Shown here piece by piece: positions 1 to 62,267 of a DNA stretch of 62,267 nt (its first letter is position 1; every line of letters starts with the position of its first letter). Origin of the DNA: Candidatus Methanoperedens nitratireducens (GTDB taxonomy: Archaea; Halobacteriota; Methanosarcinia; Methanosarcinales; Methanoperedenaceae); contig DYGR01000012.1 in the NCBI GenBank assembly GCA_020724545.1, positions 1-62,267 of the forward strand. The letters are read 5' to 3'. Position numbers and translations under genes: made by a program. The notes under the pieces were generated by a model, which saw only the letters and a program-made list of their open reading frames with translations, had not been told where the DNA came from and made no database searches.

Positions 1-132
1 TAAACCGACGCAACGGTTGCGTATCCACATATTGCTTCGCAATATGTGTGTGCGAAGTAAACCGACGCAACGGTTGCGTATCCACATATTGCTTCGCAAT
101 ATGTGTGTGCGAAGTAAACCGACGCAACGGTT
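1..132. repeat. 57-bp tandem repeat array, highly palindromic
   Basis: Two complete identical 57-bp units (1-57 and 58-114) are followed by an 18-base partial third (115-132); the array may continue left of the window. Each unit holds three inverted repeats: ACGCAAC/GTTGCGT (8-14 with 16-22), CACATATTG/CAATATGTG around a CTTCG loop (26-34 with 40-48), and CTTCGCA/TGCGAAG (35-41 with 51-57). The last two overlap and exclude each other. The unit is 19 codons long, so an open frame reads through it, but the palindromes suggest that RNA or DNA structure is what matters. Confidence 0.9.
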
Positions 133-250
133 TAGAGGAAACTCTCAGTGTGCTGGATTTAAAAACGCCTTCTAACAACTCCGATGCGGCTCTAACAGCT
201 ACAGGGCAAGCTGGGCAGAACACGAGTGTATCCGCTGTATATGTCCTGAA
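115..250 (+). ncRNA. Putative omega RNA / HEARO RNA upstream of iscB-like gene
   Basis: IscB genes are preceded by a structured guide RNA (omegaRNA, also described as HEARO). This stretch fits by position and structure. It has an AGAG-GAAA-CTCT hairpin with a GNRA tetraloop (134-145) and a CAGCT/AGCTG hairpin (196-200 with 209-213), and runs directly into the PLMP-coding sequence. An open frame also crosses it, but the encoded peptide resembles nothing I recognise. No covariance model was run, so the boundaries are approximate. Confidence 0.45.
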
Positions 251-251
251 C

Positions 252-1331
252 ATGCGAGGGCAACCTCTCATGCCTACAACACCAAGAACTGATATTGTAA
301 AACTCAACTCAGAGCGCAGGCAATATCGTAGAGCAAGGCGTAACAGAAAAACGTGGTACAGGCAGCCAAGATTCCTTAACCGGAAGAAGCCGGATGGGTG
401 GTTAGCTCCATCAATTCAGCATAAACTCGACAGTCACATTACACTCATCAATAGAGTAAAAGAGACACTACCAGTATCACACACAGTCATCGAAGTAACT
501 GCCTTCGATATCCAGAAAATCAAGAATCCTGAAATATCAGGAATCGAATACCAGAACGGTGTCCAGAAAGATAGCTGGAACGTCAGGGAATACGTTCTTC
601 ACAGAGATAACCACACCTGCCAGGCATGCAAAGGAAAATCAAAAGACCCGATACTCGAAACACATCATATAATTTCAAGACAGGTTGGTGGGGATGCCCC
701 GGACAATCTCGTGACCTTATGCGAGACCTGTCATGATAAAGTTTCAAAAGGAAAACTGGACTTAGAAATAACATTACCGACAGGCTTCAAGGCTGAAACA
801 TTCATGTCAACAGTAAGATGGATGCTGGTTAACAGGCTAAGAGCAGAGGGGAATGTGGTAACTTCCACATACGGATACATCACGAAGAACAATAGAATTT
901 CGCTTGGACTGGCTAAATCACATATCAACGATGCTTTTGTAATAGCAGGAGGAACTGTGCAAGAAAGAACATCAACAAGTTATTCAATTCAGCAGGTAAG
1001 GAAGTGCAACCGTAAGCTGTTCAAAGGCGATAGAAGCCATATCAAGAACACTGCTGAACGGATAGTAAATGGATTCCAGAGGTTTGATAAAGTTCTCTGG
1101 AAAGGAATAGAATGTTTTGTGTTCGGAAGACGAAAAACGGGCTATTTTGACCTGAGAAAATTGGATGGAACGAAAGTTCATGCATCTGCAAAGGCAAAAG
1201 AACTGGTTCTGTTGGAAAATGCCGCTACATTGTTGATAGAATTAACTAAACTTAAGGAGGTGAACGGGAAATGCGGGGCAAATTCCTTCCACCCCCCCGG
1301 ATGGGATCTCCTTTGCCCCTGCACCCCATAA
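252..1331 (+). CDS. iscB-like: IscB-like HNH endonuclease lacking the RuvC-I segment
   Basis: IscB is the RNA-guided nuclease of IS200/IS605-type transposons and ancestor of Cas9. Using the frame open from position 48 (ATG 252 is residue 69), the order is: PLMP motif (73-76); Arg-rich bridge helix (residues ~89-104); RuvC-II segment with VIEV (~147-150); HNH domain with paired Cys (C191/C194, C225/C228), HH206-207 and N220; and RuvC-III with HINDAF (292-297). In normal IscB about 75-90 residues carrying RuvC-I (DPGSK-type motif) lie between PLMP and the bridge helix; here PLMP is joined almost directly to it. The RuvC nuclease should therefore be dead while HNH looks intact. ATG 252 is the first start at the PLMP region; an in-frame ATG at 48 would pass through the repeats and putative guide RNA. 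It could be a decaying element or a repurposed HNH-only form. Confidence 0.75.
1275..1319. repeat. Inverted repeat at the right end of the iscB element
   Basis: GGGGCAAA (1275-1282) and TTTGCCCC (1312-1319) enclose a C-rich and G-rich middle, so the region can form a long imperfect hairpin. It overlaps the last codons of the IscB-like frame. Right ends of IS200/IS605-type elements carry subterminal hairpins of this sort, so this is probably the element's right end. Confidence 0.5.
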
Positions 1332-1332
1332 G

Positions 1333-2028
1333 ATGATTAGACAGAGATTTGTATTGGATACCAGCGCACTTACCGATACCCAGATGCGAGAGCTTGAAGG
1401 TGGCACACTCTGTACTGCCATGGGCGGCATCCTTGATATCATAGCCGAGGCGCGTCTGCATCTCGGGATCAGTTGCTACATTCCGTTCCCCTCTGTATAT
1501 AACGAGCTGAGGGAATTTGCAAAGAGCAACGGCTGTGATGAAGAACTGCTTGCAAAGATAGATACATGGCTTGTCAAAAAAACCCCTGATAGATACGAAG
1601 TGAAAATCCCTGCCAAGATATTCTATGATTACGTAGATTTCATGAGAGGCCGCATCAACAAGGGTATGGATGTTGCGGAGGAAGCGATCTGGGCAGGCGC
1701 TACAGAATGTCTCTTCCGCACTACCAAGGCACGGACAAGGTATGAGATCGAGCCAGAGATCGAGCGCCATGTGATCGGTGAGATTATAAGCAAATTCAGG
1801 GACAAATACAGAAATGCACTGCGCTACGGTATCCTTGACAGTGCGCCTGATATTGATGTGCTTTTGCTCGCAAAAGAGCTTGATGCTGCTGTGGTGGCAA
1901 GCGATATGGGCATCCAGAAATGGGCTGAGCAGCTCGGGCTTCGTTTCGTAAATGCCAGATCGTTTCCCGCAATGGTAAGAGAGTACTTAAAACGCACAAA
2001 GCCTGAGAAACTGGCAGGTGTGGTCTAG
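1333..2028 (+). CDS. RNA ligase partner protein (PIN-domain family)
   Basis: The 231-residue protein opens with a PIN-type strand (residues 5-12, FVLDTSAL) whose Asp is a likely metal ligand. Further acidic residues follow in the middle, and a late [10 protein letters not shown] motif is typical of PIN folds. The overall sequence matches the archaeal family named RNA ligase partner protein, normally encoded beside an ATP-dependent RNA ligase (Pab1020 type). No ligase gene is present here; the IscB-like element ends two bases upstream, probably separating this gene from its usual neighbour and promoter. The downstream membrane protein starts one base after its stop, suggesting cotranscription. 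Biochemical function is not established for the family. Confidence 0.85.
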
Positions 2029-2029
2029 C

Positions 2030-2356
2030 ATGGTGTACGTATATATTGCAGCATTCGGGTTTATAGTGATTATTTTTCTTACCCTGCGGGATATCCGCAT
2101 CTATCATCGAACTAAAATAGAATCATACCGCAAAGGCGCCCTGCGTGGTATGGTTGCAGGCGCTCTTGCATTGATAGGCCTGAGTGTAACAGAAGCTAAT
2201 CCACAGATTGGATTAACAATAATACTTGTTGCGATCTATATCAATGGAAAGGGCAAACGGGAGGATGTGTTCGGGGATGCGCCCCTGGTAAAGAGAGTAC
2301 TTGGAGAGACGACTGTTAAAAAAAATAAAATACATACGAATATGAAGAAGGCATAA
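2030..2356 (+). CDS. Small membrane protein, unknown function
   Basis: About 108 residues. ATG 2030 is chosen over an upstream in-frame GTG at 2018 because it immediately follows the stop of the preceding gene. Two hydrophobic segments are visible: residues ~2-20 and ~45-75, the second possibly a pair of helices around a short polar turn. The C-terminus is basic and Lys-rich. It probably forms an operon with the RNA ligase partner gene. I recognise no family motif. Confidence 0.7.
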   Translation: MVYVYIAAFGFIVIIFLTLRDIRIYHRTKIESYRKGALRGMVAGALALIGLSVTEANPQIGLTIILVAIYINGKGKREDVFGDAPLVKRVLGETTVKKNKIHTNMKKA

Positions 2357-2388
2357 TTGCAGAGGGATGATGAGCCCATTTAACAAAA

Positions 2389-2396
2389 TATATAAA
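2389..2396 (+). promoter_or_regulatory. TATA box for the propeller gene
   Basis: TATATAAA lies in an AT-rich stretch. Archaeal transcription starts about 25 bases downstream, which would put the first transcribed base near 2415-2420, at the edge of the hairpin described next. Confidence 0.6.
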
Positions 2397-2417
2397 CCTG
2401 CTGCGTAATAGTACTTC

Positions 2418-2477
2418 TGGACTTCCTGGCGTCCCCGCGCTATTTCTCTTATGCTACGGCATAAAAGGGGAAGTCCA
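2418..2477 (+). promoter_or_regulatory. Structured 5' leader hairpin
   Basis: TGGACTTCC (2418-2426) pairs perfectly with GGAAGTCCA (2469-2477). Inside, TTATGC and GCATAA form a second 6-bp stem around a TACG loop. The element sits 28 bases before the ATG at 2506 and starts about where transcription should begin, so the mRNA would carry a closed 5' hairpin. It may stabilise the mRNA or regulate translation. Confidence 0.55.
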
Positions 2478-2505
2478 CTTACTGATAATAAAATGGTGGG
2501 CTGTT

Positions 2506-3789
2506 ATGCATTATAAAAAAGTTATAATAATTGCCGCACTGCTTGGTTTCCTGCTTGCCAGTGCAGTGCATGGCGCGGTTCCTGCATGGGATAAAACCTT
2601 TGGAGGAGTAAATAACGAATCAGCAGCTTCTGTACAGCAAACATCGGATGGAGGGTATATAATAGCAGGGACTACATTCACATATGGAGCAGGAGGCTCA
2701 GACGCATGGCTGCTAAAGACCGATGCTAATGGAAGCAGGCTGTGGGACAAGACATTTGGTGGAATAAACAACGAATCGGCAGCTTATGTACAGCAGACAT
2801 CGGATGGCGGGTACATAATCGCAGGGACTACGTTCACATATGGAGAAGGCGGCTCAGATGCCTGGATTATCAAAACTGATTCTGGTGGAAAAAGGATATG
2901 GGATAAGACTTTTGGTGGAATAAATAACGAATCAGCGGCTTCTGTACAGCAGACATCGGATGGCGGGTACATAATCGCAGGGACTACGTTCACATATGGA
3001 GCAGGCGAATCAGATTCATGGCTGATTAAGACCGATGCCAATGGAAATAGACTTTGGGATAAAACATTCGGAGGGATAGAAAATGAATGGGCAGTCTCTG
3101 TACAGCAGACATCAGACGGCGGGTATATAATTGCAGGAACTACGTTTACATATGGCGCAGGAGGCTCAGATGCCTGGCTGCTAAAGACAGATGCTAATGG
3201 AAGCAGATTGTGGGATAAGACTTTTGGAGGAACAGGTAACGAATCTGCAGCTTCTGTACAGCAGACCCTGGATGGTGGATATATAATCGCAGGGACTACA
3301 TTTACATATGGAGCAGGTGGCTCAGATGCCTGGCTGCTAAAGACTGATGCTAACGGAAGCAGACTATGGGATAAGACCTTCGGAGGAACAGGTAACGAAT
3401 GGGCAGCCTCAGTACAGCAAACCTCTGATGACGGGTATATAATCGCAGGAACTACGCTCAGCTATGGTGCAGGCGGCTTGGATGCCTGGCTGATCAAGAC
3501 AGATGCTAATGGAAGCAGATTGTGGGACAGGACCTTTGGTGGGACAAATAACGAATCAGCAGCCTCAGTACAGCAGACATCGGATGGCGGGTACATAATT
3601 GCAGGGACTACGTTCAGCTATGGAGCAGGAGGTTCAGATGCCTGGCTGCTATATGTTTTAAACGATGAATCAATAACAGCCACTCCACTGTTTCTCGAAG
3701 CACCTAAATCTGCCCGTGGTTTCAAAATTATAATGTCGGTAATTGGATTGCTAGCCGCAGTATATATAGCTAAAAAATTTAGAAAATAA
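2506..3789 (+). CDS. Secreted seven-repeat beta-propeller-like protein with C-terminal anchor
   Basis: A signal peptide (residues ~1-23) is followed by seven 52-residue repeats. Each starts W-D-K/R-TFGG and contains a QQTSDGGYIIAGTT block and a DAWL-KTDANG-like end. Seven blades suggest a closed beta-propeller, a fold used for binding at the cell surface. The tail has a GF motif, a hydrophobic helix and basic residues (FKIIMSVIGLL...KKFRK), resembling the PGF-CTERM sorting signal though the preceding residue is Arg rather than Pro. Transcription probably starts from the TATA box at 2389 through a hairpin leader. The partner bound by the propeller is unknown. Confidence 0.8.
   Translation: MHYKKVIIIAALLGFLLASAVHGAVPAWDKTFGGVNNESAASVQQTSDGGYIIAGTTFTYGAGGSDAWLLKTDANGSRLWDKTFGGINNESAAYVQQTSDGGYIIAGTTFTYGEGGSDAWIIKTDSGGKRIWDKTFGGINNESAASVQQTSDGGYIIAGTTFTYGAGESDSWLIKTDANGNRLWDKTFGGIENEWAVSVQQTSDGGYIIAGTTFTYGAGGSDAWLLKTDANGSRLWDKTFGGTGNESAASVQQTLDGGYIIAGTTFTYGAGGSDAWLLKTDANGSRLWDKTFGGTGNEWAASVQQTSDDGYIIAGTTLSYGAGGLDAWLIKTDANGSRLWDRTFGGTNNESAASVQQTSDGGYIIAGTTFSYGAGGSDAWLLYVLNDESITATPLFLEAPKSARGFKIIMSVIGLLAAVYIAKKFRK
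2587..3654 (+). repeat. Seven 156-bp coding repeats
   Basis: Period is 156 bp (52 codons), measured from TGG codons at 2587, 2743 and 2899. Neighbouring units share long identical DNA stretches, so they have been duplicated or homogenised recently; the seventh is cut slightly short. Confidence 0.9.
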
Positions 3790-3961
3790 ACATTAATTCA
3801 AAGCCAAAATTGACTTGCATAAATTTTTCTGGTGATGATGATTATAATAATCAAAAGTATTTAAACCAACAGATATATATAGCTAAACTGTATCATATGA
3901 TGTTATCTATGACACTAAAAATAGTGTAAGATACGATCAGGATAGGAAGAGTGGCTTAAAA

Positions 3962-4909
3962 ATGATGAGAATATTGGCTTTAGCTAAAACGATAGTATGG
4001 AAGTATATTTTAACAATAACAGGTACTCCCGCTGATAAAGAGAAGTTGCCTGCCAGGTTATTAACAGCTATAACAGTGCTGTTCCTTATTATTGCGGGCT
4101 CACCGCTTGCTACTTTAGATACTAACATAGCAAGCGCGGAATCCAACCCTTATGCCCCGAGCGGAACGATTGTCGTCAATACCAATAATGACGCTGCAAC
4201 CTTTACGCTCACAGGTCCGGCTACATACACAGGAAGCGGGACAAACTGGAGCGAACCTGATGCACCGATAGGTACGTACAACATAACCTATGGCTCAATC
4301 CCGGCATATGATACACCTGCGGATGATACCCAGACTCTCGAAGATGGAGATACTATCACTTTCACAGGAATATATAATAGAACTATCAATATTTTAACAC
4401 TGCAGGCGTCAGCGGATGCTCATATAAGTGGGTGGAATCCAGGTGCAAAGTTTGGCACTGAGAGTACGATGCAGGTCAGAAGCTTTTACCAGGGTACAAA
4501 TAAAAATGGGCGTTCTCTAATAATGTATGATACATCATCCATACCTTCTGGTTCGAATATCATTTCAGCAACTTTACAGCTCAATGCCATCAGTGTTCCA
4601 AATGCAACACGAAATTATACGGTCAACAGAGTGGAACAAAACTGGGATGAATTAAATGTGACCTGGAACAATAAACCAATGGTGGCTGCAAATGTAACTT
4701 CGTTTGCCAATACTCCGCTATCACCGGGCTGGATGAGCTGGGACGTAACAACGGATGTACAGGCATGGGCTGGTGGTATTTCAAACTATGGATGGCAAAT
4801 ATCAGACCGGTCTGAGGATTCTATAACTGAATACACGACGACATTCTACACCAGGGAGCACTTTGATACAAACCTCAGACCAAAGCTTGTGATTCAATAC
4901 ACGACTTAG
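3962..4909 (+). CDS. Secreted DNRLRE-domain surface protein
   Basis: A hydrophobic stretch at residues ~35-58, ending in an Ala-rich site, acts as signal peptide or anchor. Residues ~60-140 form a small beta domain resembling PEGA-like repeats. Residues ~145-315 match the DNRLRE domain: an opening LQASADAHISGW, a middle VEQNWDELNVTWNNKP and a C-terminal RPKLVIQY. This domain is common in archaeal and bacterial secreted proteins and is thought to be structural. AT-rich promoter-like sequence (TATTTAAA near 3858) lies upstream, and a hairpin terminator follows. No C-terminal anchor is present. Confidence 0.8.
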   Translation: MMRILALAKTIVWKYILTITGTPADKEKLPARLLTAITVLFLIIAGSPLATLDTNIASAESNPYAPSGTIVVNTNNDAATFTLTGPATYTGSGTNWSEPDAPIGTYNITYGSIPAYDTPADDTQTLEDGDTITFTGIYNRTINILTLQASADAHISGWNPGAKFGTESTMQVRSFYQGTNKNGRSLIMYDTSSIPSGSNIISATLQLNAISVPNATRNYTVNRVEQNWDELNVTWNNKPMVAANVTSFANTPLSPGWMSWDVTTDVQAWAGGISNYGWQISDRSEDSITEYTTTFYTREHFDTNLRPKLVIQYTT

Positions 4910-4924
4910 AATTCAGTTGAGTGA

Positions 4925-4948
4925 ATCCATGCCCTTAAGGGTATGGAT
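4925..4948 (+). terminator. Hairpin terminator
   Basis: ATCCATGCCC, a TTAA loop and GGGTATGGAT form a 10-bp stem with one G-U pair, followed by AATTTCC and a TTTTT run. It sits between the DNRLRE gene and the glycosyltransferase. Confidence 0.6.
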
Positions 4949-4986
4949 AATTTCCAGTTTTTATCACTAACAAACCGATTTGCACC

Positions 4987-5919
4987 ATGATCGATCCTAA
5001 GAATGAACGCCTTCAGGTAAGCGTTGGTGTATGCGTCTATAATGAGAGAAAAAACATAGCCCTGCTTTTGTATTCACTTCTTGCTCAGAAAACAAATACG
5101 GTTGATATCAGGGAGATAATAATCGTATCCTCTGGCTCTACCGATGGGACGGATGCAATAATCTCTGATTTTATTAAAAAACATAATGGCATCAAGCTGA
5201 TAATTCAGGAGAAGCGGGAAGGCAAGGCTTCTGCAATTAACCTTTTTTTTAAGCATGCATCCCAGGATATCCTGGTGCTGGTTAATGGTGATACCATACT
5301 CAGGGAGGATTCCATTGAGAGGCTTGTCCTTCCGTTCCATGATCCAGGAGTGGGTATGACCGGCGGACATCCGATACCTGTGAACGACAGAAGCAGCTTT
5401 ACAGGCTTTACAGTTCATTTACTCTGGGACCTGCATCATCTTATCTCTTTGAAAAATCCAAAGATTGGTGAGCTTACCGCCCTTAGGAATATTGTTCAGA
5501 TTCCATATGATACCGCGGTCGATGAGGCATGGATGGAGGCAATTATTAAAAAAAAGGGCTTTACGACAAGGTATGCTCCTGATGCAATATTTTATAACAA
5601 GGGACCTGAGACGGTATCCGATTTCCTGAAGCAGCGCAGGAGAATATTTGCAGGCCATCTGCATATTAAGAGAAAAACCGGGTATAAACTCTCCACTATG
5701 AATTCCTCTGATATCCTGATATTGACGCTAAAAAGCCTCAGGTCAGATCGAAAAGTAATAATATATACATTTGGCGCTATTCTTTTAGAGCTTCTGGGCA
5801 GGGCTTTAGGAATCTATGATTATGTGTGTGGAAAGAATCCCTTTATATGGGAGACCATAAAGACTACTAAGGAATTTAAAAATGAGAGTAACGCTTGTTC
5901 AGCCCTCCATGAAGGTTAG
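4987..5919 (+). CDS. Family 2 glycosyltransferase
   Basis: A 310-residue inverting GT-A enzyme. The N-terminal nucleotide-binding half contains VGVCVYNE (residues ~10-17), a SGSTDGT motif and the DXD-like NGDT (metal and sugar-nucleotide binding). The second half has DEAW and a QRRRIFAGH acceptor-site motif, typical of processive or polyprenyl-linked GT2 enzymes. A hydrophobic segment near residue 255-270 may touch the membrane. The last 38 bases overlap the radical SAM gene, so the two are translationally coupled. Acceptor and sugar are not identifiable. Confidence 0.85.
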   Translation: MIDPKNERLQVSVGVCVYNERKNIALLLYSLLAQKTNTVDIREIIIVSSGSTDGTDAIISDFIKKHNGIKLIIQEKREGKASAINLFFKHASQDILVLVNGDTILREDSIERLVLPFHDPGVGMTGGHPIPVNDRSSFTGFTVHLLWDLHHLISLKNPKIGELTALRNIVQIPYDTAVDEAWMEAIIKKKGFTTRYAPDAIFYNKGPETVSDFLKQRRRIFAGHLHIKRKTGYKLSTMNSSDILILTLKSLRSDRKVIIYTFGAILLELLGRALGIYDYVCGKNPFIWETIKTTKEFKNESNACSALHEG

Positions 5920-7339
5920 GAGAAAGGAGTTCTATGGGGTTGCCCCTCCTCTCGGTCTGTGTTACATAGCAGCGGTCTTAGAAGAGGAGGGTCACATTGT
6001 AAATATAATCGATGGTATGGTGGAAGAAGGAACCCATGATGAGGATGGGCTCAAACGCATCGGGATGACTGTTGAGGAATTAGCCTCCAGAATATCAGAT
6101 TCGAATCCTGATATTGTAGGGATAAGCTGCGCATATAGCTTGATGTGGGACGATGTTGCTAAATTATCAGCAATATTAAGGTATGCTGTGCCAGATACCC
6201 TACAGGTGCTCGGCGGCTCCCATCCCTCATCTCTTCCTGATGATTGTTTAAACAACTCTGATGCAGACTGTGTGGTTATCGGTGAAGGGGAAGAGACTTT
6301 TTTAGAGCTTGTCAATTCGTATTCATACTCAGGTTTCTCACAGATACAGGGGCTGGCTTTTAAAAATAAAGCCTCAGCAGTTTTAAACCCGCCAAGACCG
6401 CATATTCAGGATCTTGACTCAATCCCCTTCCCTGCACGGCACCTGATACATATGGAGATGTATATTCGAATGGGGAAGGCCCCTGGCAGCCAGAAGAACC
6501 GCCGCTTCACCACCATGCTTACAAGCCGGGGCTGTCCTAATGATTGTATCTTTTGCTCTATAAAAACAGTATGGGGACAGAGATGGAGGTCAAGGAGCCC
6601 TGAGAACGTAGTTCGGGAGATCGAGGAGCTTGTAAACAAATATAGAATCAAAGAGATCCATTTTATAGATGATAATATCTCGCTGAATAAGAAGCGAATG
6701 GCCGGGATCTGCGATCTGATCATCGAGCGTGACCTGGATATCTCCTGGACTACACCCAACGGCGTTTCGGTAGCAACCCTGGACAGGGATCTTTTGTACA
6801 GGATGAAAAAGAGCGGCTGCTATCAGCTTGCCTTCGGGATCGAGTCAGGGAACGAGCATGTCCTGCGCAGGATAATACGCAAACCGCTTTCTTTATCAGG
6901 GACAAGGGATGTTATCAGGCATGCAAGGGATGCGGGTATATGGACACATGGTTTTTTTGTTATAGGTTTTCCTGGCGAGACGGACGGGATGATCATTGAT
7001 ACCCTTGATTTTGCCCGGAATTCCGGGCTTGATTCTGCCTTTTTTTCTATTGCTACTCCTTTTCCTGGCACAGAACTACATAATCTTCTGACTAAAGAAG
7101 GTATGAAAATTGATGATTTCTCAAGATTAAGGAATATGGATTCAGTAACAGGTACAGGTAATTTCACGCAGGAGGAGATTGTAAGTATTCAGAGAAGGTT
7201 AATAAGAGATTTCTATAAGTTCCGATTCTGTGAAGAGATAAAACCGAATAACATACTGAGAAGAGCCAGGAACATTAGATCTATATCTGATTTTCGGTTT
7301 TTAACCGGTAAGTTCTCAAGGCTTGGCGGGATATGGTAG
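5882..7339 (+). CDS. B12-binding-domain radical SAM protein
   Basis: 485 residues. The first ~150 form a cobalamin-binding domain (PPLGLCYIAAVLEE opening, GGSHPS, then GEGEETFLEL). The radical SAM core follows, with the cluster motif CPNDCIFC near residues 217-224 and SAM-binding FGIESGNE. Proteins of this layout carry out methylations or ring rearrangements at unreactive carbons. Overlap with the upstream glycosyltransferase suggests joint action on a lipid or glycan. The 3' end overlaps the convergent membrane-protein gene by 24 bases. Substrate unknown. Confidence 0.85.
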   Translation: MRVTLVQPSMKVRRKEFYGVAPPLGLCYIAAVLEEEGHIVNIIDGMVEEGTHDEDGLKRIGMTVEELASRISDSNPDIVGISCAYSLMWDDVAKLSAILRYAVPDTLQVLGGSHPSSLPDDCLNNSDADCVVIGEGEETFLELVNSYSYSGFSQIQGLAFKNKASAVLNPPRPHIQDLDSIPFPARHLIHMEMYIRMGKAPGSQKNRRFTTMLTSRGCPNDCIFCSIKTVWGQRWRSRSPENVVREIEELVNKYRIKEIHFIDDNISLNKKRMAGICDLIIERDLDISWTTPNGVSVATLDRDLLYRMKKSGCYQLAFGIESGNEHVLRRIIRKPLSLSGTRDVIRHARDAGIWTHGFFVIGFPGETDGMIIDTLDFARNSGLDSAFFSIATPFPGTELHNLLTKEGMKIDDFSRLRNMDSVTGTGNFTQEEIVSIQRRLIRDFYKFRFCEEIKPNNILRRARNIRSISDFRFLTGKFSRLGGIW

Positions 7340-9346
7340 TCTGGATATCGATACCTTAAATACCGGGATTGCGCTGGTATTGCCTCTTTTCCATATGAGA
7401 AACTGCTGCTGAACCCCGTCCCTTGTATGATATGCATCCGAGTATACCTTTTCAGGGACTATGAATTCTGGCTGGATTATCTTTTTTGTATTATTAAGTT
7501 TTAGCTCCCCGATGGTTATATTCATTTTGCCCCTGACAACCTCAAAAACCAGGGTATCGTAGCCCACATCCTGCAGCGTGATCTCAAACCTGGAATCATA
7601 GTCCGCATCAGGGATCGTTAAAACTATGCCCCCGTATCCGGGGTTCTGGATAGATCTTGAATGGTTTTTTGCCTCGCTCCATGCTTCTCCATATATCCAT
7701 CCATTATTACTTTTGGTCCAGTTATCTGCCGGTTCGCCTATGAATATCGCTGGTTCCTCCATTCTGGCAAAGGTGTTATTTGAGTGCCGTTTGAACACGT
7801 AGGAAGAGATACCATACCGATCTGTGAATTTTCCCTCGTTCTCATAATATACAAGGTACTCATTAAGGAAATCGTTCATAGACCAGGAAAACGAGATATC
7901 GGTGGTGTAGAGCACATATCCGGGGTCAATTTTTGTGTACTTATCCACAAGTACGATATAGGTAGCATTTAGCTCACTCCGGGAATCAAGTGGAAATGTT
8001 CCAAGTGCATTGCCCTTATACCCGAGCCAGTAGAGATTGATATTGTTTTGCGTATTGCCCATATAGAATGCGCCTTTTATACCGCTGTATGCCTCAAGAA
8101 CAGGGTAATGGGCATTTGTAATAAAGAATTCTCCGCCTCTGCTTAAGTCTTTATTATCTGTGATATAATAAGGGGTATTATTGTTTGAGATATATCTTGC
8201 CACATCTTTTAAGGAATCTATATGCCACCAGTCATCGATAAGAGCAGCCGAATAGATAGAGCCATCAACAGTGCTGCTGTAATCAGAAGATAATCCTGCC
8301 AGGAGGAATACTATCAATATGGCTGCGGTATATCTTCTGAAGGTTCTTATTTTATAAATTATCTTCTCCATGGAATACCCGAAAAATATGCAAATAGATG
8401 GCGCCAGGATCAGAAGGTAGCGTGCAAAATAGGTCCCGGAGAAAGTTGTGAAGATAATTATGTTTAATAGAAAAGCCAGCACGTAAAAGGCGCTCAGGTA
8501 ATGCCGCTCATGAAGAGCCCTCTCGGTCAGCAACCCAAGTCCAATCATAGAGATAACAAAGGATATGAACCCTATATGAGTGCTTACAGTTATCAATGCC
8601 CAGTTAAAAGCAATCTCTTGTCCCACACTCCATCCATAAGAGGTTTTTAGGATAACCCACGGAAAATAGATGCTCTGCCCGAGGAGCAGGGATATCAGGA
8701 GTATTACAGCAGCGTATGGAATCATAAACTGGATTATTCTGAGGGGTTTTTGGTTTATTATCAGTAAGTGGATAATGGTTATCAGCAGAAAAACACCGGC
8801 ATAGACCTTGGTGAATGTCGCAAGGCCAAACATGACTCCTGCTACCTGCAGGAGATATAATCTATCAGATGATATGTACTTTGAATAAAAGTAAATACCC
8901 GATGTTATGAAAAGGACTGTAAGCATATCCAGTGTTGCAAACCTGGAATAAGCCACAAAGTAAGGGTTAAGAGCAAAAATAAACGAGGCTATAATCCCTG
9001 TAATAGTACTGTATTCCGAGCCTAATTTGTAGACAGAGTAAGTAACGATTACTGATATCAATACCGTTACTGAGCGGAATAAAAACTCATCGCTCATAAA
9101 ATTAAAAATTTTATAGATAATAGCCATCAGTATAAAATAAACTGGAGGATGGGCTGTACCCAGCATCCTCATGCTCTGCCAATCATAACCATTTGCTGCC
9201 ACGTCCTTCACGATCTTTACATAAATGGCTTCATCAAAAACAAACGAATGATCATCTATGCCGATCACCCGCACAGTAAATGCAAATAGCAGCACAAGAG
9301 ATACGATGAATCTATTTTTTAAATGCTCCATGTTTTTTAATTGCAT
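7316..9346 (-). CDS. Family 39-type membrane glycosyltransferase
   Basis: 676 residues. About 10-12 transmembrane helices fill residues ~10-360, followed by a ~300-residue soluble domain outside the membrane. The first loop contains the acidic motif DEAIY (~residue 38) and the sequence AHPPVYF, as in PMT/ArnT-like enzymes (GT39, Glycos_transf PF13231) that move sugars from polyprenyl phosphate to an acceptor on the outer face. The start overlaps the end of the Gfo/Idh gene by 35 bases; an alternative ATG five codons in gives a shorter overlap. Last gene of a four-gene minus-strand operon. Confidence 0.8.
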   Translation of the reverse strand: MQLKNMEHLKNRFIVSLVLLFAFTVRVIGIDDHSFVFDEAIYVKIVKDVAANGYDWQSMRMLGTAHPPVYFILMAIIYKIFNFMSDEFLFRSVTVLISVIVTYSVYKLGSEYSTITGIIASFIFALNPYFVAYSRFATLDMLTVLFITSGIYFYSKYISSDRLYLLQVAGVMFGLATFTKVYAGVFLLITIIHLLIINQKPLRIIQFMIPYAAVILLISLLLGQSIYFPWVILKTSYGWSVGQEIAFNWALITVSTHIGFISFVISMIGLGLLTERALHERHYLSAFYVLAFLLNIIIFTTFSGTYFARYLLILAPSICIFFGYSMEKIIYKIRTFRRYTAAILIVFLLAGLSSDYSSTVDGSIYSAALIDDWWHIDSLKDVARYISNNNTPYYITDNKDLSRGGEFFITNAHYPVLEAYSGIKGAFYMGNTQNNINLYWLGYKGNALGTFPLDSRSELNATYIVLVDKYTKIDPGYVLYTTDISFSWSMNDFLNEYLVYYENEGKFTDRYGISSYVFKRHSNNTFARMEEPAIFIGEPADNWTKSNNGWIYGEAWSEAKNHSRSIQNPGYGGIVLTIPDADYDSRFEITLQDVGYDTLVFEVVRGKMNITIGELKLNNTKKIIQPEFIVPEKVYSDAYHTRDGVQQQFLIWKRGNTSAIPVFKVSISRLPYPAKP

Positions 9347-10328
9347 CCAGTATCTCTACTATGTATATAGACTCTTTAAGCTTATTTAAATTATTTAATC
9401 CTTTTTTAATAAGATTAATAAAATCCGTATCCTGATCCAGATAGGATCTGCCCAGAGCCCACATGGGATTCCTGAGGTCCATATTTTTTGGATAAATGTT
9501 ATGGGTTCCTTTCCTTGTCCTGTATTCCTTTATCCTGCCGCTGTATATCTCAGGAGCAAGAACCCCCTGGTCGCCTACAATCTTAATGGTCTTGAGATCT
9601 CCTGTATGCAGGTACTCCGAAAGCGGCGCCCATATTGCCTGCAGGTGACCTGTGGTGCCGTTCTCAAATCTTATAGAGATATTGGCGATATTATCAACAG
9701 GCAGGTCATCGTATATACCTGTGAATCCATAGGCCTCCACGATAGTGCTGTCCATGAACCAGGAGCTTATATCGATCAGGTGGCATAAGCCGTCTGTCAG
9801 TACACCGCCTCCCTTATCCGGATCCAGATAGAATGTTTTGTCCTCTCGCATATAAGCTGCTTCGGCAAGATAATACCCGTTTACTGTGATAACCCTGCCG
9901 ATATGTCCTCTCTTTAAGAGTTTCTTGGCTAATCTTAACTGCGGCATGAATCTGAGATTATAGCCAGTCTCGACAATAAGGCCGGTATCCCCGGCTAATC
10001 TTTTAATATCAACTGCCTCGTCTGCCGTCATGCATAGTGGTTTTTCAACAAACACATGCCTGCCGTGCTTCAGGCAATCTATTACCAGGGCATGATGTGT
10101 ATGGGGAGGTGTCAGTATAAAAACAGCATCCACATGGTCAAGGAACCCCCTGTAATCCTGGAAGCTTCTGCATGCCTTAATACCAAAGCGCTTGCAGGTG
10201 TTCTCCAGGGCTTTCATATCAGTATCCGAGACAAAGATCGATTTTATATCGGGGTTTTTAATTAGGATCGGAAGATGAACACTTCTTGCTATGTTTCCGC
10301 AGCCAATGACCCCTATATTGATCTTCAT
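9312..10328 (-). CDS. Gfo/Idh/MocA-family oxidoreductase
   Basis: 338 residues. An N-terminal Rossmann fold opens with IGVIGCGNIARS (NAD(P)-binding glycine motif) and is followed by VEKPLC (residues ~92-97), whose Lys is the conserved catalytic or substrate-binding residue. The C-terminal alpha/beta domain has GGGVLTDGLCHLID, including the conserved Asp and His. Such enzymes oxidise or reduce sugars, often nucleotide sugars for surface glycans. It lies between a GT39-like gene and a DUF362 gene in one operon, so a role in making an unusual sugar is likely. Confidence 0.85.
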   Translation of the reverse strand: MKINIGVIGCGNIARSVHLPILIKNPDIKSIFVSDTDMKALENTCKRFGIKACRSFQDYRGFLDHVDAVFILTPPHTHHALVIDCLKHGRHVFVEKPLCMTADEAVDIKRLAGDTGLIVETGYNLRFMPQLRLAKKLLKRGHIGRVITVNGYYLAEAAYMREDKTFYLDPDKGGGVLTDGLCHLIDISSWFMDSTIVEAYGFTGIYDDLPVDNIANISIRFENGTTGHLQAIWAPLSEYLHTGDLKTIKIVGDQGVLAPEIYSGRIKEYRTRKGTHNIYPKNMDLRNPMWALGRSYLDQDTDFINLIKKGLNNLNKLKESIYIVEILDAIKKHGAFKK

Positions 10329-10336
10329 TTTCCCAC

Positions 10337-11404
10337 CTATATATCAATTTTAGTAGTTCTGCGAAGCATAATTGAGGCTGCATCGCGGTATGATATCTTC
10401 TGCTTCAGCATCTCCCTGTCTACGGCTCCAAGGGCGTCGCCAACAAATGCAATAGAGTTGCCGAGCATCTCAAGACGCCTCCCGAGGGATGCGACATAAA
10501 AACCAAGCCTTGTAGTACTGTAGGGCAGAAACCGCATCGTTTTATATGGGTCTGGATTATCAAGGAGTTCTGCCTCGCCGGTGATCTGTATATCTCTTTT
10601 ACCAAGAACATTCTTTGCCAGTTCAAGATGAGGTACTTTTTTTATTCCCATGTAGGCCGCTGCCACGAGGTCTGTAGATAAAACATCATCCCCTGCTATA
10701 AAAACATTATCCTGCCTGAGCAATCCATCCACAGGCCCCCTGCCCTCAACGCCCATATTACCCTCAATAATAGTGAGATCCGGTCTGTAGAATCCCATGA
10801 GATCAACAATAATGCTGTCAAGAAAGGGATGAAGGCTCTCCTTATTCTTCCTTGTGATCAGGCCAAAAAGATTCTTTGCTCCCAGGCTCACCTTTGTAAA
10901 AACATGGGTCTTCAATCGTGCCATATCTATCAGGCATTCGCATTCGTACAGTGTAAGGGGAATATTAAGCGTGCCAATAATCAGCCCGTCTATATCCACC
11001 TTCACCGAATCATCCTTTGATAGGTTTACGATCTCGGTGTGTTCGAGCTCTTTATACCCAAGCCGCTTAAAAGCGATGTCAGCATTCAGGGCTGTGGCAT
11101 CGGATTCAACAACCTTTATCTGAGCATCCGGGTTGATCTCCAGTATGCGCGCTATCACATCCCTCACGGATTCAACGCTCGTTGTTACTGGAGAAGATGC
11201 TATTGTGCACAGGTTTACTTTGATAGCATAGTTATTAACTTCAGGAAGGTTTTTAAAAGCTGCTGCCATCACCTCTTCTGATGTCCTTCCGATGGTTACT
11301 GATGAAGTCCCGGTTCCCATGCGGTTATAATAAGAGCCGGATGTAATTAAGCTTTTTAATAACAGAAAAAGGCCGCCCAGGATCGCCAGTAGAAGCTCTA
11401 TCAT
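10337..11404 (-). CDS. DUF362 family protein, membrane-anchored
   Basis: 355 residues with one N-terminal transmembrane helix (residues ~3-22). The DUF362 domain follows: IKVNLC, then DMARLKTHVFTKVSLGAKNLFGL and later a GD-rich stretch GDDVLSTDLVAAAYMG. Some DUF362 proteins carry iron-sulfur clusters, but no ferredoxin-type Cys set is seen here. Start and stop overlap the upstream membrane protein gene by four bases, showing translational coupling. Function is not established. Confidence 0.8.
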   Translation of the reverse strand: MIELLLAILGGLFLLLKSLITSGSYYNRMGTGTSSVTIGRTSEEVMAAAFKNLPEVNNYAIKVNLCTIASSPVTTSVESVRDVIARILEINPDAQIKVVESDATALNADIAFKRLGYKELEHTEIVNLSKDDSVKVDIDGLIIGTLNIPLTLYECECLIDMARLKTHVFTKVSLGAKNLFGLITRKNKESLHPFLDSIIVDLMGFYRPDLTIIEGNMGVEGRGPVDGLLRQDNVFIAGDDVLSTDLVAAAYMGIKKVPHLELAKNVLGKRDIQITGEAELLDNPDPYKTMRFLPYSTTRLGFYVASLGRRLEMLGNSIAFVGDALGAVDREMLKQKISYRDAASIMLRRTTKIDI

Positions 11405-12918
11405 CTTACCTCGTAGATATATATCTTATTCTCACTATGTACTAATTTCAGGGATTCCAGACTTATCTCTTCCTTGCTGTATACATAATCCGGTTTTAGC
11501 TCTAACAGGATTTCCTCTTTCATCTCAGTATTTCCTCTGAAAAAACCCAGGCTTTTATTAATGCTCTCTTCACTCGATCCCAGCCTTCCCCGCATAATGG
11601 ATATTACCTTCTGGCCACCAATCACTCCGATTGCTTCCGAGCTTCCCGGGGTTGCCAGGACAACCGCATCTGGTGGAGCATTATCTCTTAGCCACAGGAT
11701 CGCCCCGTATTCCTCTGGCCCCATTATCAGCGGTATATCATCCCTATAAGCAGGGGTTGAACTGATCTGAAGAATTAAGATTATAACAACAAGTGCTGCA
11801 GCAATTCTTTTATTCCTGATTGATCGATATATGTGGTACAGTCCAATCCCGGCCAGAATCATCAGGATCTCAGAGATATACAAAACCACTCGCTCATACG
11901 GGGCTAAAAAGGCATATCCAAGGTAGATGTACGCCAGTATAAGGGGAAGAAGCGCATCCACCGACAATGGAAGTATTTTTGCCTCATTCTCCATCATTGT
12001 TTTAAAGAGGCCGAAAATTGAGAGTCCGAAGGCTATTATTCCCATGTATGCCGGGAACTGCATTACAGCGACGAATCCATTGATCGGGTCCGAGCGCGGG
12101 AAGATCAGTACCTTAAGTATCTTTACAATATAGCTTATAACAGAACCCTCAAAAGGGACGATCACAAGCAGCAAAACAAGTAATATGGCAATGGAGATGA
12201 GGAATCTGTTTTTATTATGCTTGACGATCCGGGGATTAAATATCATGTAGAGGCCAAATATCGGAATGAATATGATCGCTGAGGCCGGATGCGCTAACGT
12301 AGTGCCTGCAAAGACAAACAGAAGTATCGGAAGATATTTACCTGAAACCAGGGATTTTAGAAAAAGGTAGAGGATTAAAGGGATAAAGGCAAGGCCGAAA
12401 GAGGATGCAACCAGGAACCACGGGCCAAGAAAAGTTACATTACTTTTAAGGGTCATGACAAAAACAGCCGACATGAGTGCAGGAAGATCGTTCTTTGTAA
12501 GATACCGCACCAGGATAAAGGTATTAAAAGACATTATAAAGGTAAAGAGTGTGGGAAGGATCAGTCCCATCTCCAGGGCAGGGATTCCTGTGAAAAGACT
12601 TGATAACGCAACAAGGAGATTGTAGTTAATCTGCCACATAGCAGAGTTGGTATTTGTAACACCGTGGGCTTCTTCATTGAAATTGATATAATATGGATTC
12701 CCGACAAGAAATGGATTATACAGGATTATTTTTTCCTCTTTCAAAATTTCTTGAGAGATCCTTATATTATGCCACTCATCTGCATGAAACGGGAACCTGT
12801 AATTAAAATGAGGGCTGCCTGTTATGTAAATACTTAATATGATTAATAACAGTATGTAAGCCAGGGGTCTATTAGCCGCCCATCTTATAGATAGGTTCAT
12901 AGCATGAATATGAGACAT
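11401..12918 (-). CDS. Polytopic membrane protein, glycosyltransferase-like
   Basis: 505 residues with roughly ten transmembrane helices (residues ~15-380) and a ~120-residue soluble C-terminal part. The first loop contains FHADEWHN, an acidic/His motif placed as in GT-C enzymes that use polyprenyl-linked sugars. The C-terminal region has GAILWLRDNAPPDAVV, also common in archaeal GT-C-like proteins. First gene of the four-gene minus operon; its upstream region faces the hdrE promoter. Confidence 0.7.
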   Translation of the reverse strand: MSHIHAMNLSIRWAANRPLAYILLLIILSIYITGSPHFNYRFPFHADEWHNIRISQEILKEEKIILYNPFLVGNPYYINFNEEAHGVTNTNSAMWQINYNLLVALSSLFTGIPALEMGLILPTLFTFIMSFNTFILVRYLTKNDLPALMSAVFVMTLKSNVTFLGPWFLVASSFGLAFIPLILYLFLKSLVSGKYLPILLFVFAGTTLAHPASAIIFIPIFGLYMIFNPRIVKHNKNRFLISIAILLVLLLVIVPFEGSVISYIVKILKVLIFPRSDPINGFVAVMQFPAYMGIIAFGLSIFGLFKTMMENEAKILPLSVDALLPLILAYIYLGYAFLAPYERVVLYISEILMILAGIGLYHIYRSIRNKRIAAALVVIILILQISSTPAYRDDIPLIMGPEEYGAILWLRDNAPPDAVVLATPGSSEAIGVIGGQKVISIMRGRLGSSEESINKSLGFFRGNTEMKEEILLELKPDYVYSKEEISLESLKLVHSENKIYIYEVR

Positions 12919-12950
12919 AACCTAATCCAGTTTCCTAATAACGAAATCCT

Positions 12951-12958
12951 AATATAAA
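12951..12958 (+). promoter_or_regulatory. TATA box, hdrE copy 1
   Basis: AATATAAA 58 bases before the ATG at 13009, with a GGAGG ribosome-binding site just before the start. The same promoter and leader recur before hdrE copy 2. Confidence 0.6.
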
Positions 12959-13008
12959 AGTGATTCTTAGGAGAAGAAAAGCCATTCAGGCAGATACGGA
13001 GGATAAAA

Positions 13009-13734
13009 ATGACAGAAGGCCTTGAAATATTTGGTAAGACAGTATTCGATGCGCTCTTTATGGACTGGAGAGTAATGGTTACTGTAGCGATTTTCTCGAT
13101 AATTGTATTCTTTGTAGGATTGTACCTGCAGTTAGACAAATGGGGACAGGGAGTCCCCGAAGGTGCCACAAAACCGGCAGGTGCATGGGGCACCCTTAAA
13201 TTGATAGTACACAAAATATTTGAAAGGGGCATTGGACCTGCCCTTGTGGTAATCATCCTGGACGTATTTCTACAGCGCAGGACGTGGCGCAGGAGAAAGA
13301 CGGAATGGCTGATGCACATACTCATTTTCTGGGGATGGGTGGGATTATTTATACTTACTGTGACAGCAGCTGCTGCTGAGTTCTACGGTCCTTTTGTGCT
13401 GGGCACAGGACATCAATTCTTTGCAGACGTACCGCCGGCAAGGTTCACAAGCATTGACTGGATAACTCTTGGAGGACTGAGCATCGTTATAATTACAGGC
13501 TTCTGGGCGCAGGGTCTTCGGGTGGGTTATTATGGTATTGAGGAAAGAATGCTGACAAGCGCATACGAGGCAGTGGCACCAGGGTTTTTCAACAACACTG
13601 TAGTGCTGTTCCATGGGGTATTTACGCTGCTGTTCTGCGTTGCCTATCTACCTTTCAGCAAGCTCTTCCATATGTTTGTGACCCCGCTTGTAATAATGAT
13701 ACACAAAGGTGGTTATGTAGAGGTTAACCCATAG
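13009..13734 (+). CDS. hdrE-like: HdrE-like cytochrome b subunit, copy 1, with internal deletion
   Basis: 241 residues, closely similar to the next hdrE (276 residues). HdrE is the heme-bearing membrane subunit that takes electrons from methanophenazine and passes them to HdrD. Conserved parts include the first helix, the basic loop [20 protein letters not shown] and a C-terminal helix pair with LFH motifs. Copy 1 lacks 32 residues present in copy 2, comprising a whole transmembrane helix ([16 protein letters not shown]). The junction falls on the 9-bp sequence TTTGCAGAC that flanks the segment in copy 2, so the loss is a precise in-frame repeat-mediated deletion. Helix topology after the deletion should be inverted, so the product is probably non-functional or altered. 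No hdrD follows it directly. Confidence 0.85.
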   Translation: MTEGLEIFGKTVFDALFMDWRVMVTVAIFSIIVFFVGLYLQLDKWGQGVPEGATKPAGAWGTLKLIVHKIFERGIGPALVVIILDVFLQRRTWRRRKTEWLMHILIFWGWVGLFILTVTAAAAEFYGPFVLGTGHQFFADVPPARFTSIDWITLGGLSIVIITGFWAQGLRVGYYGIEERMLTSAYEAVAPGFFNNTVVLFHGVFTLLFCVAYLPFSKLFHMFVTPLVIMIHKGGYVEVNP

Positions 13735-13774
13735 AAGATATTAAATAGTTAGTAACCTATCGAACAATATAATC

Positions 13775-13815
13775 TATCTAAACATCGCCAGGGATCGTGT
13801 GAATGATGCCAGTTT
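13775..13815 (+). pseudogene. Fossil fragment of hdrD between the two hdrE copies
   Basis: Positions 13781-13812 match hdrD positions 15792-15823 at 25 of 32 bases, and in frame they read NIARDRVNDA against [10 protein letters not shown] of intact HdrD. An in-frame TAG follows. Most differences are synonymous or conservative. This indicates that a full hdrE-hdrD unit was duplicated and the first hdrD was then almost wholly deleted. Confidence 0.75.
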
Positions 13816-13846
13816 ATAGCCCCACAGCAGTTTACAACGAAAGCTT

Positions 13847-13854
13847 AATATAAA
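13847..13854 (+). promoter_or_regulatory. TATA box, hdrE copy 2
   Basis: AATATAAA 59 bases before the ATG at 13906. The surrounding ~65 bases are near-identical to the leader of copy 1, so promoter and ribosome-binding site were duplicated with the gene. Confidence 0.65.
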
Positions 13855-13905
13855 AGTGATTCTTAGGAGAGGAAAGAGCCATTTAGGCAGATACGGAGGA
13901 TAAAA

Positions 13906-14736
13906 ATGACAGACGGCCTTGATATATTTGGTAAGACAGTATTCGATACACTCTTTATAGATTACAGGATAATGGTTGTTGTAGCGATCATTTCGATAAT
14001 CTTGTTCCTTGTAGGACTATATATGCAATTAGATAAATGGGGACGAGGAGTCCCTGAAGGTGCCACAAAACCAGTAGGTGCATGGGGTACCATTAGATTA
14101 ATGTTCCAAAAAACATTTGAAAAAGGTATAGGACCCGCCCTTGGGATTATTGTTCTGGATGTGTTTCTACAGCGCAGGATATGGCGCAGGAGAAAGACAG
14201 AATGGTTGATGCATATACTCATATTCTGGGGATGGATGGGGTTATTTATACTCACAGCGGTAGCAGGTGCCGCTGAGTTCTATGGTCCGTTCGTGGCAAA
14301 TACAGAGCCTCATTACCAATTTTTTGCAGACACCTGGAGAACACTCGAACTCCCTAATGATATCTTTGGCTACATGCTCCTTGCAGGAGTAGTGATCGCA
14401 ATAGTGAGAAGAGTTGCCTTTGCAGACGTCCCTCCAGCAAGGTTCACAAGTGTGGACTGGATAACTCTTGGAGGATTGGGCATAATTATAATTACAGGCT
14501 TCTGGGCTCAGGGTCTGCGGGTGAGTTCTGGTGTTGAGGAAAGAATGCTGGCAAGCGCATACGAGACAGTGGCGCCTGGATTTTTCAATAATCCTGTAGT
14601 GCTGTTCCATGAGGTATTCGCCCTTCTATTCATTGCTTATCTACCCTTCAGTAAGTTATTCCACATGTTTGTTACTCCGCTGGTGATAATGATCAATAAA
14701 GGCGGCTATGCAGAGATCAATCCTCAGGAGGGATAA
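13906..14736 (+). CDS. hdrE: Heterodisulfide reductase subunit E (membrane cytochrome b)
   Basis: 276 residues with about five transmembrane helices. Candidate heme-ligand His residues are in [16 protein letters not shown] and LFHMFVTP. The family (nitrate reductase gamma/HdrE) draws electrons from the membrane quinone-like carrier methanophenazine. The gene ends two bases before hdrD with GGAGG overlapping its 3' end, the normal hdrE-hdrD order of Methanosarcina. A 9-bp direct repeat inside it (14323-14331 and 14419-14427) brackets the helix missing from copy 1. This copy looks complete. Confidence 0.85.
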
Positions 14737-14738
14737 AA

Positions 14739-16079
14739 ATGGCAAAAAATAAACCCGCAATTTCACTTGAGAATCTCACACCCATACAGCTTATGGAATA
14801 CGATGCATGCACACGGTGCGGCGAGTGTGTAAAATACTGTCCGACATACAATGCAAGAGATAAGGATCAGGCTATCGAGCCAAGGGATAAGATCCTGCGG
14901 TGGAGGGACTTTGTGACCAGGAGCTACGGCTGGAGGGCAAAGCTCTTCGGGCCTGCTGCGATCCCTGAGGAGGAGATCAAGAAGTTCACGGACGACCTCT
15001 ATAACTGCACCACATGCGGGATGTGCGGCACAGTATGCTGCGCTGGCATAGACACCATAGAATTATGGGAATCCACACGTGCAAACCTTGTGAAGCACGG
15101 AACAGGCCCGTACGGCAAGCAGAGTCTCTTCCCCAAGCTCATAGGAGATGGACATAACCCGTATCTAAAACAGCAAAAAGACCGTCTTGCCTGGATGGCG
15201 CATGATATCAAGGTCGCAGAGAAATCTGATCTTGCGTATTTCATAGGATGCACCGCAGGATACAATCAGCAGGTTCTATGCGTCAGCACTGCAAGGATTT
15301 TGAATAAACTTGATGTTCCGTTCATGGTTCTTGGTGAGGATGAGTGGTGCTGTGCCTCAGCGCTTATAAGGACAGGACAGCAGCATATCGGTGATGTGCC
15401 AAAACAGGCTGCGCTGCACAATATCGAGGCACTTAAAGCAAGAGGTGCCAAGAGAGTAGTATTTGCATGTGCAGGATGCTTCAGGGCAGCAAAGATAGAC
15501 TGGCCGAGAGCATATGGGAAAGCATTGCCATTTGAGGCAATCCACATGTCCCAGTTACTGGCAGAGCAGCTTGACGCCGGGAAGATAAAATGGGAGAAGA
15601 GCTTTGATAAGACTGTTACCTACCATGACCCGTGCCACCTTGGAAGGCATGTGGGAGTGTTTGAAGAGCCCAGGAAAGTTTTGAAGAGCATGCCTGACAT
15701 AAAGCTTGTTGAAATGGAAAGGAACCGCCATGAGCAGAGGTGCTGCGGCGCAGGCGGAGGTGTGAAAGCTGGTATACCCGACCTTGCGCTTAATGTTGCC
15801 AAAGACCGTGTGAACGATGCCAGGGCAACAGGCGCTGAGGTATTGATCAGTGCATGTCCTTTCTGCAGGCGAAACCTCATTGACGGAAGGGATGAGCTCA
15901 AACTCGATATGAGAGTGGATGATCTTGTGGTACTATCAGCAAATCTGATGGGCCTAAGTACAGACATTAAGTCTCCAGCTCCGGGTGCGCCAAAAGAAAC
16001 GATAAGCGACCTGTTCAGGACGCAGACCATACCTCCCAAGCCGCCTGCCGAGCCAAAGAAAGAGGCTGAGAAGAAGTAG
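14739..16079 (+). CDS. hdrD: Heterodisulfide reductase subunit D
   Basis: 446 residues. Two N-terminal [4Fe-4S] motifs ([12 protein letters not shown] near residue 24 and [14 protein letters not shown] near 89) are followed by two CCG domains. The first has GCTAGYNQ and DEWCCAS, the second HDPCHLGRH and RCCGAGGG; this layout binds the noncubane clusters that reduce the CoM-S-S-CoB heterodisulfide. It works with HdrE at the membrane in energy conservation. A Lys/Pro/Glu-rich tail (~30 residues) extends the C-terminus. Related CCG proteins with other substrates exist, but the hdrE neighbour supports this call. Confidence 0.85.
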
Positions 16080-16093
16080 GCATAAGCCTGCTT

Positions 16094-16894
16094 CTAACCA
16101 TTAATATCATGCGACTGAAGTGCACGAACAAGATCAGCAGTCTGCATGGCTGTAGTAATTAGCGGTATACGTTCTATCTCAGCGATTTTGGCTGCTATTT
16201 TATCAACCTGAGATGCACGGATTCCGTGAATTACAATTAAAGCAGGTTTTAAATTGGTCACTCTGATGGCTACCAGAGGCGATCTGCCTGTGGATACTCC
16301 TGTGAAAATCATTGCCCTGTCAGAACTCAATCCGTACAGCTTCATAAATTCGTTGCTGGAGAGCTGGAGAATAGCCCTTAAACTATCAACTATGGTGTAT
16401 CCATATAATGGTTTTATATGCTCACTGCCCGGGCTGTATACAACTTCTCCCCTGATCAGTTTTGTAAGTTCTCCAACAGATATGGGTGAGAGGTACTCAT
16501 GAATGTCATAAATGGCATCTGCACTAAAACCTTCTCGTAGCATGCCCTCATAGGAACGGATTTTCGCTCCCCCTCGTGCCACATCAATATGGAAGAGAGC
16601 ATCCACAATTCTGCTTATGATAAAAATACCCGGAGATTTTCTTCTTCCGCACTCATAGTCGCTTATCACAGAAGGAGAGACTTTCAGAAAAGATGCAAGA
16701 TCGGACTGGGAAATCTCAAAATTTGTGCGCCATTTTTTTAATATCTCTCCCGGTTTGTCTGAAAGTGTGATCTCCCCTGCTATTTTTTCAGCTAATTTGT
16801 TCCTGATAACCTGATAATGACTGTTAATACCAGGAGGGGAAGAGGAGAGTGTGGAAGCAATAGATGTTTTTTCGTTGAGAGTTGTGACTTTCAT
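16094..16894 (-). CDS. XRE-family transcriptional regulator
   Basis: 266 residues. An HTH_3 domain occupies residues ~48-105 (ISQSDLASFLKVSPSVISDYECGRR), followed by a ~160-residue C-terminal domain typical of archaeal regulators (COG1709-like) with GRSPLVAIRVTNLKP. The C-terminal part may bind a ligand. The start overlaps the stop of the histidine kinase gene (ATGA), so the two are made together and the regulator may be an output of the kinase. Its gene converges on hdrD with a 14-base gap. Confidence 0.8.
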   Translation of the reverse strand: MKVTTLNEKTSIASTLSSSPPGINSHYQVIRNKLAEKIAGEITLSDKPGEILKKWRTNFEISQSDLASFLKVSPSVISDYECGRRKSPGIFIISRIVDALFHIDVARGGAKIRSYEGMLREGFSADAIYDIHEYLSPISVGELTKLIRGEVVYSPGSEHIKPLYGYTIVDSLRAILQLSSNEFMKLYGLSSDRAMIFTGVSTGRSPLVAIRVTNLKPALIVIHGIRASQVDKIAAKIAEIERIPLITTAMQTADLVRALQSHDING

Positions 16895-18408
16895 TTCGTA
16901 CCCTGTGCCTCTATGTATTTCTGGATAGTGAAATAGAATGTCGAGCCTTTTCCATGTTCAGATTCAGCCCATATCCTTCCGCCGTGTCGCTCAACAATCC
17001 TCCTGCAGATCGCAAGACCTACGCCTGTGCCAGGATATTTTGCTACATACTCTCGCTGGAATATCTTGAAAAGCTGCCCCATAAATTCAGGGGATATGCC
17101 TATCCCGTTATCACTCACAGAGAAAAACCATTCATTATCCGCTATTTTTGCCGAAACATGAACACGTGGCGGCTCTTCTCTTCTGAACTTTATGGCGTTG
17201 CTGATCAGGTTCTGGAACAACTCGATCATTTGCGAAGTATCAACCATAACAGTGGGCAGAGGGTCATGCGTCACTGCAGCGCCATTTTCCTCAATAGCCA
17301 CCTTAAGATTAGCCACTGCCTGATCAAATACAGCCTCGCAGTTTGCAGGTTCGAATGGCTTACCGCTCGTGCCAACTCGCGAGTACGTTAGCAGATCCTC
17401 GATCATCTGCTGCATATGTTTTGCCCCGTCCACGACATATGTAATGAACTCATCAGCATCTTTATCTAACCTGCCTTTATAGCGTTTTGCCAGAAGCTGG
17501 GTGAATATTGATATCATGCGCAGGGGTTCCTGGAGATCGTGGGCAGCGATATAGGCGAACTGCTCTAATTCAGCATTAGCGCGGGCTAAATCCTCAGTCC
17601 GTTCCTGAACACGTAATTCTAACTCATCTCTGGCTCTGTGAAGCGCTTCCTCAGCCTGCTTGCGTTCAGTGATGTCGCGGACTATGCCGGTATAGAATAT
17701 TCCTTCCTCTGTTCTCCAGGATGCGATTGAGAGCTCTAATGGGAACTCACTGCCATCTTTTCTCAGTCCATGAGATTCAAACGTTCTTCCAATATTTTTA
17801 GATTCTCTTATTGATCTTGCTTGCACCAGATTTCTCAGATAGTCATCTCTGTATCTCTCAGGCATCAGGATAATGAGTAACTTTCCCAGCACTTCTTCCT
17901 CAGAATAGCCGAAGATGGCCTGTGCACCTCTGTTCCATGATATAATATTGCCACTGCTATCTGTTGAAATAATAGCATCGCTTGCAGCCTGCACTACAGA
18001 GCGAAATCTCTTCTCTGATCTCTCAAGAGCCATGTTCAGGTCGCGCAAGTTAGCAATGGATTCCTGAAAGCCCCGAAATGTCATCTCAAACGGCGCAATG
18101 CTCTCAGCAAAGAACTCCGCTGCTCTCTTTGTTATATGTGCGCTTTCCTGTGGCGCGCACTGTATAAGCCTGATCACGGCATCATGATGCACAGAGGCTA
18201 TATCCAGGACACCCAGCCCCTCGGCGATTGCTTTGCGCCCTAGTTCATATGCATGCTCCAGGGCAGCCTCTCCCCCTCCTTCAAGATAATCCTGAAGTGT
18301 GGATGTATATTGTACTCTCAGCTCGTTTAAAGAATCATTCATGTCATGAAGTGAATTCAATAGGTACACGTACTTCATCAGTCCGTACTGTCTCTGTCTG
18401 CACTTCAT
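16891..18408 (-). CDS. RsbU_N-PAS sensor histidine kinase
   Basis: 505 residues. Residues ~28-115 resemble the RsbU N-terminal domain, which in Bacillus binds the stressosome kinase RsbT (YLEGGGEAALEHAYELGRKA). A PAS domain follows (~133-250, ending GIVRDITERK), then a coiled coil, a HisKA helix with phosphoacceptor H290 in AAHDLQEPLRM, and a HATPase domain with NLISNAIKF, DNGIGI and GTGVGLAICRR. No transmembrane helix is seen, so it is cytosolic. It overlaps the PAS-STAS gene upstream by one base (TAATG) and the XRE gene downstream by four. Confidence 0.85.
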   Translation of the reverse strand: MKCRQRQYGLMKYVYLLNSLHDMNDSLNELRVQYTSTLQDYLEGGGEAALEHAYELGRKAIAEGLGVLDIASVHHDAVIRLIQCAPQESAHITKRAAEFFAESIAPFEMTFRGFQESIANLRDLNMALERSEKRFRSVVQAASDAIISTDSSGNIISWNRGAQAIFGYSEEEVLGKLLIILMPERYRDDYLRNLVQARSIRESKNIGRTFESHGLRKDGSEFPLELSIASWRTEEGIFYTGIVRDITERKQAEEALHRARDELELRVQERTEDLARANAELEQFAYIAAHDLQEPLRMISIFTQLLAKRYKGRLDKDADEFITYVVDGAKHMQQMIEDLLTYSRVGTSGKPFEPANCEAVFDQAVANLKVAIEENGAAVTHDPLPTVMVDTSQMIELFQNLISNAIKFRREEPPRVHVSAKIADNEWFFSVSDNGIGISPEFMGQLFKIFQREYVAKYPGTGVGLAICRRIVERHGGRIWAESEHGKGSTFYFTIQKYIEAQGTK

Positions 18409-19286
18409 TAGCCACGTCTGCTTTCCCCGTTTATCCTGAGATCAAGAAATGTAATACCCTCATCCAGATCAGTTGCTGGTTCTATCTTTGTTGTCCTGTA
18501 GCCCAGCAATTTATCTGCTGCTTCTATGCCCCCCTGCAGGTCGCCTGCTGTGTCCATTTTGCTCAAGTCCATGCCAAGAGTAACAAGCGTATGGGCTATT
18601 TCAGGTGACACACCAGTGACAACTACCATAGCCCCCATGAGCTGTGAAGAGTCTATGGTCTGCACCAGATAGTTGGCAACCTTGGAATCAATAGTCGGGA
18701 CACCTGTTATGTCCATGACAACTACCTTTGCGCGGTTATAGTGAATGGCACGCAGCAGATGATCGGTCAACTGGCGTGCACGGAAGGAATCGATCACGCC
18801 GATTATCGGCAGGATGAGCATTCGCTCCCTGACCTGCAGCACTGGAGTTGAGAGCTCACGTATGGTCTTCTCCTGCCGCTGCCTGAGTTCTTCCTCCATC
18901 ATCTTTCGTTCTGTGATATCCCGCCCAATCGTTGAAGCGCCTATAATCCTGCCAGTTGCATCCTTAATTGGAGAAATAGTAAGAGATATATCGATTCGTT
19001 TGCCATCTTTCCTCACACGTGTGGTTTCGTAGTGCTCGATGCGCTCACCCTTCCCTATTCTCTTGAGAAGCTGAGGAATTTCATCAGGATGATCTGGCGG
19101 AACAAGGATAGAGATAGGTTTGCCTATGACCTCATCTGCTGAGTAGCCGTATATCTTCTCTGCACCGGGGTTCCAGCTCAGAATGATGCCATCCAGAGTC
19201 TTGCCGGTAATGGCATCATCTGAAGATTCTACAATGGATGCCAAAAATAAGAGTTTTTCTTCTTCTGTTCTCTCTGTCATCTTCAT
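18408..19286 (-). CDS. PAS-STAS protein, RsbR-like stressosome component
   Basis: 292 residues. A PAS domain (~10-128, ending STIGRDITERK) is followed by a STAS domain (~146-262). The STAS core DITGVPTIDSKVANYL and GVSPEIAHTLVTLG matches RsbR-type proteins. S201 takes the place of the RsbR Thr phosphorylated by RsbT, and T233 matches the second phosphosite. In bacteria such proteins form the stressosome shell. It is encoded just before an RsbU_N histidine kinase. A close paralogue lies upstream. Confidence 0.85.
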   Translation of the reverse strand: MKMTERTEEEKLLFLASIVESSDDAITGKTLDGIILSWNPGAEKIYGYSADEVIGKPISILVPPDHPDEIPQLLKRIGKGERIEHYETTRVRKDGKRIDISLTISPIKDATGRIIGASTIGRDITERKMMEEELRQRQEKTIRELSTPVLQVRERMLILPIIGVIDSFRARQLTDHLLRAIHYNRAKVVVMDITGVPTIDSKVANYLVQTIDSSQLMGAMVVVTGVSPEIAHTLVTLGMDLSKMDTAGDLQGGIEAADKLLGYRTTKIEPATDLDEGITFLDLRINGESRRG

Positions 19287-19400
19287 TATAACCTTGATGT
19301 GCTCTATTTCAGTTCTTTAAGTCTAAAAACTAACAACCCTTTATCTTATTTTTAAGTTGGAACTACGCTCTCTATATGTTCCAACGATATATATATCTTT
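19287..19400 (-). repeat. Duplicated promoter/leader of the PAS-STAS genes (copy 1)
   Basis: The stretch before this gene is similar, with small gaps, to 20962-21085 before the larger paralogue. Shared features are a TTCTTTAAGTCTAAAAA block, a TTATCTTATTTTT block and an ATATATATCTTTCTTTATA block that would give TATA-like signals on the minus strand. The gene duplication therefore included the control region, so the two genes may share a regulator. Confidence 0.75.
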
Positions 19401-19446
19401 CTTTATAACCAAAATCAGCGCACTATACCGTCAATAAACCGTTGGA

Positions 19447-20961
19447 TTAAATATCTGGAAGATCAGTTGCTGGTTCAATCTTTGTTATCTTGTAGCCCAA
19501 CAATTTATCTGCTGCTTCTATACCCCCCTGCAGGTCACCCGCTGTGTTCATCTTGCTTGTGTCCACGCCAAGGGTAACAAGCGTCTGGGCTATTTCAGGT
19601 GACACACCGGTGACAACTACCGTAGCGCCCATGAGCCGCGAAGAGTCTATGGTCTGCACCAGATGGTTGGCAACCTTGGAGTCAACAGTCGGGACGCCTG
19701 TTATGTCCATGACAACTACTTTTGCGCTGTTATAGTAAATGGCATGCAGCAGCTGCTCGGTCAACTGGCGGGCACGGAGAGAATCTATCATGCCGATTAT
19801 CGGCAGAATGAATATTTGCTCCCTGACCTGCAGCACTGGAGTTGAGAGCTCACGTATGACCTCCTGATGCCGCCTGAGTTTTTCCTCCATCCGCTTTCGT
19901 TCGGTGATATCCCGCGCAATTGTTGAGGCAGCTATAATTTTTCCAGTTACATCCTTGATCGGGGAAATGGTTAAAGAGACATCAATATGTTTACCGTCCT
20001 TTCTCATGCGCACTGTTTCGAAATGCTCGATGTGCTCCCCCTTTCTTAATCTTTCAAGAAGCTGGGGCATTTCATAAGGGCGATCTGGCGGAACAAGGAT
20101 AGAGATAGGTTTGCCCGTGATCTCATCTGCTGAGTAGCCGTATATCTTCTCTGCGCCGGGGTTCCAGCTCAGAATAATGCCATCCAGCGTCTTACCTGTA
20201 ATCGCATTATCTGAGGATTCCACAATAGATGCCATAAAAGAAAGTTTCTCTTCATTCTGCTTGCGCTCTGTAATGTCGCGGAAGAAAATATTTATGCCGT
20301 CCTTTGAAGGGAAGCCCCTGACCTCGAACCATGTATCAAGAGGCGGGTAGAACTGCTCATACTCGACAGTGGTATTCTCAGCCACAGCCCTGTGAAGCTC
20401 CCTGTAGCCGATAGTATCAACTGCATCCGGGAATACCTCCCAGTATATCTTGCCTATAAGCTCGCTATGCTTTTTTCGCAGGAGCTGCTCAGCCTTTTGA
20501 TTCATGCGTATTACTCTCCACTCCCGATCAAAAGACAGGAACGCATCTGTTATGCTCCTGAGGATCGTAGTGACACGTTCACGCGCAGCCTGAGCCTCAC
20601 GGTACAGTCTGTCCCTCTCCTCCTCTGCCCGTCTGTAGTGCAAGAGAAAAATCAATGTTGTCCATACCACTCCTGCTGCCAGGAAGCGGTTGGATAATGC
20701 TATATCAAACTGGATGCCCGGGGGAGAGTATACGAAGCCCAGTGCGAGAAGTACTGTGAAGACCGCTGTAATAGCATAGATGTACCGTCGCTGCAACTCC
20801 CGATATATGATTATAAGCGGGAGAATATATCCAAGCCATACTCCCGTGCCCAATGGCGTCAACAAATCAAGGATGAATATCCCTGCGGTTATTACAATAG
20901 ATAACGCATAAATCGTAATAGTTCTCTCTGTCGCTCTCATTATAATCTTGATGTGCTCCAT
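19447..20961 (-). CDS. Membrane PAS-PAS-STAS protein, RsbR-like
   Basis: 504 residues. Three or four N-terminal transmembrane helices (residues ~12-110) with no large outer loop are followed by a short coiled coil, PAS 1 (~125-235), PAS 2 (~240-355) and a STAS domain (~370-490) almost identical to that of the smaller paralogue. The phosphosite-like Ser in TVDSKVANHL and the Thr in SPEIAQTLVTLG are kept. It looks like a membrane-bound sensor feeding the same STAS machinery. It is probably transcribed alone from its own copy of the duplicated promoter. Confidence 0.85.
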   Translation of the reverse strand: MEHIKIIMRATERTITIYALSIVITAGIFILDLLTPLGTGVWLGYILPLIIIYRELQRRYIYAITAVFTVLLALGFVYSPPGIQFDIALSNRFLAAGVVWTTLIFLLHYRRAEEERDRLYREAQAARERVTTILRSITDAFLSFDREWRVIRMNQKAEQLLRKKHSELIGKIYWEVFPDAVDTIGYRELHRAVAENTTVEYEQFYPPLDTWFEVRGFPSKDGINIFFRDITERKQNEEKLSFMASIVESSDNAITGKTLDGIILSWNPGAEKIYGYSADEITGKPISILVPPDRPYEMPQLLERLRKGEHIEHFETVRMRKDGKHIDVSLTISPIKDVTGKIIAASTIARDITERKRMEEKLRRHQEVIRELSTPVLQVREQIFILPIIGMIDSLRARQLTEQLLHAIYYNSAKVVVMDITGVPTVDSKVANHLVQTIDSSRLMGATVVVTGVSPEIAQTLVTLGVDTSKMNTAGDLQGGIEAADKLLGYKITKIEPATDLPDI

Positions 20962-21085
20962 TTCAGTTTTAGTTCTTTAAGTCTAAAAAACTAACAACTT
21001 TTTATCTTATTTTTTAGTTGGAGCTTTACTCCTTATGTTCTTGATAGAGGTTCCAACCATATATATCTTTTTTTATAGCAAGACC
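20962..21085 (-). repeat. Duplicated promoter/leader of the PAS-STAS genes (copy 2)
   Basis: Counterpart of 19287-19400; the same blocks occur in the same order. The region also lies between this gene and the divergent diadenylate cyclase gene. Confidence 0.75.
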
Positions 21086-21177
21086 GTTAAATTATGTGTT
21101 TATGTATTTTTTTAACCTTTAGACTTATATCTGTAGAAAGCATTCCATCAGGATATTATACAGGTATCCAGGAGTGA

Positions 21178-21939
21178 TTGGTTCTGTGGACAAGTGTTCT
21201 CTCTGACGAAGGGCGAAATATTGCAAAAAGGGCAGAAAGAGCCCAGGATGCAGGGGATTATATCCTCGCCAGAGAACTCTACCTTAAAGCTGTATCAAAA
21301 TTCAGGGAAGCGTCTGAGATAAGTGAGAATTTTAATGAAATTGGTATCCTGAGGAGCCTTGCTGGTTATTATTATAACAGGGTGCTTAAACTTGAGAAAG
21401 AGTTACGCACAGAAACCTGTGGAGTATTACAGCCCAAAAAAAAAGAGACCCCTGCATTCGATATACCTGATCTGGTCAGAGGAACAGGAGTGCAGGAATC
21501 GGTTTTTGAAGAGGTACTCAACATTGCCATTGAGATCAGCCGCGAGGGAAGAGAAGGCCATGCTATAGGAACAGCCTTTATTGTCGGGGATGTAGCAAGC
21601 GTGAAGGCTAAATCCAGACAGCTTGTATTTAACCCTTTTGAGGGGCACAGAAGAGAAAAAAGGCTTATCACCGATCCTGAAACACGGGATAATATCAAGG
21701 AGTTCGCACAATTGGACGGCGTTTTCATAGTCACTGCCGATGGTGCGGTTGAGGCTGCAGGGCGGTATATTACCATTGATACAGGAATGGTAAAACTACA
21801 AAGAGGACTTGGAACAAGACATTCATCAGTTGCAGCCATTACCATGGTGACCCGTGCAATCGGTATAGTGATCTCCCAGAGCGGTGGAGTAATAAGGATA
21901 TTCAGGGACGGGAGGATAGCTGCAATAGTAAAACCCTAG
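21178..21939 (+). CDS. dacZ: Diadenylate cyclase DacZ (c-di-AMP synthase)
   Basis: 253 residues. The C-terminal DAC domain (~105-250) joins two ATP into c-di-AMP; visible motifs are the catalytic DGA (188-190) and the ATP-binding GTRHSS (212-217). The N-terminal ~80 residues are helical and TPR/MIT-like (AGDYILARELYLKAV), then a short linker leads to the DAC domain. c-di-AMP controls osmotic and potassium balance in archaea. The start is TTG 21178, four bases after GGAG; no ATG is available before the helical domain. It stands apart from the signalling genes on the other strand. Confidence 0.88.
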   Translation: MVLWTSVLSDEGRNIAKRAERAQDAGDYILARELYLKAVSKFREASEISENFNEIGILRSLAGYYYNRVLKLEKELRTETCGVLQPKKKETPAFDIPDLVRGTGVQESVFEEVLNIAIEISREGREGHAIGTAFIVGDVASVKAKSRQLVFNPFEGHRREKRLITDPETRDNIKEFAQLDGVFIVTADGAVEAAGRYITIDTGMVKLQRGLGTRHSSVAAITMVTRAIGIVISQSGGVIRIFRDGRIAAIVKP

Positions 21940-22030
21940 AGCTGTTGTCCTGTCCTGCATTCGAAACATTCATGTCCCTTATTGACCTTTGAGTACAAAA
22001 TTTATTCAAATACGTTTCAGGATGCTAACA

Positions 22031-23320
22031 ATGGTAGATATTCGACCTTTTAAGGCCACTGTACTCAACCCGGAACTGGCTATAGATAAGCTCATCTGTC
22101 CGGTTTACGACACTATAGATGCTGCTAATTACCAGAGATTTGCCCGTGAGAGAAATAACATCATCCATGTAACAACCAGGAGAAAAGACATGGATAGGGA
22201 TGAGTTCATTGGTTATGCTAAAGAGAACCTTGACCGTCTCATAGATTCTAAAGTCCTTGTAGAGAGAGAAAAACCGGCCCTTTATATTTACGGGATCAAG
22301 TACACCGTACAGCCCGAGATACTCATCCAGATTCCTGAAAAGGATAGAGAAAGCCAGTATTTTGCTCTCGGGCTTGTCTGTCTTGTCAGGGTAGAAGAGC
22401 TCGGGGCGGGAAACATAGCAGGACATGAGAACGTCTTTGAGATCAATACAAAGGAGCGCTACAGGTTGATGAAAGCCTGCATGATGAACTTCTCACCCAT
22501 TGCTGTTGAGTATAGCATGTCAGATCATGGGTTGAACAACATTTTAAAAGAATACCTGGGATTTAAAAGATCGGCATCCGGTGCTCCAGATAAGCCTCCT
22601 CTGGTTGATGCCGCACTCAACGGCAGCCGCCACTTACTGTGGGAGATTACCGATGAAAACCTGATCGAGAAAATAATGAGTATGGTATCGGATTTAAAGA
22701 TCCTCATCCTTGACGGGCACCACAGGTACACAGCCTCCTGTCTCATGAAAGAGACCGACGGCATTGAGTATACAGTGATTATGCTGATGGAGAGTGATGA
22801 TAGGGCTCTTTTGCTTTTACCATGGCACAGAGCGATCAGAAATTTCAGTATCAAGAACCTTGAACATAAGATCAGAGAAAAGTTCTCAATCGAGTGGCAG
22901 AGCGAGGAATACAGTGAAGAGTTCTATGAACAGATGCGGGAACGCAAGAGCGAGTACGACATCAGAATAGGTATGTATGATGGAAAGAGATTCAGTATTC
23001 TCAGGACAGATGAAAAAGCGGTGCAGGAGCTCTCAAAACAACATAGCAAGATAGTGGGCCTTGACCTTATAGTTCTTCACAACTGGCTTATCAACCCGGT
23101 AATTAAAAAACCTGAAGAGGACATATCATTTAATGCAAGTCCAGCAGAAGCGATTTCCAGAGTGAGAAGCAGGGAATTTGATGTTGCTTTTTTTCTAAAC
23201 CCGCTCTCTATCAGGGATGTTGAGAGGAAGGCATTTGTGGAGCGCAAGAATTTTCCCCAGAAATCTACCCTTTTCCTGCCCAAGGTTGCGGAAGGGATTG
23301 TGATGAGAAGTATAAAGTGA
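22031..23320 (+). CDS. DUF1015 family protein
   Basis: 429 residues from ATG 22031; the family normally begins V/A-DIRPF, as here (MVDIRPFKATVLN), so the in-frame ATG three codons earlier is less likely. Conserved parts include CPVYDTI near residue 25 and DGHHRYTA near ~240, a His-rich motif that may bind metal or substrate. The protein is soluble. The function of DUF1015 is not known; some members neighbour serine-metabolism genes. No operon partner is evident. Confidence 0.85.
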   Translation: MVDIRPFKATVLNPELAIDKLICPVYDTIDAANYQRFARERNNIIHVTTRRKDMDRDEFIGYAKENLDRLIDSKVLVEREKPALYIYGIKYTVQPEILIQIPEKDRESQYFALGLVCLVRVEELGAGNIAGHENVFEINTKERYRLMKACMMNFSPIAVEYSMSDHGLNNILKEYLGFKRSASGAPDKPPLVDAALNGSRHLLWEITDENLIEKIMSMVSDLKILILDGHHRYTASCLMKETDGIEYTVIMLMESDDRALLLLPWHRAIRNFSIKNLEHKIREKFSIEWQSEEYSEEFYEQMRERKSEYDIRIGMYDGKRFSILRTDEKAVQELSKQHSKIVGLDLIVLHNWLINPVIKKPEEDISFNASPAEAISRVRSREFDVAFFLNPLSIRDVERKAFVERKNFPQKSTLFLPKVAEGIVMRSIK

Positions 23321-23463
23321 TTTCGAAAGGCTTATACATTATCAAAACATTTTAGGGCTAATAGTAACTTCAAATCTAAGCGGGAGTTTGAGTGGGAATG
23401 TCCTGAAACAAATCAATAGGACTATACTTCCAACAATCAGGTTGCTAACACAGGGAGGAGAAT

Positions 23464-23598
23464 ATGAACATAATGCAAGGAGCAACTAAATTAAAAAGAT
23501 TGAATTCAACAAAGGAAATGAACCGAAACGTCTTATATTTATTTAATATAAGTAATGATTTTAAGAGTATGTTTATTGATGTTGATTGCACTGCATGA
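23464..23598 (+). CDS. Possible 44-residue small protein
   Basis: ATG 23464 follows a very strong ribosome-binding site, GGGAGGAG, by three bases and opens a 44-codon frame ending with TGA. The product is basic at the N-terminus and hydrophobic in the middle (NRNVLYLFNI), with one Cys. No homologue is recognised. The rest of 23321-23719 holds AT-rich promoter-like sequence for the prkA operon. Confidence 0.35.
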   Translation: MNIMQGATKLKRLNSTKEMNRNVLYLFNISNDFKSMFIDVDCTA

Positions 23599-23649
23599 TA
23601 AAATAATTGGTATGAAATTTTATCTAAAGATAGGGCTATCCGATAACGT

Positions 23650-23657
23650 TTTATAAA
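23650..23657 (+). promoter_or_regulatory. TATA-like element of the prkA operon
   Basis: TTTATAAA-type sequence about 70 bases before the prkA ATG at 23720, in the only large gap preceding the four-gene operon. Confidence 0.5.
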
Positions 23658-23667
23658 CCTTAGTAGT

Positions 23668-23735
23668 AACTGAAAAGGTAAGAATATGGAAAGGCAGAAA
23701 CAACTGAAAAGGCAAGAACATGGAAAATCAAGAAA
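23668..23735 (+). repeat. 34-bp tandem duplication at the prkA start
   Basis: AACTGAAAAGGTAAGAATATGG (from 23668) recurs at 23702 with two changes, giving two copies of the ribosome-binding and ATG region. The first ATG (23686) is out of frame with prkA; only the second (23720) opens the kinase gene. Confidence 0.8.
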
Positions 23736-25951
23736 CTGTAAAAGAACTTAAAGAAGTCTTATACCTTGGCGATGATGTGATCAGAATAGACCCTGATGAA
23801 TTTGAACGAAAGGAAATGAGCCTGGACGATTTTCTAACGATGTTCGAGGAACATCCATCGTTGGGCTTTAATGCGTTTCAACGGCTGTATGCTGCACTTA
23901 GAATGTTTGGAACAGAGGAATCCAGAAAACACTGGAAACACAGGAGATGGAGATTCTTAGATGACAGGATAGAGAGCCCCTGGAAAAGGGCTGGTGCAAC
24001 AAATCCATTTGAGATATACCTCTATGGTGTAGAGGAGGCGGTAAATGAGATCATGCACCATCTTGAGGAAGCATGTATAAACAGGGATGCCCAGAGCAGG
24101 TTTTTTATCCTGATTGGTCCTCCAAGTTCGGCAAAGACAGATTTAATCAACCTTATGGCCTATACTTTAGACGGCTATACGACAAAACCTGAAGGTGAGC
24201 TATACAGCATTAAATTCGAACTTGATGGTGCTTCCGAACTCTTTGGCGGATTGACCGAAATCTACTGCCCAACGCATGAGAACCCGCTGAATTTTATTGA
24301 TAGAAAAAAACTTAAGCCGATCCTGGAGGAAATCAATTCAAGGGTTCATCCAGATTCTAGATGGAGGGAGATCTATCCAGCATTTTCAAGATGTCCAACC
24401 TGTCAGCATGTGATTCAGTTGCTTAAGAACAATGGTATAGAGAACTGGAAAGAGAGAATCAAGGTGGTAAACCTGCTTCCGCAGACAGATGTAATGATGG
24501 AAGAATTCCGTCCGACTGCTGAAAAGGCTTACGACCCCTCCAAGATCTTTGGAGGCTCTGCGAACATGAAGAGGTTCTCGAAGATACTGGATAAAGAGCA
24601 CCCGCTGGTTCTTAATTACGGGATAGGTGGAGCTGTAGATGCCCCCTCTCCCCAGCATCATATAGTGCATTTTTCAGAGATGTACAAGGCACATGAGGTC
24701 GGTCTTCTGGATGAGGTGCTTGACCTTATTACAAGCAGGAACCTGAAAGTCATTGGGAAATACGATGTCAGGATAGATTCAGTCATATTTGCTACAACCA
24801 ACCTGGAGGAATACGGTAAGATAAGCTCTATACCAAGGCTGGGGGAGTATCTTAAAACAAGGTCAAATAAGATAGTGATGGGGCATCTGGTTGTAATGGA
24901 CGATCTGGCAGAAGCCCTGAAGAGAAGGATATTTAAAAATTTATCAGAAAAAAGAGGCATCCATGTTCCGCCGCATTATGTGGAGCGGTTGTTAGCACCG
25001 ATAGCGGTACTCTCAACTCTGGATGCGCCGGACTCATCGCTGAAGGTAACATTGCTTCAGAAGGCACTGGTCTACAACGGCGAGATCCCGCATGGTTTTG
25101 AAAGAAAATTAGAGGAGATGCATCAGGAGTTAAAAGATGCTGCACAGTTGAAACCTATGGAAGAACTGACCGAAGGGATAAAATACGGCATACCTTTCAG
25201 ATTTTTCCAGGATCTTCCAGCAAGGCTGCTATTAGCCCTGGATAAGATCCCACAAGAAAGTAAAGCTGAGATCATGGACTCCAATTATAAGGGCTGCCTG
25301 TCCATGGTAAACATCCTGAGCTTTTATAATGAGGTTGTGAGGACCTACGATGGAATAAACCTGGAGACAAGAAGAAGAATAGTGGATATGAGAACGCCAG
25401 GCCAGAAGGGCGAGTCAGCCGAGCTATCTCTCTTTGAGGCAAATGAGTTGTATCATCAATCGATTGTTAAGGATGTCAGTAAAGCCATTCTTGGTGAGGA
25501 GCGAATAAAGAATATAGCCTTAAGATACCTGTCACAGGTATACGAGGATGAGATTGGAAAAAGGGAATATAAAGATAAAACAGGAAAGACACAGTACATA
25601 GATTACAGTTTCTTAGAAGCTATAGAAAAGGCTTCCGGGATAGCTAATCCAAAGGATTTTAGAAAAAATTTCGCCAATCATGTAAAGTACAGGCTGCATG
25701 ATTTTACTTCGGATAAATACCCTATGGAGAGGCTGACCCAGCAACTCCTGGAAGAGGATAGGACGTTCAGAAAAGCAATAGAAGATTATGCTATAAAGAA
25801 TGTACTGCCAGGCATGGTTGATGATGTTTCCATAGTATACAGCCCTGCAAATGAACCTGTAATGCAAGAGCTGTACAAGTCAGGATACTGCAAATCATGC
25901 GCATCCATTGCACTTCAGATGGCTTCAAAAGTCAGAAAAGAGAAGAAATAG
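23720..25951 (+). CDS. prkA: PrkA-family serine protein kinase, large paralogue
   Basis: 743 residues. An N-terminal AAA+ domain (~residues 90-440) has P-loop GPPSSAKTD, which departs from the GxxGxGK(S/T) pattern. A ZnF-like stretch carries CPTH and CPTCQH, and a C-terminal kinase-like region ends with YCKSCA. PrkA (YeaG) proteins act with YeaH and SpoVR in stress and stationary-phase physiology. It is first in an operon of four genes; the next PrkA paralogue begins 46 bases downstream. Divergence in the P-loop suggests altered nucleotide handling in this member. Confidence 0.88.
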   Translation: MENQETVKELKEVLYLGDDVIRIDPDEFERKEMSLDDFLTMFEEHPSLGFNAFQRLYAALRMFGTEESRKHWKHRRWRFLDDRIESPWKRAGATNPFEIYLYGVEEAVNEIMHHLEEACINRDAQSRFFILIGPPSSAKTDLINLMAYTLDGYTTKPEGELYSIKFELDGASELFGGLTEIYCPTHENPLNFIDRKKLKPILEEINSRVHPDSRWREIYPAFSRCPTCQHVIQLLKNNGIENWKERIKVVNLLPQTDVMMEEFRPTAEKAYDPSKIFGGSANMKRFSKILDKEHPLVLNYGIGGAVDAPSPQHHIVHFSEMYKAHEVGLLDEVLDLITSRNLKVIGKYDVRIDSVIFATTNLEEYGKISSIPRLGEYLKTRSNKIVMGHLVVMDDLAEALKRRIFKNLSEKRGIHVPPHYVERLLAPIAVLSTLDAPDSSLKVTLLQKALVYNGEIPHGFERKLEEMHQELKDAAQLKPMEELTEGIKYGIPFRFFQDLPARLLLALDKIPQESKAEIMDSNYKGCLSMVNILSFYNEVVRTYDGINLETRRRIVDMRTPGQKGESAELSLFEANELYHQSIVKDVSKAILGEERIKNIALRYLSQVYEDEIGKREYKDKTGKTQYIDYSFLEAIEKASGIANPKDFRKNFANHVKYRLHDFTSDKYPMERLTQQLLEEDRTFRKAIEDYAIKNVLPGMVDDVSIVYSPANEPVMQELYKSGYCKSCASIALQMASKVRKEKK

Positions 25952-25997
25952 TGGTCAATGTGGTTTCCCATGGCTGAATTAAAAAGAGATATAGAAA

Positions 25998-27845
25998 ATG
26001 TCAAAGAGAGATATAAACAGATCACATAGCCAGATCTATTCTCCATTCACAGGAATATCATTCTCAGACTACCTGACTCTTGTAAAAGAGGATCGTTCTG
26101 TTACTGAAAAAAGTGCCCAGAGAATCTACAGGATAATCTCGGCCAATTACAGAAGATCTGGTGAGCTCAGGGAATATCCGTTTTTTAAAGAGGGGAAGTA
26201 TAAGATTGAAGGTCTTTTTGAAGTTCTGGACAGATTTGCCAAGGGTGTTTATATTGTATCAAAATCTTATGAGAGAGGATTACTGCCGCTGATCCTGCTC
26301 ATAGGCCCTACAGGTAGTGGAAAGACAGAGATAGGTAAGATCCTGGATGCGGGACTGACAGAGTACCTGGAAAAAAACCCGAGGTTTACCTTCTATTTCA
26401 TAGACGGAGAAAAAGAGATCTACTGTCCATTCAACGAAGATCCTTTAAATCTTATCACAACTTCACATTCTTTAATTCCAGAGGAGTTGAGAGAGCGGTA
26501 CTCAAAATATGGTGGAAGTAACCTGTGCCCCGCATGTTCAAAAGTTTATAAAAGGCTGATCAGAAAGGCAGCTAAAAAACACGAGAATGAGGTGATCTAT
26601 ATCCTGGATGATATAGTCAGGGTAATAAGGCTTGAACCTCAGATAGCTTCAGTAGAACTGGTGCATAAAGACTTTCCAGATATTTTTGAAGAGGTACTTA
26701 AAAAGGCCAACAGAGGTATACTCAATATAGAGATCGATGATAAGGCCATAAACACGACGCCTGATACAAACTACCAGCTCCTGTTAAGGCTCAGGGACCT
26801 GAAAATCTCACTTAAGGATGGTTCCATATTTTCTCCTGATATAGTTGTGTTGATGTATGCGAATACGGATATGAACGAGATAAACAAAGCCGCCCCTTTA
26901 AAAGATGCCATTTATCCAGTTTTTATGAGAAGAAATCTGTCCTACATAGCAGAGGAAAGCATACTTAAGAAGGGAGAGCTGCCGTTCAGACATATCTCTC
27001 CTGCAGCCCTGGCGGTCCTGGCAAAGTTCGCTGTAGGAAGTAGGATCGATGCCAGTTCTACTGCTGATTTGAAGAAGTATCTTGATATATATGAAAAATA
27101 TGAGAGCAGTAAGAGACTCTCAGAAGAGGAACTTGAACAGATAAGGAAAAGAATTCCTGAAACATCCGAAAGCAAGGATGGCTGGAAAAAGGGGATCTCA
27201 TCCAGAACGCTGCTCTTCGACCTGTTTAATATGGCAAAACCTGATGAGTGCCTCACTCTGGAGCATATTGAGTGGTATCTTGAGAGGAAAAAGGAGAATC
27301 CTGATCTCAGACCAGCAGCGGAAGTCCCGCTTGAAACGCTGAGGAGTACTGCGCTCAGGGATGTTATACTTGCTTATACGGTAAATTCACTCGGGTTTGA
27401 TAGTACTGTTAATGATACAGAGAAGTTGTTCTCTTACTACATCAGGTTGTTTAAGTCAAAAAAATTCGAAACTAAATCAAAAATACAGGTAGTTGGAGTT
27501 GGTGAGGTTTCTATACAGGAGGAGATGGATAGAGTGGCAAAGAAACTCAATATCTACAAAGATGGGGGAAAGGTACTGGATAGTGCGATCGATAAGTACT
27601 TCATTGAAAGCAAAGAACCGCCAACATTCTCCCAGCTTCTGGCATTAAGACCTGATATAATAGCAATTGATGAGGAGATGTTAGGCTTCATACCATGGAG
27701 GGAGCTTAAGCAGAGCGGGGAACTTAATCCAAAGGATGCCGATAGGCTGGGAAAGATTACCGGAATCTTGAAAAAAGAACTTGGGTACTGTGATGCCTGT
27801 GCTGAATCAGTGGTCAGGATGACATCAAAAACGGTGGTTAAATAA
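25998..27845 (+). CDS. prkA2: PrkA-family serine protein kinase, second paralogue
   Basis: 615 residues, similar in layout to the preceding protein but shorter. It has a canonical P-loop GPTGSGKTE (residue ~100), a Cys pair region with EIYCPFNEDP and LCPACSKVYK, and a C-terminal YCDACAES. The stop overlaps the start of yeaH (TAATG). Paired PrkA proteins with DUF444 and SpoVR are known from halophilic archaea; the two may form a hetero-oligomer in which only one has a standard P-loop. Confidence 0.88.
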   Translation: MSKRDINRSHSQIYSPFTGISFSDYLTLVKEDRSVTEKSAQRIYRIISANYRRSGELREYPFFKEGKYKIEGLFEVLDRFAKGVYIVSKSYERGLLPLILLIGPTGSGKTEIGKILDAGLTEYLEKNPRFTFYFIDGEKEIYCPFNEDPLNLITTSHSLIPEELRERYSKYGGSNLCPACSKVYKRLIRKAAKKHENEVIYILDDIVRVIRLEPQIASVELVHKDFPDIFEEVLKKANRGILNIEIDDKAINTTPDTNYQLLLRLRDLKISLKDGSIFSPDIVVLMYANTDMNEINKAAPLKDAIYPVFMRRNLSYIAEESILKKGELPFRHISPAALAVLAKFAVGSRIDASSTADLKKYLDIYEKYESSKRLSEEELEQIRKRIPETSESKDGWKKGISSRTLLFDLFNMAKPDECLTLEHIEWYLERKKENPDLRPAAEVPLETLRSTALRDVILAYTVNSLGFDSTVNDTEKLFSYYIRLFKSKKFETKSKIQVVGVGEVSIQEEMDRVAKKLNIYKDGGKVLDSAIDKYFIESKEPPTFSQLLALRPDIIAIDEEMLGFIPWRELKQSGELNPKDADRLGKITGILKKELGYCDACAESVVRMTSKTVVK

Positions 27846-28972
27846 TGAGCGATCCTATAGGTTCTGCAAGAAAGAAATACAGAAAGAGGGTAGAAGAAGC
27901 AAAAAAGAAAGCAATCGGTCAGCTAAGATACATTGAACTCGGGACGCTAAAAAGGGGAGAAGTGATAAAGCTCAGGATACCCATTGTTCATCTACCGCAT
28001 ATAAAATACGGCCCCTGGACGCCTGGCATTGGCTCAGGTACAGGAAAGGAAGGTGATAAGGTATTCCCGGCTGGCGAGGGAGGAGCTGGAAGAAAATCAG
28101 GAAGAGGCGCGACTGAGGCAATATACGAGGATATCACAGTCAAGGATCTGGTCAACTGGATGAGGAGTGAGCTGGAGCTTGAAATAATCAAACCTGCAAA
28201 AAGAAAGAAAGAGGTTGATAAAATAATCTATCCAGCAATCTCAAAGAGAGGTTCAGAATCACTTCTAGATCTGGATGAAACCCTGTATGCCATGGTGGAT
28301 AGGCAGATAGTTTCGGGTGAATTTAAGTCCGGGGACAGCCTCAAGATAAAGATTGATGAAGAGGATCTCAGGTATAGATTTCCAAAGATAAAATACAGGC
28401 CGTATAAGGATGCGCTTGTGATCTATATCCGCGATGTATCTGAATCGGTAACACATGCTGATCTTGAGGCATCGTATATACTGACTTTTTTGATCGATAC
28501 TTGGTTGAGGGAATTCTATCCAAAGGTTGAGAGAGTCTACATAGCACATAATGATCTGGCCTGGGAGGAGATGGAAGAGAATTATTATAGACTTAAATCA
28601 GGCGGGGGAACGAGTTATGGTCCGGCCTATGATATCCTGGATGCAATGATGAATGGCCGGGATTATGAGAGGAAAACACAGGTAAAAAGAAAGATCGATA
28701 GGGGCGATGTTGATATCTATGTGGTACAGATGACCGATGGGGAAAACTGGGATCATGAGGGGGCTCTGGCCAGACTTAGAAAACTAATGCCGGATCTGAT
28801 GAGATTATGTTATCTTGAGACCCATTTCTACGAGGAACAGGATACCAAATACCTGACCGCATTGAAGAATGTGTATGCATCCGAGGTTAAAGAAGGAAAG
28901 GTCAGGTTATGCACAATCGATAGAAGGGATGACCTGTGGAAAGCTATGAAAGAATTTTTCGGGAAGAGGTGA
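27845..28972 (+). CDS. yeaH: YeaH/YhbH family protein (DUF444)
   Basis: 375 residues. The N-terminus is basic, followed by a Gly-rich low-complexity loop (residues ~58-92) and a C-terminal vWA-like domain beginning YIRDVSESV (in place of the usual D-x-S-x-S) and including QMTDGENWDHEGA. DUF444 proteins are always linked to PrkA and SpoVR and may be their substrate or adaptor. The start overlaps prkA2; spoVR follows four bases after the stop. Confidence 0.88.
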   Translation: MSDPIGSARKKYRKRVEEAKKKAIGQLRYIELGTLKRGEVIKLRIPIVHLPHIKYGPWTPGIGSGTGKEGDKVFPAGEGGAGRKSGRGATEAIYEDITVKDLVNWMRSELELEIIKPAKRKKEVDKIIYPAISKRGSESLLDLDETLYAMVDRQIVSGEFKSGDSLKIKIDEEDLRYRFPKIKYRPYKDALVIYIRDVSESVTHADLEASYILTFLIDTWLREFYPKVERVYIAHNDLAWEEMEENYYRLKSGGGTSYGPAYDILDAMMNGRDYERKTQVKRKIDRGDVDIYVVQMTDGENWDHEGALARLRKLMPDLMRLCYLETHFYEEQDTKYLTALKNVYASEVKEGKVRLCTIDRRDDLWKAMKEFFGKR

Positions 28973-28976
28973 TACC

Positions 28977-30623
28977 ATGAGAAAACCGGTAATAAAAGTC
29001 TGGGACGGGGGGATGGTAAACAACAGGCTGACTGAAATAGCAAATGAGATCGCAGAGTTCTGTGTGGAAAAGTACAGACTTGATCTGACCGATATAAATT
29101 TTAATATGGTCAATCTGGAAGAGCTGTGCAGTATTGCCGCAACCGGCGGATGGATAATGTTCCCACAGCACTGGAGCCTTGGCCAGCAGTATTTCATACA
29201 AAAGAAAGGACATGTGCTGGGATTCTGGCAGATCTATGAGATAGTAGTCCCGAGTGAGGTCTGGGAGCAGGATAGAAAAGAGCCGGCTGAGGCCTATATC
29301 TACAGCGGCGACAGTCTTACCGATATTAAACTTGTTATGGCGCACGTATACGGCCATATACATGCCTTTGAAAACAACTGGAAATTGAAGGAATTCAAAC
29401 CTTCTTCACCGCTGGCATTCATGGCAGAACAAAAGGAGAGGATTGCAGAGATCGAAAAGGAAGTAGGTGAAGAGAATGTTGAAAGATTTATGGATATAGG
29501 GTATACCCTGTCTACACTTCTTGACCTGTACCCGATGAAAAAAATTGAGGAAGAGCTATATAAAGAACCGCTGCTTGAGAGGTTTGTTATCTCACCGGGA
29601 GAGAAGAAAAAAAGGTTGATGGAAGAGATAGAGAAAAAAGCAAAAAGAGAGGGTATTCCAGATGAACGAGATTATGATGCGTTAAGATTCATAGCAGATA
29701 ATGCTGATACGCTTGCTGACTGGGAAAAGGAGATCCTGGGTATGATCAGGGAGCAATACCGATACCTTTCTTCATGGGGGCTCTGTAGATATCTGAACGA
29801 GGGTTTTGCAGCACTGGTTGACTTAAAATACTGTCTTGATAGCAAGCTGCCTATAGGTGAGACTTTCAGATGGTTAAAGCAGAGGACAAGCGGTGCCTAT
29901 CAGCCAGGTCAGTGTGAGCATGAGGATCAGGGAAGCTGTGATGTAAGAACGATACAGATTAATCCATACTGGCTGGGTATGAACATGCTCCTGGATGTTA
30001 TTGAGAAATGGGATACGGGAAGATTTGGTCTCTCCTATGAGCAACTAAACGATGCCAGGGAGAGGGAAGAGTTAAATTTGAGGCTTGATAGAGGGTGGGA
30101 TAAGGTTCTGGAGGTCGTTGCAACCAATACAGATTATACCTTTATCAACAGGTATTTTACAGAAGACTTCTTTAACAGAGTTGCAAGCGGTTTGTTTGTG
30201 TACACTGGTAAAGAGCCAGATAAAGGGAAGAGAGAGGAAGATACCTATACCATAGTGAGCAGGAGATATCACGATATAAAAAATATCTTACTTTTTGAGA
30301 CTTATAATAACGGTATGCCCAGAATAGCCGTAGAGAAGGGTGGAGGGAACTATAATAATAGAAAAGAGCTGTATCTGGTTCAGGATTTCTCTGGTTATGA
30401 TAGACTGGGTCTTTCTCCTAAAGAGCTAACACTTCAGCCAGCCGAAACCAGTGAAGTACTGCTAAAAGCCCTGTATGAGGCATGGAGAAGACCGATACAC
30501 CTGGAAACTGTTAACAGGGAAGGAAAACAGATCCTGCTCAGCACCTATGATGGAAATGAGATTAAGGAAAATCGCCTGGATCTAAAGAAAATAGATGCTC
30601 CTTCGACTGCGGGATACTTGTAA
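28977..30623 (+). CDS. spoVR: SpoVR family protein
   Basis: 548 residues, the usual family size. Visible parts are MFPQHWSLGQQY near residue 60, a His-containing HVYGHIHAFENN (~123-134), a YLNEGFAAL motif near ~270, and the C-terminal SpoVR domain (~410-540). SpoVR is named from Bacillus cortex formation but is widespread in non-sporulating organisms, where it works with PrkA/YeaH in a stress role. Preceded by a GAGGTGAT ribosome-binding site overlapping the yeaH stop. A GC hairpin follows. Confidence 0.88.
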   Translation: MRKPVIKVWDGGMVNNRLTEIANEIAEFCVEKYRLDLTDINFNMVNLEELCSIAATGGWIMFPQHWSLGQQYFIQKKGHVLGFWQIYEIVVPSEVWEQDRKEPAEAYIYSGDSLTDIKLVMAHVYGHIHAFENNWKLKEFKPSSPLAFMAEQKERIAEIEKEVGEENVERFMDIGYTLSTLLDLYPMKKIEEELYKEPLLERFVISPGEKKKRLMEEIEKKAKREGIPDERDYDALRFIADNADTLADWEKEILGMIREQYRYLSSWGLCRYLNEGFAALVDLKYCLDSKLPIGETFRWLKQRTSGAYQPGQCEHEDQGSCDVRTIQINPYWLGMNMLLDVIEKWDTGRFGLSYEQLNDAREREELNLRLDRGWDKVLEVVATNTDYTFINRYFTEDFFNRVASGLFVYTGKEPDKGKREEDTYTIVSRRYHDIKNILLFETYNNGMPRIAVEKGGGNYNNRKELYLVQDFSGYDRLGLSPKELTLQPAETSEVLLKALYEAWRRPIHLETVNREGKQILLSTYDGNEIKENRLDLKKIDAPSTAGYL

Positions 30624-30638
30624 ACTACCATGGAAAGA

Positions 30639-30672
30639 GCGCGCCGCCCTCCGCTTGACCTGAGCGGCGCGC
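30639..30672 (+). terminator. GC-rich hairpin after spoVR
   Basis: GCGCGCCGC (30639-30647) and GCGGCGCGC (30664-30672) form a perfect 9-bp stem with a 16-base loop, unusually GC-rich for this region. It probably ends the prkA operon transcript or protects its 3' end. Confidence 0.6.
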
Positions 30673-30774
30673 AGTTATGAGAACAAAAGATTATATAGAA
30701 AAAAACACACTTGACGTTCGTTGCCAAAGGTGAACAAAGATATTGAGAGTTAATCCTCTTGGAGGTATCATCTC

Positions 30775-31521
30775 ATGAAGAAGGATGTTAACACTGTTAA
30801 CGGAAATCATAGCCTAGTAGAAGTCTCGATTGTCCTTCCTGCCTATAATGAAGCTGACAGGATAAAGAGTACAGTCGAGCGGACAGCAGCAGCGCTTCGT
30901 GAGATCACGCCCTCCTTTGAGATCATAATAGCAGAAGATGGAGGTACAGACGGAACAGACAGGATCTGCGAAGCCCTTACAAAAAAATACGATTACGTGG
31001 TGCATCTGCACTCACAGGAGAGGCAGGGGAGGGGACGGGCTCTTGACCGTGCCTTCAGGGCATCGAAGGGAGAGATCCTCGGGTATATCGATGTTGACCT
31101 TGCAACAGATATGAAGCACCTGAAGGAGTTGATCCAGTCGATCCGTGATGGTTATGATGTTGCCACAGGCTCAAGAATGCTTCCGCAAAGCGATGTCAAA
31201 AGACCCCTTAAAAGAGGGTTTGCAAGCAGGGGTTTTAACTTCCTTACAAGGCTGATGCTGGGCTCAAGGCTCTATGATCACCAGTGCGGTTTCAAATCAT
31301 TTAAGCGAGATTCTCTTCTTGGGCTTCTGGATAAGGTAAAGGATACCCACTGGTTCTGGGATACAGAATTACTTGTCAGGGCACAGCGCGCAGGTTTTTC
31401 AGTAAGAGAGTTTCCTGTGGAATGGAGGCACGGAGGCACTACAAAGGTTGACCTGAAAAGGGATGTCATTGGAATGGGTTCACAGATATTCAGGCTATGG
31501 TATGAATTTCTATGGGATTAG
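30775..31521 (+). CDS. Family 2 glycosyltransferase, dolichyl-phosphate mannose synthase-like
   Basis: 248 residues with a GT-A fold: VSIVLPAYNEADRI (residues ~17-30), EDGGTDGTDRI, DXD motif YIDVDLATD (~103) and DHQCGFKSFKR. No C-terminal transmembrane pair is present, so it is a soluble or peripheral DPM1-type enzyme that would load a sugar onto polyprenyl phosphate. It overlaps the DUF2298 membrane protein by ten bases, suggesting that it supplies that protein's donor. Preceded by GGAGG and a TATATA-like stretch near 30693. Confidence 0.88.
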   Translation: MKKDVNTVNGNHSLVEVSIVLPAYNEADRIKSTVERTAAALREITPSFEIIIAEDGGTDGTDRICEALTKKYDYVVHLHSQERQGRGRALDRAFRASKGEILGYIDVDLATDMKHLKELIQSIRDGYDVATGSRMLPQSDVKRPLKRGFASRGFNFLTRLMLGSRLYDHQCGFKSFKRDSLLGLLDKVKDTHWFWDTELLVRAQRAGFSVREFPVEWRHGGTTKVDLKRDVIGMGSQIFRLWYEFLWD

Positions 31522-33689
31522 ATCCGCTTGATATCGCTGTATGGTGGCTGGCATTAGGAGTAATCGGCTTTATCACCCTTCCTATCACATCATATATCTG
31601 CCGCAACCTGAGGGATCATGGATACTCCATCTCCAGGCCCCTGGGATTATTGCTCCTTACATATATTAGCTGGATCATATCTATCTTTGCAGGTTATTCG
31701 TACCTCTCAGTCATATTCTCCCTGGGGATTATAGCAGCATGCTCGCTTATCATCTACTTAAGAGAGGGTCTCACTCTTGACAGGAATTATGTACTTAAAT
31801 TTGAGGCACTATTTCTCTTTGCATTTGTGATCTTTGCTGTTATCCGTGCATACAGCCCTGATATTTACTGGACAGGAGGTGAGAAGCTCATGGATATGAC
31901 CTTTATAAACAGTCTTCTCAGGACAGGTGAGTTCCCGCCCTATGATCCATGGATGTCAGGAATAGCCATGTACTACTACTATTTCGGATATCTGATAGTG
32001 GCCAATCTGATAAAAATAACAGGTGTTCTGCCTTCAATAGCATTTAACCTTGCAACTGCCTCATTCTTTGCTATCTCTTTAACCTCTGCGTTCGGTATCG
32101 GATATAACCTTACTGAAAAAATGAGATACGGGATCATTACAGCTTTTTTTGTAGCAGTAGCAGGAAATCTTGTGGGTTTTTTTCAACTGGTGGATATCCT
32201 GTTCATACAGGGAGGCGGCATAAACAGCGTTCTATCATTCAATTACTGGACAGGCTCTCGTGTGATACCCTATACTATCAATGAGTTCCCTTTCTTCAGC
32301 TTTCTTCATGGCGATGTCCATCCCCATATGATCTCAATTACCTTCCAGCTTCTAGTTATAGTCCTTCTATTGAATGTAATGAGATCCAGGATGCAGGGCA
32401 GGCAGTATATACCCTCAATACTTATCCTGGGGTTGTCTATTGGCTTCCTGTATCCTCTGAATACATGGGATTATCCTGTATATCTCTTTCTTGCTATCTC
32501 TGTCATGGTCACTCATTTTTTCATATCAAGAGGACAATCGCTTTTGCCGGCATCAGGAAGAGATCTGGCAACACTGGCCTTTACAGCAGGCACAACAGCA
32601 GCACTTAGCTATCTATTGTATCTCCCGTATCATGCCTCATATAGGGTTGAGAAGGCAATCTCTATTGTTCCTTCGGGAAGAACATCGCTGATATTTTATC
32701 TTGCTATCTATGGGTTGTTCCTGTATCTGCTATATAGCTTTGTTATCTTAAAATCCAGGAAACACAACCTGAGACCAGGGTATTTCGTGATCTCTCTTAT
32801 TCTGCTTTCAGCAGTTGCGGTGATATCGATCATAGAGTTTAAATTATTTGTTCTGGATAACGATATGAATCCTGGTATCTTTGAGTTTGAATTACTGATA
32901 CTGCTCATACCGCTGCTTATTCTGTCAGTGATCTCGATGATTAAAGAAAAGGACAGGAGCCACGTTTTTATTCTTATACTGATAATAACAGGTGTCCTTA
33001 TATCTTTATTCTGTGAATTTTTTTATATCAGGGATGCCCTGAGCGGAAATCCTGCCTATGTCCGTTTAAATACTGTATTTAAGCTCTACCTGCAGAACTG
33101 GGTTCTATGGGGAGTCGCAGCAGGAGCTATATTATCCAGGTTTGAGGATTATTTTACTCAAAAGAGGGCATGGGGTATTGCTGCTGCAGTCCTGATAGTA
33201 ATGGTGTCCATATATCCTGTTTTTGCAACGATAGGAAAATCAGGCGCCTTCGGGGGAGAACCCACGCTTGACGGCGAGGCATATGTAAAAAAACAGCACC
33301 CCCAGGATTACGCTGCTATACTATGGTTCAGGAATATGACAGGGCAGCCTGTGGTTTTACAGGCGCGTGCGGATTTATATACGTGGAATACCTCAATAAC
33401 CGCATTTACAGGCCTTCCCACAGTGATAGGATGGGCGGGGCATGAGCTTAACTGGAGATTCCCATACAGGGAAGAGATAGATGAGCGCTGGTTTGATGCA
33501 TATAAGATGTACACATCTTCTAATTTAGAAGAGGTTGATGCGCTTTTGCAGAAATACAATGTATCCTATGTCTATTTTGGAGAGGTTGAGGTAAAGATAT
33601 ATAGAAGCCCACAGTTGTTTGATTCTTATCCTGAACGCTTTGAGAGGGTGTTCGAGTACGGGGATGTTGTTGTTTACAAGGTAAATTAG
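31512..33689 (+). CDS. DUF2298 (YYY-motif) polytopic membrane protein
   Basis: 725 residues with about 14 transmembrane helices. The motif MYYYYFGYL (~residue 153) and FLHGDVHPHM (~residue 270) mark the Chlor_Arch_YYY / DUF2298 family, thought to be GT-C glycosyltransferases acting outside the membrane. A short soluble C-terminus contains ILWFRNMTGQP and GWAGHELNWR. Overlap with the upstream DPM-like gene supports donor-acceptor coupling in protein or lipid glycosylation. Confidence 0.85.
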   Translation: MGLDPLDIAVWWLALGVIGFITLPITSYICRNLRDHGYSISRPLGLLLLTYISWIISIFAGYSYLSVIFSLGIIAACSLIIYLREGLTLDRNYVLKFEALFLFAFVIFAVIRAYSPDIYWTGGEKLMDMTFINSLLRTGEFPPYDPWMSGIAMYYYYFGYLIVANLIKITGVLPSIAFNLATASFFAISLTSAFGIGYNLTEKMRYGIITAFFVAVAGNLVGFFQLVDILFIQGGGINSVLSFNYWTGSRVIPYTINEFPFFSFLHGDVHPHMISITFQLLVIVLLLNVMRSRMQGRQYIPSILILGLSIGFLYPLNTWDYPVYLFLAISVMVTHFFISRGQSLLPASGRDLATLAFTAGTTAALSYLLYLPYHASYRVEKAISIVPSGRTSLIFYLAIYGLFLYLLYSFVILKSRKHNLRPGYFVISLILLSAVAVISIIEFKLFVLDNDMNPGIFEFELLILLIPLLILSVISMIKEKDRSHVFILILIITGVLISLFCEFFYIRDALSGNPAYVRLNTVFKLYLQNWVLWGVAAGAILSRFEDYFTQKRAWGIAAAVLIVMVSIYPVFATIGKSGAFGGEPTLDGEAYVKKQHPQDYAAILWFRNMTGQPVVLQARADLYTWNTSITAFTGLPTVIGWAGHELNWRFPYREEIDERWFDAYKMYTSSNLEEVDALLQKYNVSYVYFGEVEVKIYRSPQLFDSYPERFERVFEYGDVVVYKVN

Positions 33690-33796
33690 ACCAAAAGTTA
33701 TATAAATATATAAGACTTTGTACATAATTGGTTTGTACACAAACAAAAGATTTAGTATTAAATCAGCATTATTGTGTACAGAATAGGAGGAAATTT

Positions 33797-34495
33797 ATGG
33801 AACAATCGATTAAAAGAGCATTACTGATGCTCTGTGTATTAAGCATCTTTACTGTAGCTATACCAATTGCTATAGCCGAGGAGAATCAAACAAATGCTAC
33901 AGGGACGATTACAGCAACCGCAACTCCAGCCCCAACTGTAACCGATCCAACGGCTTCGCCCACAGTTGTTAAAGAGGCGAAATTCAGAGTAGGGCCAACG
34001 GTTAAGCTCAGACCAGTGAACGATGTGATCAACAAATCCTCAGATGGGCTCGTTGAGCTGTACATGGATAACCCCTCTTTGAATGATGTTACTCTAAACG
34101 TGGATGCACGCATCAGCGTTCCCACAGGAATACACGTTTATGGTCAGGGTTTCGGGGAAGCCGGAGCAGCAGGAACGGTATATGGGACTTTTGCTGTCCC
34201 GCCGGGAAAAGCACGAACTATTTATATAACCATAAAAGCCGAGAAAACGGGTGAATTCTTTGCACAGTTCAGTGGGTTATACTGGCCTGGAGATAACAAA
34301 GATGAGTATAATCCGATATCTCTCACACACCCCTTCAAGGTCTATGAACCATCTCCGAATCCAGACAATCCAGAACCGAGCCAAGAAATACCTTATACGT
34401 GGATAATTCTGGCAGCAGTAATACTGGGCGGGATTGGTCTGATCTTCGCGCTTGGAAGAAGGCCGCCAAAAACCGAGGTAAATATAGAGCAATAA
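33797..34495 (+). CDS. Secreted, C-terminally anchored surface protein
   Basis: 232 residues from ATG 33797, chosen because GGAGG lies seven bases before it and a signal peptide follows at once (residues ~6-28). A Thr/Pro/Ala-rich linker (~30-55) leads to a beta-sandwich domain with VPTGIHVYG and PPGKARTIYI...GEFFAQF, and a C-terminal helix (WIILAAVILGGIGLIFAL) with basic tail. The PPGK/GEF block also occurs in the proteins at 42.8 and 43.6 kb. It resembles archaeal CARDB-like surface proteins; function unknown. Confidence 0.75.
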   Translation: MEQSIKRALLMLCVLSIFTVAIPIAIAEENQTNATGTITATATPAPTVTDPTASPTVVKEAKFRVGPTVKLRPVNDVINKSSDGLVELYMDNPSLNDVTLNVDARISVPTGIHVYGQGFGEAGAAGTVYGTFAVPPGKARTIYITIKAEKTGEFFAQFSGLYWPGDNKDEYNPISLTHPFKVYEPSPNPDNPEPSQEIPYTWIILAAVILGGIGLIFALGRRPPKTEVNIEQ

Positions 34496-34497
34496 AA

Positions 34498-34845
34498 ATG
34501 AAAAATCAAAGTAAGTATTGGAGGAAACGGCAAGGTCATAATATAATTTAAAAAAGAGAGACCCAGAGAGGAGATAAAAAAGGAGTTAGCTGACCTAATC
34601 GGGAATCTTCTCCTTTCATCTTACCTGATTTCACTAACAGAACAAAAGTAGCACAATCCATATTGCGAAGAGACTGAGAGAACTTATTCGATCACAAATG
34701 TAATTTATGCTGTCCATGTTATCAGCAATGAATCACCAAGATCAAGAACCATACCTATGAAAAGAAAATTACAGGCAACAGGGATAAAATGGAGGAAGCA
34801 GCATCATCAGAGCGTATGATGTAGCATTTTTCAATGAGAATCCAG
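34498..34845 (+). pseudogene. Decayed copy of the JAMM-protease gene
   Basis: Three parts match the intact JAMM gene at 35512-36159 in order. The first bases of its frame (AATCAAAGTNNGTATTGNNGGAAA) recur at 34503. A middle block reads YAVHVISNE against VHAVSDE. An end block reads YDVAFFNENP against HEVAFFDENT (34818-34845). Frameshifts and missing sequence, including the metal-binding motif, show it is dead. It lies directly before the winged-helix gene, so the JAMM and winged-helix genes have been duplicated together. Confidence 0.65.
34579..34616. repeat. Inverted repeat inside the JAMM pseudogene
   Basis: AAAGGAG (34579-34585) and CTCCTTT (34610-34616) form a 7-bp stem with a 24-base loop; of uncertain meaning. 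Confidence 0.35.
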
Positions 34846-34863
34846 AACAGTCGAGGTATAGAT

Positions 34864-35367
34864 ATGAGTAGTATTGCGAAACTAACAGCTCTACTTGAAC
34901 TGGACGAACAGGGGGAAGAAATAGCAGAGATTATTGCAGGTATGCTTATAGATGATAGAAAAAGGAATATTTTTGTAGCAAGACTCGCTGAGATAAGGAA
35001 CCAATTGCTTGCGATTGATGCTAAAGTTGAATTGACAGATGCCGAGGATGCTGTCAGGCGATTCGTTGTTGAGATAAAAAGACCAGTTACAACTCAGGAA
35101 GTGGCAGAGAAAATCGGGCGTGGGTTTCCAAGCCTAAAGTACAGGACACATACATCGACAATCCTAAATTCCCTGGTGAGCAAGGGGATTTTAGGAAAAT
35201 TTAAGGATGGCTATAGCTACTACTTCACTACGCCAAGAGAGGCAGTGATGGAGCGGCTTAAAAGAAGAGGAGAGCATCCGGAAAGATGCTCACCAGCTGA
35301 GATATCGAAAGAAACAGGGATGCCATTGAGCACAGTGCTGAATGTGATAGAGGAATTGCTGATATGA
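34864..35367 (+). CDS. Two-domain winged-helix transcription regulator
   Basis: 167 residues from ATG 34864, preceded by GAGGT seven bases upstream. Residues ~1-55 are helical; ~60-125 form a winged helix (VTTQEVAEKIGRGFPSLKYRT), and the C-terminus begins a second helix-turn-helix (SPAEISKETGMPLSTVLNVIEELL). Decayed copies of its 3' half occur at 38070-38290 and 43075-43131. The JAMM protease gene follows 144 bases later. Targets unknown. Confidence 0.75.
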   Translation: MSSIAKLTALLELDEQGEEIAEIIAGMLIDDRKRNIFVARLAEIRNQLLAIDAKVELTDAEDAVRRFVVEIKRPVTTQEVAEKIGRGFPSLKYRTHTSTILNSLVSKGILGKFKDGYSYYFTTPREAVMERLKRRGEHPERCSPAEISKETGMPLSTVLNVIEELLI

Positions 35368-35511
35368 TAGGAATTTGCAACTTAGATAAGATATGTTCTA
35401 AGTAGAAGAGCATGACAAACTTTATTAATAACACATTAATAATCTAAATTAAATATAAATTTTTGAGGCTCTGGCCAAAACTGAAGTAACAATACAGGAG
35501 TAAAGAATTAG

Positions 35512-36159
35512 ATGCGGAAAATCAAAGTTGTTATTGAAGGAAATGGAACTATTAGAATCAAGCTAAAGAAAAAAGAGGAAATAAGCAGTCGGATAATGCC
35601 TGAAACGGAGAGATCAGCAACTTCTACCATAAGAAATGAGAGTATTTCTCTCTCCTCCTCTCTTATAAACCAGATGGAAATAAGGGTGGAATCTGTTTTC
35701 AGGCCAAAAGTGCAGGATGTAGAGGTAGTCTATGCACTATCGGGTCAGAACGGAATAGTTGATCGTCTACATAACTTATCCTCCAATGAGGTAGTGGCAC
35801 ATGCCACACCAGATATGATCACCTATACTGCTGAAAAAATGATGGAATATATCCGCGAGGAACGAACCAAGACTCCAGAACTGATAATTCATGTACATAG
35901 CCATCCATCCGGGTTGCCAGAGCTATCTGATATTGACAGAGATTCTATGAAAAAGGTTGCTAAGCGGGTGAGGGAGATTATTCCAGATGCTACAATTATT
36001 TTTGGTGTGCACGCAGTGAGCGATGAACACAGACAGCGTAGGATACCTCCACAGAAGGTCTCTGAAAACTGGATAAGATGGAGTAGTATAACTAGAATCC
36101 ATGAAGTGGCATTCTTTGATGAGAACACAAGGCCTGTTGTGGTGAGGATAAATGAATAG
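35512..36159 (+). CDS. JAMM/MPN-domain metalloprotease
   Basis: 215 residues. The zinc-binding motif H-x-H-x7-S-x2-D is exact (H129, H131, S139, D142 in HSHPSGLPELSDID), marking a JAB/MPN isopeptidase or peptidase. Such enzymes cleave ubiquitin-like modifiers or trim peptides. The N-terminal ~25 residues (KIKVVIEGNGTIRIKLKKKEE region, 3-23) are separate from the catalytic domain, are Lys-rich, and resemble the N-terminus of the small peptide at 36305-36496. A decayed copy lies upstream. No ubiquitin-like gene is seen nearby, so a role in peptide processing is possible but unproven. Confidence 0.82.
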   Translation: MRKIKVVIEGNGTIRIKLKKKEEISSRIMPETERSATSTIRNESISLSSSLINQMEIRVESVFRPKVQDVEVVYALSGQNGIVDRLHNLSSNEVVAHATPDMITYTAEKMMEYIREERTKTPELIIHVHSHPSGLPELSDIDRDSMKKVAKRVREIIPDATIIFGVHAVSDEHRQRRIPPQKVSENWIRWSSITRIHEVAFFDENTRPVVVRINE

Positions 36160-36210
36160 ATTAAGTAGATCTGAGAGCATTAGCATTAATGGCTTGAGGA
36201 CCTCCTCCCT

Positions 36211-36236
36211 GCAGATAAGTTGGAATATATATCTGC
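36211..36236. terminator. Hairpin between convergent JAMM and peptide genes
   Basis: GCAGATA (36211-36217) and TATCTGC (36230-36236) pair perfectly over a 12-base AT-rich loop. Placed between two convergent genes, it could end both transcripts. A smaller ATTCT/AGAAT repeat follows at 36241-36254. Confidence 0.4.
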
Positions 36237-36304
36237 TGAAATTCTTATTAGAATAACGATTGATATTTGTAGTAACATAGTTGTTAGTTTAATTTTGTTC
36301 TGAA

Positions 36305-36496
36305 TTAGTTTTGACTACCAGGTCTATCGTAACCACATCCACAAAGATGATCAACACAGTACTCAGCCTTATTGATTGTCTCTTTAAGAATTCTCTTGCG
36401 ATCGGTTTTTTTATCCACTGAAGCAAGAACTTCTTTTTCCTCCTTGGGTTTTGTGATTACCTTAATCTTGATATCGCCACCAGCAACTATCTTCAT
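36305..36496 (-). CDS. Candidate RiPP precursor peptide
   Basis: 63 residues with a Lys/Glu-rich leader-like N-terminus (MKIVAGGDIKIKVITKPKEE) and a short C-terminus holding three Cys (C47, C52, C54) in YCVDHLCGCGYDRPGSQN. It lies 56 bases downstream of a radical SAM-SPASM maturase on the same strand and has a near-perfect ribosome-binding site (AGAGGTGAT). Size, leader/core contrast and neighbour are those of a ribosomally made, post-translationally modified peptide; a thioether (sactipeptide-like) bond at Cys is one possibility. It might instead be a small metal-binding protein. No homologue is recognised. Confidence 0.7.
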   Translation of the reverse strand: MKIVAGGDIKIKVITKPKEEKEVLASVDKKTDRKRILKETINKAEYCVDHLCGCGYDRPGSQN

Positions 36497-36552
36497 TTCA
36501 TATCACCTCTTTTCAATAAAGGATTCCATAAATAAATAATTTGTTATCATTA

Positions 36553-37896
36553 TTATTGAACATATACATTATATTGATTTTGTAATATTTCTTCGAACTT
36601 ATCAAAAGCAACCGCCTTTAAGGCAAATGAGGTATTTGTCGGCACAAGACTGCAAAAACTACCCGTATTGGCATTTTCTATTCTCGTTTTTCTACATCCA
36701 CCCATGCAGAGAGGCAGAAACTTACACGAATAGCATTTTTGTTCAAATAAATCCATTCTAAACCATTTATTCCATTGCTTTTCATTTAAAATTACCCTTC
36801 CTTCTGAACTTAAATATCCAAATCTTTCCTCTGGATTAAAACCGACACTACATTTAAAAACATCACCGTTATAATTTATTATAAACTGATTTTCCCTTTC
36901 CGCATAACAATAAACAAGTTTTCCTATTCCTATACTTTCTAAAGTGACATCATAGCCCATCTGTTGGGCCAAATGGTAGTAATCTACAATTTTTGATGAA
37001 ATTTCCTCACTTGAAATGTTTTTTGTCGCACTGAAACACTTCTTGCCAAATATGGGCTCATATACTACGCTTAAACTGGGTCGTATATCCTCTGGAAAAA
37101 GTTTGAGTAACTCAGGAATTGCATAGATATTATTGTGATTGAAATTAACTCGCAAGGAAATACGCACTTTTTTATTTGCCCGAACAAGAAGTAAAATGTT
37201 CTCGAATATCTTCCTGAATGAATCTTTCCCATCTCTTAAAATCCGGGTTTTGTTATGAATTTCTGGAGGACCATCAACAGTAATCTGATAACTGAAAATT
37301 CCTATCGCTATCAGCTCCTTTATTCGCTGTTCATTAAACAAATATCCATTAGTCGTAATATTAGTCATGAAACCAATATCATGGTTGTTGCATATATCTT
37401 TAACAAATTTACCTATTGAGATAATTCTTTCAAAGCTTAAAAGAGGTTCTCCACCAAACCAATTTAATATAAGTACCTTAAATTTAGGAACCTGATCCAC
37501 AAGCCATCGCTTTATAGCTTCATCGGTCTCATCGCTCATAAAAGATGATGGAATATGAGATTCATAGCAATACGGGCATGCAAAATTACAAGTCATATTG
37601 GGCATTATGATGACATCTAGACGATTTTCATCTTTCATGCCAAGAATTTTCCGATTCTCTACCACCTTTATTTCATCGACATCATCGTTAATAATATATT
37701 TCCCATCCACCAAGTGAGACATAATTATTTTAATGACTTTATCGTTAATAATTGTATCAGGTTTATCTAATAGCTGTTTTACCATTCGGAATCCTGATTT
37801 ATCCCATACAGTAATGCTACCATAAAGTGTGTTGAAAAGAATAGTCTCTCCAGTCTTAGGATGCTCTGATACAACATTAAACCGGGATGATTTCAT
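36553..37896 (-). CDS. Radical SAM-SPASM peptide maturase
   Basis: 447 residues. An N-terminal ~90-residue domain typical of peptide maturases (FNTLYGSITVWD...) precedes the radical SAM core with cluster ligands C103, C107 and C110 (CNFACPYC), GGEPLLS and TTNGYLF. The SPASM region carries C388, C391, C397, C401 and C415 for auxiliary [4Fe-4S] clusters. These enzymes install thioether, C-C or epimer changes in a cognate peptide, here most likely the 63-residue product encoded next. No exporter or protease is in the same operon, though a JAMM protease gene converges on it. Confidence 0.85.
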   Translation of the reverse strand: MKSSRFNVVSEHPKTGETILFNTLYGSITVWDKSGFRMVKQLLDKPDTIINDKVIKIIMSHLVDGKYIINDDVDEIKVVENRKILGMKDENRLDVIIMPNMTCNFACPYCYESHIPSSFMSDETDEAIKRWLVDQVPKFKVLILNWFGGEPLLSFERIISIGKFVKDICNNHDIGFMTNITTNGYLFNEQRIKELIAIGIFSYQITVDGPPEIHNKTRILRDGKDSFRKIFENILLLVRANKKVRISLRVNFNHNNIYAIPELLKLFPEDIRPSLSVVYEPIFGKKCFSATKNISSEEISSKIVDYYHLAQQMGYDVTLESIGIGKLVYCYAERENQFIINYNGDVFKCSVGFNPEERFGYLSSEGRVILNEKQWNKWFRMDLFEQKCYSCKFLPLCMGGCRKTRIENANTGSFCSLVPTNTSFALKAVAFDKFEEILQNQYNVYVQ

Positions 37897-38069
37897 TTTT
37901 TTCCTCTTTTGTTTGACTGTGGATACTAAAGATATGCTCTAGATATGATGTTTAATTTTAGATGATGGGTAAATAAATATCTTATCCTCTGAATTGAATA
38001 ATGACAATTGTGCCAATAATTATAGCATTGTGAACCAGCTCTTATCTCGTGTATAGTTTCATAAGCGAA

Positions 38070-38290
38070 CGCACATATCGATAACTTTAAATTCTCTGGT
38101 GAGTAAGGGGTTTCAGAAATATTTAAGGATGGTTACAGCTACTACTTCACTACGCCAAGGGAGGCGGTGATGGAGCGGCTTAAAAGAAGAGAGGAGTAAT
38201 CTGGAAGATGCTCGCCTGTGGAGATTGCAGAAGAAACGGGGATGCCGCTTGGCACGGTGCTGAATGTGATAGAGGAATTATTCGTCTGAT
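38070..38290 (+). pseudogene. Decayed copy of the winged-helix gene, 3' half
   Basis: Clear DNA similarity to 35145-35367 runs to the very end, including GGCGGTGATGGAGCGGCTTA and CACGGTGCTGAATGTGATAG. A frameshift occurs in the stretch that encodes the first winged helix, and a stop in the middle breaks the frame. The 5' half is missing. It abuts the damaged transposase gene. Confidence 0.75.
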
Positions 38291-38377
38291 TTCTCTTGAA
38301 CATCCGTTACTGTGCTTGCAGTGAACTATTTTAACAGTTACAATATGGAATAAAAATAAGCCAACAATTTTAGTGCT

Positions 38378-38421
38378 CATTCCCCCATTTTATTTTAGCT
38401 ATAAATACGAACGGGGGAATG
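38378..38421 (+). promoter_or_regulatory. Inverted repeat over the transposase start
   Basis: CATTCCCCC (38378-38386) pairs with GGGGGAATG (38413-38421), five bases before the TTG start at 38426. The stem would hide the translation start, as many insertion sequences do to limit transposase, or it is part of the element's left end. Confidence 0.5.
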
Positions 38422-39083
38422 AACATTGGAATTTGATGTAGATAAACATGTAAAAAGCTATTGGGACAAATTTATCGTTCAAACTGATAGTGACGAAGAG
38501 GAGTTTAGAGATACAACGTCAGATAATAGCATCCGTACATCGAAGTTTTTATCTGGGCTTAACCTTGGCCCTATAATGCCCGAACTAAATAAGCATTACT
38601 CAGTTCCCGAAGGTAAAGAGGATTATCCGAGAAGGGCTATGTTCAAGACTATGGTTTATAGGAAAATCATGAAAATCAGGTACTACACAAGGACTCAAAA
38701 TTATCTTAAAGACCATCCTGATGAGGCAAGAGAGCTTGGTTTTAATACAGACGCGAATGGAAATGCTCTAGTTCCAAACCATGAGACGCTACGGCATTTT
38801 GAAAAAATAAGACTGGGTAATGAAGGAATTGATGCAATAATGGAACTCTTCTGCATAAAAGTTGTTGGAGAAGGGAATAAACTTGGATTAAAAATTGGTG
38901 AAAAGACAGGAACCGACAGCACTCCAATTGAAACGCACAACGATCCTGATGGAACCTACAATGGACATTATAAGAGAGAGATGGTAAAAGCACATATAAC
39001 ATCGGATTATGATCACAATCTCCCTCTTGCTAAACAAGTAAGTAGATAGCCAAAATATTAGTCCTATTACGTCATTAACTTAT

Positions 39084-39683
39084 ATGGAAGTGGGAATTAT
39101 GGCCAAAGACGTTGGACTATCCATTCCAGGCAGGTTAGGGCTAACCAGCGAAGATAAAGAAACATTATACAGATTTTTGCGAAATGAAATAGGAAGAGAA
39201 GGAATAAGAGCTCTTGTAATTATATGGTTTGATGAGGGAAGGACCGAGGCAGAGATCAGGAACTTGCTTTATATATCATCCAGGAATGTAAGACGCTGGA
39301 TAAGGAGATACAGAGAAGCTGGAATTTTAGGCTTACATGATGGTGAAAGGACGGGAAGACCTAGAAAAGCTGATGAAAAAGTAGAGATAGCTGTTGAAGA
39401 TGCAATGAAAAAGAATCCTGAAGAGGTAGGCTATAAATCCGGATTTTGGGTAAGCAATCTTCTTTGCATCCATTTGTTCGCTATATTCGGGTTGTTGCTC
39501 TCGGATAATACGGTTAGAAGAGTATTACACCGTATGGACTACGTTTTTAGAAGACCCAAACTTTGGTCTGGGCCAGGTGGAGAAAAACCACCCGAGATTG
39601 AAAAAGCCCTGGAAGAAGTAAAAAAAAGAAAGCGAAGCTCTTTTATCAGGATGAAACAAGCTTCCACCTCCTACCAGTATTAA
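39084..39683 (+). CDS. IS630 transposase, upstream frame
   Basis: 199 codons. It encodes the N-terminal DNA-binding part: two helix-turn-helix regions (IRNLLYISSRNVRRWIRRY, then a homeodomain-like segment after GRPRK) followed by a winged-helix stretch (NTVRRVLHRMDYVFRRPKLW). The frame ends soon after an A8 run; a shift of -1 there continues into the catalytic half. A later ATG at 39099 (MAKDVG) is an alternative start. Confidence 0.82.
   Translation: MEVGIMAKDVGLSIPGRLGLTSEDKETLYRFLRNEIGREGIRALVIIWFDEGRTEAEIRNLLYISSRNVRRWIRRYREAGILGLHDGERTGRPRKADEKVEIAVEDAMKKNPEEVGYKSGFWVSNLLCIHLFAIFGLLLSDNTVRRVLHRMDYVFRRPKLWSGPGGEKPPEIEKALEEVKKRKRSSFIRMKQASTSYQY
39620..39627 (+). other. A8 slippery run, -1 frameshift site of IS630
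   Basis: A run of eight A followed by G lies where the two frames meet. Slipping back one base gives KKKKAKLFYQDE, the normal IS630 sequence with the first catalytic Asp, whereas zero frame gives a nonsense tail. This fits programmed -1 frameshifting; a base lost by mutation or sequencing in the A run is the alternative. Confidence 0.6.
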
Positions 39684-40141
39684 GGAAGATGTGGATGAAA
39701 GTCGGTCAGCAAGCGAAAATACTTACACCTAACAATTGGAACAGATATTTTTCTGTTTTTGGGGCTTTTTCTCCACTGGACGGTGAGATTATTTTCAAGA
39801 TATTTGATCGTAAAAATGGTGGATACTTCATTGAATTCTTAGAGATGCTTCTCAAAACCTATCCAACACTGGATATCTATCTTGTGGTAGATAGAGCAAC
39901 CTACCATAGAAGCAGAATGGTGAAAGAATGGCTTACAAAAAATCCAAAAATTCATTTGATCTATCTTCCCCCAAAAAGCCCACGACTGAACCCTGTAGAA
40001 CACATATGGAGATGGCTAAAGGGAGAAGTTGCGGCAAACAGGACTTATGTTGATTTAGAACCATTAAAGCAAGGATGCATAGAGAAGCTATCGTCACTTA
40101 CTTTCGAGGATGCGCTTAGAGTCGCAGGGTTAAAATCATAA
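39628..40141 (+). CDS. IS630 transposase, catalytic frame (DDE domain)
   Basis: This frame is reached by the -1 shift at 39620-39627. It encodes YQDE (first Asp), LVVDRATYHRS (second Asp), LPPKSPRLNPVEHIWRWLK (catalytic Glu), and a normal IS630 C-terminus. An internal ATG (39689) could start a shorter product, but that would lack the first Asp. It ends about 28 bases before the right inverted repeat tip. Confidence 0.82.
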
Positions 40142-40805
40142 TAGGCCAGAATTTTTGGCGGTTTACTTATGTGGGGGGACAGAAGATGATAATCAATATC
40201 TTGAAGGTATGCTCAGAAAAACAGCAGTATCAGCTAAGGAGAACATGGAGGAAACATGGTTTGATGGCGGTTATAACAGCAATAAAAACATTGCTTTAGC
40301 TCACGTTGAGTTCGGTCTGACATGCCATTATCATATAGACAAGAATTGGCGAAGAAACGTAACGTATGAGCATAACTTTGACTGTAAGACCTACATCTAC
40401 ACACCAGAACAGGAAATAAACTACCTTTACCGAAAGTATTGGAAGGAGCCTGACTACAAAAAAGATGCATCGCTTGAATATATGATGAAATATCTTGTTG
40501 AAAAAGAAATTTGTGAGCCTGTTGCTATGTATTTCAGAAATCCCTATGTGGCAAAATATGAGGAATGCCCTGATGCAGTTCTTGATGTATACCATCTGAG
40601 AAATATTAGTGAGGGCATCAATAGTTACATAAAAAACAACCTTGGGCTAGAGACTCATGTGAACGGGAAAGGCATCAAGAATATAGACCTTCATATAACA
40701 CAATGCTGTATAGCCATACTTGCAGTAGTTTTGACCAGAATACAGCATGGGATAAAAGAAAATCTTTCTTCAGTTGCCTATTTGACATAAGGGGGTGAAA
40801 AAAAG

Positions 40806-40835
40806 TTACCAACGGTTATAGAAGGGTCTTGGTAA
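40806..40835. repeat. Inverted repeat after the split transposase gene
   Basis: TTACCAA (40806-40812) and TTGGTAA (40829-40835) pair perfectly over a 16-base loop. It lies just after the transposase stop and could be a terminator or part of the outer element's right end. Confidence 0.4.
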
Positions 40836-40926
40836 GTACCCCGATAGTTTTATAATTATCTAGCATGTTATGTATGTCAGGATAGTATGCGGAGCTCCAA
40901 GAATAGTTAGCGGTGGATAAAAGAGT

Positions 40927-42552
40927 ATGAGTAAAAGTATTAGAGTGTGGAGAATACTGCTACTCGCATCACTAATTGTCATAAGCATGCTCAGTATTCC
41001 TAGCAATGCTTTAGGTGGGAACATCTCAGTATCTTCTACACCGTCAGGTGCAAATATTTACTTAGATGGTTCTTATAAAGGTACAACACCAAAGACATTG
41101 ACAGAAGTTTCAGCAAGTTCTCATACAATAAAATTAACACTAAACGAATACGATGACTGGACTACCAATGTTAATGTTGTTGAAGGAAGTACAGCTACGG
41201 TCTCTGCAACATTGATCAAAACGGCTATTTCTGTCTCTTCTACACCGTCAGGTGCAAAAATTTACTTAGATGGTACTTACAAAGGTGTAACACCATTCAC
41301 CATAACACGAGTTTCAGCAGGTTCTCATACAGTAAAATTAACACTAAATGAATATGATGACTGGACTACAAATGTTAATGTAGTTGAAGGAAACACGGCA
41401 ACAGTCTCTGCAACTCTATTGAAAACCACTATTTCTATCTCGTCAACACCATTTGGTGCAAAAATTTACTTAGATGGCACTTATAAAGGTATAACACCGC
41501 TCAACATAATACAAGTTCCATCTGGCTCCCACACAATAAAATTAACACTTGATCAATATGATGACTGGACTACAACGGTTAATGCAATTGAGGGAACTAC
41601 AACTACGGTCTCTGCGAATCTAACAAAAAAAAGCCCAACTCAAACTCTTACACCTACAGAAACACCAATAATTCCTACTCCTTTCAAAACACCAACAATT
41701 ACTCCTACTTATACAACACCAGTGCCATCAGCTACGCCAACACCAACTTATACCTCACAGCCTCAAAATGTTCCAGATAACACTCCACCATCCATTTCTC
41801 TAACCACGCAAATTGTTGATTTTAACAAAAACGGTCAATTGGAAGAAGGGGAAAAGCTACTTATTACCTACGGAGCAAAAGATGAGAGCGGCGTAAAGTC
41901 TATAAAATTATTGTTGGATGGAGACCTAATAGAATCGCGCAATAACGAAGGTACTTACCAAACCACCACCGATTCCTTATCGATAGGCATTCATACTATT
42001 GTAGTTGAAGCAGTCGATTCAAATGGAAACAAGAATTCCGAGAAAAAGAATATTACTGCGGCGCGGCTGGGACCAAGCGTTTATTTCCCGAAATCGATAT
42101 ATGAGTTGAGGGAGGGAGAAGATTTTAAAGTTGATTTATCTGCTGTTAATCCTACTGGACCTAAAATGGAGGCATTACTGATTATAAAGCCTCCTGGCAA
42201 TGGAGTTTCTATCTATGAAAGCTGGTGCAAAGGTCTTGAGGGTATGTGTACCGGCAAATATGAAATCGAGCCCGGAGACACTATCAGGTCGATTTCGATG
42301 AGAATGCGCGCAGACAAGGCTGGAGAATACCAAATAGATGCTGAGGTATATTATCAGTTCGATGACGGTCAAAGGTCGCCCACACGCTATGAAACGCTTA
42401 CTTTAGTTGTTAAACCTAAATCTCAGCAATCGAACCTGGCCAATACGCAAGCGCAAGCGCCATCAACACCAGGATTTGAGTTCGTGAATGGCATATTTGG
42501 ATTATTGGTCATCGTATTGATGAGAAGTTGTAGGAAAGTTCGAAGGATGTGA
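40927..42552 (+). CDS. Secreted PEGA-repeat protein with PGF-CTERM tail
   Basis: 541 residues. A signal peptide (~1-29) is followed by three 66-residue PEGA domains (SSTPSGAxIYLDGxYKGxTP, residues ~33-230), a Thr/Pro-rich linker (~232-285), an Ig-like domain (~288-375) with DESGVKSIKLLLDG, a domain related to the CARDB-like proteins nearby (EPGDTIRSISMRMR...GEY) and a sorting tail TPGFEFVNGIFGLLVIVLM plus basic residues. The PGF-CTERM signal is cut by archaeosortase A and anchored by lipid. Likely a wall or adhesion protein. Confidence 0.82.
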   Translation: MSKSIRVWRILLLASLIVISMLSIPSNALGGNISVSSTPSGANIYLDGSYKGTTPKTLTEVSASSHTIKLTLNEYDDWTTNVNVVEGSTATVSATLIKTAISVSSTPSGAKIYLDGTYKGVTPFTITRVSAGSHTVKLTLNEYDDWTTNVNVVEGNTATVSATLLKTTISISSTPFGAKIYLDGTYKGITPLNIIQVPSGSHTIKLTLDQYDDWTTTVNAIEGTTTTVSANLTKKSPTQTLTPTETPIIPTPFKTPTITPTYTTPVPSATPTPTYTSQPQNVPDNTPPSISLTTQIVDFNKNGQLEEGEKLLITYGAKDESGVKSIKLLLDGDLIESRNNEGTYQTTTDSLSIGIHTIVVEAVDSNGNKNSEKKNITAARLGPSVYFPKSIYELREGEDFKVDLSAVNPTGPKMEALLIIKPPGNGVSIYESWCKGLEGMCTGKYEIEPGDTIRSISMRMRADKAGEYQIDAEVYYQFDDGQRSPTRYETLTLVVKPKSQQSNLANTQAQAPSTPGFEFVNGIFGLLVIVLMRSCRKVRRM

Positions 42553-42557
42553 TAAAA

Positions 42558-42734
42558 ATGGGAAATCAGAGAATTTGGGAATATAAAAAAGTTGAAACTT
42601 CTGGATCTTTTTTTGGAGCTGAAAAAGATGACCTCAATCGCTATGGAAAGGAAGGTTGGGAACTTGTTACAGTAGTATATGAGAAGGGATCTGAAGGCTT
42701 GGTAAAGCTTTATTTTAAACGAGAAAAAAAATGA
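42558..42734 (+). CDS. DUF4177-like small protein
   Basis: 58 residues from ATG 42558, which follows the stop of the PEGA gene by five bases. The motif WEYKKVE...DDLNRYGKEGWELV is typical of the DUF4177 family of small beta-hairpin proteins. Its role is unknown; the basic C-terminus suggests a cytosolic location. Its place directly behind a surface protein gene suggests cotranscription. Confidence 0.65.
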   Translation: MGNQRIWEYKKVETSGSFFGAEKDDLNRYGKEGWELVTVVYEKGSEGLVKLYFKREKK

Positions 42735-42763
42735 ATAGGGTGAGGAGGAAATTTTGATAATAA

Positions 42764-43015
42764 GTGAGAATAAGATCGAACCAGATCGGTGAGTTTAATG
42801 TGAATAGCAGAATTGTATATTATTTTGATGATGAAAAAGATAAAGCTGAGGATTATACTCTGAATCTGCCTATAAAGGTGAGGAAAGAGATTACATCAGC
42901 CTCTGCCCAAGAACCGATAACAAATCCCACGCCAAAACCGATCTCTGGTTTTGGGACAATTACTGGTATAAGCGGGCTATTGCTCATTATATTTTCAAAA
43001 AAGATATGGCGATAG
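42764..43015 (+). pseudogene. 3' fragment of a PGF-CTERM surface-protein gene
   Basis: The 83 codons correspond to the last ~80 of the gene at 43.6-44.9 kb: RIRSNQIGEFNVNSRIVYYF against RIRSNQIGEFEVLGRIIYYF, then a linker and a sorting tail GFGTITGISGLLLIIF with basic end. There is no signal peptide. It is the truncated end of a paralogue, left by deletion or recombination. Confidence 0.75.
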
Positions 43016-43074
43016 GATGACTTAAGAAAAGAAGTTAAGGACCAAGAAGATGTTTACTAATAGAGATAGATGAA

Positions 43075-43131
43075 AAACTGGTATACCATTAAGCACGGTG
43101 CTGAATATGATAGAGGATTCGCTGGAGTGAA
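43075..43131 (+). pseudogene. Third remnant of the winged-helix gene
   Basis: About 57 bases match the extreme 3' end of the regulator gene (ACCATTAAGCACGGTGCTGA against GCCATTGAGCACAGTGCTGA). Only this end survives. Confidence 0.65.
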
Positions 43132-43184
43132 TTCAGGAATAAATAAGATGAATACATATAAGAAGATATAGACTTAAGAAGAAT

Positions 43185-43607
43185 ATGAAAAATCTCCAGG
43201 ATATAAGAACCGATCTGTATTTTATTAAGGACTACGAGGTAGTTGTTTTTGGCTCGTATGCAAGCAAGAGAGCAGATAAACGCTCAGATATCGATATTGC
43301 AGTGATAACCAGAGAAAAAGACAGGAACAGATGCATGGAGATCTGGAAGGAAATTTTGGGGAAGGCACCAGCTACCTATGATATAAAAATATTCGAACTT
43401 CTTCCTCTACATATAAAAGCCTCTCTCATTCAGAATTATGAAGTAGTTTTTGGAAACAGGCTCGATATCTCCGAGTATTTTTATAATTTTAGAAAACTCT
43501 GGAACGATATGAAATACAGGTTTAAAGAGAATCAATTTCAGAGCACAAAAGAAAAAATCATGGCACTTGAGAGATACAGACGCTCACCAAGGAGATATCG
43601 GGTTTAA
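43185..43607 (+). CDS. MNT-type nucleotidyltransferase
   Basis: 140 residues. The core motif GSYASKRADKRSDIDIAVI (residues ~24-42) is the G-S-x10-D-x-D signature of minimal nucleotidyltransferases; a third acidic residue lies in YDIKIFEL. These proteins usually form antitoxin pairs with a HEPN RNase and AMPylate it, but no HEPN gene is adjacent. The C-terminal ~45 residues are helical and basic. It may be an orphan left by rearrangement. Confidence 0.78.
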   Translation: MKNLQDIRTDLYFIKDYEVVVFGSYASKRADKRSDIDIAVITREKDRNRCMEIWKEILGKAPATYDIKIFELLPLHIKASLIQNYEVVFGNRLDISEYFYNFRKLWNDMKYRFKENQFQSTKEKIMALERYRRSPRRYRV

Positions 43608-43629
43608 AATAAAAGGGAGGAGAGCCAAA

Positions 43630-44922
43630 ACGATAAAAGAATTTAATATACTTACACTCCTGATCGCATTCTTTCTCATGCTGCCTGCCTCAGCAGACGA
43701 TGGAGTACTGGACACGCTCAGTGTCCCTGCATTCGGACCCAGGGATACAGGCTCCTCTGTGAACTCATCTTTTGTTCTTGAGAAGGGTTCAGAGTACATG
43801 ATCGTTGTCTCTGGCGTATATCAATTTAAAGTGGACACTGACTGGGGCTATGCTGATGCGCAGTACCGCATGGGCGCAGGTCGAAAATATAATCAGCCAT
43901 TTAATTCCATTGAATTTGATGGTGAGCGGCCTGTCGCTGATATCAGTGACGTCAACAACCATACATACACATTCTACAGGACTGGCAATGGCAAAAAGAT
44001 CAGGTTCAGTATATACGATAGCTATACCACAGGTGAAAGAGGAGAATACGACAACAATGCAGGTTATTTAAAAGTAGAAATATACAGGCTGGACACAATA
44101 TCCCTGATAAAATCCCTCTCTCCACGGTCTATAGAACTGGGACAGGCCGCAACTGTAACCATTACATTAAAGAACACAGGAACTGCTGAACTAAAAAATA
44201 TCACGGTATCAGATCCCATTCCAGCCGGCTTTAAGCTGGTAAGCGGCAGACCTGATAAAAACTACGATGTATTAAAACCAAAAGACACAAGAAGCTTTCA
44301 GTATGTTGTACAGCCCCCTGAGACCGGCACTTTCAATCTTGAGCCGGCAATAGTTTCGTATTATGATAGGGATGGGTATTCCCATATCAGCAAATCCAAT
44401 ATATCAGTAATTATTGTTGTACCATCCGACAAACCAATGCCGACGCCCTCAATCTCTAATGCAAGCGTGCAGTTGCATGGCGAGAAAACAGATGTTGTGC
44501 TCGGAGAGGATGTGCTGCTCAGGCTTTCGGCCGTGAACCTGATTACAAAGCCCATTATGCATGTTCAGGTCATCATCCTCCCTCCCTCTGGAATGAGCGT
44601 TACCTCATCCGAGTTCGTCCAGTCAGGTGCGGGCCAGTTCACGACCACGTATGAGATCCCGCCCGGCAAAGGAAGGGACATCGAGGTCAGGATAAGATCA
44701 AATCAGATCGGCGAGTTCGAGGTGCTGGGAAGGATCATATACTACTTTGATGGGAATAGCGAGCACTCCGAGGATTATACGCTCAGGCTTCCCATCAATG
44801 TAAGGGCAAATGCAGAGCAGCCAGCGCCCACAGACACGATATACAGGAACTGGATACCTGGCTTTGAAGCACTGCTTGCGGTCATAGGATTACTGGTGCT
44901 GTATATGATCAAAAAATGGTAA
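43630..44922 (+). CDS. Secreted CARDB-like surface protein with PGF-CTERM tail; start unclear
   Basis: About 430 residues. A signal peptide (ILTLLIAFFLMLPASA) is followed by a ~140-residue beta-rich domain, a conserved DUF11/CARDB-like repeat (SLSPRSIELGQAATVTITL... SDPIPAGF), a PPGKGRDIEVRI...GEFEV domain and the tail IPGFEALLAVIGLLVLYMIKKW. No ATG, GTG or TTG lies at the signal peptide. GGGAGGAG (43615-43622) precedes in-frame ACG 43630 by seven bases and ATA 43633 by ten. An upstream in-frame TTG (43567) overlaps the MNT gene and would add a polar extension. The start may be non-standard or mutated. Confidence 0.72.
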   Translation, partial: TIKEFNILTLLIAFFLMLPASADDGVLDTLSVPAFGPRDTGSSVNSSFVLEKGSEYMIVVSGVYQFKVDTDWGYADAQYRMGAGRKYNQPFNSIEFDGERPVADISDVNNHTYTFYRTGNGKKIRFSIYDSYTTGERGEYDNNAGYLKVEIYRLDTISLIKSLSPRSIELGQAATVTITLKNTGTAELKNITVSDPIPAGFKLVSGRPDKNYDVLKPKDTRSFQYVVQPPETGTFNLEPAIVSYYDRDGYSHISKSNISVIIVVPSDKPMPTPSISNASVQLHGEKTDVVLGEDVLLRLSAVNLITKPIMHVQVIILPPSGMSVTSSEFVQSGAGQFTTTYEIPPGKGRDIEVRIRSNQIGEFEVLGRIIYYFDGNSEHSEDYTLRLPINVRANAEQPAPTDTIYRNWIPGFEALLAVIGLLVLYMIKKW

Positions 44923-44932
44923 TGCCTTGATT

Positions 44933-46906
44933 TTATTTGCGCCTGCGCAGCACCAGGTATTTGATGACAAGCAATCCAGTTATGGCGAATACAATCCCAA
45001 AGCCAGGCGTTGCTGGTTGGTTCTGGGGTGGGCCTTGTTGATAATCCGCCGGCTGGTTATACTCCTGGGCAGGGGCTCCTGCTGGCCTTGAGTTTCCTGG
45101 GAATGGGATTCCTGATGGTGCTTTTGCTGCTGTTGCTACTGCTGTCACGGATGCATATTTTGGTGCAGATTGAGATCCACTGACTTCCCCGGCCTTTGCA
45201 TCTGCGGATGTTGATGCGGTACTGACATTGTTCACCGGCACCTCCACGAAAAGCGATGTATATGGTGTCACGAATTTGAATTTCAGGGAGATATCGGTAA
45301 CCGCTGATACCAAGGCCTCAGTCTCACCTTCCACATCCATCCTGTCCATCAGCTTTCTGATAGTAGTGTATGCCCAGAGCCTGGGAATAAAATCGTTTTC
45401 TGGTTTTGAGACCGCGGTAAATGAACTCTCAAAATTGCGGCTTCCTGTACGTGTGGTTGCTGCAATATTTGAGGTTATCGTGGTTGTACCCGGGCTGTAT
45501 TTTCCCAGTACAATGGCATCTGAGCCAGCAAATAGATTATTCTGGCCTGTGTTTACGATATCTGAGACAGCATTATAGGTGAACTTCATATCCGTGATCA
45601 GCGGGGTAGAGATGGTCTTGTAGAACCCGCTTATTTCCTCCTCGACTTTCCCTTCAAGATAAAACCGCTGTGCTTTGCCATAATTCTCTAGGCTCAGCGC
45701 CTTGAGGAAATCATAGTTGCCCTCATTCTCAATCCCGAAGGCAATGGTAAATACCGATACCTCTGCCCTGTTGGCATCTCTTATGTTCTTTCGAATCACA
45801 TAGGGAGAAGTAATGCCATCTGTAGGTTCCCCATCAGTGAGAAACACGATTATAGGAACACGCTCACTTTCATCGGCGAACATGCCCAGCGCATCCAGCA
45901 GGGCCTGATTGATGTTCGTGCCACCGCTGGCATCCAGGCTGTTTACAAAGTTCGCCGCATCTGCTTTATTCTTTGTATTTGCTTCCATGAGCGTGCTAGA
46001 ATACGCCCGGGTTGATGAGTCAAAGAAGATCACATTGAAATAATCATCAGGTGGAAGATCGGAAATAATGCTGGTGAATACCCTCTTCACCTGTGCTATC
46101 TTGTCTCCGCCCATTGAGCCTGATTTATCGATCACAAAAACGATGTCCTTGCTCATGGCCGTGGTACCAAGATCAGCCTCTGATGGAGAGAATACGTGCA
46201 TCAGGTAGCCCTGACCTCCCGTATTATAGAAGAGCATATCGCCGTTCAGAGGTGGATTATTAGTAGTGTATACAACAGTAAGATCCTTATCAGGGAGTGC
46301 ATCAGCGCTGTATTTTACCTGACCTCTGGTGGTTGATAGGTATTTCACATTTGCTCCTGTAAAACCCGGGGTCTCAAGAGTAGTGATCTCATTAATGGAT
46401 GTAATGCTCAGGTTCACGGAGAGGTCGCTCACGCTGTGAGCCTGATCTGTATTGCGCAGGAATAGCACATACTCGTACTCACCCAGAGTCTTTTTCACTG
46501 CCTGCTCGTATCTTAAGCGAACAATGATGCTCTGGCCTGGTGCAAAGCTCAGGGAATAGGAGAACAGGTTTTTCTTTTTAGTTTCAAGAAGCCCGGCTGA
46601 TCTGCCTTTTGATGCTGCCTCCTCAAATCTCTCCTCTGCCTCTTTCTTTTGAAGCACATCTGCCCTGTATTCCTTGCCATCAATGATAAGAGAGAAACCT
46701 GATATAAAAGCCTCATCTGGAATCAAGAACCTAAACTCATCCTCAAAAGCAGTATCCAGCCGATTGCTGAGTTTTTCTTCCACAGTAGTAATAGCATAGC
46801 CGTTGTTCACATCAGCATTGATATGTAAATAATCCACAACAGGCTGTGCTGCTGCCCCCTGGCTAAATGCCAGTAAGACAAGACAGATAATGATTGTTTT
46901 TTGCAT
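44933..46906 (-). CDS. Secreted VIT-vWA protein with PGF-CTERM tail
   Basis: 657 residues. A signal peptide (1-20), a VIT domain (~25-150, VEEKLSNRL...FLIPDEAFISGF), and a vWA domain (~255-430) with the metal-binding MIDAS motif FVIDKSGSMGG precede a ~130-residue beta region. A Pro/Gln-rich linker leads to the sorting tail TPGFGIVFAITGLLVIKYL with RRRK. Similar to inter-alpha-inhibitor-like proteins used in adhesion or matrix binding. It converges with the CARDB-like gene (10-base gap). Confidence 0.85.
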   Translation of the reverse strand: MQKTIIICLVLLAFSQGAAAQPVVDYLHINADVNNGYAITTVEEKLSNRLDTAFEDEFRFLIPDEAFISGFSLIIDGKEYRADVLQKKEAEERFEEAASKGRSAGLLETKKKNLFSYSLSFAPGQSIIVRLRYEQAVKKTLGEYEYVLFLRNTDQAHSVSDLSVNLSITSINEITTLETPGFTGANVKYLSTTRGQVKYSADALPDKDLTVVYTTNNPPLNGDMLFYNTGGQGYLMHVFSPSEADLGTTAMSKDIVFVIDKSGSMGGDKIAQVKRVFTSIISDLPPDDYFNVIFFDSSTRAYSSTLMEANTKNKADAANFVNSLDASGGTNINQALLDALGMFADESERVPIIVFLTDGEPTDGITSPYVIRKNIRDANRAEVSVFTIAFGIENEGNYDFLKALSLENYGKAQRFYLEGKVEEEISGFYKTISTPLITDMKFTYNAVSDIVNTGQNNLFAGSDAIVLGKYSPGTTTITSNIAATTRTGSRNFESSFTAVSKPENDFIPRLWAYTTIRKLMDRMDVEGETEALVSAVTDISLKFKFVTPYTSLFVEVPVNNVSTASTSADAKAGEVSGSQSAPKYASVTAVATAAKAPSGIPFPGNSRPAGAPAQEYNQPADYQQGPPQNQPATPGFGIVFAITGLLVIKYLVLRRRK

Positions 46907-47047
46907 TTAGATACACCACGATTACATGCCCGTTTTTTAATTTTTATAAAGAGAGGTTTAAACATTAATTAATCTTGTGGTCGAAATTACAGAGTAAACC
47001 GTTAAAGCTTTTTACTAATGTAAGTACTGCTACGCCTATCACTATAA

Positions 47048-47179
47048 TTACGCCAAGAAGAGTCCATAAAATGTGACTGCTGCGGCAAGTACTACAGCCA
47101 CTGCGGTGGTGACCTTCACGATTCTGCTCGTATAAGCACTTCCTACTTTAGCATTTCGTCTACTGATTGTGTTATTCAT
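47048..47179 (-). CDS. Possible 43-residue membrane protein, perhaps frameshifted
   Basis: ATG at 47179 (minus) follows GAGG by ten bases. It encodes MNNTISRRNAKVGSAYTSR then a hydrophobic segment, VKVTTAVAVVLAAAVTFYG, ending with TAA. Just beyond, another frame continues with hydrophobic codons (GVIIVIGVAVLTLVKS), which suggests that a longer two-helix protein has suffered a frameshift. The remaining bases 46907-47047 carry a TATAAA-like signal for the VIT-vWA gene. Confidence 0.4.
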   Translation of the reverse strand: MNNTISRRNAKVGSAYTSRIVKVTTAVAVVLAAAVTFYGLFLA

Positions 47180-47194
47180 GCTGTTAATTCCTCA

Positions 47195-48088
47195 TTACTT
47201 CTTTAATCTCCACCATACAGCCAGAGCTCCCAAAACCCCTGATATCATTTCAAATCCGGGCGCCTCTCTGCGTGCCTGCGCTGTCAGTGTGGGAACAGGC
47301 GTCTCGGCTTCCATTTTAGATTCCACAGGCGCTTCAATTAACTGAACATCACTCCCTGGTGCAGTCCAGCCGAGCTCCAGCCTTACTGCATCCGCTCCTG
47401 CGCCGACAAATATATTGACGACTTTGGCTGTAAAGAGCGAAACTTCGCTGCCGTCAGGATTCCTGCCTCTGTAGGTAATGGATTTTCTGGTTTCAATCCT
47501 TGCATCCTCAAGCTCTTTTCCCTGATAGGAAAGTGAAATCAGGATAAATCCTGGTGTTGCCGATTTATCTACAGCCTTGATAGAGAGCTTCCAGCCCTCA
47601 TTTTCCCAGGTATCGCCTACCACAAGCATCTTTTCTTCAGAACTCACGGGTGAAAGGAGTTTGTCTATTATAACAATAACTTCATCTCTATCTGAAACTG
47701 GATGCTTTCCAAGTTGCATATTTAGCATCCTGAACCTCCCTTTTTCAATGTCTTCATCACTGAGCATCAAAAGGGCTTTCTCGCCCACGCTGAAGTTTGC
47801 AGCGCCTGCAGTAATAACATTTGTACCCTGCTCAGTCCTGATAGTTATTTCATTATCAGGCAAGGAACCTTTTAACCATTCATCCACGCTGATAACCACA
47901 TCAGTGTAATCGTAACCCGGGCGTACCTCCTTTACAGTGCCTATGATAATCCTGTCGGAATGATTTACCTGATACGATAGTTCTCCCGCTTCCGCTGACC
48001 AGCTTGCAGAAACTACATCTGAGAATAAGCTGAGCGCAAAGATCCCGATCAAGACATATATTGCAGCTTTTTTAACCATATTAGACAT
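47195..48088 (-). CDS. Secreted protein with PGF-CTERM tail, unknown function
   Basis: 297 residues. The signal peptide (~8-29) ends near SASWSAE. Residues ~35-135 form a beta-rich domain with IIIGTVKEVRPGYDYTDVVI and EWLKGSLPDN, as in secreted OB-like domains. A second beta domain follows (~160-245), then a linker and the tail APGFEMISGVLGALAVWW plus RLKK. It belongs to the same sortase-tagged set as its neighbours. No catalytic motif is seen. Confidence 0.75.
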   Translation of the reverse strand: MSNMVKKAAIYVLIGIFALSLFSDVVSASWSAEAGELSYQVNHSDRIIIGTVKEVRPGYDYTDVVISVDEWLKGSLPDNEITIRTEQGTNVITAGAANFSVGEKALLMLSDEDIEKGRFRMLNMQLGKHPVSDRDEVIVIIDKLLSPVSSEEKMLVVGDTWENEGWKLSIKAVDKSATPGFILISLSYQGKELEDARIETRKSITYRGRNPDGSEVSLFTAKVVNIFVGAGADAVRLELGWTAPGSDVQLIEAPVESKMEAETPVPTLTAQARREAPGFEMISGVLGALAVWWRLKK

Positions 48089-48141
48089 TAAAATTTCTCC
48101 ATTTTATATTTATTTTATAAGCTAAAGACCTCTTTATAAAC

Positions 48142-49083
48142 TTATCCTCCATATGGATACACCGATCCAGAAGTCGGAGGCGGTGAAGGTATCTTCATTT
48201 CTGAACTCACCACCTGATCCACCCATGTTGCGGTCACAACCACTTTATATTTATCTCCTATCCTGCCTTTTACAACAACAGGAGACATTATATATTTCTC
48301 ATTCGATGGCTCATCCTTTGCAAGTTCTATGACTACGATAGGCGCATATGTTTTGGTATCATAAGTTGTTCTCGCCCCTGTCACAGGGTCATAGGTGCTA
48401 TTGCGGTACTCCCAGGTTACAAGGGGTTCAGATTCATCTAGTTCGCTGCGTAAAGAGTATCTCCTTCTAACTGTCGAAACTGTAGTATTTGTTAATTCAT
48501 TTATAACTGATATATTGACTGCAACACCTGGTGCATAGCCTTTTCCTCTGAGTTGTAAATAACCATAAACAGAGTGTATTTCATTGGTTCCATTTATGCC
48601 TCGATGGTTAAAAAGAAGTACTTCGATTTCTGGCTTGGGAATATTGAATTCTATTGTTCTGGAATCTGCAAGTTTTCCTCGCTGATAGACCTCAACCTCA
48701 ACTTTTTGTGCACCTGGTACTTGATATCCTATGCTAACAACTATGAAATTGCTTCCAGGTTTTAGTAGAACTTCTTTTCGAGGACTATCGACTGCATTCG
48801 ATTCATTATAGCTTAAATTTGCATATGCCAGAATCGTGAATCCTTTTAGACTTTCTCCTTTTTCATCCACAAATGCATTTTTCACATTTATGGTAACATT
48901 TACATCTTCTGAAGCATTATTTTGCAGGTTGATTCTCAGAGAACTCAACTGTCCTAATCTGAGTTCTACAGGTGCTTCCAGACTTACAATTTTGATGTCT
49001 GAAGGGGTAAAATACCAGAATAACACTCCCGCAGATAGCAAAATTATTGCTATTATTGTTATTGCAACCATCTTATTTCTCAT
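48142..49083 (-). CDS. Membrane-anchored extracellular protein, unknown
   Basis: 313 residues from ATG 49083, chosen because it sits at the end of the upstream regulator gene (11-base overlap) and begins with a signal anchor (MRNKMVAITIIAIILLSAGV). The outside part has two beta domains, the first with VELRLGQLSSLRINLQNNAS, typical of CARDB-like folds. Its end is Pro/Ser/Gly-rich without a sorting tail. Coupling to a membrane-bound regulator suggests that it is sensed or controlled by it. Confidence 0.72.
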   Translation of the reverse strand: MRNKMVAITIIAIILLSAGVLFWYFTPSDIKIVSLEAPVELRLGQLSSLRINLQNNASEDVNVTINVKNAFVDEKGESLKGFTILAYANLSYNESNAVDSPRKEVLLKPGSNFIVVSIGYQVPGAQKVEVEVYQRGKLADSRTIEFNIPKPEIEVLLFNHRGINGTNEIHSVYGYLQLRGKGYAPGVAVNISVINELTNTTVSTVRRRYSLRSELDESEPLVTWEYRNSTYDPVTGARTTYDTKTYAPIVVIELAKDEPSNEKYIMSPVVVKGRIGDKYKVVVTATWVDQVVSSEMKIPSPPPTSGSVYPYGG

Positions 49084-49666
49084 TATTCTCACCTCGCAAT
49101 TTGTCAGCCAGAGCAACCTTATTGGTCAATCCATACTGCTTTTTAACTACCAGGCCCCTCTTTTCAAGATCAGTCAGCATCCTTGAGACCTTTGCCTTTG
49201 AGAAATTAAGAGAAAGTACCAGTTCATTCTGCAGCATTTCACCGCCATGACCAGCGATTTCTTTAATCAGCTTCTTCTCATCGCCTTCCAGTGCGGTTAT
49301 GACTGCCTCAATTAATTTCGTGCTGTCATTAACATGTTCAGTAACAGCAACTATATCAGTGCCGTGGATAGAGATTTCCACTGGTTTTTCTTCCATTATC
49401 ATACTCTTAACCTCGCTCTTTCCTGCTGCGAATAACATTGTAAGAATGTACGAGAGCATCATGCCGCCTATTGCCGAGCCTATAACCAGAACGTATGCAT
49501 CGTTCTTTGTGTAAGTGTACGGAAGCTCAAGGATTTTGAAAGTCCCATCGTTTATCTGGATAATCGATGGCTTTGTAGCAAGCAACATGCTTGTGACGAT
49601 AACACCAGCTATCACAAACACAGCGCCAGCCAGTATCATTGTTCCCGTTTTCCTTGAGATTATCAA
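49073..49666 (-). CDS. Membrane-anchored winged-helix regulator
   Basis: 197 residues with two transmembrane helices (~9-30 and ~58-80) flanking a short outer loop, then a linker and a C-terminal MarR/IclR-like winged helix (~125-190: GEMLQNELVLSLNFSKAKVSRMLTDLEKRGLV). Archaeal regulators of this layout carry sensor loops outside the cell. The start codon of the next gene overlaps its stop, so they form an operon. Confidence 0.8.
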   Translation of the reverse strand: MIISRKTGTMILAGAVFVIAGVIVTSMLLATKPSIIQINDGTFKILELPYTYTKNDAYVLVIGSAIGGMMLSYILTMLFAAGKSEVKSMIMEEKPVEISIHGTDIVAVTEHVNDSTKLIEAVITALEGDEKKLIKEIAGHGGEMLQNELVLSLNFSKAKVSRMLTDLEKRGLVVKKQYGLTNKVALADKLRGENNEK

Positions 49667-49688
49667 TTTAGCACCTCAACCTAAGCTC

Positions 49689-49823
49689 TCAGTTGTACCT
49701 CCTTTTAAATAAATAGATTGTAGATAGAATTCCTATTGCAAGGATAGCATCAAATCCCTGTGCCTCAGGTATATCTGCGACTGCGGTCAGCATGGATAAA
49801 GCACTTATTTTTCGGGCGCTCAT
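49689..49823 (-). CDS. Tiny sortase-tagged protein
   Basis: 44 residues from ATG 49823, overlapping the stop of the winged-helix gene (ATGA). A short segment (MSARKISALSMLTAVADIPE) joins directly to a PGF-CTERM-like tail AQGFDAILAIGILSTIYLF with KRRYN. There is essentially no mature domain. It may be a remnant of a larger surface protein, or a small membrane peptide. Confidence 0.55.
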   Translation of the reverse strand: MSARKISALSMLTAVADIPEAQGFDAILAIGILSTIYLFKRRYN

Positions 49824-50050
49824 ACAACCGCCTTCTGCGCTGTTCGGTACTTTTTTATCCTGCCGTCTTTCAAGCAAGCCACCTTGCCTGCATAAAGCAG
49901 TATGTCAAGATGGTATAGCACCGTGCCTCTGCCAATGTTCGTTTCACGTATGATTTCCAGAGGATATGCACCCGGGTTTTCTTTTATATATTTATAGATA
50001 GCAGCGCGGGATTCATTTTTTAGAACATTACTGTCAAAAACCCATCTCAT
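49820..50050 (-). CDS. Small winged-helix regulator
   Basis: 76 residues, almost all a single ArsR/HTH_20-like winged helix: SRAAIYKYIKENPGAYPLEI, then RGTVLYHLDILLYAGKV and a wing with KDGRIKKYR. No Cys or other ligand-binding residue cluster is visible beyond one Cys. It is coupled to the tiny sortase-tagged protein and lies just downstream of the DUF4367 gene, so it may regulate this surface-protein block. Confidence 0.75.
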   Translation of the reverse strand: MRWVFDSNVLKNESRAAIYKYIKENPGAYPLEIIRETNIGRGTVLYHLDILLYAGKVACLKDGRIKKYRTAQKAVV

Positions 50051-50076
50051 AGCCGCACCTTAAAAATATAGCAAGA

Positions 50077-51486
50077 TCATTTGACAGATCCTGCCATCTT
50101 TACCATCTCCTCCATGCTCAGAGAGGTACCGGTAAAACTGCTCTCTTTGTAGGCATAACTGCTAATGGTCAGACTGAGATTACCTATTTTCCAGTTCAAT
50201 GACTTTGTACCGCTCACTTCTTCTAAGAAGCGTCCCCGGGTTCCATTTATATTCACGAGTTTATATGGAGTTTTAGATTCACTTTCAGAGACATCTGTAT
50301 CGTCCTTTATTACAAGGAGTTCCTTTAAGTTCAGAGATTCATTTCCTTTTGTATAGGAAAGGATTGCCTGTTCAAGTTCTAAAGAAACGCCATGGAACTT
50401 GGTTCCTGAGGTCTGTGCAATATTAAACGAGTACCCTTCAGGCATATACGATGGCTTGAGGATCTTGAAGGAAACTTTTGCCTGCGCATCAGCGATAGCC
50501 GTTTCCGCTGTCGCAATAGTGATTTCGTCTATCTTTTCTACCGGGATTGCCTGCTCTTTTTTCGTTCCGTCCTCAGTCCATGTGACTTTTACTCTCGCAG
50601 GCGGATTCCATGAAGAAATGTCCTGTTTATCCAAACCTGTGGCATTGATTGTTGCTGTGCCGCTTAATCCTGCCCTGAGACCCGGCTGTAAGTTATCCCA
50701 TGTGGCTGAATTTGAAGAAGAACCGGTCAACCTTGAAACAACTTCCGGATGAAGAATTACGTTAGCACTGACATTCTCTGCTGTTTTGCCACCAGTGTTT
50801 GTAAGGTTTATTTTCCAGTAAATTTTTTGGAGATTCTCGCCTGTAGAACCAACTGCCAGGTTGATATCTGCGTAAAATTTGACATCCTGTGAGGATGCAG
50901 GCGTTGGCGTCGCGTACTTCTGCGTACCCTTGATAGACTCGGCCACCTTTATCATCTCCTCTTTACCAAGAGAACTGGTGGCCTGGGTCTGACCTTCGTT
51001 CTTCCAGCTCGTAATGCTCAGACTCAGGTTTCCGATCTTCCAGCCCAGGAACTTTATACCGTTTTCCTCAGAAAAATGCCCTTCAATTCCATTTATATCC
51101 ACTATTTCTCTTGTGTCTTTGGGTAAATTGGATGATTGTGTTTTATCCTTTGTTTTTACCACTATTATCTCTTTTAACTCAAACTGCTCATCTCCATTTT
51201 TATAGGAGAACGATGCCATGTCAATGTCATTCGAGACACCTACGAACTTTGTCCCTCTTGCGCTCTCGAACTTGTAGCCAGATGGAAGATAATTTGGCTC
51301 AAGAATCGTGAATGAAACGTTTGCCTGTGCCTCAGCTATAGCCTTCTCCGTAACCTGCCTATTACCTTCAGTACCAGTGAATGCATTAAACTTTGTAGTT
51401 GTATCAGCAAAGCCTAATGCAACTGCTGCAAGGAGTATCCCCAGTACCGTTACGATAGATACTCCGATCAGTATAGATTTCCTCAT
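50077..51486 (-). CDS. Secreted protein with two DUF4367-like domains
   Basis: 469 residues from ATG 51486, nine codons inside the longest frame, chosen because GAAGTGAT precedes it and a signal peptide follows at once (MRKSILIGVSIVTVLGILLA). Two DUF4367-like domains (~50-180 and ~325-465) share TILEPNYLPSGY / ILKPSYMPEGY starts and GWKIGNLSLSI / NWKIGNLSLTI ends; a CARDB-like domain (~205-310) lies between them. DUF4367 domains occur on the outer face of bacterial and archaeal membrane sensors. No C-terminal anchor. Confidence 0.78.
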   Translation of the reverse strand: MRKSILIGVSIVTVLGILLAAVALGFADTTTKFNAFTGTEGNRQVTEKAIAEAQANVSFTILEPNYLPSGYKFESARGTKFVGVSNDIDMASFSYKNGDEQFELKEIIVVKTKDKTQSSNLPKDTREIVDINGIEGHFSEENGIKFLGWKIGNLSLSITSWKNEGQTQATSSLGKEEMIKVAESIKGTQKYATPTPASSQDVKFYADINLAVGSTGENLQKIYWKINLTNTGGKTAENVSANVILHPEVVSRLTGSSSNSATWDNLQPGLRAGLSGTATINATGLDKQDISSWNPPARVKVTWTEDGTKKEQAIPVEKIDEITIATAETAIADAQAKVSFKILKPSYMPEGYSFNIAQTSGTKFHGVSLELEQAILSYTKGNESLNLKELLVIKDDTDVSESESKTPYKLVNINGTRGRFLEEVSGTKSLNWKIGNLSLTISSYAYKESSFTGTSLSMEEMVKMAGSVK

Positions 51487-51556
51487 TTTATCACTTCTAT
51501 ATTTAAAACGCATATCTTTGCGCCCAAGTTTTCCTACAGGTGAAACAACTGATACA

Positions 51557-51593
51557 TTTTATGCAAGACCACATGTGGAACGGTTGCATAAAA
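51557..51593. promoter_or_regulatory. Nested palindrome upstream of the DUF4367 gene
   Basis: TTTTATGCAA (51557-51566) and TTGCATAAAA (51584-51593) form a perfect 10-bp stem; the palindrome CCACATGTGG (51569-51578) sits inside. A further GTAGGCT/AGCCTAC pair lies at 51700-51706 and 51723-51729. The 284-base gap 51514-51797 otherwise shows no gene. Operator, terminator or structured RNA are all possible. Confidence 0.5.
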
Positions 51594-51797
51594 ATGAAAC
51601 CAGTGTTCTCCGAATATCGATATTGCTGTTCACTTCAAATATTCTCTGTGACAGGCATCAACATGTGCCTATCCCCGAAGTCTGTTCATTCCCGTTTAGG
51701 TAGGCTAGGTCTTATACAAACAAGCCTACTCTTCCTGTTTAGAAATTTAGACATGGTGGGTATATAGAAATATATGTGAAATTAATATGATTTAACC

Positions 51798-52388
51798 TCA
51801 GGCAAGTTTGGTCTGCTGGAATTTTGCCTTTAGCCCATCAAGATCGATCAGCTCATTAATGATGCCTGCCATGATCTCATTCCCCTGAAGCAGCATATTA
51901 TTATTACTCTCGCTGATCTCAAAAGCAGGTTCATTGTTTGGTATCTTTATGCGTGTGATCTCTGCCCTGTACTCTTTCAGGCGCTCATCTTTTGATTCCT
52001 TTACATTCCCTGTTTTTCTTGCTTCGATCCCCAGAAGCTCAAGCTCGTATTTAAAACAGGGACGGTGGAAGAGGGAGGAGAGGACGAAGACAGCCACTTC
52101 CAGCCTCTCAGAGGTATCTATATCCTCCAGATGCTCTTTAACAATAGTGTATATATTTCTTTTCAGCTTTGGTTTTAGAGCATACACTTTTGATGGCGGT
52201 ATGTCCATCTCATCAAGATGCCCTATATCGTGTAGCGCACGGAGATAACCTGTAAGGATCAATCTGTGCTGGTCATAGCCGTTTTTCTTTAACTCTCTTG
52301 CAATCCTGCTTATGGACATTTGCTGATACGCCAGCATCTCTGTAATGATATTATAAAATTGCGGCATCGGTACAAGATTTGGTAACAA
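51798..52388 (-). CDS. Winged-helix protein, unknown function
   Basis: 196 residues, TTG start at 52388 preceded by AGG; ATG 52367 is a possible alternative. The first ~75 residues look like a winged helix (QQMSISRIARELKKNGYDQHRLILTGYLRAL). The middle is helical with FVLSSLFHRPCFKYELELLGI, and the C-terminus is charged. Similar archaeal proteins are uncharacterised putative DNA-binding proteins. It stands alone and divergent to the Ogt fragment. Confidence 0.6.
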   Translation of the reverse strand: MLPNLVPMPQFYNIITEMLAYQQMSISRIARELKKNGYDQHRLILTGYLRALHDIGHLDEMDIPPSKVYALKPKLKRNIYTIVKEHLEDIDTSERLEVAVFVLSSLFHRPCFKYELELLGIEARKTGNVKESKDERLKEYRAEITRIKIPNNEPAFEISESNNNMLLQGNEIMAGIINELIDLDGLKAKFQQTKLA

Positions 52389-52446
52389 ACCTGATAAAGG
52401 CTTTGGTTGGAATCCTTTATTACACCTGCAATAATAGGAGCCTGTA

Positions 52447-52623
52447 ATGGGAAAGCTTCAGGATATCATTCTTGCAAAAGCGCTTGCAAACAATCCCATC
52501 CCTATTATTATCCCATGCCACAGAGTAGTAGCTAAAAACGGGATTGGCGGGTATTCAGGGGGAGTTGATATAAAGATAAGATTGCTGGAACTTGAAGAAA
52601 AAAATAAAGACAGTAATCTTTAA
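52447..52623 (+). pseudogene. ogt: 3' fragment of an O6-alkylguanine-DNA alkyltransferase gene
   Basis: The 58-codon frame carries ALANNPIPIIIPCHRVVAKN, including the active-site Cys motif PCHRV of Ogt/MGMT, and the following GGYSGG and leucine-rich end. The ~100 residues that normally precede it, with the helix-turn-helix and Arg finger, are absent. It is a truncated gene end. Confidence 0.8.
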
Positions 52624-52649
52624 GAGGATAGAAATGAATCTAAGTGAGC

Positions 52650-52721
52650 GCCCCGATAGGGTAGTGGATATCCTTGAAGATTGCGGATCTTTAGACCTGG
52701 GTTCAAATCCCAGCCGGGGCG
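52650..52721 (+). tRNA. tRNA-Arg (anticodon GCG)
   Basis: The cloverleaf shows an acceptor stem GCCCCGA with CCGGGGC (one A-C mismatch at 7-66), D arm GGGT/ATCC, anticodon stem GAAGA/TCTTT with loop TTGCGGA (anticodon 52683-52685), and T arm CTGGG TTCAAAT CCCAG. GCG reads CGC and CGU codons. Extended outer pairing (AGCGCCCCG with CGGGGCGCT) surrounds it. CCA is not encoded. Confidence 0.85.
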
Positions 52722-52803
52722 CTAATTTATTTGAAAATCATGACTGTAAAAGCTGTTAAATATAAAGAATCTAATGTAAGCATACCCATGCTGGAGGAAT
52801 TAA

Positions 52804-54033
52804 TTGCAACCTGTTATAAACATAGGCATAGTAGGACACGTTGATCACGGTAAGACCACGCTTGTCAGGGCACTTTCAGGTGTCTGGACAGACAGGCATA
52901 GTGAAGAGATAAAAAGAGGAATATCGATCAGACTTGGCTATGCCGATATAGTGCTTAGAAAATGTCCCAATTGCCCTGAACCTGAGAGCTATACAACTAA
53001 AGAGATATGTGAAATATGCGGAACAGAATCAATAATTTTGCGCTCAATCTCTTTTGTTGATTCTCCAGGCCATGAGACACTGATGGCGACGATGCTATCA
53101 GGGGCAGCGCTGATGGACGGCGCACTACTTGTCATTGCTGCTAATGAGCCATGTCCACAGCCGCAGACAAAGGAACATCTTATGGCTTTGAACATCATCG
53201 GTATAAAGAATATCGTGATTATCCAGAATAAGATCGATCTTGTTACACGCGATAAGGTTATAGAAAACTACAACCAGATCAAAGCCTTTGTGAAGGATAC
53301 TGTGGCTGAGAATGCCCCGATCATCCCGGTCTCAGCCCAGCAGAATACGAATATCGATCTTGTCATTGAAGCTATTGAGAAATATATCCCTACACCAAAA
53401 CGCGATTTAGATAAACCACCGATGATGTTCGTTGCACGGTCGTTCGATATAAACAAACCCGGAACAACGCCAGATAAGCTCTTAGGTGGTGTTATAGGGG
53501 GATCCTTGAGCTGCGGGCGCCTGCACCCGGGCGATGAGATAGAGCTCCGCCCTGGCAGAAAAGTAGAGTCAGGAGGGATTGTCAGATGGGTGCCGATTAG
53601 AACGGTCGTCACAAAGATACTTGCAGGTAATGAAGATATAGAAGAAGCAACGCCTGGGGGTCTTATCGGTGTAGGCACCAAACTTGATCCCTCTCTGACC
53701 AAGAGTGATGCACTGGTTGGCCAGGTTGCTGGAATTCCGGGATCAATACCTCCTACTATTGAAGATTTCATTATGGAGACTAAACTACTTCCACGCGTGG
53801 TGGGAGTGAGTGATGAGTATAAAGTCGAACCAATACGCTCAAATGAACCACTGATGCTGAATATTGGAACGGCAACAACCATCGGTGTAGTCACAAGTGC
53901 AAGAGCATCTGATGCAGAGGTCAAGCTTAAAAGACCCGTATGTGCAGACAGAGGTGCATCAATCGCAATCAGCAGGAGGGTAGGAGCACGCTGGAGGCTT
54001 ATCGGATCGGGAACATTAAAAGAATTTAAATGA
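52804..54033 (+). CDS. Translation initiation factor aIF2 subunit gamma
   Basis: 409 residues. GTPase motifs GHVDHGKTT (residues ~9-17), DSPGHE, NKID and a Cys4 zinc ribbon (CPNC...CEIC, ~58-74) are all present, followed by EF-Tu-like domains II and III. It binds Met-tRNAi and delivers it to the small ribosomal subunit. TTG start at 52804 with GGAGG seven bases before. The last four bases overlap the PIN gene, opening the usual archaeal translation/transcription cluster. Confidence 0.95.
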
Positions 54034-54398
54034 GATCGAAAGTGATAATTGATACTAATGGTCTGATGATCCCCGGTCAGTTTGGTGTGGATATCTTTTC
54101 TGAGCTGGAGCGGCTGGGTTTTAATACCTGTCTGGTTCCGAGCGCATCGATCAAAGAGTTAGAAAAAATATATGCCCGAGCGCATGGCAGGGACAGGATA
54201 GCGGCCAAAATCGCGCTATCTTTAGTGGATAGGTGTACTATAATTGAAAAGAGTGGGCTTGTTGATGATATTATTATAGATATGGCCATTGATACGGATG
54301 CAGCTGTTCTTACCAATGATATCGAATTAAAGAAAAGATTATGTAGTAAGGGAGTTACTATTATACACCTTCGAGGAAAGACTCATTTAAGTATTTAA
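54030..54398 (+). CDS. FCF1-like PIN-domain protein
   Basis: 122 residues of a single PIN domain: [11 protein letters not shown] (Asp at residue ~7), an acidic middle with [10 protein letters not shown], and [19 protein letters not shown]1412 proteins are related to the rRNA-processing nuclease Fcf1/Utp24, so a role in rRNA processing is likely. The ATG overlaps the aIF2-gamma stop. Confidence 0.85.
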
Positions 54399-54421
54399 TA
54401 TCTTTTGTTAAGAGGATTCAA

Positions 54422-55111
54422 ATGTATAAGAGAATGAGATTAGCAGATACGGTGAGAATTGCACCTGAATTACTTGGCGAACCTGTAGAGGAAGCAGTTA
54501 AGCTCGCTTTGCGGGACAAACTTGAAGGGCTTGTGGATAAGAATCTAGGATCAATAGTCGCAGTAACGGACGTTATAGAAGTGGGTGAAGGACATATACT
54601 GGCCGGGGATGCGGGAGTATATTATGACGCAATCTTTGATGCAGTAACTTTTATGCCTGAGCTGCAGGAGATTATTGAAGGTAGCGTTTTAGAGGTCGTT
54701 GAATTCGGGATATTTGCGGGCATCGGCCCACTTGATGGTCTTGTACATGTAAGCCAGCTTACTGATGAGTATGTCAGCTATGATGAGAGAAATTCAAGAC
54801 TTATAACCAAGGAATCGGGTCGCGCCATAACCGTAGGGGATCGTATCAGGGCAAGGATCGTAGCTGTAAGCCTTAATGAACGTGAACCGAGGGACAGTAA
54901 AATCGGTCTGACCATGCGGCAGCATGCACTGGGCAAGCTGGAATGGCTTGAAGAGGCACGTCAGGGTAGAAAAGAAGGTACTGAGGAAAAAGAAGCAAAG
55001 CCCAAGAAGAGAAAGAAAGAGGAGAAGAAAGAAGAGAGAAAAGAAGAGGAGAAGAAGGAAGATACAGTCAAGGCAGAAAAACCAGAGGTCTCTAAACCAG
55101 AGGTGGCGTAA
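54422..55111 (+). CDS. rpo7: RNA polymerase subunit Rpo7 (E') with charged tail
   Basis: 229 residues. Residues ~1-80 form the RNP-like domain (MYKRMRLADTVRIAPELLGE), and ~82-165 the S1/OB domain (GSVLEVVEFGIFAGIGPLDGLVHVSQ). Rpo7 with Rpo4 makes the polymerase stalk. The last ~50 residues are an unusually long, almost purely Lys/Glu extension absent from typical Rpo7 (~185-195 residues). TAATG overlap couples it to the spt4 gene. Confidence 0.93.
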   Translation: MYKRMRLADTVRIAPELLGEPVEEAVKLALRDKLEGLVDKNLGSIVAVTDVIEVGEGHILAGDAGVYYDAIFDAVTFMPELQEIIEGSVLEVVEFGIFAGIGPLDGLVHVSQLTDEYVSYDERNSRLITKESGRAITVGDRIRARIVAVSLNEREPRDSKIGLTMRQHALGKLEWLEEARQGRKEGTEEKEAKPKKRKKEEKKEERKEEEKKEDTVKAEKPEVSKPEVA

Positions 55112-55296
55112 TGGCAGAGCTTGTTTGCAAAGAATGCCATCGAGTGATAAGCGGACAGGTATGTGAGGGTTGCAGTTCAACTGCCCTTACTTCTGATTGG
55201 AGCGGTTATGTTGTGGTAATTGATCCTCAGAAGTCACAGATTGCAAAAAAGCTTGGTGTTAAATTGCCAGGAAAGTATGCCCTGAAGGTGCGGTAG
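55111..55296 (+). CDS. spt4: Transcription elongation factor Spt4 (Rpo E'')
   Basis: 61 residues, the normal size. A zinc finger is formed by CKECHRVISGQVCEGC (residues ~5-20), then SDWSGYVVVIDPQKS and KLPGKYALKVR. Spt4 pairs with Spt5 to close the polymerase clamp and keep it processive. The start overlaps rpo7. Confidence 0.93.
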   Translation: MAELVCKECHRVISGQVCEGCSSTALTSDWSGYVVVIDPQKSQIAKKLGVKLPGKYALKVR

Positions 55297-55299
55297 AGC

Positions 55300-55836
55300 T
55301 TGAAGAGATACTGTCTTCCGTATGAACTAAGGGCAGAGCTGAGAAAAATTCATGGCGAGCTCTACTCTGGAGATGGAGTTGAGAACGCCAGGCGGATAAT
55401 CAATGATTTTAAAAATCCTACTAAACTTATATCTGTAGGTGATATTGTAACATTTAATCTTCTCAGTGCCGGGCTGGTTCCAGATATATCCTTTGTGGAT
55501 GATAGAACAAAGCGGAATACTGCCCCTATTGAAATAATGCACGGCACAAAGCATCCTCTTTTTAAAACCATAACAGTCGAGAATCCGCCAGGTATGATAA
55601 CCGAAGAACTACTGCAGGAGATCTCAAATGCCATGGATTCTGATAACCCGGTACGTATACTTGTAATAGGAGAGGAGGACTTAGCAGCCCTGCCTGCGAT
55701 TGCTATGGCACCTCTCACATCAGTAGTTATATATGGGTTGCCGGATGAAGGGGCGGTAGTAGTAAGAGTAACAGAGGATAAAAAAAAAGAAATACAATCA
55801 CTACTTCATAGGATGAAATGTAAGGAGGAAGAATAA
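55300..55836 (+). CDS. GTP-dependent dephospho-CoA kinase (DUF359)
   Basis: 178 residues, TTG start four bases after spt4. Conserved motifs GDIVTFNLL, DDRTKRN and VIGEEDLAALPAIAMAPL match DUF359, shown in Thermococcus to be the archaeal enzyme for the last step of CoA synthesis using GTP. The start of S24e overlaps the stop (TAATG), in the usual archaeal cluster. Confidence 0.9.
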   Translation: MKRYCLPYELRAELRKIHGELYSGDGVENARRIINDFKNPTKLISVGDIVTFNLLSAGLVPDISFVDDRTKRNTAPIEIMHGTKHPLFKTITVENPPGMITEELLQEISNAMDSDNPVRILVIGEEDLAALPAIAMAPLTSVVIYGLPDEGAVVVRVTEDKKKEIQSLLHRMKCKEEE

Positions 55837-56186
55837 TGGAAATTCAGATTATCAAAGATAGAACAAATCCACTATTGAGAAGAAGAGAGGTTTTATTGAA
55901 AATTAATAATAAAGGAACCCCTTCAAGGATAGACGTAAAAAATAAACTTGCGGCAATGCTTAACTCAAAACCCGAACTGATTGTTATAGAGCAAATTAAT
56001 GCATTATTTGGGAAGCAGGATACCTTTGGATCGGCCAGCATCTATGAGAGCGAAGAGCGCCTGAAACAGATCGCTCATAAGCATCTTATTGAAAGAGATG
56101 CATCCGAGGCAAAAGAAGAGACTGCCTCAGATTCGCCTGCAGCAGAAGCGATAGCAGAACCAGAAACTAAACCTGAAAAGGAGTGA
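55836..56186 (+). CDS. rps24e: Small ribosomal subunit protein eS24
   Basis: 116 residues. [23 protein letters not shown]-type start, NKLAAMLNS and [11 protein letters not shown] are typical of S24e. The last ~25 residues are an Ala/Glu/Lys tail. In the small subunit; the start overlaps the DUF359 stop, and eS31 follows five bases later. Confidence 0.93.
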
Positions 56187-56191
56187 TCCCG

Positions 56192-56341
56192 ATGGCAGTA
56201 CATAAATTCTATGAAGTGAGCGACAATAAAGCCAAAAAGATCAAACCATCATGCCCGAGATGCGGTCCTGGAGTATTTCTCGGAGAGCACAAGAATCGTG
56301 TTGCATGCGGGAGATGCGGCTATACTGAGTTCAGGAAATAA
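56192..56341 (+). CDS. rps27ae: Small ribosomal subunit protein eS31 (S27ae)
   Basis: 49 residues. A zinc ribbon is formed by CPRCGPG (residues ~21-27) and CGRCGYTEF (~39-47) after a basic N-terminus ([20 protein letters not shown]). ATG 56192 with GGAG upstream. Archaeal S27ae lacks the ubiquitin fusion seen in eukaryotes, as here. It ends this cluster; the tmk gene converges five bases later. Confidence 0.93.
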
Positions 56342-56346
56342 ATCCT

Positions 56347-56955
56347 TCACAGATTGGCGATTAGAAAACCTCTAATCGCCGATTCAACTTTGTGCGCTAC
56401 AATCTCAAGTTCAGCTTCCGCATCTACTATCACAAACCTCTGCGGCTCCTTCTCTGCAAGTTTTAGATAGTTATCCTGGACAGTCCTCAAGAACTCTATT
56501 TTTTCAAATTTTGTATGTTCCCCGCGGATACCGCACCGTGAGACCGCTATGCCTGGATCGATTGTAAGCAGGATGGTCAGATCAGGTACGATCGTCCAGC
56601 CATTATGGATGCTCTGTAACCATTCCATTGCGTTGTCAAAGGTATGCGAAAGTGTGGCCCCCTGATATGCATACCTGCTGTCAGAGTACCGATCAGAGAT
56701 GACCAGTTTTCCATCCCTAAGTGCAGGCCTGATTACCCTGGCAATATGTTCTGCATGATCCGCCACAAATAAGAATAATTCAGCCAGAGGGTCGGTATCA
56801 GATCCTATCGACCGCCTTACTGCCTCTCCGATCCAGCTATGGGTAGGCTCCATTGTAAAAACTGCCTCTGGAAATTTAGTTCTCAGCATCTTTGCTATGC
56901 TGGATTTTCCTGTCCCGTCAATCCCTTCAAGGGTGATCAATTTTCCTTTTTGCAT
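56347..56955 (-). CDS. tmk: Thymidylate kinase
   Basis: 202 residues. The P-loop GIDGTGKSS (residues ~11-19), the DRY motif SDRYSDSRYAYQGA (~92-105) and LTIDPGIAVSRCGIRGE (LID region) are those of dTMP kinase. It makes dTDP for DNA synthesis. Single gene, convergent with S27ae and divergent from the YjbQ-family gene. Confidence 0.92.
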   Translation of the reverse strand: MQKGKLITLEGIDGTGKSSIAKMLRTKFPEAVFTMEPTHSWIGEAVRRSIGSDTDPLAELFLFVADHAEHIARVIRPALRDGKLVISDRYSDSRYAYQGATLSHTFDNAMEWLQSIHNGWTIVPDLTILLTIDPGIAVSRCGIRGEHTKFEKIEFLRTVQDNYLKLAEKEPQRFVIVDAEAELEIVAHKVESAIRGFLIANL

Positions 56956-57025
56956 TCTGGCTATATATATGAATTATAATGAAAAAGCTTATTCATCTTT
57001 ATGAAGATTAATTGGATAAGGACTT

Positions 57026-57415
57026 ATGGAAATTAAAACTACAACCCGGACGGAGCTTATCGATATAACCGACCAGGTACGGGTGATAATAAAAGAAAGC
57101 GGTATAAAAGATGGGATCTGCGTCATATCCACACGCCACACCACAAGCGGAATAATAATCAATGAGAACGAGCGCGGGCTCAGGAGAGATATAATGGATA
57201 TGCTGGAGTCACTTGTCCCGGAGAATAAAAGCTATGCCCATAACCAGATAGATAATAATGCTGATGCACATCTGCGCGCCGTAATTCTGGGCATGAGTGA
57301 GATCATACCCATCGAGAACGGACACCCTGTCCTGGGTACATGGCAGAGTATATTCTTTGTTGAACTTGATGGACCAAGAACCCGAAATGTTAATATAAAA
57401 ATAATAGGGAGTTAG
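57026..57415 (+). CDS. YjbQ/UPF0047 family protein
   Basis: 129 residues. The family signature STRHTTSGIIINENERGLRRD (here split over residues ~34-54), DNNADAHLRA and PVLGTWQSIFFVELDGPR are all present. The family is a trimeric, His-rich, metal-binding fold; some members act as phosphatases or in thiamine-related steps, but the role is unsettled. The gene overlaps the convergent metK by four bases. Confidence 0.88.
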   Translation: MEIKTTTRTELIDITDQVRVIIKESGIKDGICVISTRHTTSGIIINENERGLRRDIMDMLESLVPENKSYAHNQIDNNADAHLRAVILGMSEIIPIENGHPVLGTWQSIFFVELDGPRTRNVNIKIIGS

Positions 57416-58608
57416 AAAGTCTCTATCTCCCCATTAGCTATCATCTCTGTTACCTTTGTAACGTCAGCAAGCCACTGATCTATGATTGCTTCAGATTCTG
57501 ATTTGATCATCGCCATATTCGCACCTTCCTCTGGTATTACCTGTGCACTTGCAATCAGAGGCTGATCTATAGGTTTGCCTATCTGGGAAAGTATGCGGAT
57601 ATGCACATCCTGGATTTCTGGAACATTCTTTGCAATATCATTTGCTATTCGATTGGATAGAAGGTTGTACAGCTTGCCTACATGGTTTATCGGGTTTTTA
57701 CCGCTTGTGGCCTCCATACTCATAGGTCTGTTAGGCGTAATCAGGCCGTTGCACCTGTTTCCTCTACCAACAGAACCATCGTCTCCCATCTCAGCCGATG
57801 TCCCGGTAACTGTCAGATAAATCGATCCGTTCTCTTCATCATCTGCTGTATTAATGAAGACCTCTACTTCGCGATCTGTATATCCCATTGCAAGATCGCA
57901 TATTTTATCCCTGAGCTCTTCTTTTGTGGAAATATAGTGTGAGAGGTCATCTATATATTTCCCTATCATTGCACACGCCACAGTGAGGGTTATTTTATCG
58001 TTCTTCCTCATACCCATCACCTTGATATCTGTTCCAATGGCAGGTATGTCTTTCTTGAAGTTCAATACCATCTGCCTCTCGGTATTATATACGATCTGTT
58101 CAGTCTCTGATAAGGGAGCATACCCAACACCAAAAGAAGTATCATTAGACATCGGCGCTTTTCCGCGCTTGAAAACGCCCTGGAGATCTGTTGATCCGAT
58201 ACCCAGCTTGCAGTCGATTATGATGTTATGCTCGACATCAATATCAGGAAGCGTGCTATCCAGGTATTGCCTTGCAGCTCTTACCGCCGTAGTATCTGTT
58301 GGTATTCTAATCTCATTGAATTCTTTTGTTGCTCTCCCTACAAGAAGCACATAGATCGGTGAGATCAACTCCCCGCCTCTATACTGGGGATGAGAGCGCC
58401 CTGCCACAACTTCAACCTGGTCAGTGTTATGGTGAAGCACAGTTCCGCATTTTTTGATGTATTCTTTGCATAGTGCACGGCTTACAGCTTCAGCAAAGCC
58501 GTCTGCCATGCTGTCAGGGTGTCCTACCCCTTTTCTCTCTACTATTTCTATCTCCTGTTTTTCTATTGGAGTTTGTGTGAGTTTTTCCACGCGGATGTTT
58601 CTTGCCAT
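57412..58608 (-). CDS. mat: Archaeal S-adenosylmethionine synthetase
   Basis: 398 residues from ATG 58608 (family start MARNIRVE), nine codons inside the longest frame. Motifs [14 protein letters not shown] (~24-37), [18 protein letters not shown] (~62-79) and [16 protein letters not shown] (~265-280) identify the archaeal MAT family, distinct from bacterial MetK. It makes SAM from Met and ATP; SAM is needed by the two radical SAM proteins in this window. Confidence 0.95.
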
Positions 58609-58730
58609 TGAATTACCTCTAACGGTTATCTCCAATTGATGCTATTTTGTATATAATAATTTTCGGTTTAAGGATTCAACTGTATTATCAAGAATCAAAA
58701 GGGATTTAGTACAGAAAGACCAATACTAGA

Positions 58731-59069
58731 ATGATGAAAGAAGAAATTATTTCTTTATCACAGAAAGCCAGGAATAATATATTCTTTAAAAATGAGATCG
58801 AATTGCGATGTAAATGTGGCCATTCAGAAAAGATCATGTACTATGAATTTCTAACAGGCGGGGAGTTCAATATCGGACAGGCTACATCTACAGTGAGCCC
58901 TTTTATATCCGAGACCATTTATGATGAGACAATCAGCATAACTCCACTCTACCTATCAAAACGGTGTGCGACCTGCGATGAAGAATTAACAATCGTGTTT
59001 CCTATATCTCTGGAAGACCTCATTTTAATTTTAAGGTCGAATCCGCCTGATCCGCAGATGTACGGATAA
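58731..59069 (+). CDS. Zinc-ribbon-like hypothetical protein
   Basis: 112 residues. CKCGHSEK (residues ~23-30) and KRCATCDEE (~78-86) supply four Cys that could bind one zinc. The rest is mostly beta-strand and not recognised. The nitroreductase gene begins four bases after its stop, so the two are one operon and may share a redox or metal role. Confidence 0.7.
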   Translation: MMKEEIISLSQKARNNIFFKNEIELRCKCGHSEKIMYYEFLTGGEFNIGQATSTVSPFISETIYDETISITPLYLSKRCATCDEELTIVFPISLEDLILILRSNPPDPQMYG

Positions 59070-59073
59070 TATT

Positions 59074-59592
59074 ATGGATACGATTGAAGCCATTAAATCG
59101 CGCAGGAGCGTTCGTGAGTTCACAGATGGCGACGTAAGTGATGAGGTAATTGAGCAGATTATCGATGCGGGCAGATGGGCACCATCTGGTTTGAATAACC
59201 AGGCATGGAGGTTTATTATAGTACGAGATCAGGATATAAAGGAGGCTCTCTCAGAGCTCACGCACTACGGCAGGATCATTAAAAACGCCCCTGTATTGAT
59301 AGCAGTTTTTCTTGATAATGACCAGGTGTATGATTATACAAAAGATGTTCAATCCATCGGAGCATGCATTCAAAATATGCTGCTTGCCATCCATTCGCTT
59401 GGATTCGGCGGGGTGTGGCTTGGTGAGATTTTAAAGAATAAAGAGATGGTGAATAAAGTACTTGAAGCCCCGGGTTCTTATGCACTTATGGCTGTAATAG
59501 CCCTTGGCCATCCAGATGAGGGAACCAGGGTTTCTGAAAGAAAGGATATCTCTTCTCTTATTTTCCGTGAAAGATTTGGATCAGGCTGGTAG
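59074..59592 (+). CDS. Nitroreductase family protein
   Basis: 172 residues. IKSRRSVREFTD (residues ~6-17) and APSGLNNQAWRFIIV (~35-50) bind FMN; GAMLQ-like GACIQNMLLAIHSLGFGGVWLGE and IALGHPDE follow. Enzymes of this family reduce nitro groups, quinones or other compounds with NAD(P)H; some are specialised (e.g., in coenzyme synthesis). The native substrate is not clear. Confidence 0.88.
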   Translation: MDTIEAIKSRRSVREFTDGDVSDEVIEQIIDAGRWAPSGLNNQAWRFIIVRDQDIKEALSELTHYGRIIKNAPVLIAVFLDNDQVYDYTKDVQSIGACIQNMLLAIHSLGFGGVWLGEILKNKEMVNKVLEAPGSYALMAVIALGHPDEGTRVSERKDISSLIFRERFGSGW

Positions 59593-59717
59593 GCATATTA
59601 TAACATGCATCTCATAATGAGCCCATGGTTATGATAATTATTATACTTATATATATAAGGATAAATATTATATAGTTTTGGGGATATGAACTGATTGTTA
59701 ATACAGGAGGTATCGGA

Positions 59718-59879
59718 ATGGGCTATCACTTGGGGCTAACCATGATAAACTGGTGTAAATTCCTGTCCCGTAAAGAGAAGGATATAAAGGAAAATGTATG
59801 TCTTAGAAGGGATATGAACGCCGGTAATTGTTTCGGTTGCGCCGATATGAAAACAACAATAAGATGTTTCCTCGGATGA
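59718..59879 (+). CDS. Small Cys-rich protein
   Basis: 53 residues. A perfect ribosome-binding site (AGGAGG, 59706-59711) six bases before the ATG and TATATA-rich promoter sequence at 59645-59685 support expression. Five Cys (residues 13, 28, 38, 41, 50) include a CFGC pair (38-41) and could bind zinc or a cluster. No family is recognised. Confidence 0.55.
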   Translation: MGYHLGLTMINWCKFLSRKEKDIKENVCLRRDMNAGNCFGCADMKTTIRCFLG

Positions 59880-60049
59880 CTCTATAACACCTGATGAGTT
59901 TTCAATAAATGAGAGGGATCTAAAACGATTTGAGGAATATTCATTCAACAGATGAGTTCGATCTGTTCAATGCCAGGAAATAATAAAATACCATACGTTT
60001 TCTCAGTAACAGTTTTTATTAGCATGTAATATATCATAAATTAAGGTAT

Positions 60050-60451
60050 ATGATAACAGAGATGCTGGATGATTGGGAAAAGATCGTTGGTCAGGAAAGA
60101 ATGAAAATAATTTCAAGTCGATTTTTTGATAATAAGCTTGGTTCAGAATTCCCGGACCTTGAGAGAGGTGGTTATGCCTGTAAAAAATCGAGCATCCTTT
60201 CAGAGCTGGAAAGTATTGGTAATATGTTAATTGAGCTTGAAAAAACTGGTTTTTTGACCCACGATGAGGTTTTAAGAATGATCGAAATATCAGCCCGTGA
60301 GCTTATAAGCAAGAGCATTCCAGCAGCACTTTTTAATAATGTTTCCCTGATGCTGGAGGATGAAGGAGAGGATGAGTGGCTTGACCGGGAGCTTAAACAC
60401 ATAGGGCGGATATTGGACAGCTTAAAGCATCAGAAAAAACAGTACGAGTGA
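60050..60451 (+). CDS. Helical hypothetical protein
   Basis: 133 residues, almost all alpha-helical and acidic (ELESIGNMLIELEKTGFLTHDEV, split over ~50-75). One Cys. No motif is recognised. The gene converges head to tail with the regulator at 60452 (adjacent stop codons), which gives no operon hint. Confidence 0.6.
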   Translation: MITEMLDDWEKIVGQERMKIISSRFFDNKLGSEFPDLERGGYACKKSSILSELESIGNMLIELEKTGFLTHDEVLRMIEISARELISKSIPAALFNNVSLMLEDEGEDEWLDRELKHIGRILDSLKHQKKQYE

Positions 60452-60982
60452 CTATCTGCGCCAGAATTTTATGTTAAAGCAGCATTTATCATGAGCGGTT
60501 CTTTCAAACCGGTCAAGCTCCCCGAATCGTTTTACTATACTTTTTATTAAAGGGTCGCAGGTGATCTCGCAGTTTTTCTTATCGCACGGCGCCCTTTCTA
60601 TGACCAGGTTAATCTTGCGCCCCCCGCGCGTAATGATCGTATTGTGCGTTACATTGACATCTGTTTCTAAGTAATATTTCAGGATATATGCAATCCCTTC
60701 CCCAAAATCCAGGATCCTCTCAGGGAATTTTTCTTTGATGGTATCGAGCTTGTCGTTTATGTTCAGGATCTCGCCCCCGAATGGCGATGCAACGTACATG
60801 GTATGCTTCTCGCCTATGATCGCCTCCCGCTCGAACATTATTACGAGGCGGGAGGCTATGAGGTCAGCCAGAGCCTCTGAGACTCGCTCTTTGCGGATGT
60901 CCAGATCATCGGATAGCTCTGTGTTCCTGCAGGATTTGATGCCGAGTTTTTTTAATATGTCAAACCTGCTTTTTCTACCCAA
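60452..60982 (-). CDS. Cys-rich winged-helix regulator
   Basis: 176 residues. A winged helix fills residues ~1-65 (RFDILKKLGIKSCRNTELSD...RVSEALADLIASRLV). The C-terminal half has APCDKKNCEITCDP (~131-144) and TAHDKCCFN (~163-171), together with a Cys in the winged helix. This Cys set suggests metal or redox control of DNA binding. Its promoter lies in the gap 60983-61215. Confidence 0.72.
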   Translation of the reverse strand: MGRKSRFDILKKLGIKSCRNTELSDDLDIRKERVSEALADLIASRLVIMFEREAIIGEKHTMYVASPFGGEILNINDKLDTIKEKFPERILDFGEGIAYILKYYLETDVNVTHNTIITRGGRKINLVIERAPCDKKNCEITCDPLIKSIVKRFGELDRFERTAHDKCCFNIKFWRR

Positions 60983-61215
60983 GGTTTTGGAGATGTCTAT
61001 TAAAGATATGTATTCGACATATTGGTTGTTATAGTATGTGTTTTAGTATATATAATAATAGGTTTATTTTATATTGCTATGCACATCAACCGCTGTAGTG
61101 AGTAATAAAGAAGCGTAATTTATGCTGTCAGTGATAATTAAGATTATTGAAAAATACAAAAAAGTTTATATGTTAAAATTGATTACTGAATAATCATGTC
61201 CAGGTAGGAGAAAAT

Positions 61216-62267
61216 ATGAACGGAGTGAATATACTGCTCTCGACGCTGATTATATTGATTCTGGCGCAGGCAGCGCAGGCTGGCGATTTGCCTGTGTTCT
61301 TACAGATTCAAGATGCTGACATGGCAATATCGACACCAATCCAGAATGCACAAAAGCCATATTCTATAGATTTGGGATGGATTATCGGATTTATATTTTG
61401 GTTAATACTTGGAATCGGATTTATATTATTGATTGGGAAGTTGAACAGTAAATCTAGACCACAACTGCCGAGATCTGTTAGTAACACTCAATCTACTATT
61501 TCTTATGTTTCAAGTGAGCCTAATGCTACCCCGATTAACAGCGATGAAACCCCAGTTAATGATGAAAAATCTGTCATTGAATATGTGGATAATGCCTTGT
61601 ATAAAGCGTTGCACGGTGGTGTTAAGATAAATGATGCTCAAATTAACGAGGTTAAATCGCTAGTTCTAGATGCAGAGGAGGCTTTACGGAATGCTGTGAA
61701 TAATGGTGTTAAGATTCCACAGAGTACTCAACAACTATTGCAGTACGCACAAGAATTACTTGAGGCAGATGACTTAGCTAATGCCAAAGAGTATGCACTC
61801 AAATGTAGTAAGAATATAGAATCAGCAATAAAAGAATTTGAGCAGCGGAGAACGGAACAAGAGCATAAAAAAATAGAACAAGAGCGTAAGAAACGAGAAC
61901 TAGAGTTAGAACGATTAAGAGATAAAGCGTTAAATCAGATAAAAAGTGCAAATTTCTCTATAGAAGAAGCAAAAAAACTTTCTATCCCTGCACTACAAAA
62001 AGAAGAACATCTTTTATCCACTGCTCAAAATTCCTTTGATGCAGAAAAGTATACCGATGCCATAAATGCTGCACAGCAATGCCAGAATGAATTAGAAAGG
62101 TTAATCGATGAATATAAAGAAGCATTAGAACAGATTAATGCTGCTAAGTTTTCACTGGAAAAAGCCAAAGAACTTGGCGTTCCTGAATTGCAAAAAGAAG
62201 AGCATCTATTAGCCACTGCTCAAAATTCCTTTGATGCAGAAAAGTATACCGATGCCATAAATGCTGC
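61216..62267 (+). CDS. Membrane protein with coiled-coil repeats, partial
   Basis: An ATG 61216 with GGAG upstream opens a frame still open at the window end (350 codons). It begins with a signal peptide (~4-22), then a transmembrane helix (~55-75, GWIIGFIFWLILGIGFI) and a long helical region with EQERKKRELELERL-type coiled coil. A 65-residue repeat (LLSTAQNSFDAEKYTDAINA) appears twice, the second running off the end. It may be a cytosolic scaffold anchored in the membrane. The upstream gap (60983-61215) carries a TTTATATG-like promoter signal. Confidence 0.75.
   Translation, partial: MNGVNILLSTLIILILAQAAQAGDLPVFLQIQDADMAISTPIQNAQKPYSIDLGWIIGFIFWLILGIGFILLIGKLNSKSRPQLPRSVSNTQSTISYVSSEPNATPINSDETPVNDEKSVIEYVDNALYKALHGGVKINDAQINEVKSLVLDAEEALRNAVNNGVKIPQSTQQLLQYAQELLEADDLANAKEYALKCSKNIESAIKEFEQRRTEQEHKKIEQERKKRELELERLRDKALNQIKSANFSIEEAKKLSIPALQKEEHLLSTAQNSFDAEKYTDAINAAQQCQNELERLIDEYKEALEQINAAKFSLEKAKELGVPELQKEEHLLATAQNSFDAEKYTDAINA
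62026..62267 (+). repeat. 195-bp coding repeat at window end
   Basis: CAAAATTCCTTTGATGCAGA and the following ~35 bases occur identically at 62026 and 62221 (period 195 bp, 65 codons). Such identity implies recent duplication, so more units probably lie beyond the window. Confidence 0.8.

Follow-up and report, generated by a model that had tools for sequence, protein, structure and literature searches.

The described system closest to the locus studied here is Clo7bot, whose maturase model (TIGR04334) is the best NCBIfam match, over nearly the full length, of the maturase reported below and of its closest bacterial-bin relative. The maturases of TIGR04463, CefB (NF038107) and geopeptide (TIGR04280) belong to the same radical SAM-SPASM class, and a further likeness exists with PapB and SCIFF, the RiPP maturases of ranthipeptides, which form Cys thioethers; PapB is described as linking Cys-Xn-Asp/Glu (PMC9413430). 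A model for how such a product might work is offered by anti-phage lanthipeptides, which are described as intracellular, as protecting the producing cell and as linked to defence islands (PMC12360287), although their chemistry is one of dehydration and cyclisation, not of radical SAM enzymes. Small variable loci between two conserved phage genes have also been described as holding antiviral systems (PMC9122126). Among the matches listed by literature searches on radical SAM/SPASM RiPPs, archaea, ranthipeptides and phage-borne clusters, no titles or abstract openings mentioned a pair like the present one, and no paper was retrieved on Clo7bot, on geopeptide with radical SAM, or on Cys-every-fifth.

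Here we analyse a stretch of 62,267 nucleotides from Candidatus Methanoperedens nitratireducens (contig DYGR01000012.1; hereafter the window), in which an earlier note had proposed an undescribed radical SAM-SPASM peptide locus.

The maturase and its peptide

The features of the locus are listed in Table 1. As the earlier note had stated, the maturase carries three radical SAM Cys, in a CX3CX2C motif (C103, C107 and C110), and its match to PF04055 (62.8 bits) lies above the cut-off. Its SPASM region had been described as holding five Cys, but seven are found (C330, C349, C388, C391, C397, C401 and C415), all of them invariant in three close relatives and spaced as C-x13-G-x4-C ... C-x2-C-x5-C-x3-C ... 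C. This spacing is that of a full SPASM domain, so the five Cys are to be read as seven; we take it to fit the full motif in the form with two auxiliary clusters. The TIGR04085 (SPASM) model scores 54.3 bits against a cut-off of 27, whereas the Pfam SPASM model falls just below its own (19.6 against 21.5 bits).

The structure model of the maturase is poor overall (pLDDT 48). Residues 7-87, where pLDDT is about 35-54, are modelled as three strands followed by three helices, which is the order described for RREs. In a profile search of the PDB no solved structure matched this N-terminal part: the best matches began at residue 97 or later, and one weaker match at 92. The best solved-structure match is entry 5wgg, which we take to be CteB.

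Table 1. Position and basis of the features of the locus, numbered along the window.
Feature	Position	Strand	Basis
Precursor peptide, 63 aa	36305..36496	-	ORF; homologues L045:6437-6577 and L065:5031-5168; pN well below pS
Conserved core C-V-D-H-L-C-G-C, residues 47-54	36335..36358	-	Three-homologue alignment
Leader motif K-V-I-T-K-P, residues 12-17, likely recognition element	36446..36463	-	Shared pattern; putative function
Ribosome-binding site of the peptide, GAGGTGAT	36502..36509	-	Read from sequence; similar sites in L045 and L065
Radical SAM/SPASM peptide maturase, 447 aa	36553..37896	-	ORF and translation; PF04055, TIGR04085 and Clo7bot model matches
Radical SAM cluster motif C103-x3-C107-x2-C110	37567..37590	-	Translation; invariant in three relatives
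SPASM domain, seven conserved Cys (C330-C415)	36652..36909	-	TIGR04085 match; alignment of relatives
Low-GC inserted stretch holding only the pair	36160..38071	.	GC contrast; comparison with congener flanks
Truncated winged-helix gene, last third, far edge of insert	38072..38290	+	DNA identity to intact copy
JAB-domain gene, near-edge flank, outside the unit	35512..36159	+	Prok-JAB 25.4 against cut-off 25

The peptide ORF starts 56 nt downstream of the maturase, on the minus strand too. ORFs and translations agree with the earlier description of a 63-residue peptide with C47, C52 and C54 on the maturase's strand, and of a ribosome-binding site of its own, which lies 5 nt ahead of the start. 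No NCBIfam or Pfam family matches the peptide, in keeping with the earlier view that its core is unlike known RiPP types; judged by its sequence, the core is new to the families searched. A promoter scan stayed at chance level. A search of the same genome at E up to 10 found no second such peptide, and five more proteins above the TIGR04085 cut-off are encoded there on contigs C57, C69, C11, C5 and C85.

Two further pairs

A scan of 84,980 species (one genome each) with exact 8-residue patterns of the window protein, which would miss copies like that of the phage described below, turned up a single close maturase (59% identity over residues 1-440) in a MAG whose contig owes its Bacteroidetes label to its genome-bin assignment. 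A homologous peptide ORF of 46 aa lies 71 bases downstream of it (L045). From the other side, a DNA-pattern scan of 2.9 million viral contigs for CV[DN]HLCGC, the peptide motif alone, gave two matches. The first, a phage contig (L065), encodes a 45-aa peptide 25 bases after a maturase 54% identical to that of the window, and this peptide resembles the window peptide along the leader as well. The second (L066) has the motif in a frame without leader similarity or maturase; it looks like chance and was rejected as a pair member. The peptide search thus led to a maturase and the maturase search to a peptide, which argues that the pair is real.

The gene order, maturase then peptide, is identical in all three pairs, and ribosome-binding sites precede the peptides in each. 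Over the aligned part, the MAG and phage peptides are 59% and 56% identical, respectively, to that of the window. Seven of the eight core residues are invariant and the remaining one is D or N, so that the three peptides have in common the core C-V-[D/N]-H-L-C-G-C, together with the leader motif [KR]-[VL]-I-x-[KR]-P, S26-V27 and K38-E39. The MAG and phage peptides have one extra Cys just ahead of the core, and the window peptide is longer, with a nine-residue extra tail and ten more residues at the start. Between the three, pS is 0.76-0.80 and pN 0.24-0.27 (pN/pS about 0.3); a pS about three times pN is what a translated gene should show, and marks the peptide as being under selection.

Searched by itself, the window peptide has no significant match in 185 genomes of the order (best E 0.04), as would be the case if the short ORF had arisen by chance next to a lone radical SAM enzyme. 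Against this stand two further contigs in which a homologue of the peptide adjoins a homologue of the maturase, the excess of pS over pN and the ribosome-binding sites in all three; a chance frame is thus barely credible, and is already refuted unless both other pairs are artefacts. Peptide and maturase almost certainly form a conserved pair. Each of the two homologues has a maturase immediately upstream, and no homologue without one, which the earlier note had named as counter-evidence, was seen among the three pairs and in searches able to miss diverged copies.

In a tree of 26 maturases, made with annotated starts for the plasmid proteins and with one very long row left out, the three maturases form one clade with support of 100/99; an earlier tree of 27 had given the same clade (100/100). 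Elsewhere in the tree, several rows sit on long branches and are placed with uncertainty.

Relation to described maturase families

By curated cut-offs, the three maturases lie outside the Clo7bot, TIGR04463, CefB, geopeptide, PapB and SCIFF families. The Clo7bot model aligns with residues 2-411 of the window maturase, yet the three proteins score 210, 220 and 183 bits against a cut-off of 600, compared with 731.6 for a control. Full-length matches to the TIGR04463, CefB and geopeptide models reach 167-197 bits, far below the cut-offs of 525, 600 and 400; TIGR04463 is the best match of the phage maturase. Scores are lower still for PapB (NF047865, 99-101 bits against 340) and SCIFF (TIGR03974, 75-85 against 425).

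The comparison of the peptides points the same way. Clo7bot precursor starts share the pattern [KR]-[FYLVI]-I-x-[KRQ]-P with the three peptides, but the Clo7bot peptide model (TIGR04333), which matches two control precursors, has no match to any of the three at E up to 10. The loci also differ from Clo7bot in a core with 3-4 Cys, in one precursor against eight or so, and in having no ABC transporter. The CefA examined has 679 aa, including a long Cys-every-fifth tail, unlike the peptides here. With the peptide unmatched and the curated maturase families far below their cut-offs, the proposal of an undescribed radical SAM-SPASM RiPP-type locus is supported.

A loosened leader pattern, [KRQ]-[FYLVI]-[IL]-x-[KRQ]-P, fits all six Cys-rich peptides tried at one Clo7bot locus (five annotated as Clo7bot and one hypothetical, among nine small ORFs), and one CefA start. 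When leaders were shuffled, the share of trials showing the pattern was 0.013% with the MAG and phage peptides; with the window peptide, where the motif position was left free, it was 0.16%. The pattern had been chosen after viewing the sequences, so these figures overstate the surprise.

Within the order, the window maturase has only relatives of 25-30% identity in the 185 genomes; they were rejected as orthologues on this identity and on their different precursors where inspected. Five loci of another genus (L033, L035, L036, L038 and L040, in G174, G167, G160, G154 and G153) encode maturases about 28-30% identical, beside peptides of a different precursor family, whose leader is long and whose core is of the type GGCVGCDGVGGCGFCEC. 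In the congener G042, another radical SAM protein (L032:332-1771, minus strand, 30% identity) has downstream of it, on the same strand, a Cys-containing short ORF (L032:92-268) with the core NNCPINSGTCTVNTVKGCG.

Distribution

Apart from the two known pairs, no close copy was found in 185 genomes of the order, 392 of the phylum, and 395 and 391 around the MAG; nor does any of 30 congeneric genomes contain the exact core motif. Same-order peptide hits with E between 0.04 and 1 were checked for a maturase at 29 loci outside the own genome and in G080, and were rejected. One of these loci (L020) holds a radical SAM protein; by eye it looks like a sulfatase maturase beside a sulfatase-like gene, and was set aside, and the peptide-like hit there is, also by eye, antisense to a transporter-like frame. 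Two short hits of high identity, in G020 (13 residues) and G080 (15 residues), have no maturase on the stretch examined.

A plasmid search with the peptide gave nothing, and the maturase matched 21 plasmid records at 34% identity at most. Phage records with a radical SAM match number 63, all below 60%, and the 20 of these matches that were listed have 22-32%. The viral collection gave no match to the window maturase alone, and one radical SAM protein of 23% to a two-row alignment; as the phage copy is present in this collection, single- and two-row maturase scans miss true copies. A three-row alignment recovered the L065 phage together with 11 distant proteins of 23-31%, and scans with the peptide alignment and with maturase patterns recovered the same phage and nothing further. 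At least three of the scans used narrow patterns, and the apparent rarity of the pair is bounded by what they could detect.

Genomic setting of the three pairs

In the window, the pair occupies a 1.9-kb inserted stretch with a GC of 0.333, against 0.429 for the rest of the window and 0.37-0.46 for nearby stretches. The JAB and winged-helix genes that flank it overlap in three congeners (L089-L091), the JAB gene running across the start of the winged-helix gene. The truncated winged-helix gene is 82% identical in DNA to the end of the intact copy at 34834-35367, and the order in the window runs from JAB remnants through the intact winged-helix gene, a second JAB gene and the stretch with the pair to the last third of a second winged-helix gene, with transposase fragments just beyond the insert. 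This arrangement and the low GC indicate that the pair sits inside a host locus, and the flanks on both sides, common to congeners, argue against contamination.

The JAB gene that adjoins the pair belongs to a domain class including peptidases. It was considered as a leader peptidase of the system and rejected on two grounds: it is present in 3 of 30 congeners, none with a maturase match (E 1e-15), and it was not seen among the tested neighbours of the other two pairs. Positions 34501-36159 and 38072-38290 together read as two diverged JAB and winged-helix units, one with a decayed JAB gene and the other with a truncated winged-helix gene. In the congener of L089, such a unit is followed by a HEPN-like ORF (by eye) and a nucleotidyltransferase like that at 43185-43607 of the window. 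Elsewhere in the window, 40927-42552 encodes a protein with three PEGA domains from 204-nt tandem repeats, and by eye further ORFs look like initiation factor 2 gamma and RNA polymerase subunit E' of archaea, which points to an archaeal host.

Next to the MAG pair is a serine recombinase gene, which overlaps the end of a truncated comM; a motif search did not find the missing part of comM in the 18-kb stretch. Also encoded on this stretch are a PD-(D/E)XK nuclease, a DUF932 protein and an ATPase resembling coupling proteins. The pair has a GC of 0.439, compared with 0.511 for 37 kb of the contig. An exporter or a protease of some unrecognised type could be encoded by two unannotated ORFs beside the pair (L068:6050-6742 and L068:6764-7648). 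Another radical SAM-like protein, which with 28.4 bits falls just short of the Radical_SAM cut-off, is encoded about 10 kb away at L068:15984-17564.

In the phage, the pair runs antisense, with a 1238-aa gene that weakly matches tail fibre and J proteins on one side and a 1276-aa gene from no recognised family on the other; GC is 0.539 in the pair against 0.631 in the stretch. All three pairs look like low-GC cargo relative to their surroundings, and the locus is not an archaeal speciality: it is a horizontally moving cassette, found also in a bacterial bin and in a phage.

Exporters are present at the Clo7bot, Flammeovirga and Rhizosphaericola loci, whereas the surroundings of the three pairs revealed neither an exporter nor an immunity gene, although some of the neighbours are of unknown family and a JAB gene flanks the window pair. 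This absence points to a product kept in the cell. Alternatively, the product could be a secreted bacteriocin or archaeocin, its core released by host peptidases and exporters, that would inhibit competitors and be carried because the host benefits. Many radical-SAM RiPPs are described as antibiotics (PMC8326336, PMC8172795), and related maturase loci have peptidase-containing ABC transporters; set against the same lack of an identified exporter or immunity gene, secretion appears unlikely. An intracellular product is the reading pursued below.

A variable cargo site in the phage

The 1238-aa gene has 118 relatives, of which 80 were analysed (L098-L177, own contig included); both flanking genes lie on one contig in 53. 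The gap between them measures 16-24 nt in 8 contigs, 178-203 nt in 3 and more than 330 nt in 40, that of the pair included, and a negative gap in the other 2 is an artefact of extrapolated alignment starts. The 40 filled sites hold 26 cargo types, with the longest cargo ORF running against the tail genes in 24 of 38 and along them in 14. None of the other 79 phage loci matches the maturase or the peptide.

At least one ORF from 23 of the 25 other cargo types was compared with Pfam (L164 and the L151/L173 type were left out), and PADLOC was run on the ORFs of seven loci; cargo ORFs were chosen by length, so some may be in the wrong frame. Five of the 23 tested types are clearly antiviral or toxin-antitoxin, a figure known for this site alone, and ten match no Pfam family. 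The five are a CBASS cyclase with Cap15 (L125), GmrSD/HEC-06 (L122), HicAB (L159), Peptidase_U49 (L147), which we take to be the Lit exclusion family, and Schlafen AlbA_2 (L149). HNH_5 (L106) and NYN (L107) are two further types, and PDDEXK_4 (L119) and a CopG antitoxin (L117) gave matches below cut-off. The remaining assignments are MerR with thioredoxin (L111), ParA (L121), UPF0489 (L157) and, below cut-off, Rrf2 (L156). At one of the three loci, then, the pair sits in a variable site where some relatives carry known antiviral systems. The pVip models of PADLOC gave weak radical-SAM matches only (43.8 and 29 bits), which were rejected as too weak to be evidence of viperin.

The phage tail protein has no match in 50,697 phage records, and the phage group is seen only in metagenomic contigs. 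The site differs from the loci described in PMC9122126 in lying between two tail-region genes of a group known from such contigs alone.

A proposed mode of action

The class of the enzyme suggests that the peptide is very probably the substrate of the maturase. The N-terminal part of the maturase would bind the leader through the [KR]-[VL]-I-x-[KR]-P motif, and the radical SAM and SPASM clusters would modify the core; a leader-holding RRE and a role of SPASM are described for RiPP maturases (PMC8326336). The modification probably consists of one or more Cys thioether links, each with a loss of 2 Da, for which C47, C52 or C54 are candidates. By analogy with PapB, a Cys-Xn-Asp linkage is possible in the window and phage peptides; the candidate Asp, at position 49, is Asn in the MAG peptide, so an Asp acceptor there cannot be general.

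The same residues allow another reading, in which C-x2-H-x-C-x-C binds metal or is turned into a cofactor used by an enzyme of the host or the phage. A metal site could be formed by C47, H50, C52 and C54, none of which varies, and PQQ is a described case of radical SAM enzymes converting Cys-poor cores into cofactors (PMC8326336). An intact metal site would, however, need no maturase, and no oxidase or other user gene accompanies the pairs, which makes a metal- or redox-active peptide improbable.

The placement of the three loci shows a pair that moves as cargo between archaea, bacteria and phages. Taken jointly, a conserved pair, a maturase substrate, thioether links and mobility would amount to a compact RiPP family that is new and travels as a mobile cassette of two genes, a combination that we consider reasonably likely.

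What the product does is a more tentative matter. It may act within the cell that makes it, where a role against phages or in competition between elements would be the most likely; intracellular anti-phage lanthipeptides provide a precedent for this mode of action. A putative defence role is our leading guess, suggested by one of the three loci and held with limited confidence. In its full form, the proposal would be of an intracellular antiviral RiPP, encoded by a minimal cassette across archaea, bacteria and phages, whose cross-linked CV[DN]HLCGC core blocks competing phages and requires neither export nor immunity genes; as a whole this is rather doubtful.

Significance

The larger point of these data is a cross-domain mobile cassette, with an antiviral role that is putative though plausible. 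If true, the pair would represent a RiPP family of very small size, seemingly complete with one precursor and one maturase and spread over two domains of life and a phage, and peptide-based antiviral defence by a radical SAM enzyme would gain a directly testable candidate. The phage site, for its part, provides a list of candidate cargo genes for testing. Even without an antiviral role, a two-gene, export-free RiPP that crosses domains would be unusual, and easy to reconstitute.
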